DNA of 64,000 nt from Cyclobacteriaceae bacterium (lineage in GTDB: Bacteria > Bacteroidota > Bacteroidia > Cytophagales > Cyclobacteriaceae): positions 2,403,501 through 2,467,500 of the forward strand of contig CP075525.1 in assembly GCA_025808415.1 (NCBI GenBank). The letters are read 5' to 3'. Position 1 is the stretch's first letter, and every line of letters begins with the position of its first letter. This document shows, piece by piece, positions 1 through 64,000 of the stretch. Made by a program: the position numbers and the translations under genes. The notes under the pieces were generated by a model that was given only the letters and a program-made list of their open reading frames with translations, was not told the origin of the DNA and made no database searches.

Positions 1-1
1 C

Positions 2-685
2 ATACCGGCAACCGGCAATACGAACAACGTCAACAATATTGTGTTGGGAAATCTTTCAAACACTGGTCTTCTTACGCTAACACTAACCAAGCTTAACGAC
101 AAATGGGGAATGGTGTATGACATCAATGCTGATGTGATGCGGTGGTCTTCAGCAAAGTTCATTTACTTTAACATTGTAAGGCCTCCGGTTGTTTCCAGCA
201 ACAGCGAATATCTGGTTTATGACCAGCCCGGCAGCCCAAACGGTAAGGTATATATTCGTTCGGGGGATGAGTTCAATTTATTAGGCAACATCGAAAGTGG
301 TAGAAAATTCTTCAGAAGGAATACTACCGAACTGATCAGTGCAACTGCATTAGAGCCATATGAATCCTATTCACAATACGGCTTTAGTATTTTTGACCTT
401 AACGCCCCACCAACTGACCCAGAGGGTACCTTCACTAAAATCAGATCATTCACTACACCAATGTGGCTGGGCGATGAAATGCTTTGGGAATTGCGTTATG
501 ATCCTGCTACACAAATCTTGTATACACGATATATGGAAAATGCTTTTTCGATCATCAGGCTATACACTATAAGTAATTTTCAACTGTTAGGTACAGAAAA
601 AGCCATGTCGTATACCACACATGGGCATGCTTATGCGAATAACTATCACTTAACCGGAAGAGGATTTATTGAACCAATACAATGA
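2..685 (+). CDS. Hypothetical protein, 5' end cut by window edge
   Basis: The reading frame is open from the first bases of the window, so the true start lies upstream; only the last 227 residues are seen. A GTG at 41 could start a shorter protein, but the frame upstream of it is open and codes for an Asn-rich stretch. The visible part has repeated short beta-strand-like segments with aromatic residues (for example YLVYDQPGSPNGKVYI and MLWELRYDPATQILY), which would fit a beta-propeller or similar all-beta exported protein, but no family is recognised. The stop overlaps the next start by 4 bp (ATGA), so the two are translationally coupled and probably work together. Confidence 0.7.
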   Translation: MPATGNTNNVNNIVLGNLSNTGLLTLTLTKLNDKWGMVYDINADVMRWSSAKFIYFNIVRPPVVSSNSEYLVYDQPGSPNGKVYIRSGDEFNLLGNIESGRKFFRRNTTELISATALEPYESYSQYGFSIFDLNAPPTDPEGTFTKIRSFTTPMWLGDEMLWELRYDPATQILYTRYMENAFSIIRLYTISNFQLLGTEKAMSYTTHGHAYANNYHLTGRGFIEPIQ

Positions 686-1401
686 GCAAGTATTTCTTTT
701 TCTTTTTCATTTTCATATTTACCCCTGTGCTGGCAATGCCCCAGAACACTAGCCTGCTGTTTCGGGTAGGTGTTGGAACTTTTAGGATGAAAACGCAGAG
801 AGAATTTCAGGAAGGATTTATGCAAAGCACTGATATACCACTAAAGCCTGTTCATACCTTTCCTGCATATCTTACTTTTGGTGGCGAAGTCGCTTTCAAA
901 GCCTTCGATCAATCAGCCGTGGGTTTATGGCTTGATTATACATCAACAGGCGGTACACTTCATTACAAGGATTATTCGGGCTATGCACGAATGGACCAAC
1001 TTTTGAAATGCGTGCAAACTGGTGTTTTTTATCAATGGCAAGTGAATACTTCCAACATGTGGCCTTTCTTTATAACCTCACATTTTTCAGCAATTTTTTC
1101 TAAGGAAACAATACGAACAGAATTGGTGATCGGAACAACTCAAGCAACTGAACAAATTTCTCTCAGGTCAGTAAACTTTGGGTTTCGGCCTGGGTTAATG
1201 ATCCAACGGAAGTTCGATAATTTTGTGACTCAGGCAAATCTTGGCTACGACTTTCAAGGCAACGGACAATTGAAAACCGAAAAAGATGCTGCATTAACTA
1301 CACCCGAGGGTAAAGACCTGACGGCCCAATGGGCTGGCCTGCGTGTTGGAATCGGAATTGGCATACTTTTGAATACGAAAAAATCTAAGACTTCACCATA
1401 G
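682..1401 (+). CDS. Probable outer-membrane beta-barrel protein, unknown function
   Basis: A 239-residue protein with a very Phe-rich signal peptide (residues 1-18, FFFFFIFIF then an Ala-type cleavage site near LAMPQ). The mature part alternates hydrophobic and polar residues in short strands (GVGTFRM, AVGLWLDYTS, GLRVGIGIGILL) and ends in a Gly-rich strand, as in outer-membrane beta barrels of about 8-10 strands. It starts inside the stop codon of the upstream partial gene, which suggests a shared mRNA. Its 3' end overlaps the convergent membrane-protein gene by 9 bp. No named family is recognised; barrel assignment is inference from strand pattern. Confidence 0.65.
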   Translation: MSKYFFFFFIFIFTPVLAMPQNTSLLFRVGVGTFRMKTQREFQEGFMQSTDIPLKPVHTFPAYLTFGGEVAFKAFDQSAVGLWLDYTSTGGTLHYKDYSGYARMDQLLKCVQTGVFYQWQVNTSNMWPFFITSHFSAIFSKETIRTELVIGTTQATEQISLRSVNFGFRPGLMIQRKFDNFVTQANLGYDFQGNGQLKTEKDAALTTPEGKDLTAQWAGLRVGIGIGILLNTKKSKTSP

Positions 1402-2145
1402 GAAGCCATAGATCACAGCCACTACATAAACAATTCCATAAGTAACCCCCACGAAATGCACCATCACCCTATTCCATAGCAACCTACCAATAACATATCG
1501 GCATAGTGGCAGTACCTGTATCGCGTGCAAGCCTAAAGCATGGGATATACGGAGATCTTTAAGGTTCATTTTCCAATCCGTAAGCGGCATGTTCTGGATT
1601 GTTTCTGCTTCAGTTGATGGCCAACCATACCGGGTAAGCAAGTATCCCGAAAAGTTGCCCAACAGAAAGAGCAACAATCCCCAAATAACAGATGAACGGT
1701 ATCCCTCTCCGCCTTTCTCGAGAAAGCTGTAAACTATAAACCAAATGGTTACAACAATGGCATTAAATCCTATAACACCGCCCATAATGGAGAAAACAGT
1801 TGCATCAAAGGATGTGCTCACATTGAAATGGGAATCTACTCCCCTAACTGATTGCATACTGATCAATATAATTTCAATAAACATGCATGTAGCTATCATC
1901 CCATTAAGTATTCTGATTGTACAGGTATATTTTTGAACAAAGCCTGTAAACCAGGCGAATGTCCACGTGAATAAACCGATGGAAACAGCAAACCGAAATG
2001 GCTTAAGCCAAACGCTCTCCAATTGAACAGTACGGGAATCTATACCCATCAACAGCAGGAAAACGACAGCGAGAACAAAATGTATAAGTCCGGTATAATA
2101 AAGAACCCCGCTTTGGTGATACAACAACCGAATAAATGCCTTCAT
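1393..2145 (-). CDS. Conserved integral membrane protein, unknown function
   Basis: A 250-residue protein with about seven hydrophobic segments (roughly residues 14-35, 50-70, 82-100, 120-142, 153-172, 200-220, 228-248) and short loops, so an inner-membrane protein. Conserved-looking polar positions lie near helix ends: SVRGVDSHFN around residue 100 and RISHALGLHAIQVLPL around residue 200, with histidines that could bind a metal or heme (inference only). It overlaps the end of the upstream DUF2141 gene by 4 bp on the same strand, so the two form a two-gene unit. I do not recognise a functional family. Confidence 0.65.
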   Translation of the reverse strand: MKAFIRLLYHQSGVLYYTGLIHFVLAVVFLLLMGIDSRTVQLESVWLKPFRFAVSIGLFTWTFAWFTGFVQKYTCTIRILNGMIATCMFIEIILISMQSVRGVDSHFNVSTSFDATVFSIMGGVIGFNAIVVTIWFIVYSFLEKGGEGYRSSVIWGLLLFLLGNFSGYLLTRYGWPSTEAETIQNMPLTDWKMNLKDLRISHALGLHAIQVLPLCRYVIGRLLWNRVMVHFVGVTYGIVYVVAVIYGFLW

Positions 2146-2555
2146 AAGAGAATGATTATGGAGGTTGACTTTGTGAGCGAAAAGGACGCTTTACTAAATG
2201 ACGGTGGCCCGAATAGCGTTGATGGATTATTGGAAAAACCATACGGCTCTGCAGGTAACCCCATCCAGTTTCTGTCGAGTTTACCATTACTGTTCATATC
2301 CTGGTAAACAACTACAGCATAAGTGCCATTCTCTACCTGTTGAAAAGTAGTTTGAACAGAAGTTTCACCGGTAGCATCAACATCAATACATTGCCTGGCA
2401 CGGTTTAAAAAGTCCTTCTCATTATCGAATAGACATATTCGAATGCGTCCTTGCCCGGGCTGAACTTTTTGTACAACTATTTTAAGGGTAGTGTCTTGCG
2501 CCCACAGCATCGTAAATGAAACGCAGGCAACAGCGAGTAAAATTTGTCGTATCAT
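2142..2555 (-). CDS. DUF2141 family exported protein
   Basis: A 137-residue protein with a cleavable signal peptide (residues 1-19, ending LWAQ). The mature part matches the DUF2141 pattern seen widely in Bacteroidota and Proteobacteria: a first strand LKIVVQKVQ, then GRIRICLFDNEKDFL, the central NGTYAVVVYQDMNSNGKLDRN with a Ca-loop-like DMNSNGKLD, and EPYGFSNNP. The role of the family is unknown; the DxNxNGxLD element suggests calcium binding (inference). The start overlaps no other gene, and the stop overlaps the membrane protein that follows, so the pair is likely co-transcribed. Confidence 0.8.
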   Translation of the reverse strand: MIRQILLAVACVSFTMLWAQDTTLKIVVQKVQPGQGRIRICLFDNEKDFLNRARQCIDVDATGETSVQTTFQQVENGTYAVVVYQDMNSNGKLDRNWMGLPAEPYGFSNNPSTLFGPPSFSKASFSLTKSTSIIILL

Positions 2556-2626
2556 AGCTCAAACAGATTTTTGGAATCCATGAGCCAAAAGTATTTCCAA
2601 CCGAAAGTCTGCGCGTCCGCAGAAAT

Positions 2627-3757
2627 TTAACCGGACTTCTTTTCCAAGGTTTTCTTGTATGCTGAGGGTGTTTGGCCGGTTTGCTTCTTGAAAAAGGCGT
2701 TGAAAGTTGATTTGGACCGGAATCCACATTCGAAGGCCAAACCAAGCAGTGAGAGGTGGGTATATTGCTTTTCAGAAAGCCGTTTTAAAAATTCCTTTAC
2801 CCGATATTCATTTACAAAGTCATAAAAGTTTTTACCCAAACGATTATTGATAGCATTGGATAGCTTACCGGGCGGAGTTTTAATGATTTCAGCCAGCCTG
2901 ATTAAAGAAAGATCAGGATCAAGGTAGTGCTGACCTCGTTCGATTTTTTCCTGCAAAACCTGCAAAAGCTCATCCGCATCATTATTATTTTCAACGATCG
3001 TTACCGAAACATTCAGCTCGATTGGTGCTAAATTCCGGAACGCATCTGTTTTACGTATTCCCCAAAAGCTAACATAAACGATATAAAACGTGATAAAAAC
3101 GCTCACCACCTGGAATGTAAACCGGGAATCGAATTGTTGGCCGGAAACTGATACCTCCACGATAATAAAAGTCGCAACAAAAAAGATCATCGCAGCTACA
3201 ATCCAATATTGCAGCCAGTTAAGTACGTTTCTTATTTCGCTGGATTGTGTTTGACTTAAATGCTGTTTGTGCTTTCGGATGGTAAAAAAAGCCGCAACTG
3301 TGTAAAGTCCCGAAATAAAAGCGATATAAAGTCCATAGTATGTGAACGGAATCAGGTTTTCCTTAAACCCGATAAGACCATACCGAAAGATAACTTTATC
3401 GGGATGTTTGCTTACCAGTATGCTAAAGCCAATCATAAAAAGAGCGAACGGCAATGCATGAATTATTTCCCTGAGCCCCAAGTTTGATGAAAAGGCATGC
3501 TTTGCGAACAAAAAAAGCAAGGGCGAATGCAGCAGAACAGTTGAAATACCGAATAAATGCCAATGTGCCGGTAGGGTTACGATATCAGCAAATTCAATTC
3601 CGGTTAGCAGAAAATAAGTTTGGTTTAGTGCAAGTGCCAGGAGCCATGAAATCAATAATCCATCAGCAAGACGGATAGTGCCTCGTGTGGCAATAAGGCT
3701 ACAGGTAAACAGCGCAATGGCAATTCCGGCAATGGAGATGAAGGGTATAAGAAGCAT
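2627..3757 (-). CDS. AraC-family transcriptional regulator with seven-helix membrane N-terminus
   Basis: A 376-residue protein in two parts. Residues 1-235 hold about seven transmembrane helices (first helix LLIPFISIAGIAIALFTCSLI). Residues about 270-376 form an AraC-type DNA-binding domain with two helix-turn-helix units; the second carries the family signature ALFECGFRSKSTFNAFFKKQTGQTP-like motif (SLLGLAFECGFRSKSTFN then TGQTPSAYK). Such membrane-tethered AraC proteins are common in Bacteroidota and are thought to couple an envelope or lipid signal to transcription, but no ligand can be read here. It stands alone between the DUF2141 pair and parC on the same strand; its target is unknown. 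Confidence 0.88.
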   Translation of the reverse strand: MLLIPFISIAGIAIALFTCSLIATRGTIRLADGLLISWLLALALNQTYFLLTGIEFADIVTLPAHWHLFGISTVLLHSPLLFLFAKHAFSSNLGLREIIHALPFALFMIGFSILVSKHPDKVIFRYGLIGFKENLIPFTYYGLYIAFISGLYTVAAFFTIRKHKQHLSQTQSSEIRNVLNWLQYWIVAAMIFFVATFIIVEVSVSGQQFDSRFTFQVVSVFITFYIVYVSFWGIRKTDAFRNLAPIELNVSVTIVENNNDADELLQVLQEKIERGQHYLDPDLSLIRLAEIIKTPPGKLSNAINNRLGKNFYDFVNEYRVKEFLKRLSEKQYTHLSLLGLAFECGFRSKSTFNAFFKKQTGQTPSAYKKTLEKKSG

Positions 3758-3803
3758 TACTGAACATGCAGGTTCAGATCAAAAGTATAAATAATACACC
3801 ATC

Positions 3804-6656
3804 TTATAACTCCAACTCAATCGTCTCACCCACCCCAAAAGCCTTACCGCCTTTTGATGGCTTGTCGGTTTTTTTGGCTACCGTTTTCGGCTCACTTTTT
3901 TCGTTTTGGTTTTGCTCGCTTTTTTCGGTGGGCTTTGGCGCTTCGAAGAGGCTGGCTTGCTCGACTTTTTGCTTTGCTTTTTTGCCGCTTGGGTTGCCTT
4001 CCTGGCTTTGCTTTTTGGGCTCTTCGAAGAGGCTGGCTTGCTCGTTGGGCTCCCCCTCTTTTTTTTTTGGCGACTCGCCACCCTTTCCGGTTTCGGTCGC
4101 CTCAATGTCGTCAGCTTCGCCTGGAGATTGCTCTTCCGGTTCGTCCGGTAAATGCACCTTCGTTACCTTAAACTGACTGAGTCGGTTGCCTAAAGCTTTC
4201 CAACCCTTCACATCCACTACATCCTCCAGGTTAATAACCTCTGTAACCTTCTTTTTGTCTTTACCTTTAATTAACTCAAGTTCAATTTCCGGTGTATCGC
4301 TTGTGGTTACCAATACCAGACGTGATCCTATGGTTTCGGAGATGAACCCAAATTCCTTATCGGCTGTGCTGGTTTCAACTACAAATCGCTTCACCATATG
4401 CTGCTTCGATTCCCCATCGATGTACACGGCCGAGATCACTTTTTTGGGGCTGAACTTCTCTACGGTCAGTGTTTTTTCCGGATCGAACCGAGTGGTGAGA
4501 TCATACCCGGTTATCCGGTACGAACCGTTGCGTAGGAAGGTAATAATCTGATCCTCCCCAGCAAACTTCCCAAGGTATTTGCCACGCTCATCTTTGTTCA
4601 GCTTACCGGCATCGGCATCGTACCACAAATTAAGTTTACCTAAAGTTGATGTACCCGCTTGCAGGAAGTCGACTTTACGGATGGGATACTTGGTGAGAAT
4701 GTTACCACGCGCTCCCCTGCCTTTTACTTCAAGGTCGGCAAAATCAAATTCGAATATTTTTTTACGCGCTGTGCTCGACTGCGATAACTTCACTTCAACA
4801 ATTTCTGCTTCACCATTCGGGTTGCCCGTCACATAATGAATCTTCGAGTTCGGATGGCCTTGAGTCAGATCATATTCCTTGTCGCGGATAACGCCCGGCA
4901 TGGTGAATCGCTTTACAAAACCTTTTCCGGTTTTACCATCGGAGTAGATCAGGTTATACACCATGCGGTCATCGCCTTTCTTCCACACGCCTACATACAG
5001 AATGTCTTTACCCATAAAGACTTTTTCAGAAATGCGACTCACCAATGCTTTGCCATCTTTGCGGATGGCGATGATGTCATCCAACTCGGAACAATCGCAC
5101 ACAAACTCATCGCGCTTCAAGCCGTAACCCACAAAACCATCGGTACGGTTTACATAAAGTTTTTGGTTGATGGCAATTACTTCCGTTGCTGTAACCGATT
5201 GGAAGCTCTTAATCTCCGTTTTGCGTTCACGGCCTTTACCGTACTTATCCAGCAGGTTCTGGTAATAAGATATTGCATAGTCCGTAAGGTGCTTTAGGTG
5301 GTGTTCTGTTTCCTTTAACTGCTTTTCAAGGTCTTTGAGCAACTCATCCGCCTTGAATGAATCGTATCGGGAAATGCGCTTGATCTTGATTTCCGTAAGC
5401 CGAACGATATCATCGGTGGTGATTTCCCTGTAAAACTTCTTTTTATGGGGTTTCAGGCCCTTATCGATGGTTGAAATGACTTCCTCCCAGCTTTCGCACT
5501 CTTCAATGTCGCGGTAAATACGGTTTTCGATGAAAATCTTCTCTAAAGACGAAAACAGGATTTTCTCCTTCAATTCGGCCTTTTTGATCTCCAGCTCCTG
5601 TTTGAGCAGCTTAACCGTCTGATGGGTGTTGTACTTCAGAATGTCGTTTACTGTCATGAATTGCGGCTTGTCTTCCACAATCACGCAGGCATTGGGCGAA
5701 ATGCTGATTTCGCAATCCGTAAAGGCATACAGCGCATCCATGGCCACTTCTGGAGATTGGCCCGGTTGCAGGTTGATCTGGATTTCTACATCCTTAGCTG
5801 AGTTATCCACCACCTGTTTAACTTTAATCTGTCCCTTCTCGCTGGCCTTAACGATGGATTCCATCAAAGAAGTAGTAGTGGTAGAAAAAGGTATCTCCCT
5901 GATTACAAGGGTCTTTTTATCAACTATATCAATCTTTGCACGCACCTTGATTTTACCACCCCGCAAACCTTGGTTGTATTCGGAAAAGTCGCCAATACCC
6001 CCTGTCGGGAAATCCGGATAGATCTTTGGGTTCCTGCCTTTGAGTACATCAATAGATGCCTTAATTAACTCACAGAAGTTATGCGGGAGTATTTTGGTGG
6101 AAAGACCTACGGCAATGCCTTCAACACCTTGTGCCAACAACAATGGAAACTTGACCGGAAGCGTTACCGGCTCCTTTTTACGGCCATCGTACGAAAGCTG
6201 CCATTCGGTTGTCTGGGCATTGTATACCACATCCAGCGCAAATTTGGAAAGGCGGGCTTCTATGTATCGGGGAGCAGCGGCACTATCACCTGTGCGCACA
6301 TCGCCCCAGTTACCCTGGGTTTCGATCAAAATATCTTTCTGACCGATGTTTACTATGGCCTCTCCGATGGCAGCATCGCCATGCGGGTGATACTGCATGG
6401 TGTTACCGATTACGTTAGCCACTTTGTTGAAGCGGCCATCATCCATCTCTTTCAACGAGTGCATGATCCTGCGCTGCACCGGCTTAAAGCCATCTTCAAT
6501 GCGCGGTACGGCACGCTCCAGTATTACATACGAAGCATAATCAAGGAACCAATCCTGGTAAAGGCCATCCACACCAACAGAAATAATCCCCTCCTGGCCT
6601 TTCTTGCTCTTACCTTTCACATCAGGTGCTTTTACAACTTTCTTTTTCTTGCTCAT
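3804..6656 (-). CDS. parC: DNA topoisomerase IV subunit A (ParC)
   Basis: The 950-residue DNA-cleaving subunit of topoisomerase IV, which decatenates replicated chromosomes. The catalytic tyrosine is Tyr131 in APRYIEAR, and the winged-helix region contains YHPHGDAAIGEA (residues 89-100). A beta-pinwheel C-terminal domain follows to about residue 825. After that comes a low-complexity Lys/Glu/Pro tail of about 120 residues. This tail holds two copies of EQASLFE (QASLF at residues 873-877 and 900-904), discussed separately, and ends FGVGETIELEL. The gene lies 12 bp after parE on the same strand and is certainly its operon partner. The position equivalent to GyrA Ser83 is Ala95 and that of Asp87 is Glu99. 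GyrA is less likely because of the parE pairing and divergent motif. Confidence 0.95.
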   Translation of the reverse strand: MSKKKKVVKAPDVKGKSKKGQEGIISVGVDGLYQDWFLDYASYVILERAVPRIEDGFKPVQRRIMHSLKEMDDGRFNKVANVIGNTMQYHPHGDAAIGEAIVNIGQKDILIETQGNWGDVRTGDSAAAPRYIEARLSKFALDVVYNAQTTEWQLSYDGRKKEPVTLPVKFPLLLAQGVEGIAVGLSTKILPHNFCELIKASIDVLKGRNPKIYPDFPTGGIGDFSEYNQGLRGGKIKVRAKIDIVDKKTLVIREIPFSTTTTSLMESIVKASEKGQIKVKQVVDNSAKDVEIQINLQPGQSPEVAMDALYAFTDCEISISPNACVIVEDKPQFMTVNDILKYNTHQTVKLLKQELEIKKAELKEKILFSSLEKIFIENRIYRDIEECESWEEVISTIDKGLKPHKKKFYREITTDDIVRLTEIKIKRISRYDSFKADELLKDLEKQLKETEHHLKHLTDYAISYYQNLLDKYGKGRERKTEIKSFQSVTATEVIAINQKLYVNRTDGFVGYGLKRDEFVCDCSELDDIIAIRKDGKALVSRISEKVFMGKDILYVGVWKKGDDRMVYNLIYSDGKTGKGFVKRFTMPGVIRDKEYDLTQGHPNSKIHYVTGNPNGEAEIVEVKLSQSSTARKKIFEFDFADLEVKGRGARGNILTKYPIRKVDFLQAGTSTLGKLNLWYDADAGKLNKDERGKYLGKFAGEDQIITFLRNGSYRITGYDLTTRFDPEKTLTVEKFSPKKVISAVYIDGESKQHMVKRFVVETSTADKEFGFISETIGSRLVLVTTSDTPEIELELIKGKDKKKVTEVINLEDVVDVKGWKALGNRLSQFKVTKVHLPDEPEEQSPGEADDIEATETGKGGESPKKKEGEPNEQASLFEEPKKQSQEGNPSGKKAKQKVEQASLFEAPKPTEKSEQNQNEKSEPKTVAKKTDKPSKGGKAFGVGETIELEL

Positions 6657-6668
6657 TTGCAGGGATAA

Positions 6669-8567
6669 CTAAACGGTTGCTTCAACTTCTTCTGTGGCTT
6701 CTACTTTGTCCAACTCTATCCGGAGGTTGTCAATGATGAAATCCTGGCGATCGGGCGTGTTCTTACCCATGTAAAATTCCAATACATCGCGCAGGTGGCT
6801 GTCTTTATCCAACTGCACTGGCTGCAGCCTGATGTTGTCCCCGATAAACTTGCCGAATTCATCTGGAGAGATTTCACCCAAGCCCTTGAAACGGGTAATC
6901 TCCGGCTTACTGCCCAATTTCTTTATCGCATCTTGCTTTTCTTCTTCGCTGTAGCAGTAAATGGTTTCTTTCTTATTGCGAACCCTGAACAAGGGCGTCT
7001 CCAGAATGAACACGTGCCCTGCTTTCACCAAATCGGGAAAAAATTGAAGGAAGAACGTCATCAACAGCAAACGGATGTGCATGCCGTCCACATCGGCATC
7101 GGTAGCGATGATCACTTTGTTGTAACGCAAGCCATCCAGGCCATCTTCAATATTCAACGCATGTTGAAGCAGGTTGAACTCTTCATTTTCATACACCACT
7201 TTTTTGGTCAAGCCAAAACAGTTTAACGGCTTACCTCTCAGCGAGAAAACAGCTTGCGTCTCCACATTTCTTGACTTGGTAATCGAGCCACTGGCAGAGT
7301 CCCCTTCGGTAATAAAAATCATGGAACCGAAACCGAGCTGGTCCTGCTCATCGAAATGAAAGCGGCAATCGCGTAGCTTTTTGTTGTGCAGGTTGGCCTT
7401 TTTAGCCCGTTCGTTGGCCAGCTTTTTAATACCGGCTATTTCCTTCCGCTCCCGCTCTGATTGCATGATGCGCTTGAGCATGGCATCGGCTACCGAAGGG
7501 TTTTTATGCAGGTATATTTCCAGTTCTTTTGCTACGAAATCGCCCACGTAAGATCGTACCGATTGGCCCTCGGGTGCCATGTTAACCGAACCCAGCTTGG
7601 TTTTCGTCTGTGATTCGAACACGGGCTCCTGCACGCGCACGGCAATGGCAGCGATTACGCTGGCCCGGATGTCGGATGCATCAAAATCTTTCTTATAAAA
7701 ATCACGAACGCCCTTGATCATGCCTTCGCGGAAGGCGGCTAAGTGCGTTCCGCCTTGTGTGGTATTCTGTCCGTTAACAAATGAGTAATACTCTTCACCA
7801 TACTGATTGCCGTGCGTTAGGGCAAACTCAATGTCATCGCCCTTTACATGGACAATAGGGTACCGTATTTCTTCGGGATCAGTTTTCTGCTTTAGCAGGT
7901 CAAGCAAACCATCTTTTGAAAAGAATTTTTTACCATTATAATTGATGGTAAGCCCGGCATTCAGGAATGCATAATTCCACATCAGGTCCTCGAGATAATC
8001 GGGAATGAAGTGGTAGTTTTTAAACATGGTATTGTCAGGCTCAAACTCAACCAATGTACCGTTGCGCTCTTTGGTCTTGGCCACCTTGGGGTCGCTGGTC
8101 AGTATACCTTTCTTAAACTCGGCCAGTTTGGTCTGGCCATCGCGGAAAGCCTGAACCTTGAAATAGTTGGAGAGTGCATTAACCGCCTTCGTACCAACAC
8201 CATTCAACCCTACCGATTTTTGGAAGGCACCGGAGTCGTATTTCGCACCGGTGTTGATTTTGGAGACCACATCCACCACCTTACCCAGCGGAATGCCCCG
8301 GCCATAATCGCGCACGGTAACATTTTTTTCGTTAATGGTGATGTCGATGGTTTTTCCATAGCCCATCATGTGCTCATCGATACAGTTGTCAACTACTTCC
8401 TTGACGAGCACATAAATACCATCATCCTTGGATGAACCATCCCCCAGCTTACCGATGTACATGCCTGGCCGCAGCCGAATATGCTCCCGCCAGTCCAGTG
8501 ACTTGATGCTGGCTTCGGTGTACTCAAACATGTTAGAAGCTTTTTCAGGTTTAGAAGCTTTAGCCAT
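6669..8567 (-). CDS. parE: DNA topoisomerase IV subunit B (ParE)
   Basis: The 632-residue ATPase subunit of topoisomerase IV. The N-terminal GHKL ATP-binding fold is shown by [14 protein letters not shown], then [11 protein letters not shown] and the Gly-rich lid [15 protein letters not shown] transducer domain follows. The Toprim domain has ITEGDSASG and the metal-binding DADVDGMHI. The C-terminus matches type II topoisomerases ([13 protein letters not shown]). The length is typical of ParE rather than the longer GyrB. It is first in the parE-parC operon. The longest frame starts at ATG 8567, with about 27 leading residues before [14 protein letters not shown], as in relatives. Confidence 0.95.
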
Positions 8568-8733
8568 AAAAATTCAAGAACCAGTTAAAAAAATGAGGTT
8601 ATTTGCCAATAACGCGAAATTTTGGATCACTGCAACTTTTATTCAACAATGTTGAACTACAAAAATTTGTAAACTGGGTAATCATAAAAGACTGATTAAC
8701 AAATACTATTGTACTGAGTATAGAACTGATAAA

Positions 8734-9162
8734 TCAAGAAAAGATTTTTCGGTAGAGGACAATTATAGGCCAACTGGTAATCCACACCCCGATTAACCCT
8801 ACACCGAAATAAAGCACCACACCTGCCCTGGCAAAATCAAACTTCTCGGTGCTGTTATAAAGGCCAATAAAACTAAAGGCAATAACCAGAAAAATATTGA
8901 TGGTGATCACCAACCCTGTAAACCAGGTCCTAAATCCTTCATCCGGACCCTTTGGTTTACCAAATACAAATGCCATGGTGTTGCCCATGCCAATGATAGC
9001 CAGCCAGGCGTAAAAAAGAACTTCTTTATCCATGGCGTATGTCGAAACCTCCAGTTCCCTGATCACTACCTGTTCCGGCAACCCGGCATATACCCACATT
9101 AAATTGGCCACAACAGCCAGAAACGATATGAACCAAACCCCTCTGAAAACTTTTGAAATCAT
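8734..9162 (-). CDS. Small integral membrane protein, four helices
   Basis: A 142-residue protein with four predicted transmembrane segments (about residues 8-27, 46-66, 83-104, 113-137). A periplasmic-type loop after helix 1 contains LPEQVVIRE, and a cytoplasmic-type loop contains FGKPKGPDEGFRTW. The LPxxV motif after the first helix resembles DUF1648-type membrane proteins, but the match is too short to name the family. It is divergently placed with respect to the sterol-desaturase-like gene, with only 38 bp between the starts, so a shared promoter region is likely. Confidence 0.6.
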   Translation of the reverse strand: MISKVFRGVWFISFLAVVANLMWVYAGLPEQVVIRELEVSTYAMDKEVLFYAWLAIIGMGNTMAFVFGKPKGPDEGFRTWFTGLVITINIFLVIAFSFIGLYNSTEKFDFARAGVVLYFGVGLIGVWITSWPIIVLYRKIFS

Positions 9163-9200
9163 GTTTGTAAATTAGCCCCGCAAATAAACAACAAATCACC

Positions 9201-10430
9201 TTGAACGTAAACCCGATTGTACTTTCCATCCCTATCTTTTTCATCCTGATGGGAATTGAACTGATCGTTGAGCGCCTGACACATCAGAAGCTTTACCGAT
9301 TACCGGATTCCATTGCCAACCTGAGCTGTGGGATTACCAGCCAACTATCAGGGTTGTTCCTTAAAATATTTGCCATTGGCGCTTACCAGTTTTTGTTCGA
9401 ACACTTTGCCTTTTTCACCCTGGAACGCACCTGGCTGTATTGGCTTATGTTGTTCTTACTGGCCGACATGGCGTACTATTGGGCACACCGGATGAGCCAT
9501 GAAATCAATTTATTCTGGGGCGGGCATGTGGTGCATCACCAGAGTGAAGAATATAATTTATCGGTAGCGCTGCGGCAAAGTTCGTTGCAAGTGGTTTGGA
9601 CATTTGCGTTTAGCCTGCCCCTGGCGTTTATTGGTTTTCAAACACTTGATTTTGCGTTAATGTCGGCTTTCATTACCCTTTACCAGTTCTGGATACACAC
9701 CGAAACCATTAATAAAATGGGATGGTTTGAATATATTTTCAATACGCCTTCACACCACCGCGTGCATCACGGGCGCGACCCAAAATACATCGATAAGAAC
9801 CATGCCGGAACACTGATCATTTGGGATAAAATGTTCGGCACCTTTCAGGAAGAAGAAGAACGGCCAACCTACGGCATCACAAAGCCCATCAACAGTTGGA
9901 ATCCCATCTGGGCCAACATTAGCCATTATGCCGAAATGAGTAAGGATATAAAGCAAATTCCGAAGTGGGGTGACCGCTTGCGCTATTTGTTCAAGAAGCC
10001 CGGGTGGCTACCGGACTACATGGGTGGCTACCGGGCAGCACCAGCAGTAGATAAAGCTACTTACAAAAAGTACGATACCCCCGCACCCTTTAGGCTCAAC
10101 TTTTATGTCTTGTTCCAATACACACTATGTCTGTTGGCTACTGCTTTATTCCTGTTCAAGTCATCAACTTTTTCGCTTGCGGAGAAAACCATAATTACCC
10201 TACTGATTTCCATTACCGTGGTAAATTGTGGCGTGCTGTTTGAAAACCGGAAATGGGTAGTTTGGTCGGAGTGGATTCGTATTATCTTCTATCCTGCTTT
10301 ACTGCTGGCCCTAACATTTTACTTCCGTTTGCCCACATGGTATTATGCCGTTGGGGTTGGGTATTTTATCATCTCATTTACCTGGTTTTATTCGATAACC
10401 AAAAAACATGCGTCATTACAGTTGGCTTAG
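9201..10430 (+). CDS. Sterol desaturase / fatty acid hydroxylase family membrane oxidase
   Basis: A 409-residue di-iron membrane oxidase of the sterol desaturase superfamily. The histidine boxes are present: HRMSH (residues 96-100), VVHHQSEEYNLS (around 112-115) and HHRVHHG (around 188-194). Four or more hydrophobic helices precede and follow the boxes, and a C-terminal extension of about 130 residues adds further helices, as in the alkylglycerol-monooxygenase-like branch. The substrate is probably a lipid but cannot be read. The TTG start at 9201 is chosen because it gives NPIVLSIPIFFILMGIEL at the N-terminus, the usual beginning of this family; an ATG at 9249 would cut this helix. The end overlaps the next gene by 23 bp. 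Confidence 0.85.
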   Translation: MNVNPIVLSIPIFFILMGIELIVERLTHQKLYRLPDSIANLSCGITSQLSGLFLKIFAIGAYQFLFEHFAFFTLERTWLYWLMLFLLADMAYYWAHRMSHEINLFWGGHVVHHQSEEYNLSVALRQSSLQVVWTFAFSLPLAFIGFQTLDFALMSAFITLYQFWIHTETINKMGWFEYIFNTPSHHRVHHGRDPKYIDKNHAGTLIIWDKMFGTFQEEEERPTYGITKPINSWNPIWANISHYAEMSKDIKQIPKWGDRLRYLFKKPGWLPDYMGGYRAAPAVDKATYKKYDTPAPFRLNFYVLFQYTLCLLATALFLFKSSTFSLAEKTIITLLISITVVNCGVLFENRKWVVWSEWIRIIFYPALLLALTFYFRLPTWYYAVGVGYFIISFTWFYSITKKHASLQLA

Positions 10431-10779
10431 CTTTGTATCAATCCTTTTGCTGTTTGCTTCGTGTGGTAAGCCATTGCCCGCATTAAACAATTTAAACCTG
10501 GACGAATGGCGAAGCGACCGTGAGGGTTGCAACGGGCAACGGGCAGGAATGGAACAAGCCATACGAAGTGAGAAAGATAAATTGCTTGCCCTGGACGAAA
10601 AGCAGGTGATTACCATACTTGGTCGGCCTGATCAAAATGAATTGTATAAACGTAACCAGAAATTTTATACCTACTTTTTGGCACACGGCCCTGCCTGCGA
10701 TCCATCCCCAGGGCAACCGTTAAAGCTTATTGTACGCTTCAATGCCATGGGCCTGGCCAATGAGGTAACGGTTGAGTGA
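10408..10779 (+). CDS. Putative lipoprotein, unknown function
   Basis: A 123-residue protein with a lipoprotein signal: residues 1-18 hydrophobic and a lipobox LFASC with Cys19, so it is lipid-anchored. The mature part contains LDEKQVITILGRPDQNELYKRNQKFYTYF, whose pattern (a helix then LGRPD and aromatic strands) recalls the small BamE/SmpA-like fold, but this is only a resemblance. Two further cysteines (in EGCNG and PACDP) could form a disulfide in the periplasm. It begins inside the end of the desaturase gene and so is probably co-expressed with it. Confidence 0.65.
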   Translation: MRHYSWLSFVSILLLFASCGKPLPALNNLNLDEWRSDREGCNGQRAGMEQAIRSEKDKLLALDEKQVITILGRPDQNELYKRNQKFYTYFLAHGPACDPSPGQPLKLIVRFNAMGLANEVTVE

Positions 10780-10837
10780 TTTGCCTTTCATGTTGGTTAG
10801 GAATTTTGTAACTTCCATCCAACTAAACAATGTAGCC

Positions 10838-11245
10838 ATGCAATTTCACCCCAATGAAATGTTTTTGCTTTATAACCCTCATTCCAGCGATGGGAAAAAG
10901 ACAAAAGCTATGGCCTTGGACATTTGCAGCCACATTAACGAAGTAGATTCACTTCACGAAAAAGTTGGCCCCACGTATTGGAAAGAAGTTATATCCATGT
11001 TGGGCGTTGACCCGCAGGAGTTGCTTGATCAATCGCATCCGGATTACAAATTAAAAGTGGGTGATCAAACCTATACGATGACAGGTTGGCTGGACATTAT
11101 TATGCACAATCCCCAGCTCATTAAAAATCCCATTGCCATTTTTAATGGTAAGGCTATCGTTTGTCATCAACCGTCCGATATCCTGAAACTTGGCACACCC
11201 AGGAGTGCCAGTAAAGTACTGCCCCACCTCAGGCGTAACGAATAA
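10838..11245 (+). CDS. ArsC/Spx-like thioredoxin-fold protein without the catalytic cysteine
   Basis: A 135-residue protein from the ATG at 10838 (an upstream in-frame start at 10772 would add 22 unlike residues and overlap the lipoprotein gene). The pattern FLLYNPHSSDGKKTKAMA, a middle with VDPQELLDQSHPDYK, then NPQLIKNPIAIFNGKAIVCHQPSDILK follows the arsenate-reductase-like ArsC/Spx/YffB fold, where the LLxxNPxLIKRPI motif is typical. The active-site Cys-X-X-Cys or Cys-X5 loop is replaced by NPHSSDG, so it is unlikely to be an arsenate reductase. Such Cys-less forms are common in Bacteroidota; the function is unknown. Confidence 0.75.
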   Translation: MQFHPNEMFLLYNPHSSDGKKTKAMALDICSHINEVDSLHEKVGPTYWKEVISMLGVDPQELLDQSHPDYKLKVGDQTYTMTGWLDIIMHNPQLIKNPIAIFNGKAIVCHQPSDILKLGTPRSASKVLPHLRRNE

Positions 11246-11249
11246 CACA

Positions 11250-11735
11250 CTAACTCATCAATGCGTTGTGGGGCAACTGTTGCCTGCGCGCCTTTGCGTT
11301 GGCGATGGCCCTGCGAAGCACATTCACCAATTCATCTTTCGATTTGTAATTCAATGGATAGATTAGTGAGGTCTTGAAATAGAACTCTTTCCCCAATTGT
11401 TCGGGATGGTACAGGTTTACTTTGTACACACCACCGAGCGATTCAATTTCTACGGATTCAATGTTTTCCAGGGGGATAACATAATCCTGTTGTTTCTGAT
11501 AAACATATAAAAACTCCTCATCGAACGATGCTTGTTGAAATTTTTTCACGATGCGGATACCGGCATATAAAAAGTAGCCATATACGACAGTTTGACCTAT
11601 TGCATAAAACCATCCTACCCGGATAGATGAAATTACAATTAATCCAAAAAAAACAATGTAGAGCACATAGAGTACCCATCGGTACGAACCCAAAAAACGT
11701 GAGGATAAACGAATGGTTTTTTGTTTTTCAACCAT
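11250..11735 (-). CDS. Membrane protein with PH-like domain, unknown function
   Basis: A 161-residue protein starting at the ATG at 11735 (MVEKQKTIRLSS); the longer frame would run through the promoter of the divergent dehydrogenase gene. Two adjacent hydrophobic segments (about residues 20-40 and 44-66) form a helical hairpin. The C-terminal half (YVIPLENIESVEIESLGGVYKVNLYHPEQLGKEFYFKTS) is a run of short strands like the bacterial PH-like domains found after paired helices. Its end lies 4 bp from the stop of the convergent ArsC-like gene. No specific function can be assigned. Confidence 0.65.
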   Translation of the reverse strand: MVEKQKTIRLSSRFLGSYRWVLYVLYIVFFGLIVISSIRVGWFYAIGQTVVYGYFLYAGIRIVKKFQQASFDEEFLYVYQKQQDYVIPLENIESVEIESLGGVYKVNLYHPEQLGKEFYFKTSLIYPLNYKSKDELVNVLRRAIANAKARRQQLPHNALMS

Positions 11736-11746
11736 GGTGTAAAGTA

Positions 11747-11754
11747 TATCTTTG
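11747..11754 (+). promoter_or_regulatory. Bacteroidota -7 promoter element of the 3-hydroxyacyl-CoA dehydrogenase gene
   Basis: TATCTTTG is a perfect match to the Bacteroidota primary-sigma -7 consensus TAnnTTTG and lies 21 bp before the chosen ATG at 11776. A TTG inside it is an in-frame possible start but would fall upstream of the transcript start, which supports the ATG at 11776. Confidence 0.6.
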
Positions 11755-11775
11755 CGCCACAAAATACGAAATGAT

Positions 11776-12663
11776 ATGAAGCAGATTGCAGTAATTGGTT
11801 CAGGCACTATGGGCAATGGCATTGCTCATGTTTTTGCGCAGTATGGTTATGCTGTAAACCTGGTTGATATAGCCGATGGTGCGTTGCAAAAAGCCCTCGA
11901 CACCATTGAAAAAAACCTTGAACGACAGGTATCAAAGCAATTGATTACCCCGCAAACCAAAACAACTGCATTGGCAAACATTAGCACGTTTACCGACCTG
12001 AAGACTGGGGTTTCCACAGCCGACCTGGTTGTTGAAGCCGCCACTGAAAACATTGAATTAAAGCTTAAAATTTTCAAAGACCTGGATGCATACTGCAAGG
12101 CCGATGCTATCCTGGCCTCCAACACCTCCTCCATTTCCATTACAAAAATAGCTTCTGTAACCAACCGGCCCGACAAAGTAATTGGTATGCACTTTATGAA
12201 CCCGGTACCCGTGATGAAGTTGGTTGAGGTAATCCGTGGTTATAATACCAGCCATGAAGTAACGCACACCATCATGAACCTTTCCAAAATGCTTGAAAAG
12301 GTACCGGTTGAAGTGAACGACTATCCTGGTTTTGCGGCCAACCGTATTTTAATGCCCATGATCAATGAAGCGATCTACTCCCTTTATGAAGGGGTCGCGG
12401 GCGTAAGCGAGATTGACACCGTAATGAAATTAGGGATGGCCCACCCGATGGGTCCGCTACAGCTAGCAGATTTTATCGGGTTGGATGTTTGTCTATCGAT
12501 CCTTAAGGTACTGCACGATGGATTCGGAAACCCCAAATATGCGCCCTGCCCGTTGTTGGTTAACATGGTACAGGCTGGTCACAAAGGTGTGAAATCCGGA
12601 AGCGGATTTTATAAATACTCGGCTGGCAGTAAAGATTTGGTTGTTGCTGATCAGTTCAAATAG
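11776..12663 (+). CDS. 3-hydroxyacyl-CoA (3-hydroxybutyryl-CoA) dehydrogenase
   Basis: A 295-residue NAD(H)-dependent enzyme that oxidises (S)-3-hydroxyacyl-CoA to 3-ketoacyl-CoA. The Rossmann motif GSGTMGNGIAHVFAQYG is at residues 8-24. SNTSSISITKIA and the HFMNPVPVMKLVEV segment contain the catalytic Ser and His of the family, and the C-terminal helical domain has DYPGFAANRILMPMINEA and GMAHPMGPLQLADFIGLDV. Length is typical of single-function Hbd/PaaH-type enzymes rather than FadB. A promoter element lies just upstream, so it is a stand-alone gene. It could serve short-chain fatty acid oxidation or amino acid breakdown; fadD at 60.5 kb may be a functional partner. Confidence 0.93.
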   Translation: MKQIAVIGSGTMGNGIAHVFAQYGYAVNLVDIADGALQKALDTIEKNLERQVSKQLITPQTKTTALANISTFTDLKTGVSTADLVVEAATENIELKLKIFKDLDAYCKADAILASNTSSISITKIASVTNRPDKVIGMHFMNPVPVMKLVEVIRGYNTSHEVTHTIMNLSKMLEKVPVEVNDYPGFAANRILMPMINEAIYSLYEGVAGVSEIDTVMKLGMAHPMGPLQLADFIGLDVCLSILKVLHDGFGNPKYAPCPLLVNMVQAGHKGVKSGSGFYKYSAGSKDLVVADQFK

Positions 12664-12731
12664 TTGTTAGTTGATGGTTATGCGTTGTTCGTAAAAAAAC
12701 CAACAACAAATAACCAACAACGAACAACGAT
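12664..12731. repeat. Imperfect inverted repeat of GTTGTT/AACAAC type between convergent genes
   Basis: The 68 bp between the two convergent stop codons consist almost wholly of a GTT-rich left arm and an AAC-rich right arm (AACAACAAATAACCAACAAC and so on) separated by AAAAAAA. The arms can pair imperfectly over about 21 bp. The same composition and the 14-mer ACAACGAACAACGA recur at 25911-26018, also between convergent genes. It may act as a bidirectional terminator or be a dispersed palindromic repeat. Confidence 0.6.
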
Positions 12732-13100
12732 CTACTTCTTAAGCAGATCCCTGATCTCCGTCAACAATTGCACATCAGCCGGTGGCGGTGGTGGCGGGGC
12801 AGCTTCTTCTTTCTTCTTAGCTGCATTTATTCCTTTCACGATCAGGAAGAGTACAAAGGCAATAATGATAAAATTTAAAACACCGGCCAGGAAATTACCA
12901 TACTTCACCGTTCCCCACAGCGTCAATTCACTTAGTTCTGTGAGTTGTGCAGCCTCAAGGGCAGGTTTGAGCAACAAAGGTGTAATCACATCATCAATTA
13001 ATGAGCTTACAATTTTGCCAAAGGCGCCACCGATAATCACACCAATGGCCAGATCGATAACATTGCCACGCATGGCAAACTTTTTGAATTCTTGTAACAT
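12732..13100 (-). CDS. mscL: Large-conductance mechanosensitive channel MscL
   Basis: A 122-residue channel subunit that opens on osmotic downshock. The N-terminus LQEFKKFAMRGNVIDLAIGVIIGGAFGKIVSSLIDDVITP is the MscL signature, with TM1 at residues 15-45. After a short periplasmic loop, TM2 (NFIIIAFVLFLIVKGIN) is at 75-93. The C-terminal bundle helix ADVQLLTEIRDLLKK is joined by an all-proline linker (AAPPPPPPAD), a feature of Bacteroidota MscL. Length fits the family (about 120-150). It ends at the inverted repeat shared with the convergent dehydrogenase gene. Confidence 0.96.
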   Translation of the reverse strand: MLQEFKKFAMRGNVIDLAIGVIIGGAFGKIVSSLIDDVITPLLLKPALEAAQLTELSELTLWGTVKYGNFLAGVLNFIIIAFVLFLIVKGINAAKKKEEAAPPPPPPADVQLLTEIRDLLKK

Positions 13101-13146
13101 AGGTTAAGAGGTTAGGTTGTAAACATAAAAAGTTATTGGGAAATGT

Positions 13147-13527
13147 TTAGTGGTTTGGCCTTAATTTAAGTTCCTGCTTGCGCATGGGCATTTGATCAAT
13201 AATGGCAAAAAGCTGGTGGGGGGTAACAGGCTCATAACTCCTGAATTTCTCTCCCCCGTCCTTGCCCATTAAGATCAATGTAAAAACCGGGTTCGTAACA
13301 TTGAACTGCCTATACAATGCTTGCCCATGCACAGAAGAGTCTGCCAGAATGATTTTAATGGACCGTTCCTTGCAACCTGCCGCATCGCTTGAAAGCCAAC
13401 GTTGCTGTTTCACGACCTGGGTGCTATCACCGAAAAGGTAAATTAACCTGTATTGGCCTAAACCCGATTGGGCTTGTAAATTAGCGGCAATAAGTAATGG
13501 AAATATTTTTAGCAGGAATTTACGCAC
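13147..13527 (-). CDS. DUF4174 family exported protein
   Basis: A 126-residue protein with a signal peptide (residues 1-20, LIAANLQAQ). The mature part (YRLIYLFGDS...QRWL, then IKIILADSSV, then PVFTLILMGKDGGEKFRSYEPVTPHQLFAIIDQMPMRKQE) follows the DUF4174 pattern: a thioredoxin-like fold lacking the CxxC motif, where the G-KDG-KxR segment is diagnostic. Its single Cys (AAGCKERS) is not at an active-site position. The role is unknown; relatives occur as single exported proteins in Bacteroidota and Proteobacteria. Confidence 0.78.
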   Translation of the reverse strand: MRKFLLKIFPLLIAANLQAQSGLGQYRLIYLFGDSTQVVKQQRWLSSDAAGCKERSIKIILADSSVHGQALYRQFNVTNPVFTLILMGKDGGEKFRSYEPVTPHQLFAIIDQMPMRKQELKLRPNH

Positions 13528-13557
13528 AAGTAAGGTAACAACCCGAAAGTCAAAAAG

Positions 13558-14373
13558 TTACTTCACCCGGTTAAGTGGGTTACGCACGCCCGAGTAAGCG
13601 GTGAGTTCAACCCCGGCACTACCGATAAACATGTTGGCGCTGATCTTTAACGGAATACGGTTCTTATCATCCGAGAACCATGCGGTTATAGAATTTTCCC
13701 CACTGAATAATTTATTGTCGGGCATCAGGGGTTTCAAAACAATAGCGTTGAATTTACCGGCTTTTGTCCTCACTACTTCTTTACCCTTATACAGTATTTT
13801 CAACTCATAAAGGGTATCTTCAAAAAAGCCTTTCACTACAATCGTATCATTTACCTTAACCTTGCTGAAATCCTGTGTACGCATGTACATAAACCCTGCA
13901 ATAAGGTCACGCACCTGTGGCGGTGCATCGTAGTGGTGCGGCTCTTTATATTCTCCGGTCTTCTGGTTCAGCACTTTGGCTTCAATTTTACCGTTTACAT
14001 GATCGAAGTTTACTACTTCATCTTTCTTATACTTTCCTTCTCGGATTTTTCGATAAGTCATGTGCGGCACCAGTGCCACGGTATCAATATAAGCACCCCA
14101 TTGGTCGTTCACATCGGCAACCCAATCGACCATACCGGTTGTTTTCCCGTATACATCCACCTTAAAACAATCGCGATTGTTCATTTTGTGGTAATTGCTG
14201 TGAATGACGGTGGAGCCCTTCCCTACTGTAAAGATGCCGTAACTCATTTTATACTCCAGCACTTCGCCTTTGGTAAAGCTGTTGTTCTTAACGAAGGGGT
14301 AAATATCGTTTTGACCGGATGTAAAAGCCGAAAGAATGACTACTAACGTTGCGCTTACAATCAGGGTTCGCAT
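13558..14373 (-). CDS. DUF3108 family exported protein
   Basis: A 271-residue protein starting at MRTLIVS (ATG at 14373), which gives a good signal peptide ending AFTSGQ; six further upstream residues in the longest frame would spoil it. The pattern FTKGEVLEYKMSYGIFTVGKGS, then DCFKVDVYGKTTGMVDWVADVNDQWGAYID, then FYEDTLYELKILYKGKEVVRTKAGKFNAIVLKP-like and WFSDDKNRIPLKISANMFIGS matches DUF3108. This family is thought to form an incomplete beta-barrel in the periplasm with a possible lipid or outer-membrane role; no activity is known. It stands 30 bp from the DUF4174 gene on the same strand. Confidence 0.85.
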   Translation of the reverse strand: MRTLIVSATLVVILSAFTSGQNDIYPFVKNNSFTKGEVLEYKMSYGIFTVGKGSTVIHSNYHKMNNRDCFKVDVYGKTTGMVDWVADVNDQWGAYIDTVALVPHMTYRKIREGKYKKDEVVNFDHVNGKIEAKVLNQKTGEYKEPHHYDAPPQVRDLIAGFMYMRTQDFSKVKVNDTIVVKGFFEDTLYELKILYKGKEVVRTKAGKFNAIVLKPLMPDNKLFSGENSITAWFSDDKNRIPLKISANMFIGSAGVELTAYSGVRNPLNRVK

Positions 14374-14451
14374 ACTGCAAAGATTACGCAAAGGTATAAA
14401 ACAGTTGTTTCCTAAACATAACCTTTCAAACCCGATGCCAAAACGATGGAC

Positions 14452-15264
14452 CTAAACGGAAACATTATTTTCGCGCAAAGCATCGTTCAACGAGGTTTTT
14501 TTATCGGTACTCTCCTTGCGTTTACCGATGATCAGTGCACAGCCCACCGCAAACTCTCCGGCCGGGAATTTTTTTGTATACGATCCGGGGATGACCACAG
14601 CGCGATCAGGTACGTATCCTTTATACGCGATGGGTTCGGCACCGGTCACATCAATGATTTTTGAACTGGCCGTTAGCACAACATTTGCGCCTAATACAGC
14701 CTCTTTACCAACCCGAACTCCTTCCACAACGATGCAGCGTGAGCCGATAAAAGCATTGTCTTCAATAATTACCGGTGCTGCCTGAACAGGCTCCAAAACA
14801 CCGCCAATACCTACCCCACCGCTCAGGTGAACGTTTTTTCCAATCTGGGCACAGCTGCCAACGGTCGCCCAGGTATCCACCATGGTGCCTTCATCAACAT
14901 AGGCGCCAATGTTTACATACGAAGGCATCATAATTACACCTTTGCTTACGTAGGCACCATAACGCGCAATGGCATGCGGCACTACGCGAACACCCAAGGC
15001 CTTGTAATTTTTTTTCAGTGCGATCTTATCATGAAATTCAAATGGGCCAACTTCAAGGGTTTCCATTTGCTGGATGGGGAAGTATAAAATTACGGCCTTC
15101 TTAACCCACTCGTTCACCTGCCAGCCATTAGCTACTGGTTCGGCTACGCGCAACTCGCCTTTATCCAGCTTTTCAACAACCGAACGGATAGCAGCCTGGT
15201 GATCGGGTTGCTGCAACAAGCTTCTGTCTTCCCATGTCTTTTCAATGATCTGTTTTAGTTCCAT
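14452..15264 (-). CDS. dapD: 2,3,4,5-tetrahydropyridine-2,6-dicarboxylate N-succinyltransferase (DapD)
   Basis: A 270-residue enzyme of lysine and peptidoglycan-precursor synthesis that succinylates tetrahydrodipicolinate. The start at ATG 15264 (MELKQIIEKTWEDRS) gives exactly the usual DapD length; 13 upstream residues are discarded. The hexapeptide left-handed beta-helix spans about residues 100-225, with VRVVPHAIARYGAYVSKGVIMMPSYVNIGAYVDEGTMVDTWATVGSCAQIG and GGVGIGGVLEPVQA. The C-terminal cap has PGSYTKKFPAGEFAVGCALIIGKRKEST. It is divergent from the glycosyltransferase gene, with 30 bp between the starts. Confidence 0.96.
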   Translation of the reverse strand: MELKQIIEKTWEDRSLLQQPDHQAAIRSVVEKLDKGELRVAEPVANGWQVNEWVKKAVILYFPIQQMETLEVGPFEFHDKIALKKNYKALGVRVVPHAIARYGAYVSKGVIMMPSYVNIGAYVDEGTMVDTWATVGSCAQIGKNVHLSGGVGIGGVLEPVQAAPVIIEDNAFIGSRCIVVEGVRVGKEAVLGANVVLTASSKIIDVTGAEPIAYKGYVPDRAVVIPGSYTKKFPAGEFAVGCALIIGKRKESTDKKTSLNDALRENNVSV

Positions 15265-15294
15265 CTTTAGCACCGGTTTTAATGCGATTAAATT

Positions 15295-16404
15295 TTGCCG
15301 CAAGTAAACAAAATCAGCAGAATAGTTATTGCCTCAGTGCTGAAACCTGTGGATGAAACCCGCATGTTTGCAAAAATAGGTACTGCGTTGGCGCAGGCAG
15401 GGCATGAAGTTCACATTATAGGCTTTCCAACCCAACACACTAAGCCTGACCCGGCAGTAAAATTCCACCCGATTGCAAACCAAGCTTTTTCGAGGCTTAG
15501 CCTGACGCGTTTGTTGACACCTTTTAAAGCGCTGCGTATTGCCCTTCAGGTAAGGCCCGATTATCTCATTATCACCACGCATGAGTTACTGTTTATGGCG
15601 TGGTGGTGCAAACTGATCACAGGATGCAAAGTAATCTATGATGTACAAGAAAACTATTACCGAAACATTCGCTTTACCAATGCTTTTCCTGCCGGTATGC
15701 GTATTGTGTTGGCTTGTTGGGTAAGGCTTAAAGAGCGCCTGCTGCACCCAATCATTCACGTTTACCTGCTGGCCGAAAAAGGCTATCAACAAGAACTTCG
15801 GTTTGCAAAACCTCATATCATATTGCAAAACAAGATAACCCGGGTCATGGCCGGGCAATTCAAAAAGGAAAAACATACGGGCTATTCGCGATTGCTGTTC
15901 AGCGGTACACTGGCCGAAACAACGGGTGTGTTTCACGCCATTCAACTTGCAGAAGAATTGCACAACCTTGATAATAATATCCACCTAACCCTAATCGGTC
16001 ATTGTACATCCCACACCACACACCTGCAGTTGCTTGAGCTTGCTCGACAAAAAAGCTGCATTGATTATCGTGGAAGTGAACATCCCGTGCCCCACAAAAC
16101 AATTCTTAAGGCTGTGGGCCAAGCCGATTTCGGAATTGTATGGTACCCGCCTAACCCCAGTACCGCCTGTTCCATTCCAACAAAACTATTCGAGTATTTA
16201 GGGCTAAACCTGGCGATTTTGGTTTCACATACTCCGGAGACGGAACAACTTGTTCAACAGCAAGGAGCCGGAATTATACTCGCACAACCTGTTGATTACC
16301 AGAAATTACTCATGAATATGAAGACCTTTAGCCTGCCCCAGGAACGACAGCATAGCTATTTTGATGAGGATGTTTTGGCTTTGGTAGAGGCACTGGGTAA
16401 ATAA
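15295..16404 (+). CDS. Glycosyltransferase family 4-like protein
   Basis: A 369-residue GT-B glycosyltransferase. The N-terminal Rossmann half starts RIVIASVLKPVDETRMFAKIGTALAQAGHEVHIIGFP, and the C-terminal half has RLLFSGTLAETTGVFHAIQLAEEL, then ADFGIVWYPPNPSTACSIPTKLFEYLGLNLAILVS with the donor-binding IPTKLFEYL motif of family 4. Donor and acceptor sugars are unknown; a surface polysaccharide or glycolipid is a fair guess. The TTG start is uncertain. The first ATG (15364) would remove the first beta strand, while the TTG lies within a promoter-like TAAATTTTG. The gene begins 30 bp from divergent dapD. Confidence 0.8.
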   Translation: MPQVNKISRIVIASVLKPVDETRMFAKIGTALAQAGHEVHIIGFPTQHTKPDPAVKFHPIANQAFSRLSLTRLLTPFKALRIALQVRPDYLIITTHELLFMAWWCKLITGCKVIYDVQENYYRNIRFTNAFPAGMRIVLACWVRLKERLLHPIIHVYLLAEKGYQQELRFAKPHIILQNKITRVMAGQFKKEKHTGYSRLLFSGTLAETTGVFHAIQLAEELHNLDNNIHLTLIGHCTSHTTHLQLLELARQKSCIDYRGSEHPVPHKTILKAVGQADFGIVWYPPNPSTACSIPTKLFEYLGLNLAILVSHTPETEQLVQQQGAGIILAQPVDYQKLLMNMKTFSLPQERQHSYFDEDVLALVEALGK

Positions 16405-16416
16405 ACTACCTAAATA

Positions 16417-16435
16417 TTTTTTTAGACTAACCTAA
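16417..16435. promoter_or_regulatory. DtxR/IdeR-type iron-box operator before the metal-import operon
   Basis: Read on the minus strand the site begins TTAGGTTAGTCTAA, a perfect match to the first 14 positions of the 19-bp IdeR/DtxR consensus TTAGGTTAGNCTAACCTAA, then runs into A residues. It lies directly upstream of the -7 element (16442-16449), where a bound repressor would block RNA polymerase. The downstream gene is itself a DtxR-family regulator, so autoregulation by metal is expected. A related site lies at 63152-63167 before sufB. Confidence 0.65.
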
Positions 16436-16441
16436 ACTTTA

Positions 16442-16449
16442 TACCTTTG
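16442..16449 (+). promoter_or_regulatory. -7 promoter element of the metal-import operon
   Basis: TACCTTTG matches TAnnTTTG exactly and is 20 bp before the ATG of the regulator gene. The iron-box-like operator overlaps the spacer just upstream. Confidence 0.65.
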
Positions 16450-16469
16450 CGTACCGTTATTATTGACGT

Positions 16470-17123
16470 ATGCTTAGTCTTACCGAAGAAAATTACCTCA
16501 AAGCTATCTATCACCTTTCGGATGGCGGCTTAAAGGCAGTCCTTACCAATGAGATTGCCGAATCGATACAAACAAGGCCTGCTTCCGTAACGGATATGGT
16601 GAAAAAACTGGCCGGTAAAAACCTGATCACTTATGAAAAATATTATGGCGTTAACGTGACAAAACTCGGCAAATCAGAAGCGCTTTCCATTATCCGAAAA
16701 CACCGGTTATGGGAAACGTTTTTGGTAGAGAAACTGGGTTTTGACTGGGGCCAGGTACACGATGTTGCCGAACAATTGGAGCATATACAATCTGCTTTGC
16801 TGATTGAAAAACTGGATGAATTCCTGGGCTTTCCAGCTGCCGATCCGCACGGCCACCCAATACCCGACAAAAACGGAAAGTTTCACGTTTCACGACAAAT
16901 CCCATTGGTTGAAGCCACCGGAAAAAAAACCAAAGTGCGGGCCGTGCGGAACAGCTCACCCTCTTTTTTGGATTACCTGAGCAAAATCGGCATCTATATC
17001 GGGGCAACCGTGCAGGTGCTGGAACGACTGGAGTTTGATGGCTCACTCGAAATTGCAATTGACGGAAAGAAAAGAGTTTTCATCTCTAAGGAGGCCGGTG
17101 AAAATATACTGGTAACAGAATGA
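16470..17123 (+). CDS. DtxR-family metal-dependent transcriptional repressor
   Basis: A 217-residue regulator of metal uptake. Residues 1-70 form the winged helix-turn-helix (SLTEENYLKAIYHL, recognition region TRPASVTDMVKKLAGKNLI). Residues 75-140 form the metal-binding and dimerisation domain (HRLWETFLVEKLGFDWGQVHDVAEQLEH with its His/Glu ligands, and GFPAADPHGHPIP). The last 65 residues form an SH3/FeoA-like domain. The three-domain layout is that of DtxR/IdeR iron sensors rather than two-domain MntR, although the first-helix ligand position is Asn where DtxR has Met and MntR Asp. It overlaps the binding-protein gene by 4 bp and is the first gene of the operon. An iron-box-like site precedes it. 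Confidence 0.93.
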   Translation: MLSLTEENYLKAIYHLSDGGLKAVLTNEIAESIQTRPASVTDMVKKLAGKNLITYEKYYGVNVTKLGKSEALSIIRKHRLWETFLVEKLGFDWGQVHDVAEQLEHIQSALLIEKLDEFLGFPAADPHGHPIPDKNGKFHVSRQIPLVEATGKKTKVRAVRNSSPSFLDYLSKIGIYIGATVQVLERLEFDGSLEIAIDGKKRVFISKEAGENILVTE

Positions 17124-18037
17124 TGCGCCCGATATTCACAGTAATAGTCAGTGGTTTAATTGTCTTTGCATGTTCGCGAAAAACCGAAACCATAGAAAAC
17201 CGGGCATTAAAAATCGTTACCACCACCGGCATGATACAAGATGCTGTTAAAAATATTGCCGGTAAACATGCCCGCGTTGAGGCACTTATGGGGCCGGGGG
17301 TTGACCCGCATTTATACAAAGCCACACAAGGTGATTTAAAAAAATTAACCGAAGCCGATATTGTATTCTACAACGGCCTGCACCTGGAGGGTAAAATGGG
17401 TGAAGTATTGGAGAAGTTATCGCGTAGCAAACCGGTACTGGCCGTTGCAGCCTCTTTGCCCGACAGCGCCTTGCTCCACGTTGAAGGTTTTAATGGGATA
17501 ATCGATCCGCACGTCTGGTTTGATGTAAAACTATGGATGCAGGTAGTAAGCACCATCCACAACTTTCTTGTTGAAATAGACCCTGTTCAAAAATCTTATT
17601 ACGATTCGGCTGCACAGGCCTACACGGCACAGCTTGACTCCCTGCACCGCGCCATTGGGGCACAGTTGCTAACCATTCCTGAGGAACAACGGGTGCTGAT
17701 AACCGCGCATGACGCCTTCGGTTATTTTGGGCGAGCATATAACATTCAGGTTCGCGGGCTGCAGGGAATTTCAACCATGGCCGAATTCGGCTTGCGTGAT
17801 GTTACCGAACTGGTTGATTTTATTATCGAACGAAAAATCAAAGCGATTTTTGTCGAGTCGTCCATCTCGCCAAAATCCATCCAGGCTGTTGAGGAAGGAT
17901 GTAAAAAGAAAAACTGGCAGGTTAAAATTGGTGGAAATCTATACTCCGATGCGATGGGCAACCCCGGCACACCGGAAGGCACCTACATAGGCATGGTGCA
18001 TGCCAACGTAAAAACCATTGTTGACGCCTTGAAATAA
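17120..18037 (+). CDS. Metal ABC transporter substrate-binding lipoprotein (TroA/ZnuA family)
   Basis: A 305-residue cluster A-I binding protein. The signal ends in a lipobox with Cys at residue 18 or 19 (VFACS), so it is lipid-anchored. Metal-ligand regions of the family are present: GPGVDPHLYKATQGDL, IDPHVWFDVK, LITAHDAFGYFGRAY, VESSISPKS and GGNLYSDAMG. A short GVDPHLY loop without the long His-rich insert of ZnuA argues for Mn or Fe rather than Zn (inference), which agrees with the DtxR-type regulator in front. The gene overlaps the regulator by 4 bp and is followed by the ATPase after 17 bp. Confidence 0.92.
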   Translation: MMRPIFTVIVSGLIVFACSRKTETIENRALKIVTTTGMIQDAVKNIAGKHARVEALMGPGVDPHLYKATQGDLKKLTEADIVFYNGLHLEGKMGEVLEKLSRSKPVLAVAASLPDSALLHVEGFNGIIDPHVWFDVKLWMQVVSTIHNFLVEIDPVQKSYYDSAAQAYTAQLDSLHRAIGAQLLTIPEEQRVLITAHDAFGYFGRAYNIQVRGLQGISTMAEFGLRDVTELVDFIIERKIKAIFVESSISPKSIQAVEEGCKKKNWQVKIGGNLYSDAMGNPGTPEGTYIGMVHANVKTIVDALK

Positions 18038-18054
18038 TGATGATAAAATAAAGT

Positions 18055-18843
18055 ATGAATACTGCACTGGAGATACATGACCTTACCGTAGCGTTCGACC
18101 GCAAACCAGTTTTGTGGAACATCGACCTCACTATCCCACAAGGAAAGCTGGTAGGCATTATTGGCCCTAACGGTGCCGGAAAATCTACTTTGGTTAAGGC
18201 CTCCATGGGCATTTTACCGTTGAGTAGCGGCTTCGTTAAACTTTTCGACAAGGACCTTAACGAAGTGCGCCATCGTGTAAGTTATGTTCCCCAACGCGAA
18301 TCAGTGGATTGGGATTTTCCGGCTTCGGTAATGGACGTAGTGCTGATGGGGCGCTACGCCAAACTGGGTTTATTTAAGCGACCACGCAAAGCAGATAAAG
18401 ATGTAGCCCTAGATTGCCTGAAGAAGGTTGGTATGGAGGGTTTGGTAAACCGGCAGATATCCCAGCTTTCAGGCGGCCAGCAACAACGCACCTTTTTGGC
18501 CAGGGCGCTGGCACAACAAGCCGATTTGTATTTTATGGACGAGCCCTTTGCCGGTGTAGACGCGGCCACGGAAAAAGCAATTGTTACACTATTGCGCGAA
18601 ATGACAAATCAAAATAAAACCGTAATCGTTGTTCATCACGATTTACAATCGGTAAGCCAGTATTTTGATTGGGTGGTTATGCTAAATACCCGCCTGGTGG
18701 CTGCCGGTGAAACATCCAAGATTTTTACTTCTAAAAACCTAGAAGCGACCTACGGTGGCAAACTCACCTTACTTACCGATGTGGCGGACCTGATGCGCAG
18801 GGAAAGTTATCCGAGCCGCGAAGAAAACATTATCAAATCATGA
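18055..18843 (+). CDS. Metal ABC transporter ATP-binding protein
   Basis: A 262-residue ATPase of the Mn/Zn/Fe importer. Walker A is GPNGAGKST (residues 37-45), the Q-loop is in YVPQRESVDWDFP, the ABC signature is LSGGQQQR (138-145), Walker B is DLYFMDEPFAGVDAAT and the switch histidine is in VIVVHHDLQSV. The QRESVDWDFP segment after the Q-loop is typical of the metal-chelate family. It overlaps the first permease gene by 4 bp. Confidence 0.95.
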   Translation: MNTALEIHDLTVAFDRKPVLWNIDLTIPQGKLVGIIGPNGAGKSTLVKASMGILPLSSGFVKLFDKDLNEVRHRVSYVPQRESVDWDFPASVMDVVLMGRYAKLGLFKRPRKADKDVALDCLKKVGMEGLVNRQISQLSGGQQQRTFLARALAQQADLYFMDEPFAGVDAATEKAIVTLLREMTNQNKTVIVVHHDLQSVSQYFDWVVMLNTRLVAAGETSKIFTSKNLEATYGGKLTLLTDVADLMRRESYPSREENIIKS

Positions 18844-20135
18844 ATGCCCTTTGGGAATTTTTGTCCTTCAGCGATGCAAACATCCGCTACGTAGCGCTTG
18901 GTTCGGTTTTGCTTACGGCCAGTTCGGCCCTGGTAGGATCGTTTACCTTCCTGAACAAAAAATCATTGGTGGGCGATGCTATTGCGCATGCCGTATTGCC
19001 CGGTATCTGCCTGGGTTTTATTATGAGCGGAACCAAAAACCCGGTTGCACTTATTGCCGGTGCATTTGTTACCGGTTGGTTATCCATTGTATTGGTTGAA
19101 TTTATTGTATCAAAAACACGTATAAAAGAAGATACGGCCATCGGTTTAATCCTTTCGGTTTTTTTTGGCATAGGTATCCTTATGCTTACCGTAATTCAAA
19201 AAAGTGGCAATGCTTCGCAATCCGGCCTCGATCATTTCCTGTTCGGAAAGGCTGCTTCGCTGGTCGGTAGCGACCTGCTAACGTTTAGTATAGTGGCTGT
19301 TATTTTATTGCTGATGGTATTTGCTTTGTTTAAAGAGTTTTCATTGCTGGCGTTTGACAAAGATTATGCCCGCTCAATCGGGCTTCCTGTAAAAGGAATT
19401 GAATTGATCCTCACCTCACTGATTGTGTTGGCCGTGGTTATTGGCATTCAGGCTGTGGGGGTAGTGTTAATGGCCGCCATACTTATTACCCCGGCAGCCG
19501 CGGCCAGGTTTTGGACAGATAAGATTACAACGATGTTTCTATTGGCCAGTGTGTTTGGTGCTATCAGCGGATTAAGCGGGGCCTTCATTTCCTATACTGC
19601 GCCTTCTATGCCCACCGGCCCCTGGATTGTTATTGTTATATCATCCATCGCATTTATTTCATTCTTTCTGGCCCCAAACCGTGGCGTTATAAGCCGGTTG
19701 GTACGGCAAACCCGAATCCGTAAAACGATAAATGACGAGAATGTTTTAAAGATTATCTACCAGCTTGGTGAAGAAAACCGGAACTTTTTTATCCCGCGAT
19801 TAACCACAGAAATTATCCGCAAAAGGTTTTACGATAAAAAGGTTTTGATGAGCATACTTAAACGCCTTGCACGGCAAGGATACATTGAACGCACCCGCAA
19901 CCTTTGGGCACTTACCGAAGAGGGAAAAAAACGTGCGCAGCGTGTGGTAAAAATTCACCGGCTTTGGGAATTGTACCTCACTACCTACATGCGCATTGCA
20001 CCCGATCACGTGCATGAAGATGCCGACACCATTGAGCACTTATTAACACCCGAACTGGAAGAACAACTGGAAAAACTTTTGGGCTATCCCAAAGTTGATC
20101 CGCACAAATCTGAGATACCCTATGGTAATACATGA
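18840..20135 (+). CDS. Metal ABC transporter permease fused to a DtxR-like metal-sensing domain
   Basis: A 431-residue two-part protein. Residues 1-285 are an ABC-3 family permease with eight or nine membrane helices and the hallmark KKSLVGDAIAHAVLPGICLGF (ATPase coupling) near residue 40. Residues about 300-431 form a cytoplasmic domain. It has a helix-turn-helix-like part (VLMSILKRLARQGYIERTRNLWALTEEGK) followed by HRLWELYLTTYMRIAPDHVHEDADTIEHLLTPELEEQLEKLLGYPKVDPHKSEIP. This aligns with the metal-binding domain of the DtxR regulator encoded first in the operon, including the His and acidic residues. It could sense cytosolic metal and gate transport, or bind DNA at the membrane (both inference). 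Relatives with this fusion exist in Bacteroidota. Confidence 0.92.
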   Translation: MNALWEFLSFSDANIRYVALGSVLLTASSALVGSFTFLNKKSLVGDAIAHAVLPGICLGFIMSGTKNPVALIAGAFVTGWLSIVLVEFIVSKTRIKEDTAIGLILSVFFGIGILMLTVIQKSGNASQSGLDHFLFGKAASLVGSDLLTFSIVAVILLLMVFALFKEFSLLAFDKDYARSIGLPVKGIELILTSLIVLAVVIGIQAVGVVLMAAILITPAAAARFWTDKITTMFLLASVFGAISGLSGAFISYTAPSMPTGPWIVIVISSIAFISFFLAPNRGVISRLVRQTRIRKTINDENVLKIIYQLGEENRNFFIPRLTTEIIRKRFYDKKVLMSILKRLARQGYIERTRNLWALTEEGKKRAQRVVKIHRLWELYLTTYMRIAPDHVHEDADTIEHLLTPELEEQLEKLLGYPKVDPHKSEIPYGNT

Positions 20136-20147
20136 GTCATTTCTTAA

Positions 20148-20212
20148 AAGTTACGAGCCACGAGCTCCAGGCTTTAAGCTAAAAGTTGCAATAAGCTTGC
20201 GGCTTGTAACTT
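20148..20212. repeat. Inverted repeat element between the two permease genes
   Basis: A left arm AAGTTACGAGCC (20148-20159) faces a right arm GGCTTGTAACTT (20201-20212); 11 of 12 positions are complementary and the twelfth is a G-U pair in RNA. The interior is itself rich in AAGCT/AGCTT palindromes. It fills the only sizeable gap in the operon, so it could form a stable mRNA stem that lowers expression of the second permease. It looks like a dispersed REP-type element. Confidence 0.55.
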
Positions 20213-20259
20213 AAAGCTTGCAGCTAATAGGCTTTAAAACTTTTACAATTAAAAAGTTC

Positions 20260-21135
20260 ATGAACAACGATTTATCCATCATACTAACCGCCTCCCTGGT
20301 ATCTGCGAGCTGTGCCCTGCTGGGAAGTTTCTTGATTTTACGCAGGATGGCTATGGTGGGCGATGCCATTTCGCATGCTGTGCTGCCCGGTATTGTTATC
20401 GCCTTCTTATTGTCCGGATCGCGTGACTCATTAACCATGCTGATTGGTGCCGGGGTTATTGGTATGTTCACTACTTTTTTAATTGAATTCTTCCACAAAA
20501 AAGCACGTCTGCAAACCGATGCATCCATTGGCGTAACCTTTACATGGCTTTTCGCCATAGGTGTGGTCATGATTTCGATCTTTGCCGGAAAAGTTGACCT
20601 CGACCAGGACTGTGTGCTCTATGGTGAGATTGCATACGTACCATTGGATGTTATCATTACACAAGGTGGAATAAATCTGGGCCCAAAAGCCTTGTACGTA
20701 TCGGGTACTATCCTTATCGTAAACCTGCTGTTCATTTTGCTTTTTTACCGCAAACTTTTTCTTACAACCTTTGATCCGGCTTTTGCCAGTGCCATTGGTA
20801 TATCCACCACCCTTTGGCATTATGCACTAATGGGTGCCGTTTCCATGACAACCGTGGCATCCTTTGAATCTGTTGGTGCCATACTGGTGGTGGCGCTGCT
20901 CATTGCCCCTGCCGCCACAGCATATCTGTTGACCGATAATTTTAAAACCATGCTGGCGATAGCTTGTTTTGCCGGAGCCACTTCTTCCATAACTGGTTAT
21001 TACCTGGCGGTTTGGCTGGATGGATCCATTGCCGGGGCCATAGCAGCCATGAACGGTTTGCAGTTTGGGTTAGCCCTGATCTTTTCACCAGTACATGGTA
21101 TCTTCTTCCGGAAAATCAAGGCCGGGGCACATTAG
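20260..21135 (+). CDS. Metal ABC transporter permease, second subunit
   Basis: A 291-residue permease of the ABC-3 family from the ATG at 20260 (MNNDLSIILTASLVSASC); the longer frame runs into the intergenic repeat. It has about eight membrane helices and the coupling motif RRMAMVGDAISHAVLPGIVIAFLLSG near residue 35. Unlike its partner it lacks a regulatory C-terminal domain and ends shortly after SPVHGIFF. With the fused permease it would form a heterodimeric channel. It is separated from the upstream gene by 124 bp holding an inverted repeat, and from mnmE by 32 bp. Confidence 0.93.
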   Translation: MNNDLSIILTASLVSASCALLGSFLILRRMAMVGDAISHAVLPGIVIAFLLSGSRDSLTMLIGAGVIGMFTTFLIEFFHKKARLQTDASIGVTFTWLFAIGVVMISIFAGKVDLDQDCVLYGEIAYVPLDVIITQGGINLGPKALYVSGTILIVNLLFILLFYRKLFLTTFDPAFASAIGISTTLWHYALMGAVSMTTVASFESVGAILVVALLIAPAATAYLLTDNFKTMLAIACFAGATSSITGYYLAVWLDGSIAGAIAAMNGLQFGLALIFSPVHGIFFRKIKAGAH

Positions 21136-21167
21136 CGCCAAGCACTTTAAGCATTAACTTGCCGCCC

Positions 21168-22544
21168 ATGGCAGCCAAAATTTTCGACCATACCGATACG
21201 ATTGTTGCTCTTGCCACTGCGCAAGGCATTAGTGCAATTGCCGTTATCCGTTTGTCCGGAGCAAATGCTATTACCCTTGTCAATAAAGTTTTCCACGGAA
21301 AAGACCTGGAAAAGCAGGCTACCCATACTGCGCATGTTGGTTTGATTGCGGAGGGCGAAAAGGTGATTGATGAGGTAGTGGTTACAATTTTTAAAGCGCC
21401 AAAATCTTTTACGCGTGAAAATGTAGTAGAAGTATCATGTCACGGCTCACCCATAGCGGTGAAAGAACTGATAAAACTTTTTTTAAAATCAGGCGCACGA
21501 TTGGCCGAGCCGGGTGAATTTACCCGAAGGGCATTCCTGAACGGCCGTATAGACCTGGCCCAAGCCGAAGCTGTAGCAGACATTATCAGTGCTGAAACGG
21601 ATAATGCCCGACAAGCAGCCATTAACCAGATGCGTGGCGGCTTTTCAAAAGAAATCAACCACCTGCGTGAAGAGCTGATCCACTTTGCTTCATTAATTGA
21701 ACTTGAACTTGACTTTGGCGAAGAAGATGTAGAGTTCGCTAAGCGGGATGATTTGCGTAAACTGATCCTTCGTATCCAATCATACCTGCGCGTATTGATC
21801 GATTCATTCGATGCCGGTAATGTTATTAAAAACGGGGTACCTACCGTAATAGCCGGAAAACCCAATGCCGGAAAATCAACTTTGTTGAATACGTTGGTGA
21901 ATGAAGATCGCGCCATAGTTTCTGAAATAGCCGGTACAACACGCGATACCATTGAAGACGAAATTGTGCTGGGCGGAATCAACTTCAGGTTTATGGATAC
22001 AGCCGGTTTACGCGAAACCGATGATGTTATCGAGGCCCTTGGTGTGCAGCGCACACGCGAACATATGAAACGGGCCGCTTTGATTATTTACCTGTTCGAT
22101 CTTGCCGATACATCCTGGGAAGAAATCGAAAAGGAAGAAGCTCACTTAAAAGCCTTGGGCATACCCTACCTTAAAGTGGGGAACAAACTCGATAAGGCCA
22201 ACCCCGAGTTAATGCAAAAACTCACAGATCGTGCCTTTGTTTTCATATCGGCAGCGCAGAAAAACAACATACAGGAATTAAAAGACAAGATTCTTGCCCA
22301 TTTTCACATCAACACCGTAAAGCAAGGCGATGTAATGGTTACAAACTTGCGCCATTACCATAACCTGACACAGACCTTCGATGCGCTTCAGCGCGTACTG
22401 GATGGGCTGGACCATGGCATAACCGGAGACTTTTTGGCCATGGATATTCGGCAGGCACTCCATTATTTAGGCGAAATCACCGGCACCATTACCACGGAAG
22501 ATTTGCTGGATAATATTTTTAGTAAGTTTTGTATCGGGAAGTAA
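21168..22544 (+). CDS. mnmE: tRNA modification GTPase MnmE
   Basis: A 458-residue GTPase which, with MnmG, makes 5-carboxymethylaminomethyluridine at tRNA wobble positions. The ATG at 21168 gives the canonical start (FDHTDTIVALATAQGISAIAVIRLSG, formyl-THF-binding domain); about 68 upstream residues of the open frame overlap the permease gene and are rejected. The G domain holds GKPNAGKSTLLN, AGTTRDTIED, DTAGLRETDD and GNKLD. The C-terminus is the hallmark FSKFCIGK with the catalytic Cys. Only 32 bp separate it from the metal permease, so read-through from the metal operon is possible. Confidence 0.97.
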   Translation: MAAKIFDHTDTIVALATAQGISAIAVIRLSGANAITLVNKVFHGKDLEKQATHTAHVGLIAEGEKVIDEVVVTIFKAPKSFTRENVVEVSCHGSPIAVKELIKLFLKSGARLAEPGEFTRRAFLNGRIDLAQAEAVADIISAETDNARQAAINQMRGGFSKEINHLREELIHFASLIELELDFGEEDVEFAKRDDLRKLILRIQSYLRVLIDSFDAGNVIKNGVPTVIAGKPNAGKSTLLNTLVNEDRAIVSEIAGTTRDTIEDEIVLGGINFRFMDTAGLRETDDVIEALGVQRTREHMKRAALIIYLFDLADTSWEEIEKEEAHLKALGIPYLKVGNKLDKANPELMQKLTDRAFVFISAAQKNNIQELKDKILAHFHINTVKQGDVMVTNLRHYHNLTQTFDALQRVLDGLDHGITGDFLAMDIRQALHYLGEITGTITTEDLLDNIFSKFCIGK

Positions 22545-22569
22545 TAACCCATCCGGTAAGGATTTAACC

Positions 22570-22599
22570 TTGAATTTTAAAGCCTGAATGCTATCTTAG
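22570..22599 (+). promoter_or_regulatory. Promoter of the OmpA-like gene
   Basis: TTG at 22570-22572, a 19-bp spacer and TATCTTAG at 22592-22599 fit the Bacteroidota promoter layout (TTG, 19 bp, TAnnTTTG) with one mismatch. The ATG at 22627 follows after 27 bp. Confidence 0.5.
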
Positions 22600-22626
22600 C
22601 CAATTGATAGCACTAAACTTTTGCCC

Positions 22627-23841
22627 ATGACCCTCCCCACTGTGAAATCGCTATTTATCGTAGCGTTGATCTTATCTTCAGCCGGACTTTTCGCACAAGA
22701 TTACTACGTTGTTATTGGCGCCTATCGCGTTCAAAAATATGCTGATGCTTTTACCGGTTATGCCCGAAATGCCAAGTTCGATGCCCAACAGGGAAAACAC
22801 GAACAACGAAACCTTACCTACATCTATGTATTAAAAACAAACGATAAGAAGGAGGCATCGGCCATGACGCGCAGGCTACAGAAGGAGACCGAGTTTGAAG
22901 ATGCCTGGTTGTACGAAGGGCCACTAACCACGGGTGAACCCACTCAACCCATCGTTAAACGAGAACCAAAGGAAGAGAAAATACCTGTTACTGAGCAAAA
23001 GCCTGAGCCTGTGGTGGTAAAGGAAGAATCAAAGACAGAACCTAAACCAGAACCCAAACCTGAACCCAAGCCCGAGCCTAGAGAAGAACCTAAGCGCGAA
23101 CCGGTCGTAGAGGATAAGCCCTTACCTCCTGCCCGCGGACAGTACTTTAAATTTGTGGTCATGACACAAGACGGTCAAACATTAAGTTCGCAGGTACACA
23201 ATGTTGACCGGATGCAGGGCCGTGATTTGGCCACCTACAAAACCGATGAATATGTTGACATCCTTCGTCCGGCTGACCCCGCCATACCCCTGACGATCGT
23301 TTGCGGCATTTTCGGCTTTAAAGAAGAGATCAAAATCATCAACTACAACGACCCCGGCCAAACACCCGATGTTACCCGCGATGAAAAGGGCGCATGGGTT
23401 GTGCCCTATAAACTCGAGCGGCTAAAAAAAGGCGATGTGTCGGTTATGTACGATGTTGCCTTTTATAAGGATGCGGCCATTATGACGCCTGCATCAAAAA
23501 CGGAGTTAGATGAGTTGGTTAACATGATGCGCATGAATCCGAATTACCGGATCAAAATTCACGGGCACAACAACGGTAACGATAAGAACATTCGCATCAC
23601 TACGTTGGGCAAAGACAAAAACTATTTTGCCATGGCAGGTTCATCTACCAAAAACGGCAACGGAAAAGAACTGTCGAAGTTGAGGGCAGAAACGATTCAA
23701 TCGTACCTGGTGGATAATGGCATCGATAAAAAGCGTACCGAAATTTACGCCTGGGGCGGAATGGAAATGCTCGTGAAGCAAGGATCCACCGTTGCCGCCA
23801 AACTTAATAACCGCATTGAAATAGAAATTTTGCAGGATTAA
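22627..23841 (+). CDS. OmpA-family protein with SPOR-like N-terminal domain and Pro-Glu-Lys linker
   Basis: A 404-residue exported protein from ATG 22627, with a signal peptide ending AGLFAQ. Residues about 22-95 (DYYVVIGAYRVQKYADAFTGYA...AWLYEG) resemble a SPOR-type fold, which binds septal peptidoglycan in other bacteria. Residues about 115-175 form a rigid EPKPEPKPEP-type linker. The C-terminal OmpA-like domain (MTPASKTELDELVNMMRMNPNYRIKIHGHNNG, then LSKLRAETIQSYLVDNGIDKKRTEIYAWGGMEMLV and NNRIEIEIL) would bind peptidoglycan. It has an inserted loop, GNDKNIRITTLGKDKNYF. It is probably a periplasmic cell-wall-binding protein; a strong terminator follows. Confidence 0.85.
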   Translation: MTLPTVKSLFIVALILSSAGLFAQDYYVVIGAYRVQKYADAFTGYARNAKFDAQQGKHEQRNLTYIYVLKTNDKKEASAMTRRLQKETEFEDAWLYEGPLTTGEPTQPIVKREPKEEKIPVTEQKPEPVVVKEESKTEPKPEPKPEPKPEPREEPKREPVVEDKPLPPARGQYFKFVVMTQDGQTLSSQVHNVDRMQGRDLATYKTDEYVDILRPADPAIPLTIVCGIFGFKEEIKIINYNDPGQTPDVTRDEKGAWVVPYKLERLKKGDVSVMYDVAFYKDAAIMTPASKTELDELVNMMRMNPNYRIKIHGHNNGNDKNIRITTLGKDKNYFAMAGSSTKNGNGKELSKLRAETIQSYLVDNGIDKKRTEIYAWGGMEMLVKQGSTVAAKLNNRIEIEILQD

Positions 23842-23865
23842 TATTGACCTTAATTGTATGTATAT

Positions 23866-23894
23866 AATGGCACCTGAACCGGTGCCATTTTTTT
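23866..23894 (+). terminator. Rho-independent terminator after the OmpA-like gene
   Basis: AATGGCACC, a six-base loop (TGAACC) and GGTGCCATT form a perfect 9-bp stem, followed at once by TTTTT. It lies 24 bp after the stop codon. Confidence 0.88.
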
Positions 23895-23921
23895 AAAGCC
23901 ATCTCAAAATACAATTGTTGA

Positions 23922-24014
23922 AACCACAGCGTACACAAAGATCTGCACAAAGGCCCTACAATTCAGCGGCTTCGTCTCTGTAAACTTTGTGCTTTATTCG
24001 TGTCCTTAGTGGTT
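23922..24014. repeat. Imperfect inverted repeat of the AACCACA...CACAAAG / CTTTGTG...GTGGTT type
   Basis: The left arm starts AACCACAGCG and ends GCACAAAG (to 23952); the right arm starts CTTTGTGC (about 23985) and ends AGTGGTT (24014). About two thirds of the 30 positions pair. This composition is that of intergenic repeats seen in many Bacteroidota genomes (from memory). It fills the gap between the terminator and the GH13 gene and may contain or displace the promoter of that gene. Confidence 0.55.
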
Positions 24015-24059
24015 AAACTTATTTTTGATATGGCCTCTAACTAAAAACGATATCCAAAC

Positions 24060-25910
24060 ATGAAACCGTCAGCACCCTTTTTACTCTTTGTACTGCTTAG
24101 TTTTTTTGCAAACGCACAAAATCCGGAAGTTTATCCGCCCCACTGGTGGAGTGGTATGAAAAATACTTCACTGCAACTTATGGTGCATGGTACCGATATC
24201 GGTAAAGATAACCCAACGGTTACACTCAAATATCCCGGTGTTACCCTTAAGAAGGTGCATTATCCAGAAAACAATAATTACCTGTTCATCGACCTGGATG
24301 TTTCACCAAAAGCCGCGCCAGGAAAATTCAACCTGACGATCAATCAAAAAGCAAAACCGGCTGTGATCGAATACACCTTGAAACCGAGGCGCAATGGCAA
24401 GGGGACAGAATTTGCCCAAGGTGTTACATCTTCCGACTTTATATACCTGTTAATGCCCGACCGGTTTAGCAACGGTGATCCTTCAAATGACAGGCTTCCC
24501 GGCATGCGCGATCAATCCCTTAACCGCGACTCGATTTTTCACCGGCATGGCGGTGATTTGCAAGGTGTAATCAATAAACTCGACTACCTGCAGGATTTAG
24601 GCATAACCGCATTATGGATGACCCCTGTTATCCAAAACGATATGCCAAACCGAACCGAGCACGGTTATGCTTTTACCAATCATTACAAAATTGAACCACG
24701 CTTTGGCGGAGAAGAAGCTTATAAAAAACTTAGCTACGAATTGCATAGGCGGGGCATGAAACTTATCCAGGATGCTGTGTACAATCATGTTGGACTATAC
24801 CATTTCACTGTTCAAGACAAGCCCATGAAAGACTGGCTGCACGAATGGCCGGAATACACCAATACCAGCTACCGCGATCAAACCTTGTTTGATCCCTATG
24901 TGGCTCCATCTGAAAAGAAAAAAATGAGCGATGGCTGGTTTACGAAAATGATGCCCGACCTTAACCATCAAAATCCCTTTGTAGAGAAGTTTCTGATTCA
25001 GCATGCCATCTGGAGTGTGGAAGAATTCGGTGTTGACGGCTGGCGAATTGATACCTACCATTACAACGACCTTGAATTTATGAACCGCTGTAACAAGGCA
25101 CTGATGGATGAGTACCCTTCTATCTCTATGTTTGGCGAAACTTGGGTACATGGCGTCATTAATCAAGCTTACTTTGTAGAAAACAATCTGAATTTTTCTT
25201 TTAAGAGTAATCTTCCTGCGACAAACGACTTTCAAACACTTTTTTATGGAATTCAGGCCGCATTAAATGAAAAGTTTGGCTGGACGGAGGGTGCAAGTCG
25301 GCTCTACCAAACCATGTCGAATGACTTGGTTTATAAGGACCCAATGAAACAAGTTATCTTTTTGGACAACCACGATTTGAGTCGTTTCTTCTCAGTGGTA
25401 AATGAAGACTTAAACAAAATAAAAGTAGGCTTTACCTGGCTGTTGACTTCACGTGGCATACCACAAATGTATTACGGTGGTGAAATACTGATGAAAGGTG
25501 TTGCCAATCCGGATGGATGGGTTCGGCTGGATTTTCCCGGTGGCTGGCCTGATGATAAAGTAAATAAGTTTACTGCCGAAGGAAGGACAAAAGAAGAACA
25601 AGAGGTTTTTACGTTAATTCGTACGTTGGCCAACTTCCGCAAAACTTCAAGCGCCCTAAAAACTGGGAAGATGATGCAGTACGTACCCGTGGATGGATTG
25701 TATGTTTACTTCCGCTACGATAATAATCAAACCGTTATGTGTGTGATGAATACCGGTGAAAAGGAAATGATGGTAGATTTTTCAAAATACATCGAACGTA
25801 CTGCTGGTTTTACAAATGCAAACAATGTCCTTACGGGTGAATCCATACAAATCTCTGCTCCATTTAAAATCAAGCCGGTGAGTATGGTGGTGTTGGAATT
25901 AAAGAAATAG
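24060..25910 (+). CDS. GH13 alpha-amylase family enzyme (neopullulanase/cyclomaltodextrinase-like, SusA-type)
   Basis: A 616-residue secreted glycoside hydrolase acting on alpha-1,4-glucans. The signal peptide ends FFANAQ. An N-terminal beta-sandwich (about 20-115, PPHWWSGMKNTSLQLMVHGTDI) is typical of cyclomaltodextrinases. The (beta/alpha)8 barrel holds all four GH13 motifs: QDAVYNHVG, GWRIDTYHY with nucleophile Asp331, FGETW with acid Glu360, and FLDNHDLSR with Asp439. A C-terminal beta domain ends in VSMVVLELKK. Unlike Bacteroides susA it is not next to susC/susD genes in this window, so it is an isolated gene. It would release maltooligosaccharides in the periplasm. Confidence 0.93.
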   Translation: MKPSAPFLLFVLLSFFANAQNPEVYPPHWWSGMKNTSLQLMVHGTDIGKDNPTVTLKYPGVTLKKVHYPENNNYLFIDLDVSPKAAPGKFNLTINQKAKPAVIEYTLKPRRNGKGTEFAQGVTSSDFIYLLMPDRFSNGDPSNDRLPGMRDQSLNRDSIFHRHGGDLQGVINKLDYLQDLGITALWMTPVIQNDMPNRTEHGYAFTNHYKIEPRFGGEEAYKKLSYELHRRGMKLIQDAVYNHVGLYHFTVQDKPMKDWLHEWPEYTNTSYRDQTLFDPYVAPSEKKKMSDGWFTKMMPDLNHQNPFVEKFLIQHAIWSVEEFGVDGWRIDTYHYNDLEFMNRCNKALMDEYPSISMFGETWVHGVINQAYFVENNLNFSFKSNLPATNDFQTLFYGIQAALNEKFGWTEGASRLYQTMSNDLVYKDPMKQVIFLDNHDLSRFFSVVNEDLNKIKVGFTWLLTSRGIPQMYYGGEILMKGVANPDGWVRLDFPGGWPDDKVNKFTAEGRTKEEQEVFTLIRTLANFRKTSSALKTGKMMQYVPVDGLYVYFRYDNNQTVMCVMNTGEKEMMVDFSKYIERTAGFTNANNVLTGESIQISAPFKIKPVSMVVLELKK

Positions 25911-25936
25911 TTGTTTGTTCATCGTTATTCTCCATT

Positions 25937-26014
25937 AGTTGTTCGTTCTTGGTTGTTTGTTGTTAGGTGAGTCTAAGTTAACAACGAACAACGAACAACT
26001 AACAACCAACAACT
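25937..26014. repeat. Long inverted repeat of AGTTGTT/AACAACT type between convergent genes
   Basis: A 28-bp left arm (25937-25964) and a 28-bp right arm (25987-26014) pair at 24 of 28 positions around a 22-bp loop. The whole gap between the convergent GH13 and hrpB stops is of GTT/AAC composition and shares ACAACGAACAACGA with 12664-12731. The stem could stop transcription from both sides, though there is no pure T-run. Confidence 0.65.
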
Positions 26015-26018
26015 ATTA

Positions 26019-28484
26019 TTACCTGCGCCTAACCGCTCCCCTCACCGCTTGCGCTGTCCACGGATCATCCGGCCATGAATGCTTGGGGTAACGTCTTTTC
26101 AACTCTTTCTTTACTTCGTGGTAGGTGGTGTTCCAGAAACTTTTCAGGTCTTGTGTAACCTGAACGGGCTTATAACCGGGCGAAAGCAAATGCATGGTTA
26201 TCTTCACCCGACCTTCATTTACAGCAGGGGTGTCAAGCAAACCAAAACATTCTTGTAACCGTACTTCCATCACCGGTGGTTGTCCATTGCTGTTGTACTG
26301 GATTTTAATCAACGATCCACTCGGTACTTCCAGTCGAGCAGGAGCAAGCTCATCAATCTTTCGTTGTAGCTCCCATGGAATCAGCGTGAGCAAAATTGAA
26401 TACCAATCAAGCTTTTGCAGCTCGCTTAATGAATTGATCTGATTTAAAAAAGGCGGAAGCCAATCGTATATGTGATTCAATAAAGATTGATCCGACATAT
26501 CAGGCCATGCCTCATCCTTCCGCCAAACTTTTAAGCTACCCACACGCAACTGCAGCTCACGAATAGATTCAGGGAAACCCAATACACCAATCCCTTCATC
26601 GTGTATGGCCGAGCATAGTATACTGATTCGCTTATCGTCAGGAATTGGCGTAAGCTTTTTCTGTGACAATACAAGATTTCCAATTCGAAATTCCTCTACC
26701 CCTTCAACTACTCCACGTTCTTTGTTCAACCTGACTTCCTGCACCGGTCTGGCAATCAGTTTCAGGTCTTCTTCGTGCACCGGAGCCGCCAGAAATATTT
26801 TTCCTTCACCTGAGCCTGCATCAAGTTGCGCCACCACAATCCATTCGGCATGCATCAGCGGATCGTGAGCAGGAAGTTTTGCAACACGACCGTTCATGAG
26901 TTTATAGCGCTCACTGTGCTTCTCCATTCGCTTGGCAATACGATCAGGGTATGCAAGGGCTAATAATTTCCCAACCTCATAATCACTGACAATTTTATTA
27001 TCGGCTTGTATGGAAAATGATTTTCGCCACGACTGTGCCAAACGTTCGATTCGCTCCAATACGTTCCGGTCGGCCTGAACAAATTCCTTACCTCGCCATT
27101 TTCGCAAAGCCTCAAGGCGTAAGGTAAGATCAGCACTTCCTGAAGCACTTAATGGATCGCGCTCCTCTAATAACGCGGCAACATCGGATGCCAAAGCAGA
27201 TTCATCTGCGCTATTTACCAGCATGTGCGCAATCCGCGGATGTGTTGGCAACTCGGCCATGGCCCGTCCATGTTTTGTTACGCGGTCATCTTCCAAAGCG
27301 CCCAACTGTGTCAATAATTCTTTCGCCTGACTTACCGCTCCTTGTGGTGGAGGTGTTATCCATGTCAACTCATTAACATTTGTTATGCCCCATGCCGCTA
27401 GTTCCAACACCAATGAACTAAGATCGGCTTCCAAAATTTCTGGCTTGCGATTTGGTTGAAGGTTTCGTTGTGTTGCTTCACTCCATAACCGGTAACAAAC
27501 ACCGGGGCCAAGTCGCCCGGCACGGCCCGTGCGCTGATCGGCTGCGTCTTTAGTAACACGAATAGTTTCCAAACGGGTTAACCCGCTACGCGGATCAAAC
27601 TTAGGTACACGTGAAAGTCCTGAATCGATAACCATACGAATACCCTCAATGGTCAGCGATGTCTCGGCAATACTCGTTGCCAAAACAACCTTACGCCTTC
27701 CTTGTGGATCGGGTAAAATAGCTTCTTGTTGTTTTTTGAACGGCAGGTCGCCATACAGCGGAAAAAGAATCACAGGTAAATTTTCCTGCTCCAATAATTC
27801 AACTGTGCGTCTGATTTCGCCCGTACCGGGAAAGAATGCCAGTACATCGCCCTTTTCTTCCATCAAAGCTTTTCGGATTGTCCGTGCCGTATACACAGAC
27901 GCATGAACATCCTTATCATCGCCCAGGTAGTGTACCTCTACCGGGTATTGTTTTCCTTCACTGCTGATGAGCGGGGCCGCTAGTTTTTCTGATAGTGCTT
28001 GCCCATCTAACGTAGCTGACATAATCAGTATGCGCAAATCATCACGCAGCACGTGTTGTGTTTGAATACAAAGCGCTAACGCCAAATCAGCTTGCAGGCT
28101 TCGTTCGTGAAATTCATCAAAGATGACTAGTCCGACATCTTCAAGGGCATTGTCGCATTGAATCATGCGGGTAAGGATTCCCTCTGTAACTACTTCAACA
28201 CGTGTTTGATTGCTTACTTTATTTTCAAAGCGTACACGATATCCAATCTTCTTCCCCACCTCATCCTCCAGTAACGAGGCCATCCGCATGGCCACTGATC
28301 GCGCAGCCAATCTGCGCGGCTCCAGCATGATGATTTTCTTTTCCTTCAGCCAAGGCTCATCCATCAACTCCAACGGCACAAGGGTTGACTTACCCGCACC
28401 GGGTGGAGCTTGTAAGATTACCTTCTTGCTTAGCTCCAAACTTGCCTTTAATGATGGAAGTATCTCCAGAATCGGGTATTGCAT
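26019..28484 (-). CDS. hrpB: ATP-dependent helicase HrpB
   Basis: An 821-residue DEAH/RHA-type helicase from ATG 28484 (MQYPILEILPSLKASL), the family's usual first residues; 12 upstream residues are dropped. Motif I is QAPPGAGKSTLVPLELM, motif II DEFH in VIFDEFHERSLQ, motif III MSATLDG and motif VI QRTGRAGRLGPGVCYRLW. The C-terminal HrpB-specific region ends YHEVKKELKRRYPKHSWPDDPWTAQAVRGAVRRR, the exact signature of HrpB. Its RNA substrate in this group is not known. The gene stands alone. Confidence 0.96.
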   Translation of the reverse strand: MQYPILEILPSLKASLELSKKVILQAPPGAGKSTLVPLELMDEPWLKEKKIIMLEPRRLAARSVAMRMASLLEDEVGKKIGYRVRFENKVSNQTRVEVVTEGILTRMIQCDNALEDVGLVIFDEFHERSLQADLALALCIQTQHVLRDDLRILIMSATLDGQALSEKLAAPLISSEGKQYPVEVHYLGDDKDVHASVYTARTIRKALMEEKGDVLAFFPGTGEIRRTVELLEQENLPVILFPLYGDLPFKKQQEAILPDPQGRRKVVLATSIAETSLTIEGIRMVIDSGLSRVPKFDPRSGLTRLETIRVTKDAADQRTGRAGRLGPGVCYRLWSEATQRNLQPNRKPEILEADLSSLVLELAAWGITNVNELTWITPPPQGAVSQAKELLTQLGALEDDRVTKHGRAMAELPTHPRIAHMLVNSADESALASDVAALLEERDPLSASGSADLTLRLEALRKWRGKEFVQADRNVLERIERLAQSWRKSFSIQADNKIVSDYEVGKLLALAYPDRIAKRMEKHSERYKLMNGRVAKLPAHDPLMHAEWIVVAQLDAGSGEGKIFLAAPVHEEDLKLIARPVQEVRLNKERGVVEGVEEFRIGNLVLSQKKLTPIPDDKRISILCSAIHDEGIGVLGFPESIRELQLRVGSLKVWRKDEAWPDMSDQSLLNHIYDWLPPFLNQINSLSELQKLDWYSILLTLIPWELQRKIDELAPARLEVPSGSLIKIQYNSNGQPPVMEVRLQECFGLLDTPAVNEGRVKITMHLLSPGYKPVQVTQDLKSFWNTTYHEVKKELKRRYPKHSWPDDPWTAQAVRGAVRRR

Positions 28485-28579
28485 AAGGGGTAAAGGTAAT
28501 TCAGAATGAAGAACCCGCATAAAATAAAAAGAGACCTGTAAAACACAGACTTCTTTTTAAATACAATATTAACATTGGC

Positions 28580-31147
28580 TTACTTCGGCTCCAATGCCTG
28601 GTTAATTCGTGTCACCACATCCTGCAAATGGTAGCGGCTCATCTTATCGGTAGTGCCGGGAAGTGCAGCATTGATATCGCTGCGAAGGGCAATCAGGTGA
28701 CCTCGTGCAACTGAAATCACATCACTTTTCTTTGGATCGGCAACCGGTGAAGCCGGTGAGGCATTTGGATTTACAAATCCCTGTCCGCCTGCTGGTGGTG
28801 TAGCGGGTGGGTTTAACAAACTCACCATTTTCTCCACATAAACTTTCTGCAGATTCCTGCGGTACACATCAATTGCTTTTTTTGTACGCAACTCCGACCA
28901 GATGCCTGAACGCATATCGGTGAATAAATCATCAAGGCTATACGCATTACTGGATTGAGCACTGGATTCAATTAGGCGCTGCATGCGTGCGTAATCGTAA
29001 ATGCTGTTTAGCGTGGCTTCCTGAATAGTCTTTACCTGCTCTACACCGGAGCCTGGTCGGATTTTACTGAGCACATCCTGATTCATTAACCATGTTGGCG
29101 TTTCAAAAAGCTGCTTGTTTAAAAAGGTAACCGCATCGCGCTGGATAGCTCGCGGTGTGGGTTCATATACTGCACCTACCTGTTCATACGTTTTTGGCGT
29201 TTCATAAATGCCACCAATGTTTTTGGTAGCATGCCCCATATACCTGCGATACTGTCCTACCACCTGGTTATACATCTCATTGAGCATGGCATACTTCTCA
29301 GCTTCTTCCTTATACCAGTCGGACAAAGAAGGAAGGATGCGCTTCAGGTTTTTGATACCATAATCGCTGGCCAGCATGGCGTTGTTGCCCAGGTCTTCGC
29401 TTTGCGTGCGCGGATCGTAAGGGTTGCTTTCGGTGCCAAACCAATACATGGGATCGTTGGCATGGGAAAGCACCCATTTGTTTAAAATCTTTTTATCTTC
29501 TTCCTGACTTTTTGTGTCGAAGATAGGCTTGTACCCCCACTCAATCGCCCAACGGTCGTACACACCTACACCGGGGAAAAGCAACTCAGCCGGAATATTA
29601 TCTTCAGGTTGAGCTACATAATTGAAGCGGGCATAGTCCATGATGGACGATGTATGTCTGTACTTTTGTAAAAACTCTTTGTCGCGTAATTTTTCTACCG
29701 GTGTAGCAAAGCTTGCTCCAAAGTTATGTCGCAGGCCAAGCGTGTGCCCTACTTCATGCGCAGCCACAAAGCGAACCAGTTGCCCCATCAGTTCATCATC
29801 AAACTTTCGGGTGCGGGCACGCGGATCAACAGCTGCTGTCTGAATCGTGTACCAATTATTCAGCAAGTTCATTACGTTATGATACCACCCAATGTGGCTT
29901 TCCAGTATTTCACCGGTACGTGGATCATGAACATTCGGGCCGTAAGCATTTTGAATATCAGAAGCGAAATAACGAATGAAGGAGTAACGGGCATCCTCCG
30001 TGCTGATGGACGTATCCCCTGCCGGAATAATTTTCGCCTGGATGGCATTTTTAAAACCAGCTTGTTCAAAAGCAACCTGCCAGTCTTCTACACCCTGCTT
30101 TAAGTATTTTCTCCATTTCTCAGGCGTGGCCGGATCGATGTGAAACACAATGGGTTTTATTGGTTCAACCAACTCACCCCGCTTCATCTTCTCAACGTCT
30201 TCAGGTTTCGGTTCCAACCTCCACCGCACGGCAAACACTTCACGCTCGGCACGCTGGGATTCTTCACCGTAAACCGTGTAACCATTCGCAAAAAATCCAA
30301 CACGGTTATCGAACAAGCGTTTACGCATGGGATTTTCCGGAAGTAAAATCATGGAAACATTCATTTCCAGTGTAACAAACCCAGTGCTGGCTCCGGCAGG
30401 CAATTGATTAACGGTTGAAGGCCCGGATGTTTGAGGAGGTAAGTTGGAGGCAAATGTTTTTACTGCCCGTACTTCAGTGTTAATAGGATAAGACCTGATA
30501 CTGGAAATGTAGGAGCGGTCCTTTTGAATGGCTCCTAAACTGAAATTTCTCTTAACAACCGGGCTAAGCGATACCAATTGGTTATCGGCATTGAAAAATT
30601 CGTTGACATTGATCACATAACTTTTACCATTGTTGATGGCCTTGATGTCGAACGCTGAAACAATAGGCTCAACATTCGAATTGCGAACAGCCTCCATGAT
30701 AGGCGCTGTGGAGTCGCCACTGGCATTGATGTACAAAACCGCCCTTAAAAAAAGCTTGTTATTAGGCCCCTTTTCCCAACGCAACACCTGGCGGTTCCTT
30801 TCTTCGCCACCATACCCGGCACCGGTTGGTGCTTTGGCGATACGTGTTACCGCCATAAATTCTTTATCAAGTATAGCCTCCTCAATTTCAAAGAAATAAT
30901 CATCATTAACCTTATGAACAGTGAATAAACCTTGTTGTGTTTTGGCTTTGGCTGTGATCACCTGGTTATAGGGTTTTAGGGCTCCGGCATTGCGTGCTTT
31001 GGCCGTGTCGGCTTTTGGTGCTACCGGTTGTTGGGTTGGCGTTGAAGATGGCGCTGCCTTTGATTTCTTTTGCGCCTGTAAGGGATGTAATACAGTTAGG
31101 GCAAGCATGATTAACATTCCTGTCACCCACTTTATCTTTTTCATCAT
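28580..31147 (-). CDS. Zinc-dependent metalloprotease, DUF5117/DUF5118 type
   Basis: An 855-residue exported protein from MMKKIKW (ATG 31147 or 31144), with a signal peptide ending HPLQAQ. The active site HEVGHTLGLRHN is at residues 464-475, giving the metzincin-type HExxHxxGxxH zinc site. The region before it (FYDRVGFFANGYTVYGEESQRAEREVFAVRWRLEP-like, then PITPIVFHIDPATPEKWRKYLKQGVEDWQVAFEQAGFKNAI) is typical of the large Bacteroidota family annotated as zinc-dependent metalloprotease with DUF5117 and DUF5118 domains. The C-terminus has a Pro/Ala-rich stretch. It is likely periplasmic or surface-located; substrates are unknown. Confidence 0.9.
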   Translation of the reverse strand: MMKKIKWVTGMLIMLALTVLHPLQAQKKSKAAPSSTPTQQPVAPKADTAKARNAGALKPYNQVITAKAKTQQGLFTVHKVNDDYFFEIEEAILDKEFMAVTRIAKAPTGAGYGGEERNRQVLRWEKGPNNKLFLRAVLYINASGDSTAPIMEAVRNSNVEPIVSAFDIKAINNGKSYVINVNEFFNADNQLVSLSPVVKRNFSLGAIQKDRSYISSIRSYPINTEVRAVKTFASNLPPQTSGPSTVNQLPAGASTGFVTLEMNVSMILLPENPMRKRLFDNRVGFFANGYTVYGEESQRAEREVFAVRWRLEPKPEDVEKMKRGELVEPIKPIVFHIDPATPEKWRKYLKQGVEDWQVAFEQAGFKNAIQAKIIPAGDTSISTEDARYSFIRYFASDIQNAYGPNVHDPRTGEILESHIGWYHNVMNLLNNWYTIQTAAVDPRARTRKFDDELMGQLVRFVAAHEVGHTLGLRHNFGASFATPVEKLRDKEFLQKYRHTSSIMDYARFNYVAQPEDNIPAELLFPGVGVYDRWAIEWGYKPIFDTKSQEEDKKILNKWVLSHANDPMYWFGTESNPYDPRTQSEDLGNNAMLASDYGIKNLKRILPSLSDWYKEEAEKYAMLNEMYNQVVGQYRRYMGHATKNIGGIYETPKTYEQVGAVYEPTPRAIQRDAVTFLNKQLFETPTWLMNQDVLSKIRPGSGVEQVKTIQEATLNSIYDYARMQRLIESSAQSSNAYSLDDLFTDMRSGIWSELRTKKAIDVYRRNLQKVYVEKMVSLLNPPATPPAGGQGFVNPNASPASPVADPKKSDVISVARGHLIALRSDINAALPGTTDKMSRYHLQDVVTRINQALEPK

Positions 31148-31290
31148 AGCAATGGATTTGAAAACGCAAGAATGAAGAAACACACCGGAGAAATCAAACA
31201 GAATAGTTACCGTGTATACTGAAATTATTTAAGCGGTAAATGTTAAATGGATAAACCTGAGGTATTACTTGAGAAACCTCTACCGGTCTT

Positions 31291-32136
31291 CTACATATCA
31301 TTTGGTGCATGAAAGGCCAGTAACGGGATATTGGTATAATATGAAAACTTCTTGGTGATGCTTGGGTTGTATATTTTTTCAAACAGGTTACGCTTACGGG
31401 TAGACAGAGCAATCATATTTACCTGGCTTTGTTCAATAAGCGCATCAAGCCCGGCATTGACATGCGCATCACTGATTACCTTTCCGCTGATTTTCCCATA
31501 TCCTGTCAGCAATCGGATTTCTATGGCAAACTTATCAACAACTGCTTTCTCTTCCTCAGTTTCCTCAGCACCAACCACCACATGACCAAAAACAACCTCG
31601 GCACCAAACGCTTTGGCTAACCCCACCAACTGTTTTGCTCCTTCAATATCGCTGTAGGCAAAGTTTGTGGCGAAGAGTATCCTTTTGGGTGTTTGGTAAC
31701 TTAAGCCTTGAGGAATACACAACACTGGGCATGCTGCTTTTTCAATAACAGAGGCCGTATTGCTGCCAAACAAAACATTCACAACTTTGCTGGCACCTTG
31801 GGTACCCATAACAATCAGGTCAGCTTTTTTCTCACCGGCTAACGAAACGATTTCACTAACCACATCCCCAACCGTCACCTGAACAGCACAAGAAACCGAT
31901 GGAAATTCTGTCTTAACGGTTTCGGCTATTGTGTTTAATTTTTCGCGATAAATTTTGGTAACGCGTGCAGTATCCTCGGCAACTACTGTTTGCAGGGCAC
32001 TTTGTACAGAAACGGGTGGGCTATAAACCGACATGACCAGCAAACCTGCTCCTATTGCATTGGCCGTCTCAACGGCATACTCTAAAGCATGGGAAGCATT
32101 TTCAGAAAAATCAGTAGGAACAAGTACCAGTTTCAT
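31291..32136 (-). CDS. Universal stress protein with two UspA domains
   Basis: A 281-residue tandem Usp. Domain 1 (1-145) begins KLVLVPTDFSENASHALEYAVETA and has the ATP-binding pattern VMGTQGASKVVNVLFGSNTASVIEKAACPVLCIP, with G-2x-G-9x-G-S/T. Domain 2 (150-281) begins KRILFATNFAYSDIEGAKQL, but its nucleotide motif is changed to LSTRKRNLFEKIYNPSITKKF, so it probably does not bind ATP. Such unequal tandems are common in Bacteroidota. The cytosolic role is in stress survival; the precise partner is unknown. Confidence 0.92.
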   Translation of the reverse strand: MKLVLVPTDFSENASHALEYAVETANAIGAGLLVMSVYSPPVSVQSALQTVVAEDTARVTKIYREKLNTIAETVKTEFPSVSCAVQVTVGDVVSEIVSLAGEKKADLIVMGTQGASKVVNVLFGSNTASVIEKAACPVLCIPQGLSYQTPKRILFATNFAYSDIEGAKQLVGLAKAFGAEVVFGHVVVGAEETEEEKAVVDKFAIEIRLLTGYGKISGKVISDAHVNAGLDALIEQSQVNMIALSTRKRNLFEKIYNPSITKKFSYYTNIPLLAFHAPNDM

Positions 32137-32185
32137 GATTTCAATTTACCTTTTAATTGGCAACAGCACCGTAATTTTGAAACAT

Positions 32186-32893
32186 TTAAACGCGAGCCGC
32201 CAGCTTGAAGTAAATAGGCAACACCATCCGTTGCCTTACCGGCTTACCGCGTTGTTTGGCAGGTGTCCACGGTGGCGCACTTTGTATAATCCGCAAAGCT
32301 TCTTCATCGCAACCGGCTCCAATGCCTTTCACCACAACAAAATTGGTTAAGGTGCCATCTTTATCCACTACAAATTCAACAAATACTTTTCCTTCAATAT
32401 TCATTCGCCTGGCCTGTGCCGGATAATTAATGTTTTTGGAAACATAATCGTAAAAAGCGGCCATACCGCCTTTAGGTGCTGCACTCTGCTCTACCACCAG
32501 GAATATCTTGTCGGTTTCTTCTTCCTCCACCTGCACTACAGGCGCTGTTTCAATGGTAAACTCCTGCGAAACGGTAGTGTTGGTTACATCAATATCAAAT
32601 TGTACTTTAATCTCTTCTTTAATCTCCTCCTGGTTCGGCACTTCTACAATACGGGGCTGCTGCAAAACAGGTGGCGGTGGTGGCGGGATTTCGGTCTGCG
32701 GAACATCCATCACTTCTTCAAAATCGGAAGTCTGAAGGGCAACAACTTTTTGCTCTACTTTCTCAGCGGTACGCCATTCAAATGCTGCAATCACCAGCAA
32801 TAGCGTAATGATTAAACTGATATTGAAAATGACAGGCCTGATCCTTTCGAGGTCTGCATGATTGGTTTTTTTGGGTTCATGAAAGAGGCCCAT
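32186..32893 (-). CDS. TonB-family energy transducer
   Basis: A 235-residue TonB-like protein. A short cytoplasmic N-terminus, one membrane helix (VIFNISLIITLLLVIAAFEW, residues 21-40), a periplasmic Pro-rich linker (TEIPPPPPPVLQQPR) and the TonB C-terminal domain (about 145-235). The last has YPAQARRMNIEGKVFVEFVVDKDGTLTNFVVVKGIGAGCDEEALRIIQSAPPWTPAKQRGKPVRQRMVLPIYFKL, which has all conserved positions of the Bacteroidota branch. It would pass proton-motive force to TonB-dependent outer-membrane receptors. ExbB/ExbD are not adjacent. A hairpin lies immediately before its start. Confidence 0.93.
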   Translation of the reverse strand: MGLFHEPKKTNHADLERIRPVIFNISLIITLLLVIAAFEWRTAEKVEQKVVALQTSDFEEVMDVPQTEIPPPPPPVLQQPRIVEVPNQEEIKEEIKVQFDIDVTNTTVSQEFTIETAPVVQVEEEETDKIFLVVEQSAAPKGGMAAFYDYVSKNINYPAQARRMNIEGKVFVEFVVDKDGTLTNFVVVKGIGAGCDEEALRIIQSAPPWTPAKQRGKPVRQRMVLPIYFKLAARV

Positions 32894-32894
32894 G

Positions 32895-32929
32895 GTTTGT
32901 GGTTTTTATTAAACGATTTTACCACAAAT
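32895..32929 (-). promoter_or_regulatory. Hairpin directly before the tonB start codon
   Basis: GTTTGTGGT (32895-32903) can pair with ACCACAAAT (32921-32929), giving eight Watson-Crick pairs and one wobble around a 17-base AT-rich loop. In the mRNA it ends one base from the ATG at 32893, where it could affect initiation. Regulation is not shown. Confidence 0.35.
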
Positions 32930-32996
32930 CGTAAAGACCGGACATGATGTTTGTTAGTGAACGGGATGATTATTGGCAGCGATTGATCTATATCAA

Positions 32997-34007
32997 CTAC
33001 TGCTTCGTCTCTTCCCTGCCATTAGGGTATTTAGCAAACCTGCCCCTGTTGCGCGCGTGAACATGTTCATAACTGGGCCAAGGCCAACCGCCAAATTGAG
33101 TTTGTTGGTATTCCCGAAACGCCTCTTGTATATCGGCTTGTGTGTTGCCCACAAAGGGACCGTGTTGAACTACGGGCTCGTTAATAGGTTTGCCTTGTAA
33201 AAGCAGGAAATAACTATGGCTCAAACCATTCTTGAGTGATGTTATTTTATCAGCATAGAGCTCAACCGCCTGATGTTTCAAAAACTCCCGGCCGGCAATT
33301 TCCACTGAATCGCCTTCATAGAAATATAAAGACCGATTGGTCCCGGCAGATGCGGTCGGCAACGACCACACGGCACCGGGCTCCATCCGAATGGTCCAAA
33401 TGGCCACTTCATTTTCAGGATTGGCCGCCCAGGAATCAGGCGCAGGGGAAGGAGCATGAACATCACCGATTTTCCCTGCCATTACTTTTACGGTTGTTGA
33501 TTTACCGCTTTCATCTTTAAAATTAACCTCAGGAATCTCATCACTCCAGAGCATAGCAAAGTAGGGATCAGCTTTCTTTTTTGATTTAGGCAAGTTCAGC
33601 CATACCTGGAAAAGCTCCAATGGATTTCCCTTATCCTGATGTATCAATGGAAACATTTCACAGTGCTGCACACCCTTACCAGCAGTCATCCACTGAACGT
33701 CACCAAAACCAAAGCGCCCGGCAGCACCCAGCGAATCGGAGTGATCGATAAATCCTTTTGTGGTGATGGTTACCGTTTCAAAACCGCAATGCGGGTGAGC
33801 CGGAAACCCCGGAACCTGTGTACCATGATACATCCGCCAACCTTCTTTGTTGGGCGTAAAATCCTGGCCGATTGACCTTCCGGATAAGGAGGCTGCCGGC
33901 CCCATCACTTCATTACCTTTCGGGTAGTCGTCATGATGGTGCACGCAAAACAAAAAAGGATCTTGCGTTTGCCAGGGGAAGCCAAGGGGCTTTATGCTTT
34001 TTATCAT
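32997..34007 (-). CDS. Pirin-family cupin protein
   Basis: A 336-residue protein with two cupin domains. The N-terminal pirin core includes [59 protein letters not shown] and [18 protein letters not shown]. The metal ligands are His in PAHPHCGFE, His in DHSDS and the His/Glu of VQHCEMFP. The C-terminal cupin ([27 protein letters not shown]) and the tail [24 protein letters not shown] are typical of Bacteroidota pirins. Some pirins have quercetin 2,3-dioxygenase activity; the role here is not known. It is a single gene. Confidence 0.92.
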
Positions 34008-34089
34008 GTCAGTTGTGTGTTGATCTTAATCAAATATCAAGTGTTAGTTCAGTCGGTTATTAACCCCGAACGGATAAAAAAGGTTTATG

Positions 34090-34419
34090 TCAGCGCCAGC
34101 TAAAACTCTCATAGGTAATCCCGTTATCGCTCAGTAATTTTTGGATGTCGGAATAGCATGTATTGGTATTGAATTTTACGGCAAGCGAGTTCAGTAAATC
34201 CTCCTTGTTTTTACCGGCCAGGTTAAAGTACCCAAACAAAAAATCAACCCCCGCTGGAGGAATCGTCAGCACATATTCATAATCCGAATCGCCCCAATAT
34301 TCCTCAACCCGTTTGCCGATATCATATCCGTCAATAATGAGTTTATCCCCATCGAAATAAGCCTCAATACTAACCTTAATATCAGGCGCGCTATAGGTAA
34401 ATAATGAAATACTTTTCAT
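34090..34419 (-). CDS. Small hypothetical protein
   Basis: A 109-residue soluble protein from ATG 34419 (MKSISLFTYSAPDIKVSIEAYFDGDKLIIDGYDIGKRVEEYWGDSDYEYVLTIPP). No signal peptide or membrane segment is seen. It looks like a small alpha/beta cytosolic protein with a strand-rich N-terminus followed by a helix (NKEDLLNSLAVKFNTNTCYSDIQKLLSDNGITYESFSW). I do not recognise the family. It stands alone between the pirin gene and the deaD leader. Confidence 0.6.
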   Translation of the reverse strand: MKSISLFTYSAPDIKVSIEAYFDGDKLIIDGYDIGKRVEEYWGDSDYEYVLTIPPAGVDFLFGYFNLAGKNKEDLLNSLAVKFNTNTCYSDIQKLLSDNGITYESFSWR

Positions 34420-34552
34420 TACGCTTCTGGTTTTACACAAAATATGTTGAAGGTATTTTTGACAATGACTACAGATACTTCTGTCATAAAGCTGATAAAC
34501 CGTATAAGCTCCCTAATTTAAGCAAGCATGCGGCTTTACCGATTATTAAGCC

Positions 34553-34560
34553 TACCTTTG
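34553..34560 (+). promoter_or_regulatory. -7 promoter element for deaD, giving a long leader
   Basis: TACCTTTG matches TAnnTTTG. Transcription would start near 34567, giving a leader of about 110 bases before the ATG at 34676. Cold-shock RNA helicase genes in other bacteria also have long leaders. A palindromic element fills this leader. Confidence 0.55.
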
Positions 34561-34566
34561 TAGAAT

Positions 34567-34666
34567 CTTAACATACGGGATTTGCAACGTCATCCCCCAT
34601 CCGATTGGCATCGGGCACACACGGGATCTCTTCGCAATGACGTTGTTTTGCAAACCTTAACATACG
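34567..34666. mobile_element. MITE-like palindromic element with 11-bp flanking direct repeat in the deaD leader
   Basis: CTTAACATACG occurs at 34567-34577 and again at 34656-34666. Between them are 78 bp with inverted ends (CAACGTCAT at 34585-34593 and ATGACGTTG at 34637-34645). Read on the minus strand it holds CGTCATTGCGAAGAGATCCC, the style of dispersed GTCATTGCGA palindromic repeats known from many bacteria. The direct repeat looks like a target-site duplication, suggesting a small non-autonomous insertion directly after the deaD promoter. No coding sequence is present. Confidence 0.55.
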
Positions 34667-34675
34667 AAACATTAC

Positions 34676-36361
34676 ATGAAAAATTTTCAAGCGCTCGGCT
34701 TGTCGAAAGGACTTGCCGATGCAGTACAACTTATTGGTTTTGAAACACCAACGCCTATCCAGGAAAAAGCCATTCCAATGTTGCTTACCGGAAACCGCGA
34801 TTTCATTGGGTTAGCACAAACCGGCACAGGCAAGACAGCCGCCTTTGGGCTTCCCTTGTTAGAACTTGTCGATGAAAATTCATCGGCCACCCAGGCCCTG
34901 GTATTAGCACCAACCCGTGAACTGGGCTTACAAATTGTGAGCGACCTGGAAGACTTTTCCGAAAAATTCAAAAAGCTGAACATCGTGGCCGTATACGGTG
35001 GGGCCAGCATTAGCGAACAGATACGCAAAGTAAAACGGGGCGCTCAAATCGTGGTGGCCACCCCCGGTAGGTTAATTGATTTGCTTGGCCGAAAGGCCGT
35101 CAACCTGGGTACCGTTGAATATGTGGTGCTGGATGAAGCCGATGAAATGCTGAACATGGGCTTTAAGGAAGATATAGACGAAATACTGTCCAAAACCCCG
35201 GAAACCAAAACAACCTGGTTGTTTTCGGCAACTATGCCACGCGAAGTGCGGGCTATTGCCAACAATTACATGACCGACCCGGTAGAGTTGACGGTGGGCG
35301 ATAAAAATACCGGCAATGCCAACATCGATCACCAGTATGTGGTGGTACATGATAAGGATAAGTACAATGCTTTAAAGCGCATACTGGACTTTAACCCTGA
35401 CATATTCGGACTGATTTTTTGCCGCACCCGCATTGATACCCAGCGCATAGCCGAAATGCTTATGAAAGATGGCTATAATGCCGATTCACTCCATGGCGAC
35501 CTGAACCAGGCCCAGCGCGATAAGGTGATGATGAAATTCCGGAACCGGGCCGTTCAGATTTTAGTGGCAACCGATGTGGCCGCCCGTGGCATTGATGTGG
35601 AAAGCATTACCCATGTTATCCATATGAACATACCCGATGAAATGGAGTTTTATACCCACCGCAGCGGCCGCACGGCACGTGCCGGAAAAAAGGGTGTTTC
35701 CATTGCCTTGGTTAACGCCAAAGAAGTGGGTAAAATACGGCAGATTGAAAAGACGGTTAAAACCCCCTTTACCCGAATGCAGGTACCCAGTGGCCCGGAA
35801 GTGTGCCAAAAGCAACTGCTGGCCCTTATGAAGAAGGTGCACGATGTTAAGGTAAATGAAACTGAAATTGAGGCCTTTTTACCCGCTGTTTATGAAGAAC
35901 TTAAGGACCTTACAAAGAATGAATTGATTAAACGGTTTGCTTCCATTGAATTCAACCGCTTTCTCGATTACTATCGAAATGCCCCCGACCTGAACATCTC
36001 TGCCCAGTCGAACGACCGTGGGGCAGAACGGTATAGCACGGGCGACCGCTATTTCATTAACCTTGGTAAAATGGATAACCTCGATAAGGCCGATCTGTTG
36101 GAGATGCTCGATGACTGTTGTGGCGTAGGCAAGAAATACATTGGCAAAATCGACATTAAGGGTGCCTACTCCTTTTTTGAAGTGGAGAAGGAAAAGAGCG
36201 ATGCCATTATCCCGGGATTACAAGGTGTTGAGTACGAAGGAAGACAGGTACGGGTGGAACTAACCGAAGGCCGTAAAGAAAAGTCAGGTCGTTCGGGCAG
36301 GAACAACGACTCAAAAAAGCAAGGCAACTTTAACCGGAGAGGTGCAGGCCGAAGAAGGTAA
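34676..36361 (+). CDS. deaD: DEAD-box RNA helicase (DeaD/CsdA type)
   Basis: A 561-residue RNA helicase of ribosome assembly and mRNA turnover, often cold-induced. The Q motif (FQALGLSKGLADAVQLIGFETPTPIQEKAIP), motif I AQTGTGKTAAFGLP, motif II DEAD at 153-156, motif III SATMP and motif VI HRSGRTARAGKKG are intact. Residues about 450-530 form a DbpA-type RNA-binding domain (RYFINLGKMDNLDKADLLEMLDDCCGVGKKYIGKIDIKGAYSFFEV), and the tail is Arg/Gly/Asn-rich (NFNRRGAGRRR). The long leader is described separately. The histone-H1-like gene follows on the same strand after 95 bp. Confidence 0.95.
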   Translation: MKNFQALGLSKGLADAVQLIGFETPTPIQEKAIPMLLTGNRDFIGLAQTGTGKTAAFGLPLLELVDENSSATQALVLAPTRELGLQIVSDLEDFSEKFKKLNIVAVYGGASISEQIRKVKRGAQIVVATPGRLIDLLGRKAVNLGTVEYVVLDEADEMLNMGFKEDIDEILSKTPETKTTWLFSATMPREVRAIANNYMTDPVELTVGDKNTGNANIDHQYVVVHDKDKYNALKRILDFNPDIFGLIFCRTRIDTQRIAEMLMKDGYNADSLHGDLNQAQRDKVMMKFRNRAVQILVATDVAARGIDVESITHVIHMNIPDEMEFYTHRSGRTARAGKKGVSIALVNAKEVGKIRQIEKTVKTPFTRMQVPSGPEVCQKQLLALMKKVHDVKVNETEIEAFLPAVYEELKDLTKNELIKRFASIEFNRFLDYYRNAPDLNISAQSNDRGAERYSTGDRYFINLGKMDNLDKADLLEMLDDCCGVGKKYIGKIDIKGAYSFFEVEKEKSDAIIPGLQGVEYEGRQVRVELTEGRKEKSGRSGRNNDSKKQGNFNRRGAGRRR

Positions 36362-36456
36362 TTTCCTGAACCAACAGTTAGTAAAAAAATTAGCGTAGTT
36401 GAAGTTTGTATTGATAAAGAATACTTAACTTTTCGCTTCATTAAATAAACGTTGCT

Positions 36457-36747
36457 ATGGCTAAGAAAAAAGTTGCTAAAAAATCAAAAGCGAAACCTGC
36501 CAAAAAGAAGGCCGCTAAGAAGTCTGCCTCAAAGGCAAAAGGTAAAAAGGTAAGTAAGCCTGCCAAGAAAAAGGCTGCTAAAAAAGTAGTGAAGAAGGCT
36601 GCACCCAAGAAGAAAGCCGCACCGAAAAAGAAGAAGGCTGCGCCTAAAAAAGCAGCACCTGCACCTGCCCCGGTAGCCCCTATAACTCCGGTTGCCCCCG
36701 CTCCAGCCCCTTCCCTGTTCGACAACCCTACAGGTTCAGGAAACTAA
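36457..36747 (+). CDS. Histone-H1-like Lys/Ala/Pro-rich basic protein
   Basis: A 96-residue, very basic protein made of KKxAKK/PAKKKAAKK repeats (residues 1-68) followed by a neutral Ala/Pro stretch (PAPAPVAPITPVAPAPAP) and SLFDNPTGSGN. Composition matches eukaryotic histone H1 tails and bacterial H1-like or AlgP-like proteins, which bind DNA without sequence preference. No folded domain is present, and low-complexity coding like this can also come from unrelated genes, so the DNA-binding role is inference. It may also bind RNA, given deaD upstream. A strong terminator follows. Confidence 0.8.
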   Translation: MAKKKVAKKSKAKPAKKKAAKKSASKAKGKKVSKPAKKKAAKKVVKKAAPKKKAAPKKKKAAPKKAAPAPAPVAPITPVAPAPAPSLFDNPTGSGN

Positions 36748-36767
36748 ACTGCTTTTTACCAAGCACA

Positions 36768-36797
36768 AAAAACCCTGTCCGAACCGACAGGGTTTTT
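36768..36797. terminator. Bidirectional Rho-independent terminator between convergent genes
   Basis: AAAAACCCTGTC (36768-36779), a six-base loop and GACAGGGTTTTT (36786-36797) form a perfect 12-bp stem with A and T tracts on both sides. It lies between the H1-like gene and the convergent acyltransferase gene and can serve both. Confidence 0.9.
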
Positions 36798-36800
36798 GTT

Positions 36801-37382
36801 TTAGATAACGTGTTGTCCCGGCATTAAATGAGTTAAACCCTTTTCAGGATACCTGCCCTGCACGGGGCCAAGAAAGCGCAAGATGTGATCAAAGTCCTTC
36901 CGTTGATCCATCGAAGCATAGAAGGGTTCGGCAAAAATCACCTGCTTGTTTTTAAAATCGAAACCCACCATGACAATAGGCACGTTGGCTTTTTTGGCGA
37001 TGTTATAGAAACCTGTGCGGAGCCGGTCTACCCGTTTGCGGGTACCCTCGGGTGACAAGGCTACTGCCAATTCGGTATGTTGCTCAAGCAACTTTGCAAC
37101 ATGGTCAACCATATTTTGGCTCGTGCTCCGATCAACCGGTGTGCCGCCCAGCCATCTGAACATAAACCCGAACGGTGGCCTGAAAAGCTCTGCTTTACCC
37201 AGGTATTTTGCCTTGGTCATGCCCAAAACACTCCGGTACAAAACACCGATAATAAAATCCCAATTGCTGGTGTGGGGCGCAACGATGAGTATATACTTTT
37301 TTGGCTTTACGGGAAAATACCCCTGTGGTGTGGTATCCCAACCCATAAGCCTTAAAATGCAGGAGGCCAGTAAACGGAACAT
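36801..37382 (-). CDS. 1-acylglycerol-3-phosphate acyltransferase-like protein
   Basis: A 193-residue PlsC-family acyltransferase. The catalytic HX4D motif is in VAPHTSNWDFIIG (about residues 35-40), the second motif is WLGGTPVDRSTSQNMVDH, the third is LSPEGTRKRVDRLRTGFYNIAKKANVPIVMVGFDF. The family transfers acyl groups to lysophospholipids; this short soluble-like form is common in Bacteroidota, and the exact acceptor is unknown. The start lies 3 bp from the end of the MreB-like gene on the same strand, so the two are likely co-transcribed. Confidence 0.88.
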   Translation of the reverse strand: MFRLLASCILRLMGWDTTPQGYFPVKPKKYILIVAPHTSNWDFIIGVLYRSVLGMTKAKYLGKAELFRPPFGFMFRWLGGTPVDRSTSQNMVDHVAKLLEQHTELAVALSPEGTRKRVDRLRTGFYNIAKKANVPIVMVGFDFKNKQVIFAEPFYASMDQRKDFDHILRFLGPVQGRYPEKGLTHLMPGQHVI

Positions 37383-37385
37383 GGA

Positions 37386-38405
37386 CTAGTCAATTAGCAC
37401 TGCTGCGTACTTCTTTGGGTTGGCCAGCACCCCGGCAATTCCTTTACTCACAGAGGATAGGGCATGCTTATCGACATGAACGGGAAGTTTTATCGTATGT
37501 TCAAAACGATCCTTTATTCCCCTCAACAAAGCACCTCCCCCGGTAAGGTGCATTCCGTTTTGGTAAATGTCGGCAGCCAACTCGGGTGGGCAGGTTTCAA
37601 GGGTTTGAATGATGCCTCGCTCAATGGCTGAGATAGACTTTTCAAGGATAAAAGCCACCTCGCGGTGATTGATCTTGCGCACAACCGGTATGCCCGTAAC
37701 CATGTCCTTACCTTTAACGGCCAACGTTTCAGGTGTCATTTCCAAAGGCTCCCAAACCGCCCCAACGGCAATCTTAATGTACTCGGCTGTCTTCAGGCCA
37801 ATAGCCATGTTGTAGCTTCTGCGAAAGTAATCTTGTATAGCTACATCAAAGGTATCGCCAGCTACTTTTAGTGATTGGAATGCTGCCACCCCGGAAAGGG
37901 AGATAATCACGATTTCCGTTATCCCCCCACCAATGTCGATCACCAGTTTGCCATCAGGTTCCTGAATGTTTAACCCCATGCCGATAGCGGCAGCCAACGG
38001 CTCGAACAACAATGATCGCTTGCGCGGATTGAATTGATCCAAGGCATCGCGCAACGCCCTGCGCTCCACTTCGGTAGTATAATAAGGAACGCCTGATATA
38101 ATATGATCGAAGCCGGAAAGGAAAGAACGTTTTGCGTAAGCCCGGTTTACCATTTCACGCAACATGGTACTCGCCGAATCGAAATCTGCAATAACCCCAC
38201 CTTTTAGGGGCTTAACCGGGGTAAGTTCTTCGTGAGTTTTCTCAAACATCTCAAAAGCCTTCTCACCCACTGCCTTCACCGAATGGTTGGCATTGAATAC
38301 AATATATGAAGGTTGTGCCAACAGCATTTTATCGGTGCTGGCCAGCAGGGTATTGTTATTACCCAGGTCAATAGAAAAACTTTTATGCTTGAACACGCTA
38401 AACAT
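37386..38405 (-). CDS. MreB-like actin homologue (paralogue)
   Basis: A 339-residue bacterial actin. Phosphate 1 motif IDLGNNNTLL (MreB has DLGTANTL), connecting PLKGGVIADFDSASTMLREMVNRA, phosphate 2 LVIDIGGGITEIVIISLSGVAAFQS and adenosine motif LTGGGALLRGI are all present. The RSLLFEPLAAAIGMGL segment is also MreB-like. The gene is not beside mreC, mreD or pbp2 as canonical mreB is, but precedes an acyltransferase gene, so this may be a second, specialised MreB. Calling it the main mreB cannot be excluded from this window alone. Confidence 0.88.
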   Translation of the reverse strand: MFSVFKHKSFSIDLGNNNTLLASTDKMLLAQPSYIVFNANHSVKAVGEKAFEMFEKTHEELTPVKPLKGGVIADFDSASTMLREMVNRAYAKRSFLSGFDHIISGVPYYTTEVERRALRDALDQFNPRKRSLLFEPLAAAIGMGLNIQEPDGKLVIDIGGGITEIVIISLSGVAAFQSLKVAGDTFDVAIQDYFRRSYNMAIGLKTAEYIKIAVGAVWEPLEMTPETLAVKGKDMVTGIPVVRKINHREVAFILEKSISAIERGIIQTLETCPPELAADIYQNGMHLTGGGALLRGIKDRFEHTIKLPVHVDKHALSSVSKGIAGVLANPKKYAAVLID

Positions 38406-38452
38406 GATGTTCGAAAAATACAGGTTTAAAACCGATTAGCAAATGATAAACC

Positions 38453-41221
38453 TCATGAATGGACAGGTGCCGACATGGGCAGCCTGACGATAAAGGTTGT
38501 ACCGGCATATTGCTTGCCCGACCAGGTAACTGTTCCGTTAAGTTTCTCGACAGCTTTCCTTACAATGTAGAGGCCGAGGCCATTCCCCTTTGATCGTTCG
38601 GTGCCCCTGAAATACATATCAAATATCCTGTCCTTAAGCTCGTCATCGATGCCCTGTCCGTTATCCCGTATTTCTAGCACAACCTCACCGTGCTCTTGAA
38701 AAGCAGATACCTGAATATAGGGCTCATTAGGTGAACTGAATTGTACGGCATTTTCGATCAGGTTTTCGAGAATGATTTTTACCATAGCAGGGTACGAACA
38801 GAATACATCGCTTAGCCGAACGTTGATTTGTGTTTTTATTCCTTTTTGCTGGATATCATCTTTAAAGCCCAGCAATACTTCGCTGATCATTTCCGTGAGG
38901 AAAACTTCCTTATAAACGAGTTGCTGTGCACCTACATCACTTATCGATTGTAATTTCACCAACATGCGGTCAAGCGTGTGCGCAGTTTCATTTACTTTAG
39001 CAAAAAGTTCTAAAGCATTTTGATCCTTCACCGTTATCTTGGCCACTTCGGACAAGCCCATAAATGTGGTGAGCGGACGCCTGAAATCGTGCGATGACCG
39101 GTAGAAGAATGTATCCAGTTCTTTATATGCTTCTTTGAGTTTGTTGGTACGCTCATTTATTTTTTCTTCCAGGCCAACATTAATTTCGTTTATGGTTTGA
39201 TTGGCCTCCATTAACTCCTCCGATTGGGCCTGAATCTCCTCGTTCTTTTCACTGATTTCGCGGTTCAAGCGAACCAATATCCCGTTGGCATCAACCAACT
39301 CTTCAGTTTGTGTTTGTATTTCTTCTTTCTGCTCAAGTATTTCAAAATTTGCTTTTTGTAGTCGTTTGTTTAACAGGAAAATATTGAAAGCAAAAACCGA
39401 AACCAAAACAAGGCCCAGCAGTGCGGAGCCAATGATAATATTTTGTGCACGGATACGTGATTGTTGCAAGGCCATCTTATTTCCCTGCAATTCCTTCTCC
39501 TGGTTTAGTAATTTAATTTGTTGCTCCTTTTGTTCAACCCGGTAAAGTGCCTCCAGTTCGGCCAGCTTGGTAGCGCTGGCCTGCGTGTATACGCTATCGT
39601 CATACTGTTGAAATAGTTTCAGGTATTCAAAGGCCTTCTTAAAATCACCTTTTGCTTCATAAAGCTGGCTGTAGTACCGGAAATTGTTGCGCTTAAGCAG
39701 CAACGAAGAGGCTTTGCCGGCATTGACAGCCGCCAGGTTTAAGTATTGTTCGGCCTCATCCAACCGTTTCATTTTTATGAGCAGGGCAGCCAACTGGTTA
39801 TACGTTATCCCAACATTAACCAGATCCGGGTTATTTTCCTCGACTGCTTTGGATTCATACAGTAAGTTGAGTGCCTGTTGAAAACGTCCTTGCGCTTCGT
39901 AAACCAGGGAAAGGTTAAAGATTGATGCCGCCACCCCGCTAACATGACCGATTGCCTTACGCATGGAGATTGCAGTATTTAAATCCTGTATGGCCTGGGC
40001 ATATTTCTTTTGTTGGTAGTATACTAACCCACGTATGTTGTAACAATTCGAAACACCATACCTATCACCGATTGCTTCACGTAATGCAAGCGATCGGTTC
40101 AAATAATTAAGGGCCAGATCAAAATTAAACTGCTCTTTATATACCCAACCCAGTTCGGCATACAACCTTGCTGTAGTTCTTTTTAAGCCTAACTGCTCCG
40201 TTATTTTAAGTGCTTGAAAATAATAACGTGAAGCGAGATCATATTGCCCAAGTTCTGCATACACTTCACCGGTTAACGTATATACTTCAGCGGTTTGGGG
40301 TGGGTATTCATAATGTTCAAGAAGGGTAAAAGCATTAAAGCAATGTGATAAGGCTTCGGAATATAAGGCTTGTCGGAGCAAAAGCTCAGCCTGTCGTAAC
40401 TCGCATTTTATTAAATGAAAATAGTTTGTACCAGGGGTTAATTGCGAGCAAAACTTTTTAAAGTAGGCATCAGCTTTTTCAAACTCCGTTATATTCTCAT
40501 AAACAACGCCCAACGTAGAATATATTTCCCCCAACAAATAAAGATCATGAGTACCCGCTACGAGTGATTCCGCCTGGTGAAGCACCTTCAACGCTTCATC
40601 ATTCCGCCAAAGTATGCTATATAGATAACCCAGGTTTTTCAGGACTGTGGCCAGGGTGTTATCCGAAAGCTTGCCCTGTTCAAACCCAAGCACTTTGTTG
40701 TAGAAGAATATGGCAGAATCATACTGGCTGATATCCCTATAGATGTTGCCCATAAGGGTATAATTATAGGCATCCAGTTCAGGAGCATTTTTAACTTCAA
40801 TGCGCTCGGCCAGCCGTAAATACCGGAATGCAAGTTTGTAATTACCCTTGCTGATCCACCCTAAACCAACGAGGGTATTGGCATCTTTAAGCCCTTTTGG
40901 GTAATTGATTCGTTGGCTTAGGGACAAAGCCTGTTCTGCATATGCTTGCGCCATGCTGTCGCTATGATCATACAATTCAAATGCAAGGGCATTTAACAGG
41001 TCGACCCGCTTTTCAGAATCAGGCAACCGTTTCAAAAGGTTTTGAAGGCTGTCAGCCGCAGGGGTTTGCGCTAAGCCATGGAAGGTCGCACTACTTAAAA
41101 GGATTAGGGTAAACCAAATGCATTTGGCTTTTTTATTAAAACCGCCTATCCTATTGTTTTTCAATGATTTACTGTGATTTTTAAAAAAATGGTAACCTAA
41201 TTTACTCATAAGGGCCCACAA
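38453..41221 (-). CDS. Sensor histidine kinase with periplasmic TPR array
   Basis: A 922-residue orphan kinase. After an N-terminal hydrophobic segment (IWFTLILLSSATFHGLAQ) come about ten tetratricopeptide repeats (residues 60-560, many of the ALKITEQLG and YAQAIQDLNTA type). One membrane helix (IIIGSALLGLVLVSVFAFNIFLL, about 594-616) and a long coiled coil with NEEIQAQSEELMEAN follow. HisKA has the phospho-acceptor His711 in SSHDFRRPLTTFMGL, and HATPase_c has ENLIENAVQFS, EIRDNGQGID and GNGLGLYIVRK. No response regulator is adjacent, so the partner is elsewhere. A second possible start is ATG 41209. Confidence 0.92.
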   Translation of the reverse strand: MWALMSKLGYHFFKNHSKSLKNNRIGGFNKKAKCIWFTLILLSSATFHGLAQTPAADSLQNLLKRLPDSEKRVDLLNALAFELYDHSDSMAQAYAEQALSLSQRINYPKGLKDANTLVGLGWISKGNYKLAFRYLRLAERIEVKNAPELDAYNYTLMGNIYRDISQYDSAIFFYNKVLGFEQGKLSDNTLATVLKNLGYLYSILWRNDEALKVLHQAESLVAGTHDLYLLGEIYSTLGVVYENITEFEKADAYFKKFCSQLTPGTNYFHLIKCELRQAELLLRQALYSEALSHCFNAFTLLEHYEYPPQTAEVYTLTGEVYAELGQYDLASRYYFQALKITEQLGLKRTTARLYAELGWVYKEQFNFDLALNYLNRSLALREAIGDRYGVSNCYNIRGLVYYQQKKYAQAIQDLNTAISMRKAIGHVSGVAASIFNLSLVYEAQGRFQQALNLLYESKAVEENNPDLVNVGITYNQLAALLIKMKRLDEAEQYLNLAAVNAGKASSLLLKRNNFRYYSQLYEAKGDFKKAFEYLKLFQQYDDSVYTQASATKLAELEALYRVEQKEQQIKLLNQEKELQGNKMALQQSRIRAQNIIIGSALLGLVLVSVFAFNIFLLNKRLQKANFEILEQKEEIQTQTEELVDANGILVRLNREISEKNEEIQAQSEELMEANQTINEINVGLEEKINERTNKLKEAYKELDTFFYRSSHDFRRPLTTFMGLSEVAKITVKDQNALELFAKVNETAHTLDRMLVKLQSISDVGAQQLVYKEVFLTEMISEVLLGFKDDIQQKGIKTQINVRLSDVFCSYPAMVKIILENLIENAVQFSSPNEPYIQVSAFQEHGEVVLEIRDNGQGIDDELKDRIFDMYFRGTERSKGNGLGLYIVRKAVEKLNGTVTWSGKQYAGTTFIVRLPMSAPVHS

Positions 41222-41252
41222 TTATTACCGTAGGCAATTGACAAAAGTAAAT

Positions 41253-41260
41253 TATCTTTC
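41253..41260 (+). promoter_or_regulatory. Possible -7 element for the membrane protein-prohibitin pair
   Basis: TATCTTTC differs from TAnnTTTG only in the last base and lies 15 bp before the ATG at 41276. TTG at 41238-41240 is 12 bp upstream, closer than the usual 19 bp, so this is a weak call. Confidence 0.35.
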
Positions 41261-41275
41261 ACGTCCAATAAATTT

Positions 41276-42031
41276 ATGAAAATCCAGTCCTTAAAGTCGC
41301 TGTTAAGCCGGGTTGAATTACAACGCGAAAAACAAAAAGATTACCGAAACGTGGTGATAACCCAGGTTATAATCGTTACCCTGGGGCTGGTTTTATATGC
41401 CCCATTATTAGACAACCCCACCAGTCAGGTATCCAAATTCCTGATTACCCTTTTTTCAGCTTTCGGTGGTTTGTATGCTTTTTTGCTTTGGGATTTGCTG
41501 AGGAACTTCACCCAAAGCAGAACGCTTATCCTAACCATATTGGTCATCCTCATTGCCATCTCCATTTTTGGCATTTTAATCGAATTCCCCTACTACAAAG
41601 CTATCCATATTGAGAACCGGCAGGGCGCCTTGCTGCTCATCCATGGGCTCCTTTTCCCGATTGAGGTTACCATTATCAGTTTCGCTATTCGCGACATTTT
41701 TATGGGGCAGTATTTCACTACGGATAAGCTCTGGGGTTCAGCCTGTGTTTTCCTGATGATCGGTATTTCTTTTGGCAGCCTGTATGATTTAATATGCATT
41801 GCCATGCCGGGAAGCCTGGGCGTGGATATCGCGTTGGGCATTCCCAACTATTCCGAGTGTGTGTCCTATTCCTTTCACGTACTGGGCGGTATTGATACCG
41901 ACTACCCCGATGCAAATAAACTAATCAAGAACATTAGCGTTATTGAAGCAGTTTGGGGAACTTTGTTCACCGTACTGATCATCGGCAACCTGATGATCCT
42001 GCCTAAACCTCCTGAATCTTCCGAATCTTAA
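41276..42031 (+). CDS. Integral membrane protein, unknown function
   Basis: A 251-residue protein with a cytoplasmic-type basic N-terminus (residues 1-22) and about six hydrophobic segments (26-45, 53-75, 80-105, 118-140, 150-172, 222-242). The loop between the last two contains PGSLGVDIALGIPNYSECVSYSFHVLGGIDTDYPDANKLIKNIS. No family is recognised. It stands 14 bp before the prohibitin-like gene on the same strand, so the two may form a membrane complex (inference). Confidence 0.65.
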   Translation: MKIQSLKSLLSRVELQREKQKDYRNVVITQVIIVTLGLVLYAPLLDNPTSQVSKFLITLFSAFGGLYAFLLWDLLRNFTQSRTLILTILVILIAISIFGILIEFPYYKAIHIENRQGALLLIHGLLFPIEVTIISFAIRDIFMGQYFTTDKLWGSACVFLMIGISFGSLYDLICIAMPGSLGVDIALGIPNYSECVSYSFHVLGGIDTDYPDANKLIKNISVIEAVWGTLFTVLIIGNLMILPKPPESSES

Positions 42032-42045
42032 ACCAGAAAATTAAT

Positions 42046-42867
42046 ATGAACAACCGCAGACTTTTACCTTTTATAATCCTTGGCGTCATCGCCCTTTTTG
42101 TGGTCGCAGGAATTTCCTCCAGCCTATTTTTTACCGTTCAGGCCGATGAGCGGGCCGTGATCTTTTACAAGTTCGGTGAAGGGCTTGATAAGGACCACAT
42201 TGTACAGCCCGGCTTTCATATGAAAGCACCGTGGAATGAAGTGTACATCTATGCCGTACGCGAAACCTCAGCCGATGAGAACATGGATGTGCTGGACAGG
42301 AATGGACTCTCTATTCATGTTGAAGTTTCGGTGCGCTTTCACCCGGTGCCCGAAAAAATCGGATACATCCATGAAAAGTTCAACCGCGCCTATGTAAGCG
42401 TTTTGGTTATCCCAGAAATGCGTTCGGTAGTACGTCAGATCATGGGCAGGTATTCGGCAGAGGAAATTTATTCAACCAAACGAGCAGAAGTTGAGGCAAC
42501 CATTAAAACTGAATCAGAGAAAATACTGGGCCAAAATAACGTGACTATGGTAGCCCTGCTTATCCGTTCCATTCAACTCCCTGAACAAATAAAAGTAGCC
42601 ATACAAAACAAGTTACAACAGGAGCAAGAAGCTTTGGCCTATCAGTTCCGCCTGGATAAGGAAAAGAGTGAAGCCGAGCGCAAGCGCATCCAGGCAGAGG
42701 GTGAAGCCCGTGCCAACAACATCATCAATAACAGTTTAACCGATAAGCTTTTAAAAATGAGGGGTATTGAAGCCACCCTTGAATTGTCCAAATCGCCCAA
42801 TGCCAAAGTTATTGTTGTGGGCAGTGGCAAGGACGGTGGTTTGCCCTTGATTTTGGGCGGGAATTAG
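42046..42867 (+). CDS. Prohibitin-family SPFH/Band 7 protein
   Basis: A 273-residue membrane-anchored protein. One N-terminal helix (LLPFIILGVIALFVVAGISSSLFF) is followed by the Band 7 domain (VQADERAVIFYKFGEGLDKDHIVQPGFHMKAPWNEVYIYAVRE; ENMDVLDRNGLSIHVEVSVRFHPV) and a Glu/Lys/Ala-rich coiled coil (QNKLQQEQEALAYQFRLDKEKSEAERKRIQAEGEARANNI). SPFH proteins form ring or cage scaffolds in the membrane and often hold proteases such as FtsH; the client here is unknown. It is likely transcribed with the preceding membrane protein. Confidence 0.93.
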   Translation: MNNRRLLPFIILGVIALFVVAGISSSLFFTVQADERAVIFYKFGEGLDKDHIVQPGFHMKAPWNEVYIYAVRETSADENMDVLDRNGLSIHVEVSVRFHPVPEKIGYIHEKFNRAYVSVLVIPEMRSVVRQIMGRYSAEEIYSTKRAEVEATIKTESEKILGQNNVTMVALLIRSIQLPEQIKVAIQNKLQQEQEALAYQFRLDKEKSEAERKRIQAEGEARANNIINNSLTDKLLKMRGIEATLELSKSPNAKVIVVGSGKDGGLPLILGGN

Positions 42868-42946
42868 CCTTTAAATTACACCAAGGGCTTCATTCTCCGA
42901 ACCTGAACCTATATATTTAAATCGTTAAAAATTTAGCCTTTTTACT

Positions 42947-44236
42947 ATGTCCAAAACTGTAGAATTGATCATTGACGGTAAGTCATACACCTTTCCCGTA
43001 GTGGAAGGAACGGAGAACGAATTAGCCATTGATATTAGTGACTTGCGCGACAAAACCGGGTACATTACCCTTGACGTAGGTTATAAAAATACCGGGGCCA
43101 CCAAAAGCGCTATTACCTTTTTGGATGGCGAAAAAGGAGTATTGCACTACCGTGGTTATGCCATTGAAGAACTGGCCGAAAAATCTAACTTCCTGGAAGT
43201 TGCCTACCTGTTGATCTTTGGCGAACTGCCCACCAAAGAGCAATACGACAAGTGGAACAGTGACATAACCAAGCGTACCCTTGTACATGAGGACATCAAG
43301 AAAATTTTGGATGGCTTTCCCTCCACTTCCCACCCCATGGGTGTCTTGTCTTCTTTGTTCTGCGCACAAACAGCATTCTATCCCGAATCACTAAATCCTA
43401 ATCGACCACCGGATGGTGTCTATTTAAGTATTATCCGGTCATTGGGTAAAATGCCAACCTTTGCAGCATGGTCGTATAAGAATGCCGTAGGCCATCCGGT
43501 CAATTATCCGGATAACAAACTTGATTACTGTGCACGCTTTTTGAAAATGATGTTTGCCCTGCCCGGCCAGGACTATGAAGTTGACCCCGTAGTTGCCGAT
43601 GCATTGGATAAACTTTTCATCCTGCATGCGGACCACGAACAAAACTGTTCAACTTCTACCGTACGGATTGTCGGGTCATCAAAAGCCAGTATTTATTCAT
43701 CCATCTCGGCAGGTATAAATGCCCTCTGGGGGCCATTGCATGGCGGTGCCAACCAAGAGGTAATTGTTATGCTGGAAAACATCAGGGCCGATGGCGGCAA
43801 TGCCGACAAATGGATGGCCAAGGCGAAAGATAAAAATGATCCTTTCAGGCTTATGGGTTTCGGTCACCGCGTTTACAAAAACTTCGACCCACGCGCCAAG
43901 ATTATCAAAAAAGCCGCTGACGATGTGCTGAAGAAATTAGGCGTGCATGATCCCGTGCTCGAAATCGCTATGAAACTGGAAGAAATAGCCTTGAAAGATT
44001 CATACTTTGTTGAGCGTAAGCTTTACCCTAATGTTGACTTCTACTCAGGCATCATTTACCGCGCCCTGGGCATACCGGTTGATATGTTTACGGTGATGTT
44101 TGCCATGGGCAGGTTGCCCGGCTGGATTGCACAATGGTTGGAGATGCGTAAAAACAATGAACCCATTGGCCGGCCACGACAAATCTATACCGGCAGCGTG
44201 GTGAAACCTTACATAGAAATAAGCAAACGCAAATAA
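42947..44236 (+). CDS. gltA: Citrate synthase
   Basis: A 429-residue type II citrate synthase that condenses acetyl-CoA and oxaloacetate. The N-terminal beta domain (VELIIDGKSYTFPVVEGTENELAIDISDLR) marks the bacterial hexameric type. Catalytic residues are His in NALWGPLHGGANQEV, His in MGFGHRVYKNFDPRAKI and Asp in YPNVDFYSGIIYRALG. HADHEQNCSTSTVRIVGS is the conserved substrate-binding stretch. The ACBP gene follows on the same strand, a plausible link of CoA-ester metabolism. Confidence 0.97.
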   Translation: MSKTVELIIDGKSYTFPVVEGTENELAIDISDLRDKTGYITLDVGYKNTGATKSAITFLDGEKGVLHYRGYAIEELAEKSNFLEVAYLLIFGELPTKEQYDKWNSDITKRTLVHEDIKKILDGFPSTSHPMGVLSSLFCAQTAFYPESLNPNRPPDGVYLSIIRSLGKMPTFAAWSYKNAVGHPVNYPDNKLDYCARFLKMMFALPGQDYEVDPVVADALDKLFILHADHEQNCSTSTVRIVGSSKASIYSSISAGINALWGPLHGGANQEVIVMLENIRADGGNADKWMAKAKDKNDPFRLMGFGHRVYKNFDPRAKIIKKAADDVLKKLGVHDPVLEIAMKLEEIALKDSYFVERKLYPNVDFYSGIIYRALGIPVDMFTVMFAMGRLPGWIAQWLEMRKNNEPIGRPRQIYTGSVVKPYIEISKRK

Positions 44237-44314
44237 TGATCCTATTGTCCATGCAGTGTACCAATGAGGCTTCACTGCATGGATTTTTCAACGCTCGAAA
44301 AATTTCCTTCAACT

Positions 44315-44578
44315 ATGGAACTGCAACAGCAATTCGAAGCATCGGTTGCCCGGTCAAAAGAGTTAACCAAGCGCCCTTCCAATGAAGAGTTACTAAAACT
44401 GTATGCCCTTTTTAAACAAGGATCGGAAGGTGATGTGGCGGGCGATCGCCCGGGTGGTTTTGACTTTAAAGCAATTGCCAAATACGATGCGTGGGCCGAA
44501 TTGAAAGGCAAATCCAAAGAAGATGCCATGCGGGAGTACATCAGCTTTATGGACGCCCTTTCTCAAGAGTATAAATAA
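44315..44578 (+). CDS. Acyl-CoA-binding protein (ACBP)
   Basis: An 87-residue four-helix protein from ATG 44315 (MELQQQFEASVARSKEL), exactly the usual ACBP length; 17 upstream residues of the open frame are dropped. The family core LLKLYALFKQGSEGDVAGDRPGGFDFKAIAKYDAWAELKGKSKEDAMREYISFM has all acyl-CoA ligands: Tyr in KLYALFKQ, Lys in LFKQ, Lys in AIAKYDAW and Tyr in REYI. ACBPs bind long-chain acyl-CoA esters in the cytosol and are mainly eukaryotic but occur in some bacteria. It lies 78 bp after citrate synthase and 19 bp before rsmE. Confidence 0.93.
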   Translation: MELQQQFEASVARSKELTKRPSNEELLKLYALFKQGSEGDVAGDRPGGFDFKAIAKYDAWAELKGKSKEDAMREYISFMDALSQEYK

Positions 44579-44597
44579 TTCACTTCACGGCTCCTGA

Positions 44598-45305
44598 ATG
44601 GAGAACCTTTTTTACCAACCAGGCATCAATCAGGGAACATACTACCTTTCACCGGAAGAGTCAAAACACTGCATAAGAGTCCTCCGGAAAAAAAATGGTG
44701 ATTCCATAATCCTTACGGATGGCTCGGGTAATTTCTACAACGCCCTGATAACCGATGACAACGCCAATCAATGCCAATTTACGGTTCAGGACACCTGGCA
44801 GGAGCCAACGAAAAAATTCTCCATCCATCTGGCTATTTCCCCTACCAAAAACCCCGACCGCATAGAATGGATGGTGGAAAAGTGTGTTGAGTTAGGCATT
44901 GACCAGATTACCTTTTTGAATTGCAAAAACACCGAACGGCAAACCCTTAAATATGAACGGATCGTGAAGATTTCCCTGAGTGCTATGAAACAATCATTCA
45001 GGGCTACCGCCCCGATAATCGGCCCTTTAATTTCATTTCAGGAATTCGTGAACATTTCACCACTTACCAACTCGGAAAGTTTTATAGCTATTGTAGATAC
45101 CGCTAACTCCTATCATTTACTATCAGCCGCAAAGCCTGGCCAACAGTACGTGGTGCTGATAGGCCCTGAAGGCGACTTTACACCGGATGAGCTAACTACC
45201 GCACTGGCAAAGGGTTATAAAAAAGTAAGCTTGGGCAATAACCGGCTCCGAACAGAAACCGCGGGCCTTGCCGCCTGTCATATTCTCAATTTAGTAAATA
45301 CTTAA
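44598..45305 (+). CDS. rsmE: 16S rRNA (uracil1498-N3)-methyltransferase RsmE
   Basis: A 235-residue SPOUT methyltransferase. The N-terminal PUA-like domain has MENLFYQPGINQGTYYLSPEESKHCIRVLRKKNGDSIILTDGSG. The trefoil-knot domain has AISPTKNPDRIEWMVEKCVELGIDQITFLNCKNTE, then VVLIGPEGDFTPDELTTALAKGYKKVSLGNNRLRTETAGLAA. The IGPEGDF and SLG-RLRTETA motifs bind S-adenosylmethionine. Typical Bacteroidota length (about 235). Confidence 0.96.
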   Translation: MENLFYQPGINQGTYYLSPEESKHCIRVLRKKNGDSIILTDGSGNFYNALITDDNANQCQFTVQDTWQEPTKKFSIHLAISPTKNPDRIEWMVEKCVELGIDQITFLNCKNTERQTLKYERIVKISLSAMKQSFRATAPIIGPLISFQEFVNISPLTNSESFIAIVDTANSYHLLSAAKPGQQYVVLIGPEGDFTPDELTTALAKGYKKVSLGNNRLRTETAGLAACHILNLVNT

Positions 45306-45366
45306 CGCTTTATTACATGGGTGCCAAGGGTAACTGAATAAACTACCACACCACAGAGGCTATTCA

Positions 45367-45374
45367 TATTTTTG
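45367..45374 (+). promoter_or_regulatory. -7 promoter element of the DUF7832-like gene
   Basis: TATTTTTG matches TAnnTTTG and ends 13 bp before the ATG at 45388, implying a very short leader. Confidence 0.45.
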
Positions 45375-45387
45375 TTAAACTTGTATT

Positions 45388-45840
45388 ATGGAACCACGCA
45401 AAGCTGAAATTCAAAAAACCATCTACGACAACGCCAAGTCGCATTTTTTGGGGAATTTTCCCGATTCATTGCCCATCGAACAGGCCTATGTACATATAGG
45501 CATGTACCTGGGTTGGATCATAGACCATGAGTTGTATTCAGACTTTTTTGAAGAAGAGGCCTCCATCCAGATTTTCCGTTTTAAGAGGCGTGAAATTTCC
45601 TGTACAATCCTCAGCGAAATCTGGGACGGTTATTTAGGGTATGAACTGTTTAACCGACAAGGAAACATGTTTACCTACTACTATTATGGTGGCGGTTTAT
45701 ACCGTAATGACTATGATGAGTTGTTGGTTAAGTCGTTACCTTCTATTTACCATGTAACCGACAGCTGGGAAAACTACGAAAAAATGGCTACCAGGATTGA
45801 AATGCGCTTTCAGGATTGGAAGAAGTTGGTGGGCTCATAA
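45388..45840 (+). CDS. Conserved hypothetical protein, DUF7832-like
   Basis: A 150-residue cytosolic protein. KTIYDNAKSHFLGNFPDSLPIEQAYVHIGMYLGWIIDHELYSDFFEE followed by GYLGYELFNRQGNMFTYYYYGGGLYRNDYDELL and YHVTDSWENYEKMATRIEMRFQDWKK matches the pattern I associate with DUF7832 proteins (YDxAxxHxxGxFP, AxVHxGMxLGW), often linked to polymorphic-toxin immunity or SUKH-like contexts. That link is not supported by the neighbours here, and the function is unknown. It ends 11 bp from the convergent gene. Confidence 0.65.
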   Translation: MEPRKAEIQKTIYDNAKSHFLGNFPDSLPIEQAYVHIGMYLGWIIDHELYSDFFEEEASIQIFRFKRREISCTILSEIWDGYLGYELFNRQGNMFTYYYYGGGLYRNDYDELLVKSLPSIYHVTDSWENYEKMATRIEMRFQDWKKLVGS

Positions 45841-45851
45841 CGCCCCCTGCA

Positions 45852-47636
45852 CTATTTCAACTTTCCGTTTTTGTCGAGTAAGGCAGTCTTATCACTTCCC
45901 TTAACCCGAAGTTCCCCTGTTTCCTGTGTAAACTGTAATTCTTCAGGGGTAAAATCCAGTGTATAGTTTTGGCTCCACGACAATCCATCCGAGCGATATA
46001 TTTTTGCTACGGTTACGGGGTATTTGTCCTTCACTTTATTTTCTGAATACAGCAGCACAAAGAAGATTTGATTTCCCTCATTGGTGGTTGCCAAGGCTTT
46101 GGTGGTGCGCATTCGCTGTTCCCGGAATACTGTCTTATCGATCGGGAATTTTACACGCACATCCGGAATGCGCGATCCGGTTATGGTATAAAAATAACCT
46201 TCACCTGATACAGAATCGGTAAAGAAAATGCCTGCGGTGTAATTTTCAGCTTCAACAACAAGAGGCTTGAATTTTGCATTGGTAGGCTCTAACACCAGCG
46301 GAATAGAATCGTTACCGTTAACAAGCCAGTTTAATGCCCGCCTCCGGTTCGCCAGCTCCCTTTCCTTGATTCTTTTCTCGCGTTCTGCGTATTCCTTCTC
46401 GGCTTTTACATAACTTTTTAGGATGACAGTATTGGTATAAGCTTCTGCGATGAACGTTTTGTAATTCAGGGCTTCCTCATCAATATTCACCGACTGAAGT
46501 TTGGCGGCAACACTATCCAGTTTACCTAAGCGCTTTACTTCCTCCTCCTTTTGTTTTAAACGGTCGAAAACGTTGTTAGTCTTTTCGCCTTTAATGTGTT
46601 CGACAAGTGTTGAACGATATTCAAGGTTAGCAACTTTTAAGGCAAACACATTCATGGGTAACGGATCGGGGTCAAACTTTTTAAGTTTTTCACCCAGTAA
46701 GCTGGCCACAAGTTTGGTCAAATCACTTTTCACCGACACAGAATCTTCCTTCAATTTTTCCCTGAGTTTGTTGATCTCAATATCGTATTTCAATAAATTT
46801 TCGCGAATGGGTTTCAACTCATTATTCACAACCGCTACGGATTGATCAGCAAACTTTTTATAATCCCAAACCTCCAGGTTATCCTGGTAAAAATCAGTAA
46901 GTGTAATACCATCGCGTTTAAAATCCTTGATCTCGCGCGCATTCCAGGAGTGGTTATACCCAATTTTTCCCAAGTGCCCCACACTCGATTTATAGAGATC
47001 AAAGGCTCGCTTACTTGAATCGTACCGTGCAGCCAGTAGCGCAAGCTGCTTGAGTACAAGGTCATCGGTACGAAGGTAAAATTCACGTTCACCCGGAAAG
47101 GCATGTTGGATAACTTTGAATAGTTCGTTTGAACGCTTGTACAAATCTTCGGCTTGCGAGAAATACAATTTCACCAATCCAATCTTGTCCTTACGTTCGC
47201 GCATTGCCGCTGTGCGCTTTTCAATATCAAATTGCACATCCGATAGTTTCACACCAAATTCGCCTGTACGCAAATCACGTTTGCTGTACATGGCATAATA
47301 GTCCTTTGTACTGCCTTTAAATTCTTTATCATTTATGGTTTTATAGGCTTTGTCGTAAAACAACAAGGCCGAATCGATATGATTGAGAGCACCCTGCACA
47401 TTTTTTAAAATATCGTCCTTGTTGGTTTTTTCCTGGCAAATGATGCCCATAAAAAGAAAGGAACTAGGCTCTGGCGATTTGTTTTCATTGATGTATGACC
47501 GTAAAAACGGTTCAGCCTTTTCATATTGCTTGGCTTCGATCAAGGTGAATATTTCTTTGTATTTAAGCTTTTGGGCCTGTGAAAGAGCAGGCAATAAAAG
47601 TAAAACAAAAAGCTTGGCTATCAGTACGTTGCGCAT
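45852..47636 (-). CDS. Large exported helical protein, unknown function
   Basis: A 594-residue protein with a signal peptide (residues 1-21, LLLPALSQAQ). Residues 25-330 are helical with TPR-like pairs (IFTLIEAKQYEKAEPFLRSYINENKSPEPSSFLFMGIICQEK), and 330-430 are coiled-coil-prone with charged heptads (REKRIKERELANRRRA). The last 160 residues are strand-rich (RIPDVRVKFPIDKTVFREQRMRTTKALATTNEGNQIFFVLLYSE) and may form a beta-propeller blade or sandwich. It resembles large Cytophagales-specific envelope proteins but no family is named. It is divergent from tlpA with 99 bp between. Confidence 0.65.
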   Translation of the reverse strand: MRNVLIAKLFVLLLLPALSQAQKLKYKEIFTLIEAKQYEKAEPFLRSYINENKSPEPSSFLFMGIICQEKTNKDDILKNVQGALNHIDSALLFYDKAYKTINDKEFKGSTKDYYAMYSKRDLRTGEFGVKLSDVQFDIEKRTAAMRERKDKIGLVKLYFSQAEDLYKRSNELFKVIQHAFPGEREFYLRTDDLVLKQLALLAARYDSSKRAFDLYKSSVGHLGKIGYNHSWNAREIKDFKRDGITLTDFYQDNLEVWDYKKFADQSVAVVNNELKPIRENLLKYDIEINKLREKLKEDSVSVKSDLTKLVASLLGEKLKKFDPDPLPMNVFALKVANLEYRSTLVEHIKGEKTNNVFDRLKQKEEEVKRLGKLDSVAAKLQSVNIDEEALNYKTFIAEAYTNTVILKSYVKAEKEYAEREKRIKERELANRRRALNWLVNGNDSIPLVLEPTNAKFKPLVVEAENYTAGIFFTDSVSGEGYFYTITGSRIPDVRVKFPIDKTVFREQRMRTTKALATTNEGNQIFFVLLYSENKVKDKYPVTVAKIYRSDGLSWSQNYTLDFTPEELQFTQETGELRVKGSDKTALLDKNGKLK

Positions 47637-47735
47637 TACCTTGGAACTTATTAGTTTCGAAATTAATTAAATTCTGATTATAGACTACTACCGCTTTCAA
47701 TTACCACGCCAAAAATTTAAACTACCGAGCCCACG

Positions 47736-48266
47736 ATGCTTAAAATAAAAAATATACTCCTTCTGCTAATCGTATTTTTGGTCATAGGCGTTTACCTTAC
47801 CGGCTTTAACCACACAGGGACGGCTAATTTAAAAGATGAGGATTTCAATTACCAGTTTACGCTTAAAACCCTGGAGGGCGATCGCCTATCAATGGAAACC
47901 CTGAAGCGCAAAGTTATTTTTTTAAATATGTGGGCTACGTGGTGTGGCCCTTGCCGGGACGAAATGCCGGGTATCCAGAAACTCTTTGAAAATACAAAAT
48001 CGGATGATATCGTATTTGTAATGCTATCGGTAGATAAGGAAGGAGACCAAAACAAGGTTGCAGCCTATTTGAAACGCAATAACTTCACCTTTACTGCGTA
48101 TATGCCTACTGAAAAAATGTCAACACAACTTAATGTACCTTCCATTCCAACAACCTTTATCATTAGTAAAGATGGTAAAATAACACATCAGAAAATCGGC
48201 AGCACCAACTACAATTCTGAAAAGTACAGAAAAATGCTGCAAGAACTTGCCGCGAAAAAGCTTTAA
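47736..48266 (+). CDS. TlpA-family membrane-anchored thiol-disulfide oxidoreductase
   Basis: A 176-residue thioredoxin-fold protein. An N-terminal membrane anchor (ILLLLIVFLVIGVYLTGF) is followed by the periplasmic domain with NYQFTLKTLEGDRLSMETLKRKVIFLNMWATWCGPCRDEMPGIQKLFENT. Catalytic cysteines are Cys70 and Cys73 (WCGPC), and the cis-proline loop is NVPSIPTTFIISKDGKI. It reduces disulfides outside the inner membrane, for example in cytochrome c maturation. Its stop overlaps the convergent coaX stop by 4 bp. Confidence 0.92.
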   Translation: MLKIKNILLLLIVFLVIGVYLTGFNHTGTANLKDEDFNYQFTLKTLEGDRLSMETLKRKVIFLNMWATWCGPCRDEMPGIQKLFENTKSDDIVFVMLSVDKEGDQNKVAAYLKRNNFTFTAYMPTEKMSTQLNVPSIPTTFIISKDGKITHQKIGSTNYNSEKYRKMLQELAAKKL

Positions 48267-49030
48267 ACACAACCTGCCACCAGGCGTAATCCTTCCAGTG
48301 TAAGGTTAGGTTCAATCCTGGTAAACGTTCCGTTTGATGCCGGGGTAATAACGGATGACAGACCTCCGGTGGCAACCGTTGAAAGATCAGGATCATTCAA
48401 CTCTGTCCGGATCCTGTCAAGCATGGATTTTACCAACCCTTCGTATCCTAACAAAATACCAGCCTGGATGGCATGCACTGTATTTTTGCCTAGGGCAGAT
48501 TGCGGGAGTTCTAACGGCACTTCAAAAAGTTTGGCTGTGTTTTGAGAAAGGGCCCTAATAGCCGTCTTCAACCCGGGCGCGATGGCAACGCCTAAAATTT
48601 TACCTTCCCCGGATACGGTTGTAAAGGTAAGTGCTGTACCGAAGTCAACGATCACACAATTGTTCTTAAACAATGTGTGCGCAGCAACGGCATTGGCCAC
48701 CAGGTCGGAGCCAATTTCGTAAGGGTTCAAAACCACAATGGGAAGTTTCTTATAAATATCCGGCCCAAGCACAATCGGGTTTTTCTCGAAAAGAGTTACC
48801 GTTACATTGATGATTTTATCGGTTAGGTTTGGTACGACACTGCTCAGCACGATCTTTTCAACATTGCTGATTGACAACCCTGCTTCGAACAAATAATCGC
48901 GAAACTTGATACCATAATACAACTCAGGCCTGTCGGCCACGGCAGGTATTCTCCATGTGTATTTTAACGCCTGCTGGTCAAAAAGACCAATGGTGATATC
49001 TGAGTTGCCAATATCGAGTACAAGTATCAT
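48263..49030 (-). CDS. coaX: Type III pantothenate kinase (CoaX)
   Basis: A 255-residue ASKHA-fold kinase that phosphorylates pantothenate, the first step of CoA synthesis. Motif 1 is VLDIGNSDITIGLFD, motif 2 SSVVPNLTDKI and NPYEIGSDLVANAVAAHTLF with the catalytic Asp (GSDLVAN), motif 3 CVIVDFGTALTFTTVSGEGKILGVAIAPGL, and the final VATGGLSSVITP. It is encoded downstream of sir2 with a 4-bp overlap, so they form one transcript. This links CoA supply with an NAD-dependent protein deacylase. Confidence 0.95.
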   Translation of the reverse strand: MILVLDIGNSDITIGLFDQQALKYTWRIPAVADRPELYYGIKFRDYLFEAGLSISNVEKIVLSSVVPNLTDKIINVTVTLFEKNPIVLGPDIYKKLPIVVLNPYEIGSDLVANAVAAHTLFKNNCVIVDFGTALTFTTVSGEGKILGVAIAPGLKTAIRALSQNTAKLFEVPLELPQSALGKNTVHAIQAGILLGYEGLVKSMLDRIRTELNDPDLSTVATGGLSSVITPASNGTFTRIEPNLTLEGLRLVAGCV

Positions 49031-49719
49031 GAAAGTTCAATCAGTTTGGGTTTTAAACGCGCAAGGCCAGTACTGGCTTTCTCCTGAATCGTTTCCAGGT
49101 TTCGAATATAGGCGATATCCGGAACTTTAGGATCGACCAGGAATTTCGGGACATCGTAGCGAACATAATTGATCAGGCCCGCTGCGGGGTAAACCAACAT
49201 GGAGGTGCCCACCACCAAAAAAATATCAGCCTGTGATGTATAGTCTGCTGCAACTTCTATCATCGGAACCAACTCACCAAACCATACAATGTTTGGGCGA
49301 AGTTGAAAACCTTTTTCACACATATCGCCCCAATTTAAAGCCCAACCTTTTATGGGATATACCAAAGATTCATCGCCTGTGCTGCGCGACTCAAACAAGC
49401 TTCCATGAAGATGAATTACCTGTGATGATCCGGCACGTTCATGAAGATTATCAACATTTTGAGTTATAATGGTAACATCAAAATGAGTTTCCAATTCAAC
49501 CAAAATTTCATGCCCCCGGTTGGGAAATACCTCAAGCGCTTTTTTTCTTCGCTGATTGTAGAAGTCGAGCACCAGTTGGGGATTACGTGCCCAACCATCA
49601 GGCGAGGCTACATCCTCTACCCGGTAGCCTTCCCATAATCCTCCGGCATCGCGAAAGGTTGGTATACCACTTTCAGCACTAATACCAGCCCCGGTTAGCA
49701 CTACCAGTTTCTTCTTCAT
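49027..49719 (-). CDS. Sir2-family NAD-dependent protein deacylase lacking the zinc cysteines
   Basis: A 230-residue sirtuin. The NAD site GAGISAESGIPTFRDAGGLWEGY is intact, as are ITQNVDNLHERAG, the catalytic His of VIHLHGSLF and GTSMLVYPAAGL. The YxxR motif (FYNQRRKKALEVFPN) is that of class III sirtuins with desuccinylase/demalonylase activity. The zinc module is changed: where CxxC pairs are expected after HG, the sequence is SLFESRSTGDESLVYP, and the second pair is reduced to one Cys (MCEKGFQLRPNIVWFGE). It thus appears zinc-free; relatives in Bacteroidota look similar. First gene of the pair with coaX. Confidence 0.93.
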   Translation of the reverse strand: MKKKLVVLTGAGISAESGIPTFRDAGGLWEGYRVEDVASPDGWARNPQLVLDFYNQRRKKALEVFPNRGHEILVELETHFDVTIITQNVDNLHERAGSSQVIHLHGSLFESRSTGDESLVYPIKGWALNWGDMCEKGFQLRPNIVWFGELVPMIEVAADYTSQADIFLVVGTSMLVYPAAGLINYVRYDVPKFLVDPKVPDIAYIRNLETIQEKASTGLARLKPKLIELS

Positions 49720-49848
49720 CGCGTGGTTTAAAAATTATCAGACGAAATCCCGAAAATACCCGAATTGTCGGGTTAAGTGTGTTGAAAACTTATTTGTGAA
49801 CCCGGTTGCTTAACTTACTTCTACAGAGGAATTTAACTTAAATCCTTA

Positions 49849-52281
49849 TTAAGATTTCTTCTTTCGGGCGACAGCTTTTTTAACTGTCTTTTTTGCCTTG
49901 GGTTTTACTGCTTTCTCAGCTTTTGCTACAGGTCCTTCAACATCCTCTTTCTTTTTAGTTACAACAGCCCTACCCCATCTTCCCTTCTTTTCCGGGGTAT
50001 TGGCGGCAAGTTCCAAACACTCTTCTAAAGTCAGTTCCTTTGGTTCTTTGTCTTTTGGGATTTTTACATTCTTCTTGCCGGCTTTGATATAGGGACCAAA
50101 GCGTCCATTCAATATTTGTATATCCGGGTTCTCATCAAAGAGTTTAATGGTTTTGTTGGCATCTGCAATCCGTTTTTGTTCAATCAACTCAATAGCGCGC
50201 GCATGGGTGATGGTGTACGGATCTTCTCCTTTGGGTATGGATACAAATTTTTTATCGTGCAAAACGTATGGCCCAAACCTTCCGATATTAGCCACCACCG
50301 GCTTATCCTCAAACATGCCCAATTCACGGGGCATTTTCATCAGTTCCAATGCATCTTCAAGGGTAATATTTTCAATGAACTGGCCGGGGCGTAAGCTTGC
50401 AAACTTAGGTTTTTCACCACCGTTGTCATCAGGGTTTTCACCAATTTGTACATAAGCACCAAATTTGCCCAGCTTTACATAAACGTTCTTGCCTGTTTTC
50501 GGATCAACCCCAAGTTCGCGGTTTTTGCTGGCTGACGATCGCTCAACCTGTTCGGTCTTCTTTACTTTTTTATGAAACGGTGTGTAGAAATTATCGAGCA
50601 TCTGATGCCACTCTAATTTACCGGTGGCAATTTCATCAAACTCTTGTTCAATTTCTGATGTGAAAGAGTAATCGGTAATGTCGGGAAAATGATCCACCAG
50701 GAAATCGTTTACCACCATGGCGATGTTAGTAGGAAACAATTTGTTTTTCTCGGCACCGGTTATCTCCATTTCATCACGTTTTGAGATTTCATCTCCAGCC
50801 AGCGTTAATACGCGATAAGCACGTTCAACACCTTCACGGGTTTCTTTGACAACGTACCCACGCTTTTGCACGGTGGAGATTGTTGGCGCATAGGTTGAAG
50901 GCCTGCCGATGCCTAGTTCTTCAAGCTTTTTAACAAGGCTTGCTTCGGTATACCGGGGCGGATTGCGTGAAAATGTTTGTCGCGCCATTAACGCATCCAG
51001 GCTCAACACCTGGCCAACGCTTAATGGCGGAAGAACTTTACCATTCTGCTCATCATCTTCATCATCGCCCGACTCCATATATACAGACAAAAATCCCTGG
51101 AATTTAACTACCTCACCAGACGCTGTAAGGGTTCGTGGATTAGTGGATATTCCGATAGTAGCCGTAGTTTTTTCCAACTCAGCATCGGCCATTTGCGAAG
51201 CAATGGCGCGCTTCCAGATTAACTCATACAGGCGCTGTGCATTCCGGTCCATACCCGGATCGAGTAGGGAAAAATCGGTAGGACGAATGGCCTCGTGTGC
51301 TTCTTGTGCACCCGATGATTTGGTTTTGTACTGGCGAAGGTTAACAAACTCCTTTCCGTAAGCCGTTTCGATCTGACGCTTGGCACCTTGTTGCGCCTCG
51401 TCCGAAAGATTAACCGAATCGGTACGCATATAACTGATTTTACCTGCTTCATACAGTTTCTGTGCCACCATCATTGTTTGTACGACCGAAAAACTGAGCT
51501 TTCGCGAAGCTTCTTGTTGCAAAGTTGACGTAGTGAAGGGCGGGGCCGGTGAACGCTTGAGGGGTTTGGTCTGCAAATCTGCAATGGAAAATGTAGCACC
51601 TTTACAGGATTCCAAAAATTCCAAGGCTTCTTCTTCCGTATCAAAGCGTTCAGGAAGTTCGGCCTGCAGTTGTTTGCCTTTACCTAAATCAAACTGAGCG
51701 GTTACACGAAAAGCCGATTTTGCTTTGAAGTCGGTTATCTCACGCTCACGTTCAACAACCAGGCGAACGGCTACCGATTGAACGCGTCCTGCCGAAAGAC
51801 CTGTTTTGATTTTTTTCCAAAGTATTGGCGAAAGTTCATACCCCACAAGCCGATCCAATATCCTGCGCGCTTGTTGTGCATTAACAAGGTCAACGTCAAT
51901 ACCGCGGGGGTTTTCAATGGCATTAAGTATTGCCTTTTTAGTGATCTCGGTAAAAACTATCCTGCGGGTTTTTTTATCGTTTAAATCAAGCGACTCTTTT
52001 AAATGCCAGGCTATAGCCTCTCCTTCACGGTCTTCATCGCTTGCGAGGTAAACCATTTCGGCTTCTTCGGCAAGCTTCTTCAGTTTATTGATAACATCTT
52101 TTTTATCGGGGCTGATTTCGTATGTTGGTTCAAAACCATTTTCAATATCAATTGCACCAGAGCCCTTGGGCAAATCGCGGATATGCCCCATACTGGAGGC
52201 CACCTTAAAATCCTTTCCCAGGTATCCTTCAATGGTTTTTGCTTTAGCAGGTGACTCAACAATTACAAGATTTTTTCCCAT
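49849..52281 (-). CDS. topA: DNA topoisomerase I (TopA)
   Basis: An 810-residue type IA topoisomerase that relaxes negative supercoils. The Toprim domain has VIVESPAKAKTIEGYLG and YLASDEDREGEAIAWHL; the catalytic tyrosine is Tyr284 in KISYMRTDSV. The C-terminal part lacks Cys4 zinc ribbons and instead has repeated FGPYV-type units (KFGAYVQIG, RFGPYVLHDKKFVSIPKGEDPYTIT, RFGPYIKAGKKNVKIPKDKEPKELTLEECLEL). It ends in a Lys-rich tail (KPKAKKTVKKAVARKKKS) that likely binds DNA. It is a single gene. Confidence 0.97.
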   Translation of the reverse strand: MGKNLVIVESPAKAKTIEGYLGKDFKVASSMGHIRDLPKGSGAIDIENGFEPTYEISPDKKDVINKLKKLAEEAEMVYLASDEDREGEAIAWHLKESLDLNDKKTRRIVFTEITKKAILNAIENPRGIDVDLVNAQQARRILDRLVGYELSPILWKKIKTGLSAGRVQSVAVRLVVEREREITDFKAKSAFRVTAQFDLGKGKQLQAELPERFDTEEEALEFLESCKGATFSIADLQTKPLKRSPAPPFTTSTLQQEASRKLSFSVVQTMMVAQKLYEAGKISYMRTDSVNLSDEAQQGAKRQIETAYGKEFVNLRQYKTKSSGAQEAHEAIRPTDFSLLDPGMDRNAQRLYELIWKRAIASQMADAELEKTTATIGISTNPRTLTASGEVVKFQGFLSVYMESGDDEDDEQNGKVLPPLSVGQVLSLDALMARQTFSRNPPRYTEASLVKKLEELGIGRPSTYAPTISTVQKRGYVVKETREGVERAYRVLTLAGDEISKRDEMEITGAEKNKLFPTNIAMVVNDFLVDHFPDITDYSFTSEIEQEFDEIATGKLEWHQMLDNFYTPFHKKVKKTEQVERSSASKNRELGVDPKTGKNVYVKLGKFGAYVQIGENPDDNGGEKPKFASLRPGQFIENITLEDALELMKMPRELGMFEDKPVVANIGRFGPYVLHDKKFVSIPKGEDPYTITHARAIELIEQKRIADANKTIKLFDENPDIQILNGRFGPYIKAGKKNVKIPKDKEPKELTLEECLELAANTPEKKGRWGRAVVTKKKEDVEGPVAKAEKAVKPKAKKTVKKAVARKKKS

Positions 52282-52645
52282 GTCATCACATTATCAAAGA
52301 GCCCAAATATCTGTAAAATTTTAAAAAATCAAATTTGACAAATCATTGATGATGGTTTGCTGATCGTGTAGCAACCCATTTTTATAGTTTGATAATGATG
52401 TTGAAAAGCGAGTATAAAACGTTGCACAAAGTGCTGATTAACAGTCGTATCAAGCCGGTTCCAAACCATGCTAATGCAAAACAAAAAATGCTTGAATTGA
52501 AATACCAGAAATGCATCATTAAAATTTATTAACGAAGGCACTGCAAGCGCAAATAATTGCGTATCGTGGCCACAAGCAGGCAAAAATTATTTATCCGGAA
52601 AGAATTTATATTTTTAGCGCGTTAACAAGCACTAATCAATCTTTC
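52282..52645. other. 364-bp divergent intergenic region between topA and the symporter gene
   Basis: This AT-rich gap must hold both divergent promoters. I see no open frame, no clear terminator and no tRNA. A TATATTTTTA stretch just before AGCGCG about 30 bp upstream of the symporter ATG is a weak -7 candidate; nothing convincing is seen for topA. GATAATGATG and ATGATGATGG fragments are present but do not form a strong repeat. Confidence 0.5.
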
Positions 52646-54040
52646 ATGAGCGAGCTTATTGCACAAATAGCAAACGAAATTTATACTCCCGTTGCTTTTC
52701 TTTTAATACTTGGCGGGCTGTTCTTTTTAGTTTTTTCACGCTTTGTGCAATACAAGTATTTCAAGCACGCCATTAACATACTGCGGGGCAAGTACGCCAA
52801 TCCCAACGATCCCGGACAGATTAATCCCTATCAGGCACTCTCTACAGCGTTGGCGTCCACGGTTGGCATGGGGAATATTGCCGGGGTTGCTGCAGCCATC
52901 ACATTGGGTGGTCCCGGGGCGCTCTTCTGGATGTGGGTTACTGCCTTAGTGGGCATGTCGACTAACTTTTTCACCAGTACACTTTCCGTGATGTATCGTG
53001 GCAAAGATTCAGCAGGTGAAATACAGGGAGGCCCTATGTACGTAATCCGCGAAGCACTTGGAAAAAAGTGGCAACCCTTAGCAATTCTATTTAGCGTGTG
53101 CTGCCTGATCGGTTGTTTACCGATTTTTCAAGCTAACCAACTTACACAGGCCATTGTAGATATTGGGATTGACGATGAGAAAATCAGGACATCCACCTTT
53201 ACGTTTGTTGGTTTTGTTATCAGCACACCAAAATTTATTATCGGAAGCACCCTCATGCTTATTGCAGGCGTTGTTATACTGGGTGGCATTCAACGCATTG
53301 GAAACTGGGCCGGTAAGATGGTGCCCATGATGATCATTATTTATTTTCTTTCTGTTTTCGGGATATTAATTATGCACCTGAACCAGATACCCCATTATTT
53401 ATGGATGATAATAGCCGATGCCTTTGCTGCAGAAAATTACAATGGCAGCCCGGCATTGGGAGGAATAGTCGGTGGCTTAATTATCATGGGTATCCGAAGG
53501 GCTTCTTTTTCTAATGAAGCCGGAATTGGAACAGCGCCCCTTGCTTTGGGGGCTTCCAAAAGTACAGAACCTATACGTGAAGGCCTTGTGTCTATGTTAA
53601 GCCCTGCGATCGATACATTAATCGTTTGCACATTGACAGCATTGGCAATACTGGCTACCGATGTGTGGCAAACTTCAGATGCGAAAGGTGTATCCCTTAC
53701 TGCGGCTGCCTTTCAAGCAGCAATGCCCGGGTATGGAAAGTACGTTCTGTTACTGTGCGCATTTTTCTTTTCCATTACATCTGTTTTCTCATACAGTTAT
53801 TATGGGAGTAAGTCGCTTTCATTTTTACTTGGTGTAAGGGCCAGCAAATGGTACAATTATTTTTATTTACTCACCATTGTACTGGGCGCAATCGCATCCA
53901 TGCACGATATCATGAACATCATTGATATTGCTTATGCGTTAATGGCTATCCCCACAATGCTGTCGGGGTTTGCACTAGCGCCTAAAGTGATGAAAGAAGC
54001 CAGACGCTACTTTGCCGATTTGAAGAAGAACGAAGGTTAA
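52646..54040 (+). CDS. Alanine or glycine:cation symporter (AGCS family)
   Basis: A 464-residue secondary transporter with about ten membrane helices. Signatures are YQALSTALASTVGMGNIAGVAAAITLGGPGALFWMWVTALVGMSTNFFTSTLSVMYR and GGPMYVIREALGKKW near the N-terminus, and MGIRRASFSNEAGIGTAPLALGASKSTEPIREGLVSML, the AGCS consensus. It would import alanine or glycine with sodium. Its stop overlaps the convergent unknown gene by 4 bp. Confidence 0.94.
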   Translation: MSELIAQIANEIYTPVAFLLILGGLFFLVFSRFVQYKYFKHAINILRGKYANPNDPGQINPYQALSTALASTVGMGNIAGVAAAITLGGPGALFWMWVTALVGMSTNFFTSTLSVMYRGKDSAGEIQGGPMYVIREALGKKWQPLAILFSVCCLIGCLPIFQANQLTQAIVDIGIDDEKIRTSTFTFVGFVISTPKFIIGSTLMLIAGVVILGGIQRIGNWAGKMVPMMIIIYFLSVFGILIMHLNQIPHYLWMIIADAFAAENYNGSPALGGIVGGLIIMGIRRASFSNEAGIGTAPLALGASKSTEPIREGLVSMLSPAIDTLIVCTLTALAILATDVWQTSDAKGVSLTAAAFQAAMPGYGKYVLLLCAFFFSITSVFSYSYYGSKSLSFLLGVRASKWYNYFYLLTIVLGAIASMHDIMNIIDIAYALMAIPTMLSGFALAPKVMKEARRYFADLKKNEG

Positions 54041-55461
54041 GAAATTTCTACCGGGCGGGCATGATAATCAAAAAGGCCACGCTCCTTTATGGCTTCAGCT
54101 ACTTTGTGCGGAACATACTTTTCCCAGCCGGTGGCACCGTTTTTAATCATGGCCAAAACATTATCGGAGATAATATGCAGGTTTTTAACGTTGGCGTCTT
54201 GAATGTCCTCCAACTTGTTATTATCCATCAGGTACCTAAATAAATTTTTTAAGTTGACCGGAAGATCAACCTCAAAGTCATTCAGTGTTAACAATTTTTC
54301 TGAATCACGTATGAGTGCCGGATAGATGTAAAGCTTAACGTTAGTTCCAAACAACGATGCAAAGCATTCCAAAATTCCGCCACGGGTATTCTCATAGGTT
54401 TTTTCGTCAAAAACTTTTTGCAAGGCATTTATGCCCATGATAATACCGATTTTCTTGCCTTTGGTAATGCGCGAGAGGTAATCAACCAAGCGGTAATACT
54501 CGAAGTAATTTGAAATTAAAACGTGTTGACCCAGCGAGCATATAATATCGGCACGGTGCAGGAAATCGGTTTCATCAATCGTGCCGTCAGCACTCAAATC
54601 GTTTAGTGTAAGTTCGGTCAGTACCACAATTTTTGACCGCTCAACGTCTGGCTCGTGCTTGAACTTTCTCCGTGCGGCCAGCAGCATATCTACGTTTACA
54701 TGGGTGGGTGGACGGAACCTGCCGCGCAAAACCAACACATTTTTCTTATACAGCTCGTCTGATGGCTGCATCACTTCACCATCGGGACCAAACATAGCTG
54801 CTTTTGTCAAACCGTTTTTTACCAGCTTCAACGCCATCAACCGGTTATCCACATGTTTAAAATCGGGGCCGGTAATACGAAACATATCAATTTCAATCCT
54901 ACGGCCATGCAGGCCATCCAACAACGACATCAGTATTTGTTCAGGATCGCTGAAAAACGTACAGGCATAAATCATATTAACACCCACCACACCCAGTGCG
55001 TATTGCTGCTGCAATGGGTCGTTATCGTGCATTTTCACATGGATAACACAATCGTTGTATTCGGCCTTGGGTTGCAGCTGAAACCGCAACCCAATCCAGC
55101 CATGCGCCTGGTTGGTGCGTTCAAAATTCAAAATCTCAACCGTGTTGGCAAAAGCAAAAAAGCGGGTGGTCTCTACACGGTGCGGAAGCCGCTCGGCCAA
55201 TAATGGAAATTCATGCTCAAGCATTTTCATGAGGCGGGGCTCACACACGTAGCGTTCGCAGTACCCGTAAATAGCATCACTGAATTTCATGTCATAAGCT
55301 GACATGGTTTTAGCGATGGTGCCAGAAGCGCCACCTGCCTTGAAAAAATTTGCTGCTACCTCCTGCCCTGCTCCAATTTCAGCGAAAGAGCCGTAGACCT
55401 CTTTGCTCAAATTTATTCTGAGCGCCTTCTCTTGCGTGGTAAGTTTCCTAAATTCATCCAT
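54037..55461 (-). CDS. Conserved cytosolic protein of unknown function
   Basis: A 474-residue soluble protein without signal peptide or membrane helix. Ordered motifs are LSKEVYGSFAEIGAGQEVAANFFKAGGASGTIAKTMSAYDMKFSDAIYG (residues 20-70), ERLPHRVETTRFFAFANTVEILNFERTNQAHGWIGLRFQ (90-130), LHGRRIEIDMFRITGPDFKHVDNRLMALKLVKNGLTKAAMFGPDGEV (190-240), VLVLRGRFRPPTHVNVDMLLAARR (245-270), a middle with LTELTLNDLSADGTIDETDFLHRADI and a C-terminal IIMGINALQKVFDEKTYENTRGGILECFASLFGTNVKLYIYPAL. The GAGQEVA start looks like a nucleotide or cofactor loop. Similar proteins occur in cyanobacteria and Bacteroidota; some annotations call them NMN adenylyltransferase or TonB receptor, which I see no motif for. 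Confidence 0.8.
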   Translation of the reverse strand: MDEFRKLTTQEKALRINLSKEVYGSFAEIGAGQEVAANFFKAGGASGTIAKTMSAYDMKFSDAIYGYCERYVCEPRLMKMLEHEFPLLAERLPHRVETTRFFAFANTVEILNFERTNQAHGWIGLRFQLQPKAEYNDCVIHVKMHDNDPLQQQYALGVVGVNMIYACTFFSDPEQILMSLLDGLHGRRIEIDMFRITGPDFKHVDNRLMALKLVKNGLTKAAMFGPDGEVMQPSDELYKKNVLVLRGRFRPPTHVNVDMLLAARRKFKHEPDVERSKIVVLTELTLNDLSADGTIDETDFLHRADIICSLGQHVLISNYFEYYRLVDYLSRITKGKKIGIIMGINALQKVFDEKTYENTRGGILECFASLFGTNVKLYIYPALIRDSEKLLTLNDFEVDLPVNLKNLFRYLMDNNKLEDIQDANVKNLHIISDNVLAMIKNGATGWEKYVPHKVAEAIKERGLFDYHARPVEIS

Positions 55462-55602
55462 AACCCAACTGTTGATTAAAGCCCTGTTAAAAAAATCATT
55501 TCAAAGTTAAACAACCTATTAACGAACGCCCCATCCTTTATTGCTTTTTTGATAATTGACCTTTAAGGCCTATTTTTCCATCCTTACTTATATCTATAAC
55601 AC

Positions 55603-56991
55603 ATGGATTTACGCGGAGGTTTTACCAGCAGGATAGGATTTATACTGGCAGCGGCAGGTTCGGCCGTAGGCCTAGGCAACATCTGGAAATTCCCTTACGA
55701 AACCGGTCAGAACGGTGGTGCAGCTTTTTTGCTGATCTACCTAGCCTTAACCTTCTTATTATGCTACCCGGTTATGATTGGCGAGATCGCCATTGGCAGG
55801 GGGGCCGGGCTTGATGCCTTCGGTTCGTATTCTAAACTAGGAGGCAAAAAATGGGGTTACCTCGGTTTGTACGGTATCATCTGTGGAATTATGATCCTAT
55901 CCTTCTATAATGTTGTAGCCGGGTGGGCATTCGGTTATTTCCTTGAAATTTCATTTAGCGATTTGCTGGAGGAACAAAATTACGGGGCGTTTTTCGGGCG
56001 TTATGTGGTTGATTTCTGGGACAACCTGATTTTTTCCCTGTGCTTCATGTTTATCACTGCATTTATTGTTATTAAAGGAGTTCAAAAAGGCATTGAGCGG
56101 GCTTCCAAAATCATGATGCCCACGTTGTTTATCATTCTTATAGCACTCATTATATATAGCCTCACCCTGCCCAATGCTATGGCAGGAGTTCGGTTTTACC
56201 TGCTGCCCGATTTCAGTGAAATAACCATCGAGACCTTATACTCGGCCATGGGCCAGGCGTTCTTTTCATTATCGCTCGGTATGGGCGCCCTGATTACCTA
56301 TGGTTCGTATGTTGACAAAAACCAAAACATACTAAAATCGGCCGCCACCATTACATTACTGGATATTGCCGTGGCCTTCCTGGCGGGCTTGCTCATCTTC
56401 CCGTTGGTTTTTTCGCAAGGGCAATCGCCTGAACAGGGCCCTGCTTTGGTGTTTGTGGTGTTACCCGGAATTTTTCAGGCCATGGGGCCTGTGTTGGGCA
56501 AAATTATTGGCGGGGGTTTTTTCCTATTGCTTTGTTTTGCCGCGCTTACATCAACCATTTCTTTGCTTGAAGTACCGGTGGCCTATTTTGTAGATGAAAA
56601 GAAAATACCGCGAAAAATCAGCGTATGGACGTTGGCTACCCTGGTTTTTTTACTGGGTTTACCCAGCATGCTTTCACAAGGTGCGGTGAAAATGTTTTCG
56701 TCATTACCTTTTTATAACGGCAAATCAACCCTGGATTTTGTGAGCGAGGTGTTTTCCGATATCAGCTTGCCGCTGGGCGGATGTTTGATGACTTACTTTA
56801 TTGCCACCCGGTGGGGCACAAAAAATATGAGCGAGGAATTAGCGCATGGCAATCCTACCTACATAGGTTCATTTTATGAACGCTACATTAATTTTACCAT
56901 TCGCTACATATGCCCGGTATTGCTCGGTATATTTTCTCTCATGATCATTATTGACAAGTTTATTGGTTTTGACAAACTGGGATTGAAGTAG
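55603..56991 (+). CDS. Sodium-dependent neurotransmitter-symporter-family amino acid transporter
   Basis: A 462-residue LeuT/NSS-family transporter with about eleven helices. Helix 1 has the sodium and substrate site RIGFILAAAGSAVGLGNIWKFPYETGQNGGAAFLLIYL; helix 6 has MGQAFFSLSLGMGALITYGSYV. These are close to the family consensus. It would take up an amino acid with sodium. The ClC gene follows after 21 bp on the same strand, perhaps compensating charge or chloride movement (inference), as chloride is a co-substrate in some NSS members. Confidence 0.94.
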   Translation: MDLRGGFTSRIGFILAAAGSAVGLGNIWKFPYETGQNGGAAFLLIYLALTFLLCYPVMIGEIAIGRGAGLDAFGSYSKLGGKKWGYLGLYGIICGIMILSFYNVVAGWAFGYFLEISFSDLLEEQNYGAFFGRYVVDFWDNLIFSLCFMFITAFIVIKGVQKGIERASKIMMPTLFIILIALIIYSLTLPNAMAGVRFYLLPDFSEITIETLYSAMGQAFFSLSLGMGALITYGSYVDKNQNILKSAATITLLDIAVAFLAGLLIFPLVFSQGQSPEQGPALVFVVLPGIFQAMGPVLGKIIGGGFFLLLCFAALTSTISLLEVPVAYFVDEKKIPRKISVWTLATLVFLLGLPSMLSQGAVKMFSSLPFYNGKSTLDFVSEVFSDISLPLGGCLMTYFIATRWGTKNMSEELAHGNPTYIGSFYERYINFTIRYICPVLLGIFSLMIIIDKFIGFDKLGLK

Positions 56992-57012
56992 CAGGCATTT
57001 TTACCCTTCTCA

Positions 57013-58791
57013 ATGAATTCATGGTTAGGCAAACATGCACTTGTTTTAAACTGGCTTCAGCAGCGACTTAGCGAACGACAATTTTTAATTCTTTCCAGCG
57101 TGCTGGTGGGTTTAACGGCAGGTCTTGCTGCGGTACTTTTAAAGACACTTGTTCACTTTATCTACAAAGTAGTTTCCAGCGACTACAGTCTGCCTTTTCA
57201 ATTTTCGATTTACATCTTCCTTCCGTTTATTGGTTTACTACTCTCGGTATTCTATGTGCAACGATTTCACAAAGACACCTTTGATAAGGGGACTGTATTT
57301 GTACTTTACTCGATAACCCGCAAGTCAAGCTTACTGGCTCCCTTCCACATGATTGCCCATATCATTACCAGTGCCGTTACTATTGGTTTTGGAGGATCCT
57401 CTGGCCTGGAAGCACCTATTGCTACAACAGGTTCGGCCATTGGCTCGAACTATGCACGCACTTATCACCTGAATTACCGGCAACGAACACTGTTGCTTTC
57501 CTGCGGTGCTGCAGCGGGAGTTGCAGCAGCTTTTAACGCGCCTATAGCGGGCGTACTATTTGCCATTGAAGTACTGTTGCTTGACATCAGCGCCACCGCT
57601 TTTATTCCATTGATTATTGCGGCCGCGATGGGCGCCTTATGCTCCAACATCATTCTTCAGGATGGCATTCTGCTATCCTTCAAAACGCAAGTGCCTTTTA
57701 ATTTCCATAATGTTCCTTACTATTTATTGATGGCTGTTTTTGCCGGATTGATATCAACCTATTATTCAAGAACTTTTTTAAAGATTGACTCGTGGTTTAG
57801 TAAAAGGAAAAGTCCTTATACGAAGGCATTACTGGGAGGTATCATACTTGCAGTATTGATTCTGATGTTCCCTCCTCTTTTTGGTGAGGGCTATTCGAGT
57901 GTTATTGCACTGTCCGAAAAAAATACAGCCGCATTATTAAATACCAGTCTGCTTAAAGATTTCATCACCAATGAATGGATAATTCTGTTTTTTATAGGTT
58001 CGATTATGCTTATTAAGGCTGTAGCCGTAAGTGCCACTATAAGCAGCGGAGGAAATGGAGGTAACTTTGCCCCATCCTTAATGACCGGAGCTTTTCTGGG
58101 GTTTTTCTTCGCACGGGCTGTCAATCTTTCAGGGCTAGGCAAATTACCGGAAAGCAATTTTACCCTGGTAGCCATGGCTGGTGTAATGAGTGGAATACTG
58201 CATGCCCCACTCACCGCCATATTTCTTATTGCCGAGGTAACTGGAGGTTATGGACTAATGATCCCCCTCATGATTGTTTCCTCCATCAGTTATACCGTGG
58301 CTAAATTTATTCAGTCTGAATCCATTGAAAGCAGAAAACTTGCTGAACGAGGTGCTGAAATCATTCACGACCGGGACAAAAAAATTCTTTCTGATTTATC
58401 ACTATCTAATTTAATCGAAACCAATTTTCAAACGATTCAGGAAGCCGCCCGGCTTCGCGACCTGATTAAGGTGATTGAGAAAACAACACGAAGCATAATA
58501 CCTGTTATCACAGCGGATGGTAAACTTGCGGGTGTGGTGGAACTCAACTCCATTCGCGAAATTATGTTCAATACAGAATTGTATGACCAGGTATTGGTTA
58601 AGGAGTTGATGCGTAAATCGCCTGCAGTAATTGAACCTTTTGAATCGATGGATGAGGTGATGAAAAAATTTGATTCGACCGGGTCGTGGAATTTACCAGT
58701 TACCGAGAATGGGAAATACTTAGGGTTTATTTCAAAATCGAATATTTTCAATAAGTACCGCAGCTTGCTTATTGAAAAATCGATGCACTAA
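57013..58791 (+). CDS. ClC-family chloride channel/antiporter with CBS pair
   Basis: A 592-residue ClC protein. The membrane part (residues 1-430, with many helices) has the gating glutamate region GFGGSSGLEAPIATTGSAIGS (replacing GREGP), AAAGVAAAFNAPIAGVLFAIEVLL and the anion-pore motif SGGNGGNFAPSLMTGAFLG. Two CBS domains follow (about 455-590, DLIKVIEKTTRSIIPVITADGKLAGVVELNSIREIMF and FDSTGSWNLPVTENGKYLGFISKSNIFN), which may sense nucleotides. Gate Glu conservation permits H+/Cl- antiport. Its stop overlaps the convergent TerB-like gene by 4 bp. Confidence 0.94.
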   Translation: MNSWLGKHALVLNWLQQRLSERQFLILSSVLVGLTAGLAAVLLKTLVHFIYKVVSSDYSLPFQFSIYIFLPFIGLLLSVFYVQRFHKDTFDKGTVFVLYSITRKSSLLAPFHMIAHIITSAVTIGFGGSSGLEAPIATTGSAIGSNYARTYHLNYRQRTLLLSCGAAAGVAAAFNAPIAGVLFAIEVLLLDISATAFIPLIIAAAMGALCSNIILQDGILLSFKTQVPFNFHNVPYYLLMAVFAGLISTYYSRTFLKIDSWFSKRKSPYTKALLGGIILAVLILMFPPLFGEGYSSVIALSEKNTAALLNTSLLKDFITNEWIILFFIGSIMLIKAVAVSATISSGGNGGNFAPSLMTGAFLGFFFARAVNLSGLGKLPESNFTLVAMAGVMSGILHAPLTAIFLIAEVTGGYGLMIPLMIVSSISYTVAKFIQSESIESRKLAERGAEIIHDRDKKILSDLSLSNLIETNFQTIQEAARLRDLIKVIEKTTRSIIPVITADGKLAGVVELNSIREIMFNTELYDQVLVKELMRKSPAVIEPFESMDEVMKKFDSTGSWNLPVTENGKYLGFISKSNIFNKYRSLLIEKSMH

Positions 58792-59222
58792 GCTTTCGTG
58801 TACTTTTCACGCGCATATTCTTTCATTTCTTCCCACAAATCAGGTGGTGGCGGCAAGCCCCGGTCGAATTTATCCAACAGCCATGTAACAATTGCTTTTT
58901 GCATCTTAAATCGCTTGGCTACATCTTCGCAAAACTCAATTTCACGCTTCTCCACTTTGCCATCGGCATATACCATAAGCATTAAATCATAAAGCAGGTT
59001 CATCCGGTCGTGGAAATTATCCGGAATGTTCAGCTCAAACGTTTCTTTGGAATCGACAAGGTTTTGAATTTGCCAATCTTTCAATCCGTACTTTTTCCCG
59101 ATTTTAAAAAGGAGTTCAAGCTCCTTTTTATGGATGTTCCCATCGGCATTGGCCAGGGCTAACAGGTTTTTTAAGTGGTTCTTTTTGTAGGATAGATACT
59201 GGTGCTCGAAAAAACCTTTCAT
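58788..59222 (-). CDS. TerB-like helical protein
   Basis: A 144-residue all-helical protein. Two similar halves each contain a helix with acidic loop: LLALANADGNIHKKELELLFKIGKKYGL and LMLMVYADGKVEKREIEFCEDVAKRF. The ADGxIxxxE repeat is the metal-binding hallmark of TerB/DjlA-N-type domains. Proline cluster GLPPPPDLWEE near the end is linker-like. TerB proteins occur in stress and envelope contexts; tellurite resistance is not implied here because no other ter gene is near. It has its own start just after a hairpin that probably ends the upstream gene. Confidence 0.82.
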   Translation of the reverse strand: MKGFFEHQYLSYKKNHLKNLLALANADGNIHKKELELLFKIGKKYGLKDWQIQNLVDSKETFELNIPDNFHDRMNLLYDLMLMVYADGKVEKREIEFCEDVAKRFKMQKAIVTWLLDKFDRGLPPPPDLWEEMKEYAREKYTKA

Positions 59223-59258
59223 GGCTGTGGTTGCATTAATTGGCTTGGCAAATTAAAC

Positions 59259-59288
59259 AAACGAGGCTTTTGGTCAAAAGCCCCGTTT
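59259..59288 (-). terminator. Hairpin after the PD40 lipoprotein gene
   Basis: AAACGAGGCTTTT and AAAAGCCCCGTTT pair at 12 of 13 positions around a 4-base loop. In the minus direction the stem is followed by GTTTAATTT, a weak T-tract, so it is a moderate terminator candidate between the PD40 gene and the TerB-like gene. Confidence 0.5.
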
Positions 59289-59312
59289 GCATTACCCGGC
59301 ACCTATGTAAGG

Positions 59313-60407
59313 TTAGTCTACCCATTCAGCAATAAACAGATTGGTATCGCGGGTACCACCATTATTGCGGTTTGAGGAAAACACAAGGTATTTGCCATCG
59401 TACGAAAACATGGGGAATGAGTCAAATACTTCATCGTGCGAGATTCGCTCAAGCCCGGTTCCGTCTTCATTGATCATGAACAGGTTAAACTGGAAACCAC
59501 GCTGGCCATGATGGTTCGATGAGAAAATAATTTTTTTGCCCGATGGATGATAGAATGGCGCCCAGTTTGCCTTGCCCAGGTTTGTTATTTGCCTAAGTTC
59601 AGAACCATCAACATTGCAGACAAAAATTTCCATGTTGGTCGGTGCCACAAGTCCCCTGGAAAGGTAATCTTTATACTCTTTTATCTCTTCATCAGTTTTT
59701 GGACGTGACGAACGAAAAACAATTTTACTTCCATCAGGCGAAAAGAAGGCGCCACCATCGTAACCCAACTCGAACGTTATTTGCTTCACATCTGATCCAT
59801 CAATGTTCATGGTGTACAAATCCAAATCTCCATTGCGGGTTGAGGTGAAAACAATTTTGTCACCTTTTGGGGAAACCGTTGCTTCGGCATCATACCCGGT
59901 TTCGCGCGTCAGTTGCTTTACAATATTGCCTTTCAGATCGGCCACAAAAATATCGAACGAAGGAAAAATCGGCCACAGGTACTTGCCGCCCGGAACACGT
60001 TCAGGATCTGGTGGGCAGGCATCACCTCCCAAATGGGTGGAAGCATAAACAATAGTGGTATCGCCCGGTAAAAAATAAGAGCAGGTTGTGCGGCCCTTTC
60101 CTGTACTAAGCATAACGGGTTTGTTATGCTTCAAATCATCGTGACCAACTTTAGTAAAAAAAACCTGGTCGCACCCAACGCCCCAGGTTTTATAGTTAGA
60201 TTGGAATACCAGCATGGAATTGTCAAAACTCCAATATGCCTCGGCATTGTCGCCCCCAAAGGTTAACTGGCGAAGGTTTTTAAGGTGGGTTTCCTGTTCA
60301 TATTTTAAATTATCCGGTTGGTGTGTTTCTCCTACAGTCTCTCTTTTTGAAGTACACGAAAAGGCAAAACAAGCTGCGCTTAGGATAAGAAGTATTCGAT
60401 AGATCAT
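59313..60407 (-). CDS. TolB-like PD40 beta-propeller lipoprotein
   Basis: A 364-residue protein from ATG 60407 (MIYRILLILSAACFAFSC), where the Cys at residue 18 is the lipobox cysteine. The rest is a six-bladed propeller of TolB/PD40 type, with repeats such as GDKIVFTSTRNGDLDLYTMNIDGSDVKQITFELGYDGGAFFSPDGSKIVFRSSR and GKKIIFSSNHHGQRGFQFNLFMINEDGTGLERISHDEVFDSFPMFSYDGKYLVFSS. Such lipoproteins are abundant in Bacteroidota and bind proteins or peptides; no ligand can be given. Eight N-terminal residues of the longest frame are dropped. Confidence 0.88.
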   Translation of the reverse strand: MIYRILLILSAACFAFSCTSKRETVGETHQPDNLKYEQETHLKNLRQLTFGGDNAEAYWSFDNSMLVFQSNYKTWGVGCDQVFFTKVGHDDLKHNKPVMLSTGKGRTTCSYFLPGDTTIVYASTHLGGDACPPDPERVPGGKYLWPIFPSFDIFVADLKGNIVKQLTRETGYDAEATVSPKGDKIVFTSTRNGDLDLYTMNIDGSDVKQITFELGYDGGAFFSPDGSKIVFRSSRPKTDEEIKEYKDYLSRGLVAPTNMEIFVCNVDGSELRQITNLGKANWAPFYHPSGKKIIFSSNHHGQRGFQFNLFMINEDGTGLERISHDEVFDSFPMFSYDGKYLVFSSNRNNGGTRDTNLFIAEWVD

Positions 60408-60497
60408 TTTAGTTAAGTTAAGAAGCCGCAAAAGTATAAGGATGGAGGATTTAATTATACCCCATCACGAAAGATAAATACCGCTTGTTCCAGGCTG

Positions 60498-62177
60498 TCA
60501 GGCAGCCGCTGATGTTTCCTCTTTCAGTGCGCGCCTTAATATTTTGCCTACGTTGGTTTTAGGAAGTTCGTTTCGGAACTCATAATGGCGCGGCACCTTA
60601 TAGTTAGTAAGGTTTTCCCGTGCATAAGCTTTTACTTCGTCCTCTGTTAAGGATGGATCGCGCTTAACAATAAATACTTTTATGGCCTCGCCCGATTTTT
60701 CATCCTCCACACCAATGGCCGCGACTTCAAGTATCTTCGGATGGGCTGCCAACACGTTTTCAATTTCGTTGGGGTAAACATTGAACCCCGAAACCTTGAT
60801 CATGTCCTTTTTCCGGTCGACAATTTTGAAAAAGCCCTTTTCGTTCATAAACCCAATGTCGCCCGTGCGGAACCATCCTCCCGGGAAAAATACACCTGTA
60901 TTATCCTTTTGCCAATAGCCAGACATTACCTGGGGACCACGGGCGCATATCTCACCGATTTCGCCCTGTGGAACAAGGTTTCCGTCATCATCAAAAATAG
61001 CAACCTCCGTACTGGGCATGGGCAAGCCAATGGTTCCCATTTGGTGAGTGCCATCCAGTGGATTGCAACACAGTACAGGTGATGTTTCACTTAGCCCATA
61101 CCCTTCAACCAGGGGCTTGCCGGTAACCTGTTCCCATTTTTTTGCCACAACATCTTGCACGGCCATGCCACCGCCTACGGCTCCTTTCAGAAAGGAAAAG
61201 TCAAGTTTTGCAAAATCAGGGTTATTGAGCAGCCCGTTGAATAACGTATTAACCCCCGTGATAATAGAGAACTTATGTTTCTTCAACTCCTTCACAAAAC
61301 CGGGTATATCCCGCGGGTTTGTTATCAGAATGCTCTTTGCCCCTACGCTAAACATAAGCACACCATTTACGGTAAGTGCAAAAATATGGTACATGGGAAT
61401 AGCCGTAATAATTACCTCTTGAACACCCGGTGATTGTTTTAGGAACGGCTGGAACCAAAAGGTTACCATGGAGTTATGCGCAACAATATTGCCATGCGAG
61501 AGCTGAGCACCCTTTGCAACCCCTGTTGTTCCACCGGTGTATTGTAAAACGGCTGTATCATCAAATGTGATGGATGGTTTTGTAAAGGATACGGAAGCTC
61601 CTCTGTCAAGTGCTTCAGTAAAGGAAACGGCCGTTGGCAAGCTGTAAGCCGGCACCATTTTTTTTATTTTCCGCACAACAAAGTTTACCAGCCACCCTTT
61701 CAAACCACCCAGCATATCTCCCAACTGCGTAACAATAATATGTTTAATAGGTGTGTTAGCGATAATCTTTTCGAGGCTGTGCGCAAAATTGGCCACGATT
61801 ACAATTGCCTTTGCACCCGAGTCTTTAAACTGGTGCTCCATTTCGCGCGGTGTGTACAAGGGGTTGGTATTCACAACGATGAGCCCGGCCCGCAATGCAC
61901 CAAAAAAGGCTATCGGAAATTGCAAGACATTTGGCATTTGAATGGCTATGCGATCGCCCTTTTGTAAACCAAGACTTTGAAGGTACGCGGCAAAGTGTAA
62001 GGAAAGCCTGTCCACCTCAGCATAGGTCATGGCTTTACCCATGTTTTCAAAGGCAACACGGTCACTGAACTTCTTGCAAGATTTTTCAAACAAATCCGTG
62101 AGTGAATCATAGTCGTGCATATGGATTTCACTTGGAATTCCTGCGGGGTAATTTTTAATCCAGGGCGATTCTATCAT
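60498..62177 (-). CDS. fadD: Long-chain fatty acid-CoA ligase
   Basis: A 559-residue adenylate-forming enzyme that activates fatty acids with ATP and CoA. The AMP-binding P-loop is LQYTGGTTGVAKGAQLSH, A5 is GYGLSETSPVLCCNP, A7 is GWFRTGDIGFMNEKGFFKIVDRKKDMIKVSGFNVYPNEIENVLAAHP and the catalytic Lys (A10) is in PKTNVGKILRRALKEE. Length and motifs fit FadD. A -7 element and a perfect palindrome precede the start (62200-62225), suggesting repressor control. The ATG at 62177 follows the palindrome closely. Confidence 0.95.
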   Translation of the reverse strand: MIESPWIKNYPAGIPSEIHMHDYDSLTDLFEKSCKKFSDRVAFENMGKAMTYAEVDRLSLHFAAYLQSLGLQKGDRIAIQMPNVLQFPIAFFGALRAGLIVVNTNPLYTPREMEHQFKDSGAKAIVIVANFAHSLEKIIANTPIKHIIVTQLGDMLGGLKGWLVNFVVRKIKKMVPAYSLPTAVSFTEALDRGASVSFTKPSITFDDTAVLQYTGGTTGVAKGAQLSHGNIVAHNSMVTFWFQPFLKQSPGVQEVIITAIPMYHIFALTVNGVLMFSVGAKSILITNPRDIPGFVKELKKHKFSIITGVNTLFNGLLNNPDFAKLDFSFLKGAVGGGMAVQDVVAKKWEQVTGKPLVEGYGLSETSPVLCCNPLDGTHQMGTIGLPMPSTEVAIFDDDGNLVPQGEIGEICARGPQVMSGYWQKDNTGVFFPGGWFRTGDIGFMNEKGFFKIVDRKKDMIKVSGFNVYPNEIENVLAAHPKILEVAAIGVEDEKSGEAIKVFIVKRDPSLTEDEVKAYARENLTNYKVPRHYEFRNELPKTNVGKILRRALKEETSAAA

Positions 62178-62199
62178 GATTAAACAGCTTTAAAAAATT

Positions 62200-62211
62200 A
62201 CAAACGTTTGT
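62200..62211. promoter_or_regulatory. Perfect palindrome at the fadD transcription start
   Basis: ACAAACGTTTGT is a 12-bp perfect palindrome placed just downstream of the -7 element for fadD, over the expected transcription start. It could be an operator for a TetR- or LacI-type repressor responding to acyl-CoA; the regulator is not in this window. Confidence 0.45.
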
Positions 62212-62217
62212 TTGAAT

Positions 62218-62225
62218 CAAATATA
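62218..62225 (-). promoter_or_regulatory. -7 promoter element of fadD
   Basis: On the minus strand this reads TATATTTG, an exact TAnnTTTG match, 40 bp before the ATG at 62177. No good -33 TTG was found at the usual spacing. Confidence 0.5.
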
Positions 62226-62260
62226 AAGGACAATCCTAAAACATGAATGCCGTTGGCATC

Positions 62261-62295
62261 AAAAACAAAAAGTCCTGACGTTACCGCCAGGACTT
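62261..62295 (-). terminator. Rho-independent terminator of the tRNA-like RNA
   Basis: In the minus direction AAGTCCTG and CAGGACTT form an 8-bp stem with two further inner C-G pairs, followed by TTTTGTTTTT. It lies 30 bp after the 3' end of the tRNA-like element and before the fadD promoter, so it ends that RNA and insulates fadD. Confidence 0.8.
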
Positions 62296-62325
62296 ACTCA
62301 AACTTAATTAACCACGAAGAGTTTG

Positions 62326-62504
62326 CTGTAGAGGGAGGGTTCGAACCTCCACGGGGAAGTTAGCTACAGGACATACAGAGAGAACATTAGTGGTCAACCC
62401 CAGCCTGCCGAAGCGTAAGCCCTGGCAGGCATTATCCTGCGTTTATCCTTGGCTCCCCACCCCCGAGACAGGAGGGCTTGTCTGCCAATTTCAACACCCT
62501 ACAG
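62326..62504 (-). ncRNA. tRNA-like structured RNA with very long variable region
   Basis: Read on the minus strand, CTGTAGGG at the 5' end pairs with CTCTACAG at the 3' end (8 bp, one G-U). Then come T8 and G9, a 3-bp D stem TTG/CAA with loop AAATTGGCAGA (A14, G18-G19 and A21 present), an anticodon-type arm CCCTC-CTGTCTC-GGGGG (5 bp, 7 nt) and a T arm GGAGG-TTCGAAC-CCTCC with canonical loop. Between anticodon and T arms lie about 109 nt instead of 4-24. They begin with GGGGAG, which can pair with TTCCCC at the far end (one G-U), and contain a GCCTGCC/GGCAGGC hairpin. Loop positions 34-36 would read GTC, but T37 is unlike normal tRNAs. No CCA is encoded. A terminator follows. Confidence 0.6.
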
Positions 62505-62625
62505 TGTAATTGATGCATCAAAACAACAATTTTATTGAATATACATCAACATATATTCATAAATTTTATGAATTATTTAGTATTTTATAATTTTATTAAA
62601 ATTTTTAAAATTTAATAGCTTGGAA
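62505..62625. other. AT-rich divergent region between the tRNA-like RNA and the Lrp/AsnC gene
   Basis: About 120 bp, extremely AT-rich from 62531 to 62620 (long runs of A/T with TATAAT- and TTTAAAATTT-like strings). It must hold the promoters for both directions. No clear TAnnTTTG was found for either transcript; curved or melted DNA and Lrp binding are plausible but unproven. Confidence 0.45.
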
Positions 62626-63090
62626 ATGGCCGAGAATTATCAAGTTGACAATACCGACCTCAAGATCCTGGAAATACTCATGCAGGATGCCAAACGACCT
62701 TATACCGAGGTAGCCAAAAAGGTATTTGTATCGGGCGGAACGGTGCATGTTCGAATGAATAAGCTGGAAGAGGCTGGCATAGTAGAAAAGACAACACTCA
62801 AGGTAAACTATGCAAAACTCGGCTACGACATTACAGCATTTTTGGGTATCTTCCTGGAAAAGAGTGCGTTATATGACCGCGTTCTGGCCAAACTTAAATC
62901 CATTCCGGAGATTACAAACATTCATTACACAACCGGCAACTACAGCATGTTCTGTAAAATCCACTGCCGTGATACAAACCATTTGAAAGAGGTCCTCCAC
63001 GACAAAATTCAGCAGGTTGATGGGATTGAGCGAACCGAGACCATGATAAGCCTGGAGGAAAGCCTGGACCGTAACTTGGACCTTGCCTGA
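62626..63090 (+). CDS. Lrp/AsnC-family transcriptional regulator
   Basis: A 154-residue regulator from ATG 62626. The N-terminal winged helix-turn-helix is VDNTDLKILEILMQDAKRPYTEVAKKVFVSGGTVHVRMNKLEEAGIV (residues 6-52), and the C-terminal RAM domain is LGYDITAFLGIFLEKSALYDRVLAKLKSIPEITNIHYTTGNYSMFCKIHCRDTNHLKEVLHDKIQQVDGIERTETMISLEES (65-150). Such proteins form octamers that respond to amino acids. The gene sits 86 bp before sufB on the same strand and divergent from the tRNA-like RNA; either may be a target. Relatives in front of suf are typical in Bacteroidota as far as I recall. Confidence 0.93.
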   Translation: MAENYQVDNTDLKILEILMQDAKRPYTEVAKKVFVSGGTVHVRMNKLEEAGIVEKTTLKVNYAKLGYDITAFLGIFLEKSALYDRVLAKLKSIPEITNIHYTTGNYSMFCKIHCRDTNHLKEVLHDKIQQVDGIERTETMISLEESLDRNLDLA

Positions 63091-63136
63091 ATACAAACTT
63101 ATCGGCATTTCGAACCAAAAACTGGCCTTTCTGTTA

Positions 63137-63144
63137 TATCTTTG
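63137..63144 (+). promoter_or_regulatory. -7 promoter element of the suf operon
   Basis: TATCTTTG matches TAnnTTTG exactly and lies 32 bp before the sufB ATG, giving suf its own promoter apart from the Lrp/AsnC gene. Confidence 0.6.
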
Positions 63145-63151
63145 CGGATAT

Positions 63152-63167
63152 TTAAAATTAGTCTAAA
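63152..63167. promoter_or_regulatory. Possible DtxR-type operator in the sufB leader
   Basis: TTAAAATTAGTCTAAA matches the operator of the metal operon (reverse strand, TTTAGGTTAGTCTAAA) at 13 of 16 positions, sharing the core TTAGTCTAAA. It begins 7 bp after the -7 element, at the expected transcription start, a position where binding would repress. The outer parts do not fit the full 19-bp IdeR consensus, so this is a candidate. Confidence 0.45.
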
Positions 63168-63176
63168 TAGGCTGAA

Positions 63177-64000
63177 ATGAGCAAAGACAATCAGGTTCTT
63201 GAAGAACTAACCTCTAAGGAATACGAGCATGGATGGACTTCCAACATCGAAATGGAGTCTGCGCCCAAAGGCTTAAATGAGGATATTGTCCGTTTTATTT
63301 CTGCTAAGAAAAATGAGCCCGAATGGCTTCTGGAATGGCGACTTAAGGCCTACCGTCACTGGCTAACCATGAAGGAGCCCACATGGCCAAACGTAAGCTA
63401 TCCCAAAATCAACTATCAGGATGTAATTTATTATGCTGCTCCCAAGCAAAAGCCTAAAGTTAACAGCCTGGATGAGGTGGACCCTGAATTACTAAAGACC
63501 TTCGAAAAGCTTGGCATATCCTTAACCGAACAAAAAAGACTAACAGGCATTGCCGTTGATGCTGTGTTGGATAGTGTATCTGTGGCAACAACGTTTAAAG
63601 AAAAGCTGGGAGAACTCGGAATAATTTTCTGCTCATTCAGCGAAGCTGTAAAAGAACATCCTGAATTGATCAAAAAATATCTGGGCTCAGTAGTGCCCAT
63701 GAACGACAATTACTTTGCAGCCTTGAACTCAGCTGTATTCAGCGATGGTTCATTCTGCTATATTCCAAAAGGCGTTCGATGCCCAATGGAACTCTCCACC
63801 TACTTCCGTATCAACGCAGCTAACACAGGTCAGTTTGAAAGAACATTAATCGTTGCCGATGAAGGTTCGTATGTCAGCTATCTCGAAGGTTGTACTGCCC
63901 CCCAGCGCGATGAAAATCAATTGCACGCTGCAGTGGTAGAAATTTACGCCATGAAGGATGCGCAGGTAAAATACTCCACGGTTCAAAACTGGTACCCGGG
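63177..64000 (+). CDS. sufB: Fe-S cluster assembly protein SufB, 3' end cut by window edge
   Basis: The first 274 residues of SufB, the core scaffold of the SufBCD Fe-S cluster assembly complex; the frame is open to the window edge. [59 protein letters not shown] is the standard SufB N-terminus, followed by [93 protein letters not shown] and the start of the beta-helix ([27 protein letters not shown]). sufC, sufD and sufS probably follow outside the window. The leader holds a promoter and a candidate iron-box. Confidence 0.95.

Follow-up and report, generated by a model that had tools for sequence, protein, structure and literature searches.

A conserved tRNA-shaped RNA of the Bacteroidia and some of their phages, possibly a non-decoding carrier for asparagine synthesis

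A tRNA-shaped RNA encoded in a Cyclobacteriaceae genome is real and conserved, and is spread over the class Bacteroidia and some of their phages. The letters it conserves, its neighbour gene and the enzymes with which it co-occurs suggest that it serves as a dedicated, non-decoding carrier tRNA for tRNA-dependent asparagine synthesis, a reading drawn from sequence comparison to which we give a probability of about two in three. A wider claim, which we hold a little less firmly but still consider probable, is that it represents a class-wide 'metabolic tRNA', which would have left decoding to become the Asp-to-Asn carrier of Bacteroidia and, via the phage copies, of their viruses, would fill the place of asnA beside asnC, and would explain why GatCAB is kept together with AsnRS and GlnRS.

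The RNA gene lies on the minus strand at 62325-62503 of the window, i.e. of the whole stretch of 64,000 nucleotides that was analysed. A full tRNA cloverleaf with a variable region of 109 nt and its own terminator is read there from 62503 to 62326 (U1 = 62503, G73 = 62326, encoded C74 = 62325), is supported by covariation and matches the covariance model described below with 139 bits. An earlier note, made from the letters of the window, had read all parts of a tRNA core on this strand, with a variable region of about 109 nt and a strong terminator downstream; all of these were found in place, the terminator at 62270-62295 (minus strand, 11 pairs, loop of 4, U-tract). The acceptor stem (5' strand 62497-62503, partner 62327-62333, minus strand) comprises 7 bp, from U1-A72 to G7-C66, followed by the discriminator G73; the 8 bp given in the note do not hold, as the supposed eighth pair joined G73 to position -1, which varies among relatives (C, A, T or G). 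The D arm (62478-62494, minus) resembles that of tRNA-Leu, with a stem 10-12/23-25, A14, A15 and G18 G19, and its pair 10-25 covaries as A-U, U-A or G-C; among the genome's own tRNAs it is also tRNA-Leu that gives the best whole match. The anticodon arm (62460-62476, minus) reads CCCUC-CUGUCUC-GGGGG, with the anticodon GUC at 62469-62467 followed by U37 and C38. The T arm (62334-62350, minus) has the loop UUCGAAC and two-sided changes in three of its five pairs, and in a few members of the family its stem contains bulges. Judged from alignments and pair counts, the RNA has the 7/5 acceptor-T stack, U8, A14, R15-Y48, G18 G19 and TTCRA that are hallmarks of tRNAs. The note was right that a 3' CCA is not encoded, yet this is no anomaly: encoded CCA is absent from 35 of the genome's 37 ordinary tRNAs, nearly all of which, like the RNA, encode N73-C74 only, and its lack therefore carries no meaning.

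Folding of the single sequence is weakly better than that of shuffles (z = -1.56), and therefore the structural case rests on comparison between copies. In the single-sequence fold, UGUCU of the anticodon loop pairs with AGACA of the D loop, but several relatives break this pairing, which was judged coincidental. Homologues were found by blastn in 43 of 59 relatives, and a covariance model was built on 24 copies, with members scoring at least 76 bits and tRNA-Leu about 61 bits or less. It finds matches in 287 of 291 Cytophagales genomes at E<=0.001, with a tail of weak hits that are tRNA-Leu; the RNA is present in most of the Cytophagales genomes sampled, and in 40 of the 284 non-Cytophagales genomes of our class sample of Bacteroidia. 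Carriers include Algoriphagus, Cyclobacterium, Echinicola, Flammeovirga, Hymenobacter, Spirosoma, Saprospiraceae and Chitinophagaceae. Over 97 distinct rows of the alignment, 98.8% of the cells assigned to helices are paired, compared with 88.9% after column shuffles and 54-61% with slid partners, and two-sided changes occupy 226 cells against 53 expected, with 16 of the 25 pairs showing them. The homologues with covarying stems that the note had asked for in Cytophagales, and the lack of a tmRNA match, were thus both obtained, and a decaying tRNA gene, one of its proposals, is refuted by the class-wide conservation and the covariation. Some copies occur in unusual settings: a degenerate partial copy lies just 5' of the intact one at one locus (L143), and at four others (L162, L199, L283, L284) four or five copies stand in tandem, about 200 bp apart.

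Standard searches pass this family by. ARAGORN makes no call on the RNA, Rfam gives no credible match, and a scan of the genome with the Rfam tRNA model lists 37 tRNAs over the cut-off, the RNA not among them. The best Rfam match below threshold, sraL, was rejected: it scores 21 bits where the gathering score is 39, and it covers only part of the RNA. A literature search of openly licensed papers returned no paper describing it.

The variable region (62351-62459, minus strand, 109 nt) differs in length from relative to relative, and its organization is nonetheless recognizable. It is closed by GGGG (62455-62458) and CCCC (62353-62356), of which 99.2% of cells are paired, with two-sided changes in three of the four pairs. 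Next comes a conserved internal loop, with GGAUAAA on its 5' side (62442-62448) and CUAAC as its partner (62363-62359), near-invariant in bacterial copies and altered in many phage copies, which we take to resemble the UAA/GAN internal-loop motif. The remainder is a hairpin (62364-62441) without conserved sequence, whose ends pair much better within a copy than when swapped between copies (mean duplex energy -7.5 vs -2.3 kcal/mol, P = 2e-38). The motif GGGUUGACCAC lies inside it at 62390-62400 (minus); 44 of the 90 distinct inner segments contain this motif, and phage copies carry it as GGGGUAGACCAC. The inner GCCTGCC/GGCAGGC hairpin described in the note is present, but it is lineage-specific and missing in close relatives. 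An insertion or intron, also considered there, is disfavoured, since the inserted segment forms a variable arm that covaries, with tRNA-Leu geometry and an internal loop conserved in nearly all members, and since one lineage lacks the arm. In that lineage (genome G048, L285:2338-2414, minus strand) the RNA measures 77 nt, is devoid of the whole variable arm and gives a 69-bit hit, and it retains U1-A72, G2-C71, G73, U35 C36 and C38; the same form may occur in further genomes of this genus that score around E = 1e-16. ARAGORN names the arm-less form tRNA-Asp(atc), and this natural variant, in which these letters are kept, speaks for the carrier reading.

The functional proposal starts from the letters that hardly vary among the 97 distinct rows. 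G73 and C74 (97/97 each), U35, C36 and C38 (96/97 each) and G34 (95/97) are near-invariant, and so are U1-A72 (96/97) and G2-C71 (97/97), unlike acceptor pairs 3-7, which drift with compensating two-sided changes. G73, G34, U35, C36 and C38 are strong bacterial determinants of aspartate identity (PMC9976931), and the RNA possesses all of them. Two other aspartate elements, G1-C72 and G10, are not kept, the former being replaced by U1-A72 and position 10 being A in 61, U in 27 and G in 9 rows; this counts against the carrier reading, as G1-C72 is helpful to AspRS. U1-A72 makes Asp-tRNA a substrate for amidation, which G1-C72 and U20a prevent (PMC9976931; PMC4206432). The RNA has the U1-A72 pair of GatCAB substrates and is free of the U20a antideterminant, its D loop being GGCAG(A/C), with A after C20. 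Among the 37 ordinary tRNAs of the genome only tRNA-Asn and tRNA-Gln have U1-A72, and tRNA-Asp has G1-C72. The RNA therefore joins letters read by AspRS with letters read by GatCAB.

The anticodon loop is not that of a decoding elongator, in which U33 and a purine at position 37 are expected. Position 37 is U in 86/97 rows and a pyrimidine in 92/97, with a purine in 5/97 and A in 1/97; U33 is present in 84/97 and replaced in 12/97. All of the genome's own tRNAs have purine 37, after correction of a one-base register in tRNA-Lys. The T37 pointed out earlier is thus real, conserved and abnormal and, together with the terminator, the anticodon loop supports the earlier view of a separate tRNA-like transcript that is unlikely to be an elongator. 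The genome also encodes an ordinary tRNA-Asp (GUC) and five tRNA-Leu, and therefore codon reading does not require the RNA.

Divergently from the RNA, on the plus strand, lies a gene for an AsnC-type regulator of the Lrp family (62626-63090 from an ATG at 62626, within an ORF of 62620-63090 that begins with TTG). The protein scores 171 bits against the NCBIfam AsnC model, under its cut-off of 227, and its best solved structure is E. coli AsnC (2cg4, 133 bits, the next best reaching 85). The divergent asnC is found about 100-450 bp upstream of the RNA in many Cytophagales. Of 38 carriers examined outside this order, 25, from 12 families, also have it as divergent neighbour, with differing outer flanks. 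The E. coli pair asnC-asnA is likewise divergent, with 151 bp in between, and AsnC controls asnA there. The region shared by the two genes (62504-62625) probably holds both promoters: 27 of 35 relatives have the Bacteroidetes-type motif TA(n2-4)TTTG 5' of the RNA, compared with 15% of shuffles, and inspection of the window itself by eye revealed none. Palindromes of the kind expected for AsnC sites are present between RNA and asnC, within chance for AT-rich DNA (an equal span arose in 48 of 500 shuffles). A replacement of the RNA by asnA beside asnC in RNA-less relatives was not seen: one genome (G360) does not have it, and in two others (G569, G065) there is no asnC homologue near asnA.

Bacteria that possess AsnRS, GlnRS and GatCAB, Bacteroidetes among them, have been regarded as a puzzle, for which amidation on tRNA-Asn was proposed, or possibly a vestigial state where an asparagine synthetase exists (PMC4206432). 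In our class sample of 295 genomes, 50 with and 245 without the RNA, in which GatCAB was scored by its GatB subunit, GatB is present in 50/50 carriers vs 168/245 non-carriers (Fisher P = 7e-8). The informative genomes are the 101 with GlnRS, because GatCAB is not needed there for Gln-tRNA: 26/26 carriers have GatB, vs 8/75 non-carriers (P = 2e-17, uncorrected for phylogeny). The co-occurrence is partly phylogenetic, and it repeats inside families: f61 has six genomes with both and three with neither, f56 four and two, and f23 three and one. AsnRS is found in 48/50 carriers, and therefore GatCAB is not needed for Asn-tRNA. Some carriers are without GlnRS, however, and need GatCAB anyway, which weakens the argument. 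So does family f33, to which all eight non-carriers with GatB and GlnRS belong (G332, G376, G412, G444, G474, G503, G529, G555): their GatB is divergent (E about 1e-105), and this orphan GatCAB is not explained by the carrier reading. With a broader covariance model the RNA was still absent from the retested non-carriers, f33 included, and a diverged copy behind the orphan GatB was not found.

The distribution of asparagine synthetases is two-sided. AsnA is absent from 49/50 carriers and present in two f61 genomes without the RNA. AsnB-like proteins, however, are found in 48/50 carriers, the source genome among them, with no hit in G322 and G476 and only weak ones in G046 and G064; the prediction that carriers would be without asnB failed. 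The route through the RNA is therefore usually not the sole source of asparagine, for which both AsnA and AsnB would have to be lacking, and this is a further point against the carrier reading.

Sixteen viral contigs (IMG/VR, L287-L302, 7-326 kb) match the pattern of the anticodon arm, and a full copy, scoring 75-118 bits, is present in 15 of them; a search of named phages and plasmids gave no match. Many of these copies sit in crowded tRNA arrays with as many as 22 members, and an ordinary tRNA-Asp is also present in several of these arrays. The phage copies retain U1-A72, G73 and CUGUCUC, and the internal loop is often changed. In one contig (L294) a tmRNA gene begins 26 nt downstream of the RNA, and in some phage copies a hairpin is inserted in the D loop. 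Carriage by phages suggests that the RNA is useful to them and fits metabolic as well as translational use.

Starting from the observed structure, conservation, adjacency to asnC and co-occurrence with GatB, we propose the following scheme. The short RNA would be transcribed, processed and CCA-tailed like a tRNA, and AspRS would charge it with aspartate, recognizing G34 U35 C36, C38 and G73 together with G2-C71, as their conservation implies. GatCAB would then amidate Asp-RNA to Asn-RNA, with U1-A72 in place of the G1-C72 that protects tRNA-Asp. U37, the relaxed U33, the bulges in some T arms and the size of the variable arm would bar Asn-RNA from the ribosome, where it would insert asparagine at Asp codons. 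Speculatively, asparagine would be freed by deacylation and then used by AsnRS. AsnC probably controls the RNA gene, as E. coli AsnC does asnA, to judge from the shared architecture. Against the scheme, the long variable arm might clash with AspRS, a class II enzyme.

We regard as unlikely, though deserving attention, a regulatory or scaffolding role in the Asp/Asn system, in which the RNA would bind AspRS and GatCAB (serving, for instance, as a decoy, a sensor of charging or the scaffold of a transamidosome) and tune asparagine metabolism or asnC without being a bulk carrier. It would draw on the same identity elements, the coupling to GatB and the asnC neighbour, and the conserved internal loop and the GGGUWGACCAC motif look like contact sites for protein or RNA. 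However, a decoy need not keep the determinants of charging and amidation plus G73-C74, and tandem arrays of up to five copies and the arm-less form suit a carrier at least as well. The regulatory tRNA mimic put forward in the earlier note came near to this kind of RNA, but the letters that are conserved and the presence of GatCAB in the same genomes speak for a metabolic carrier rather than a regulator.

We consider it improbable that the RNA takes part in translation as an atypical tRNA-Asp isoacceptor, equipped with a type II arm and reading GAU/GAC as a reserve or under particular conditions. The complete cloverleaf, the GUC anticodon and the phage arrays of about 20 tRNAs would suit such a role, and the arrays count to that extent against the carrier reading. 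Nonetheless, an ordinary tRNA-Asp (GUC) is present in the genome and beside the RNA in several phage arrays, the pyrimidine 37 and the non-U33 are atypical of decoding tRNAs, bulges occur in some T stems, and a spare tRNA-Asp would need neither GatB nor U1-A72. Slightly more doubtful still is a carrier for another product, in which the amino acid on Asp-RNA or Asn-RNA would be passed on to a peptide, a lipid or a precursor of the wall. Charged non-decoding tRNAs play such roles elsewhere, and the frequent coexistence of AsnB-like enzymes would be accommodated, but no transferase recurs as a neighbour in the loci examined, where the constant partner is asnC. A descendant of tRNA-Leu, decaying or with an intron-like insertion, is very improbable: a tRNA-Leu-like body and variable insert length recommend it, yet all helices covary, the spread is class-wide, the ends of the insert are paired, and decay is refuted as described above.

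The RNA thus constitutes an uncatalogued family, missed by ARAGORN and Rfam and widespread in Bacteroidia. If the carrier reading is true, the chemistry is known and the carrier new, because tRNA-dependent asparagine synthesis has been already described, and neither Rfam nor the literature that could be searched yielded a separate non-decoding carrier for it that has a large variable arm. It would then be a tRNA devoted to making an amino acid and not to codon reading, its copies in large phages would be possible auxiliary metabolic RNA genes, and it would answer why many bacteria keep GatCAB despite AsnRS and GlnRS, differently for Bacteroidia from what was proposed before (PMC4206432).

Several known systems resemble this RNA in part. 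Like tmRNA, it is a tRNA-like bacterial RNA, but it has an intact anticodon arm and no tag frame; there is no tmRNA match in Rfam or ARAGORN, and the genome's tmRNA is elsewhere. YrlA, a bacterial Y RNA that mimics tRNA, offers another case of tRNA mimicry by a noncoding RNA, and identity with it was rejected, with no match in Rfam and no Ro/TROVE protein in the genome. Allo-tRNAs, reportedly described by Mukai and colleagues in 2017 as unusual bacterial tRNAs with long variable arms, and tRNA-Sec are similar in this respect, whereas the RNA has normal 7+5 acceptor/T stems and no Ser, Cys or Sec anticodon. With type II tRNA-Leu it shares the D arm, the two unpaired nucleotides after the variable arm and the overall body, and it differs in G73 instead of A73, in the anticodon GUC and in a variable arm many times longer. 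At the asnC-asnA locus of E. coli, too, an AsnC-type regulator and a gene that serves asparagine synthesis diverge, at a distance of about 150 bp, but that gene encodes the protein AsnA where we find an RNA. The closest parallel in chemistry is found in Deinococcus, Thermus and Bdellovibrio, where a non-discriminating AspRS and GatCAB act on tRNA-Asn (PMC4206432): there too GatCAB stands beside AsnRS and GlnRS, the substrate has U1-A72, and Asp is converted to Asn on an RNA, as we propose here. In these bacteria, however, it is the ordinary, decoding tRNA-Asn (GUU) that acts as carrier after mischarging by an AspRS of relaxed specificity, whereas Bacteroidia would use a separate RNA that does not decode, bears an Asp anticodon and could be charged by an ordinary AspRS.
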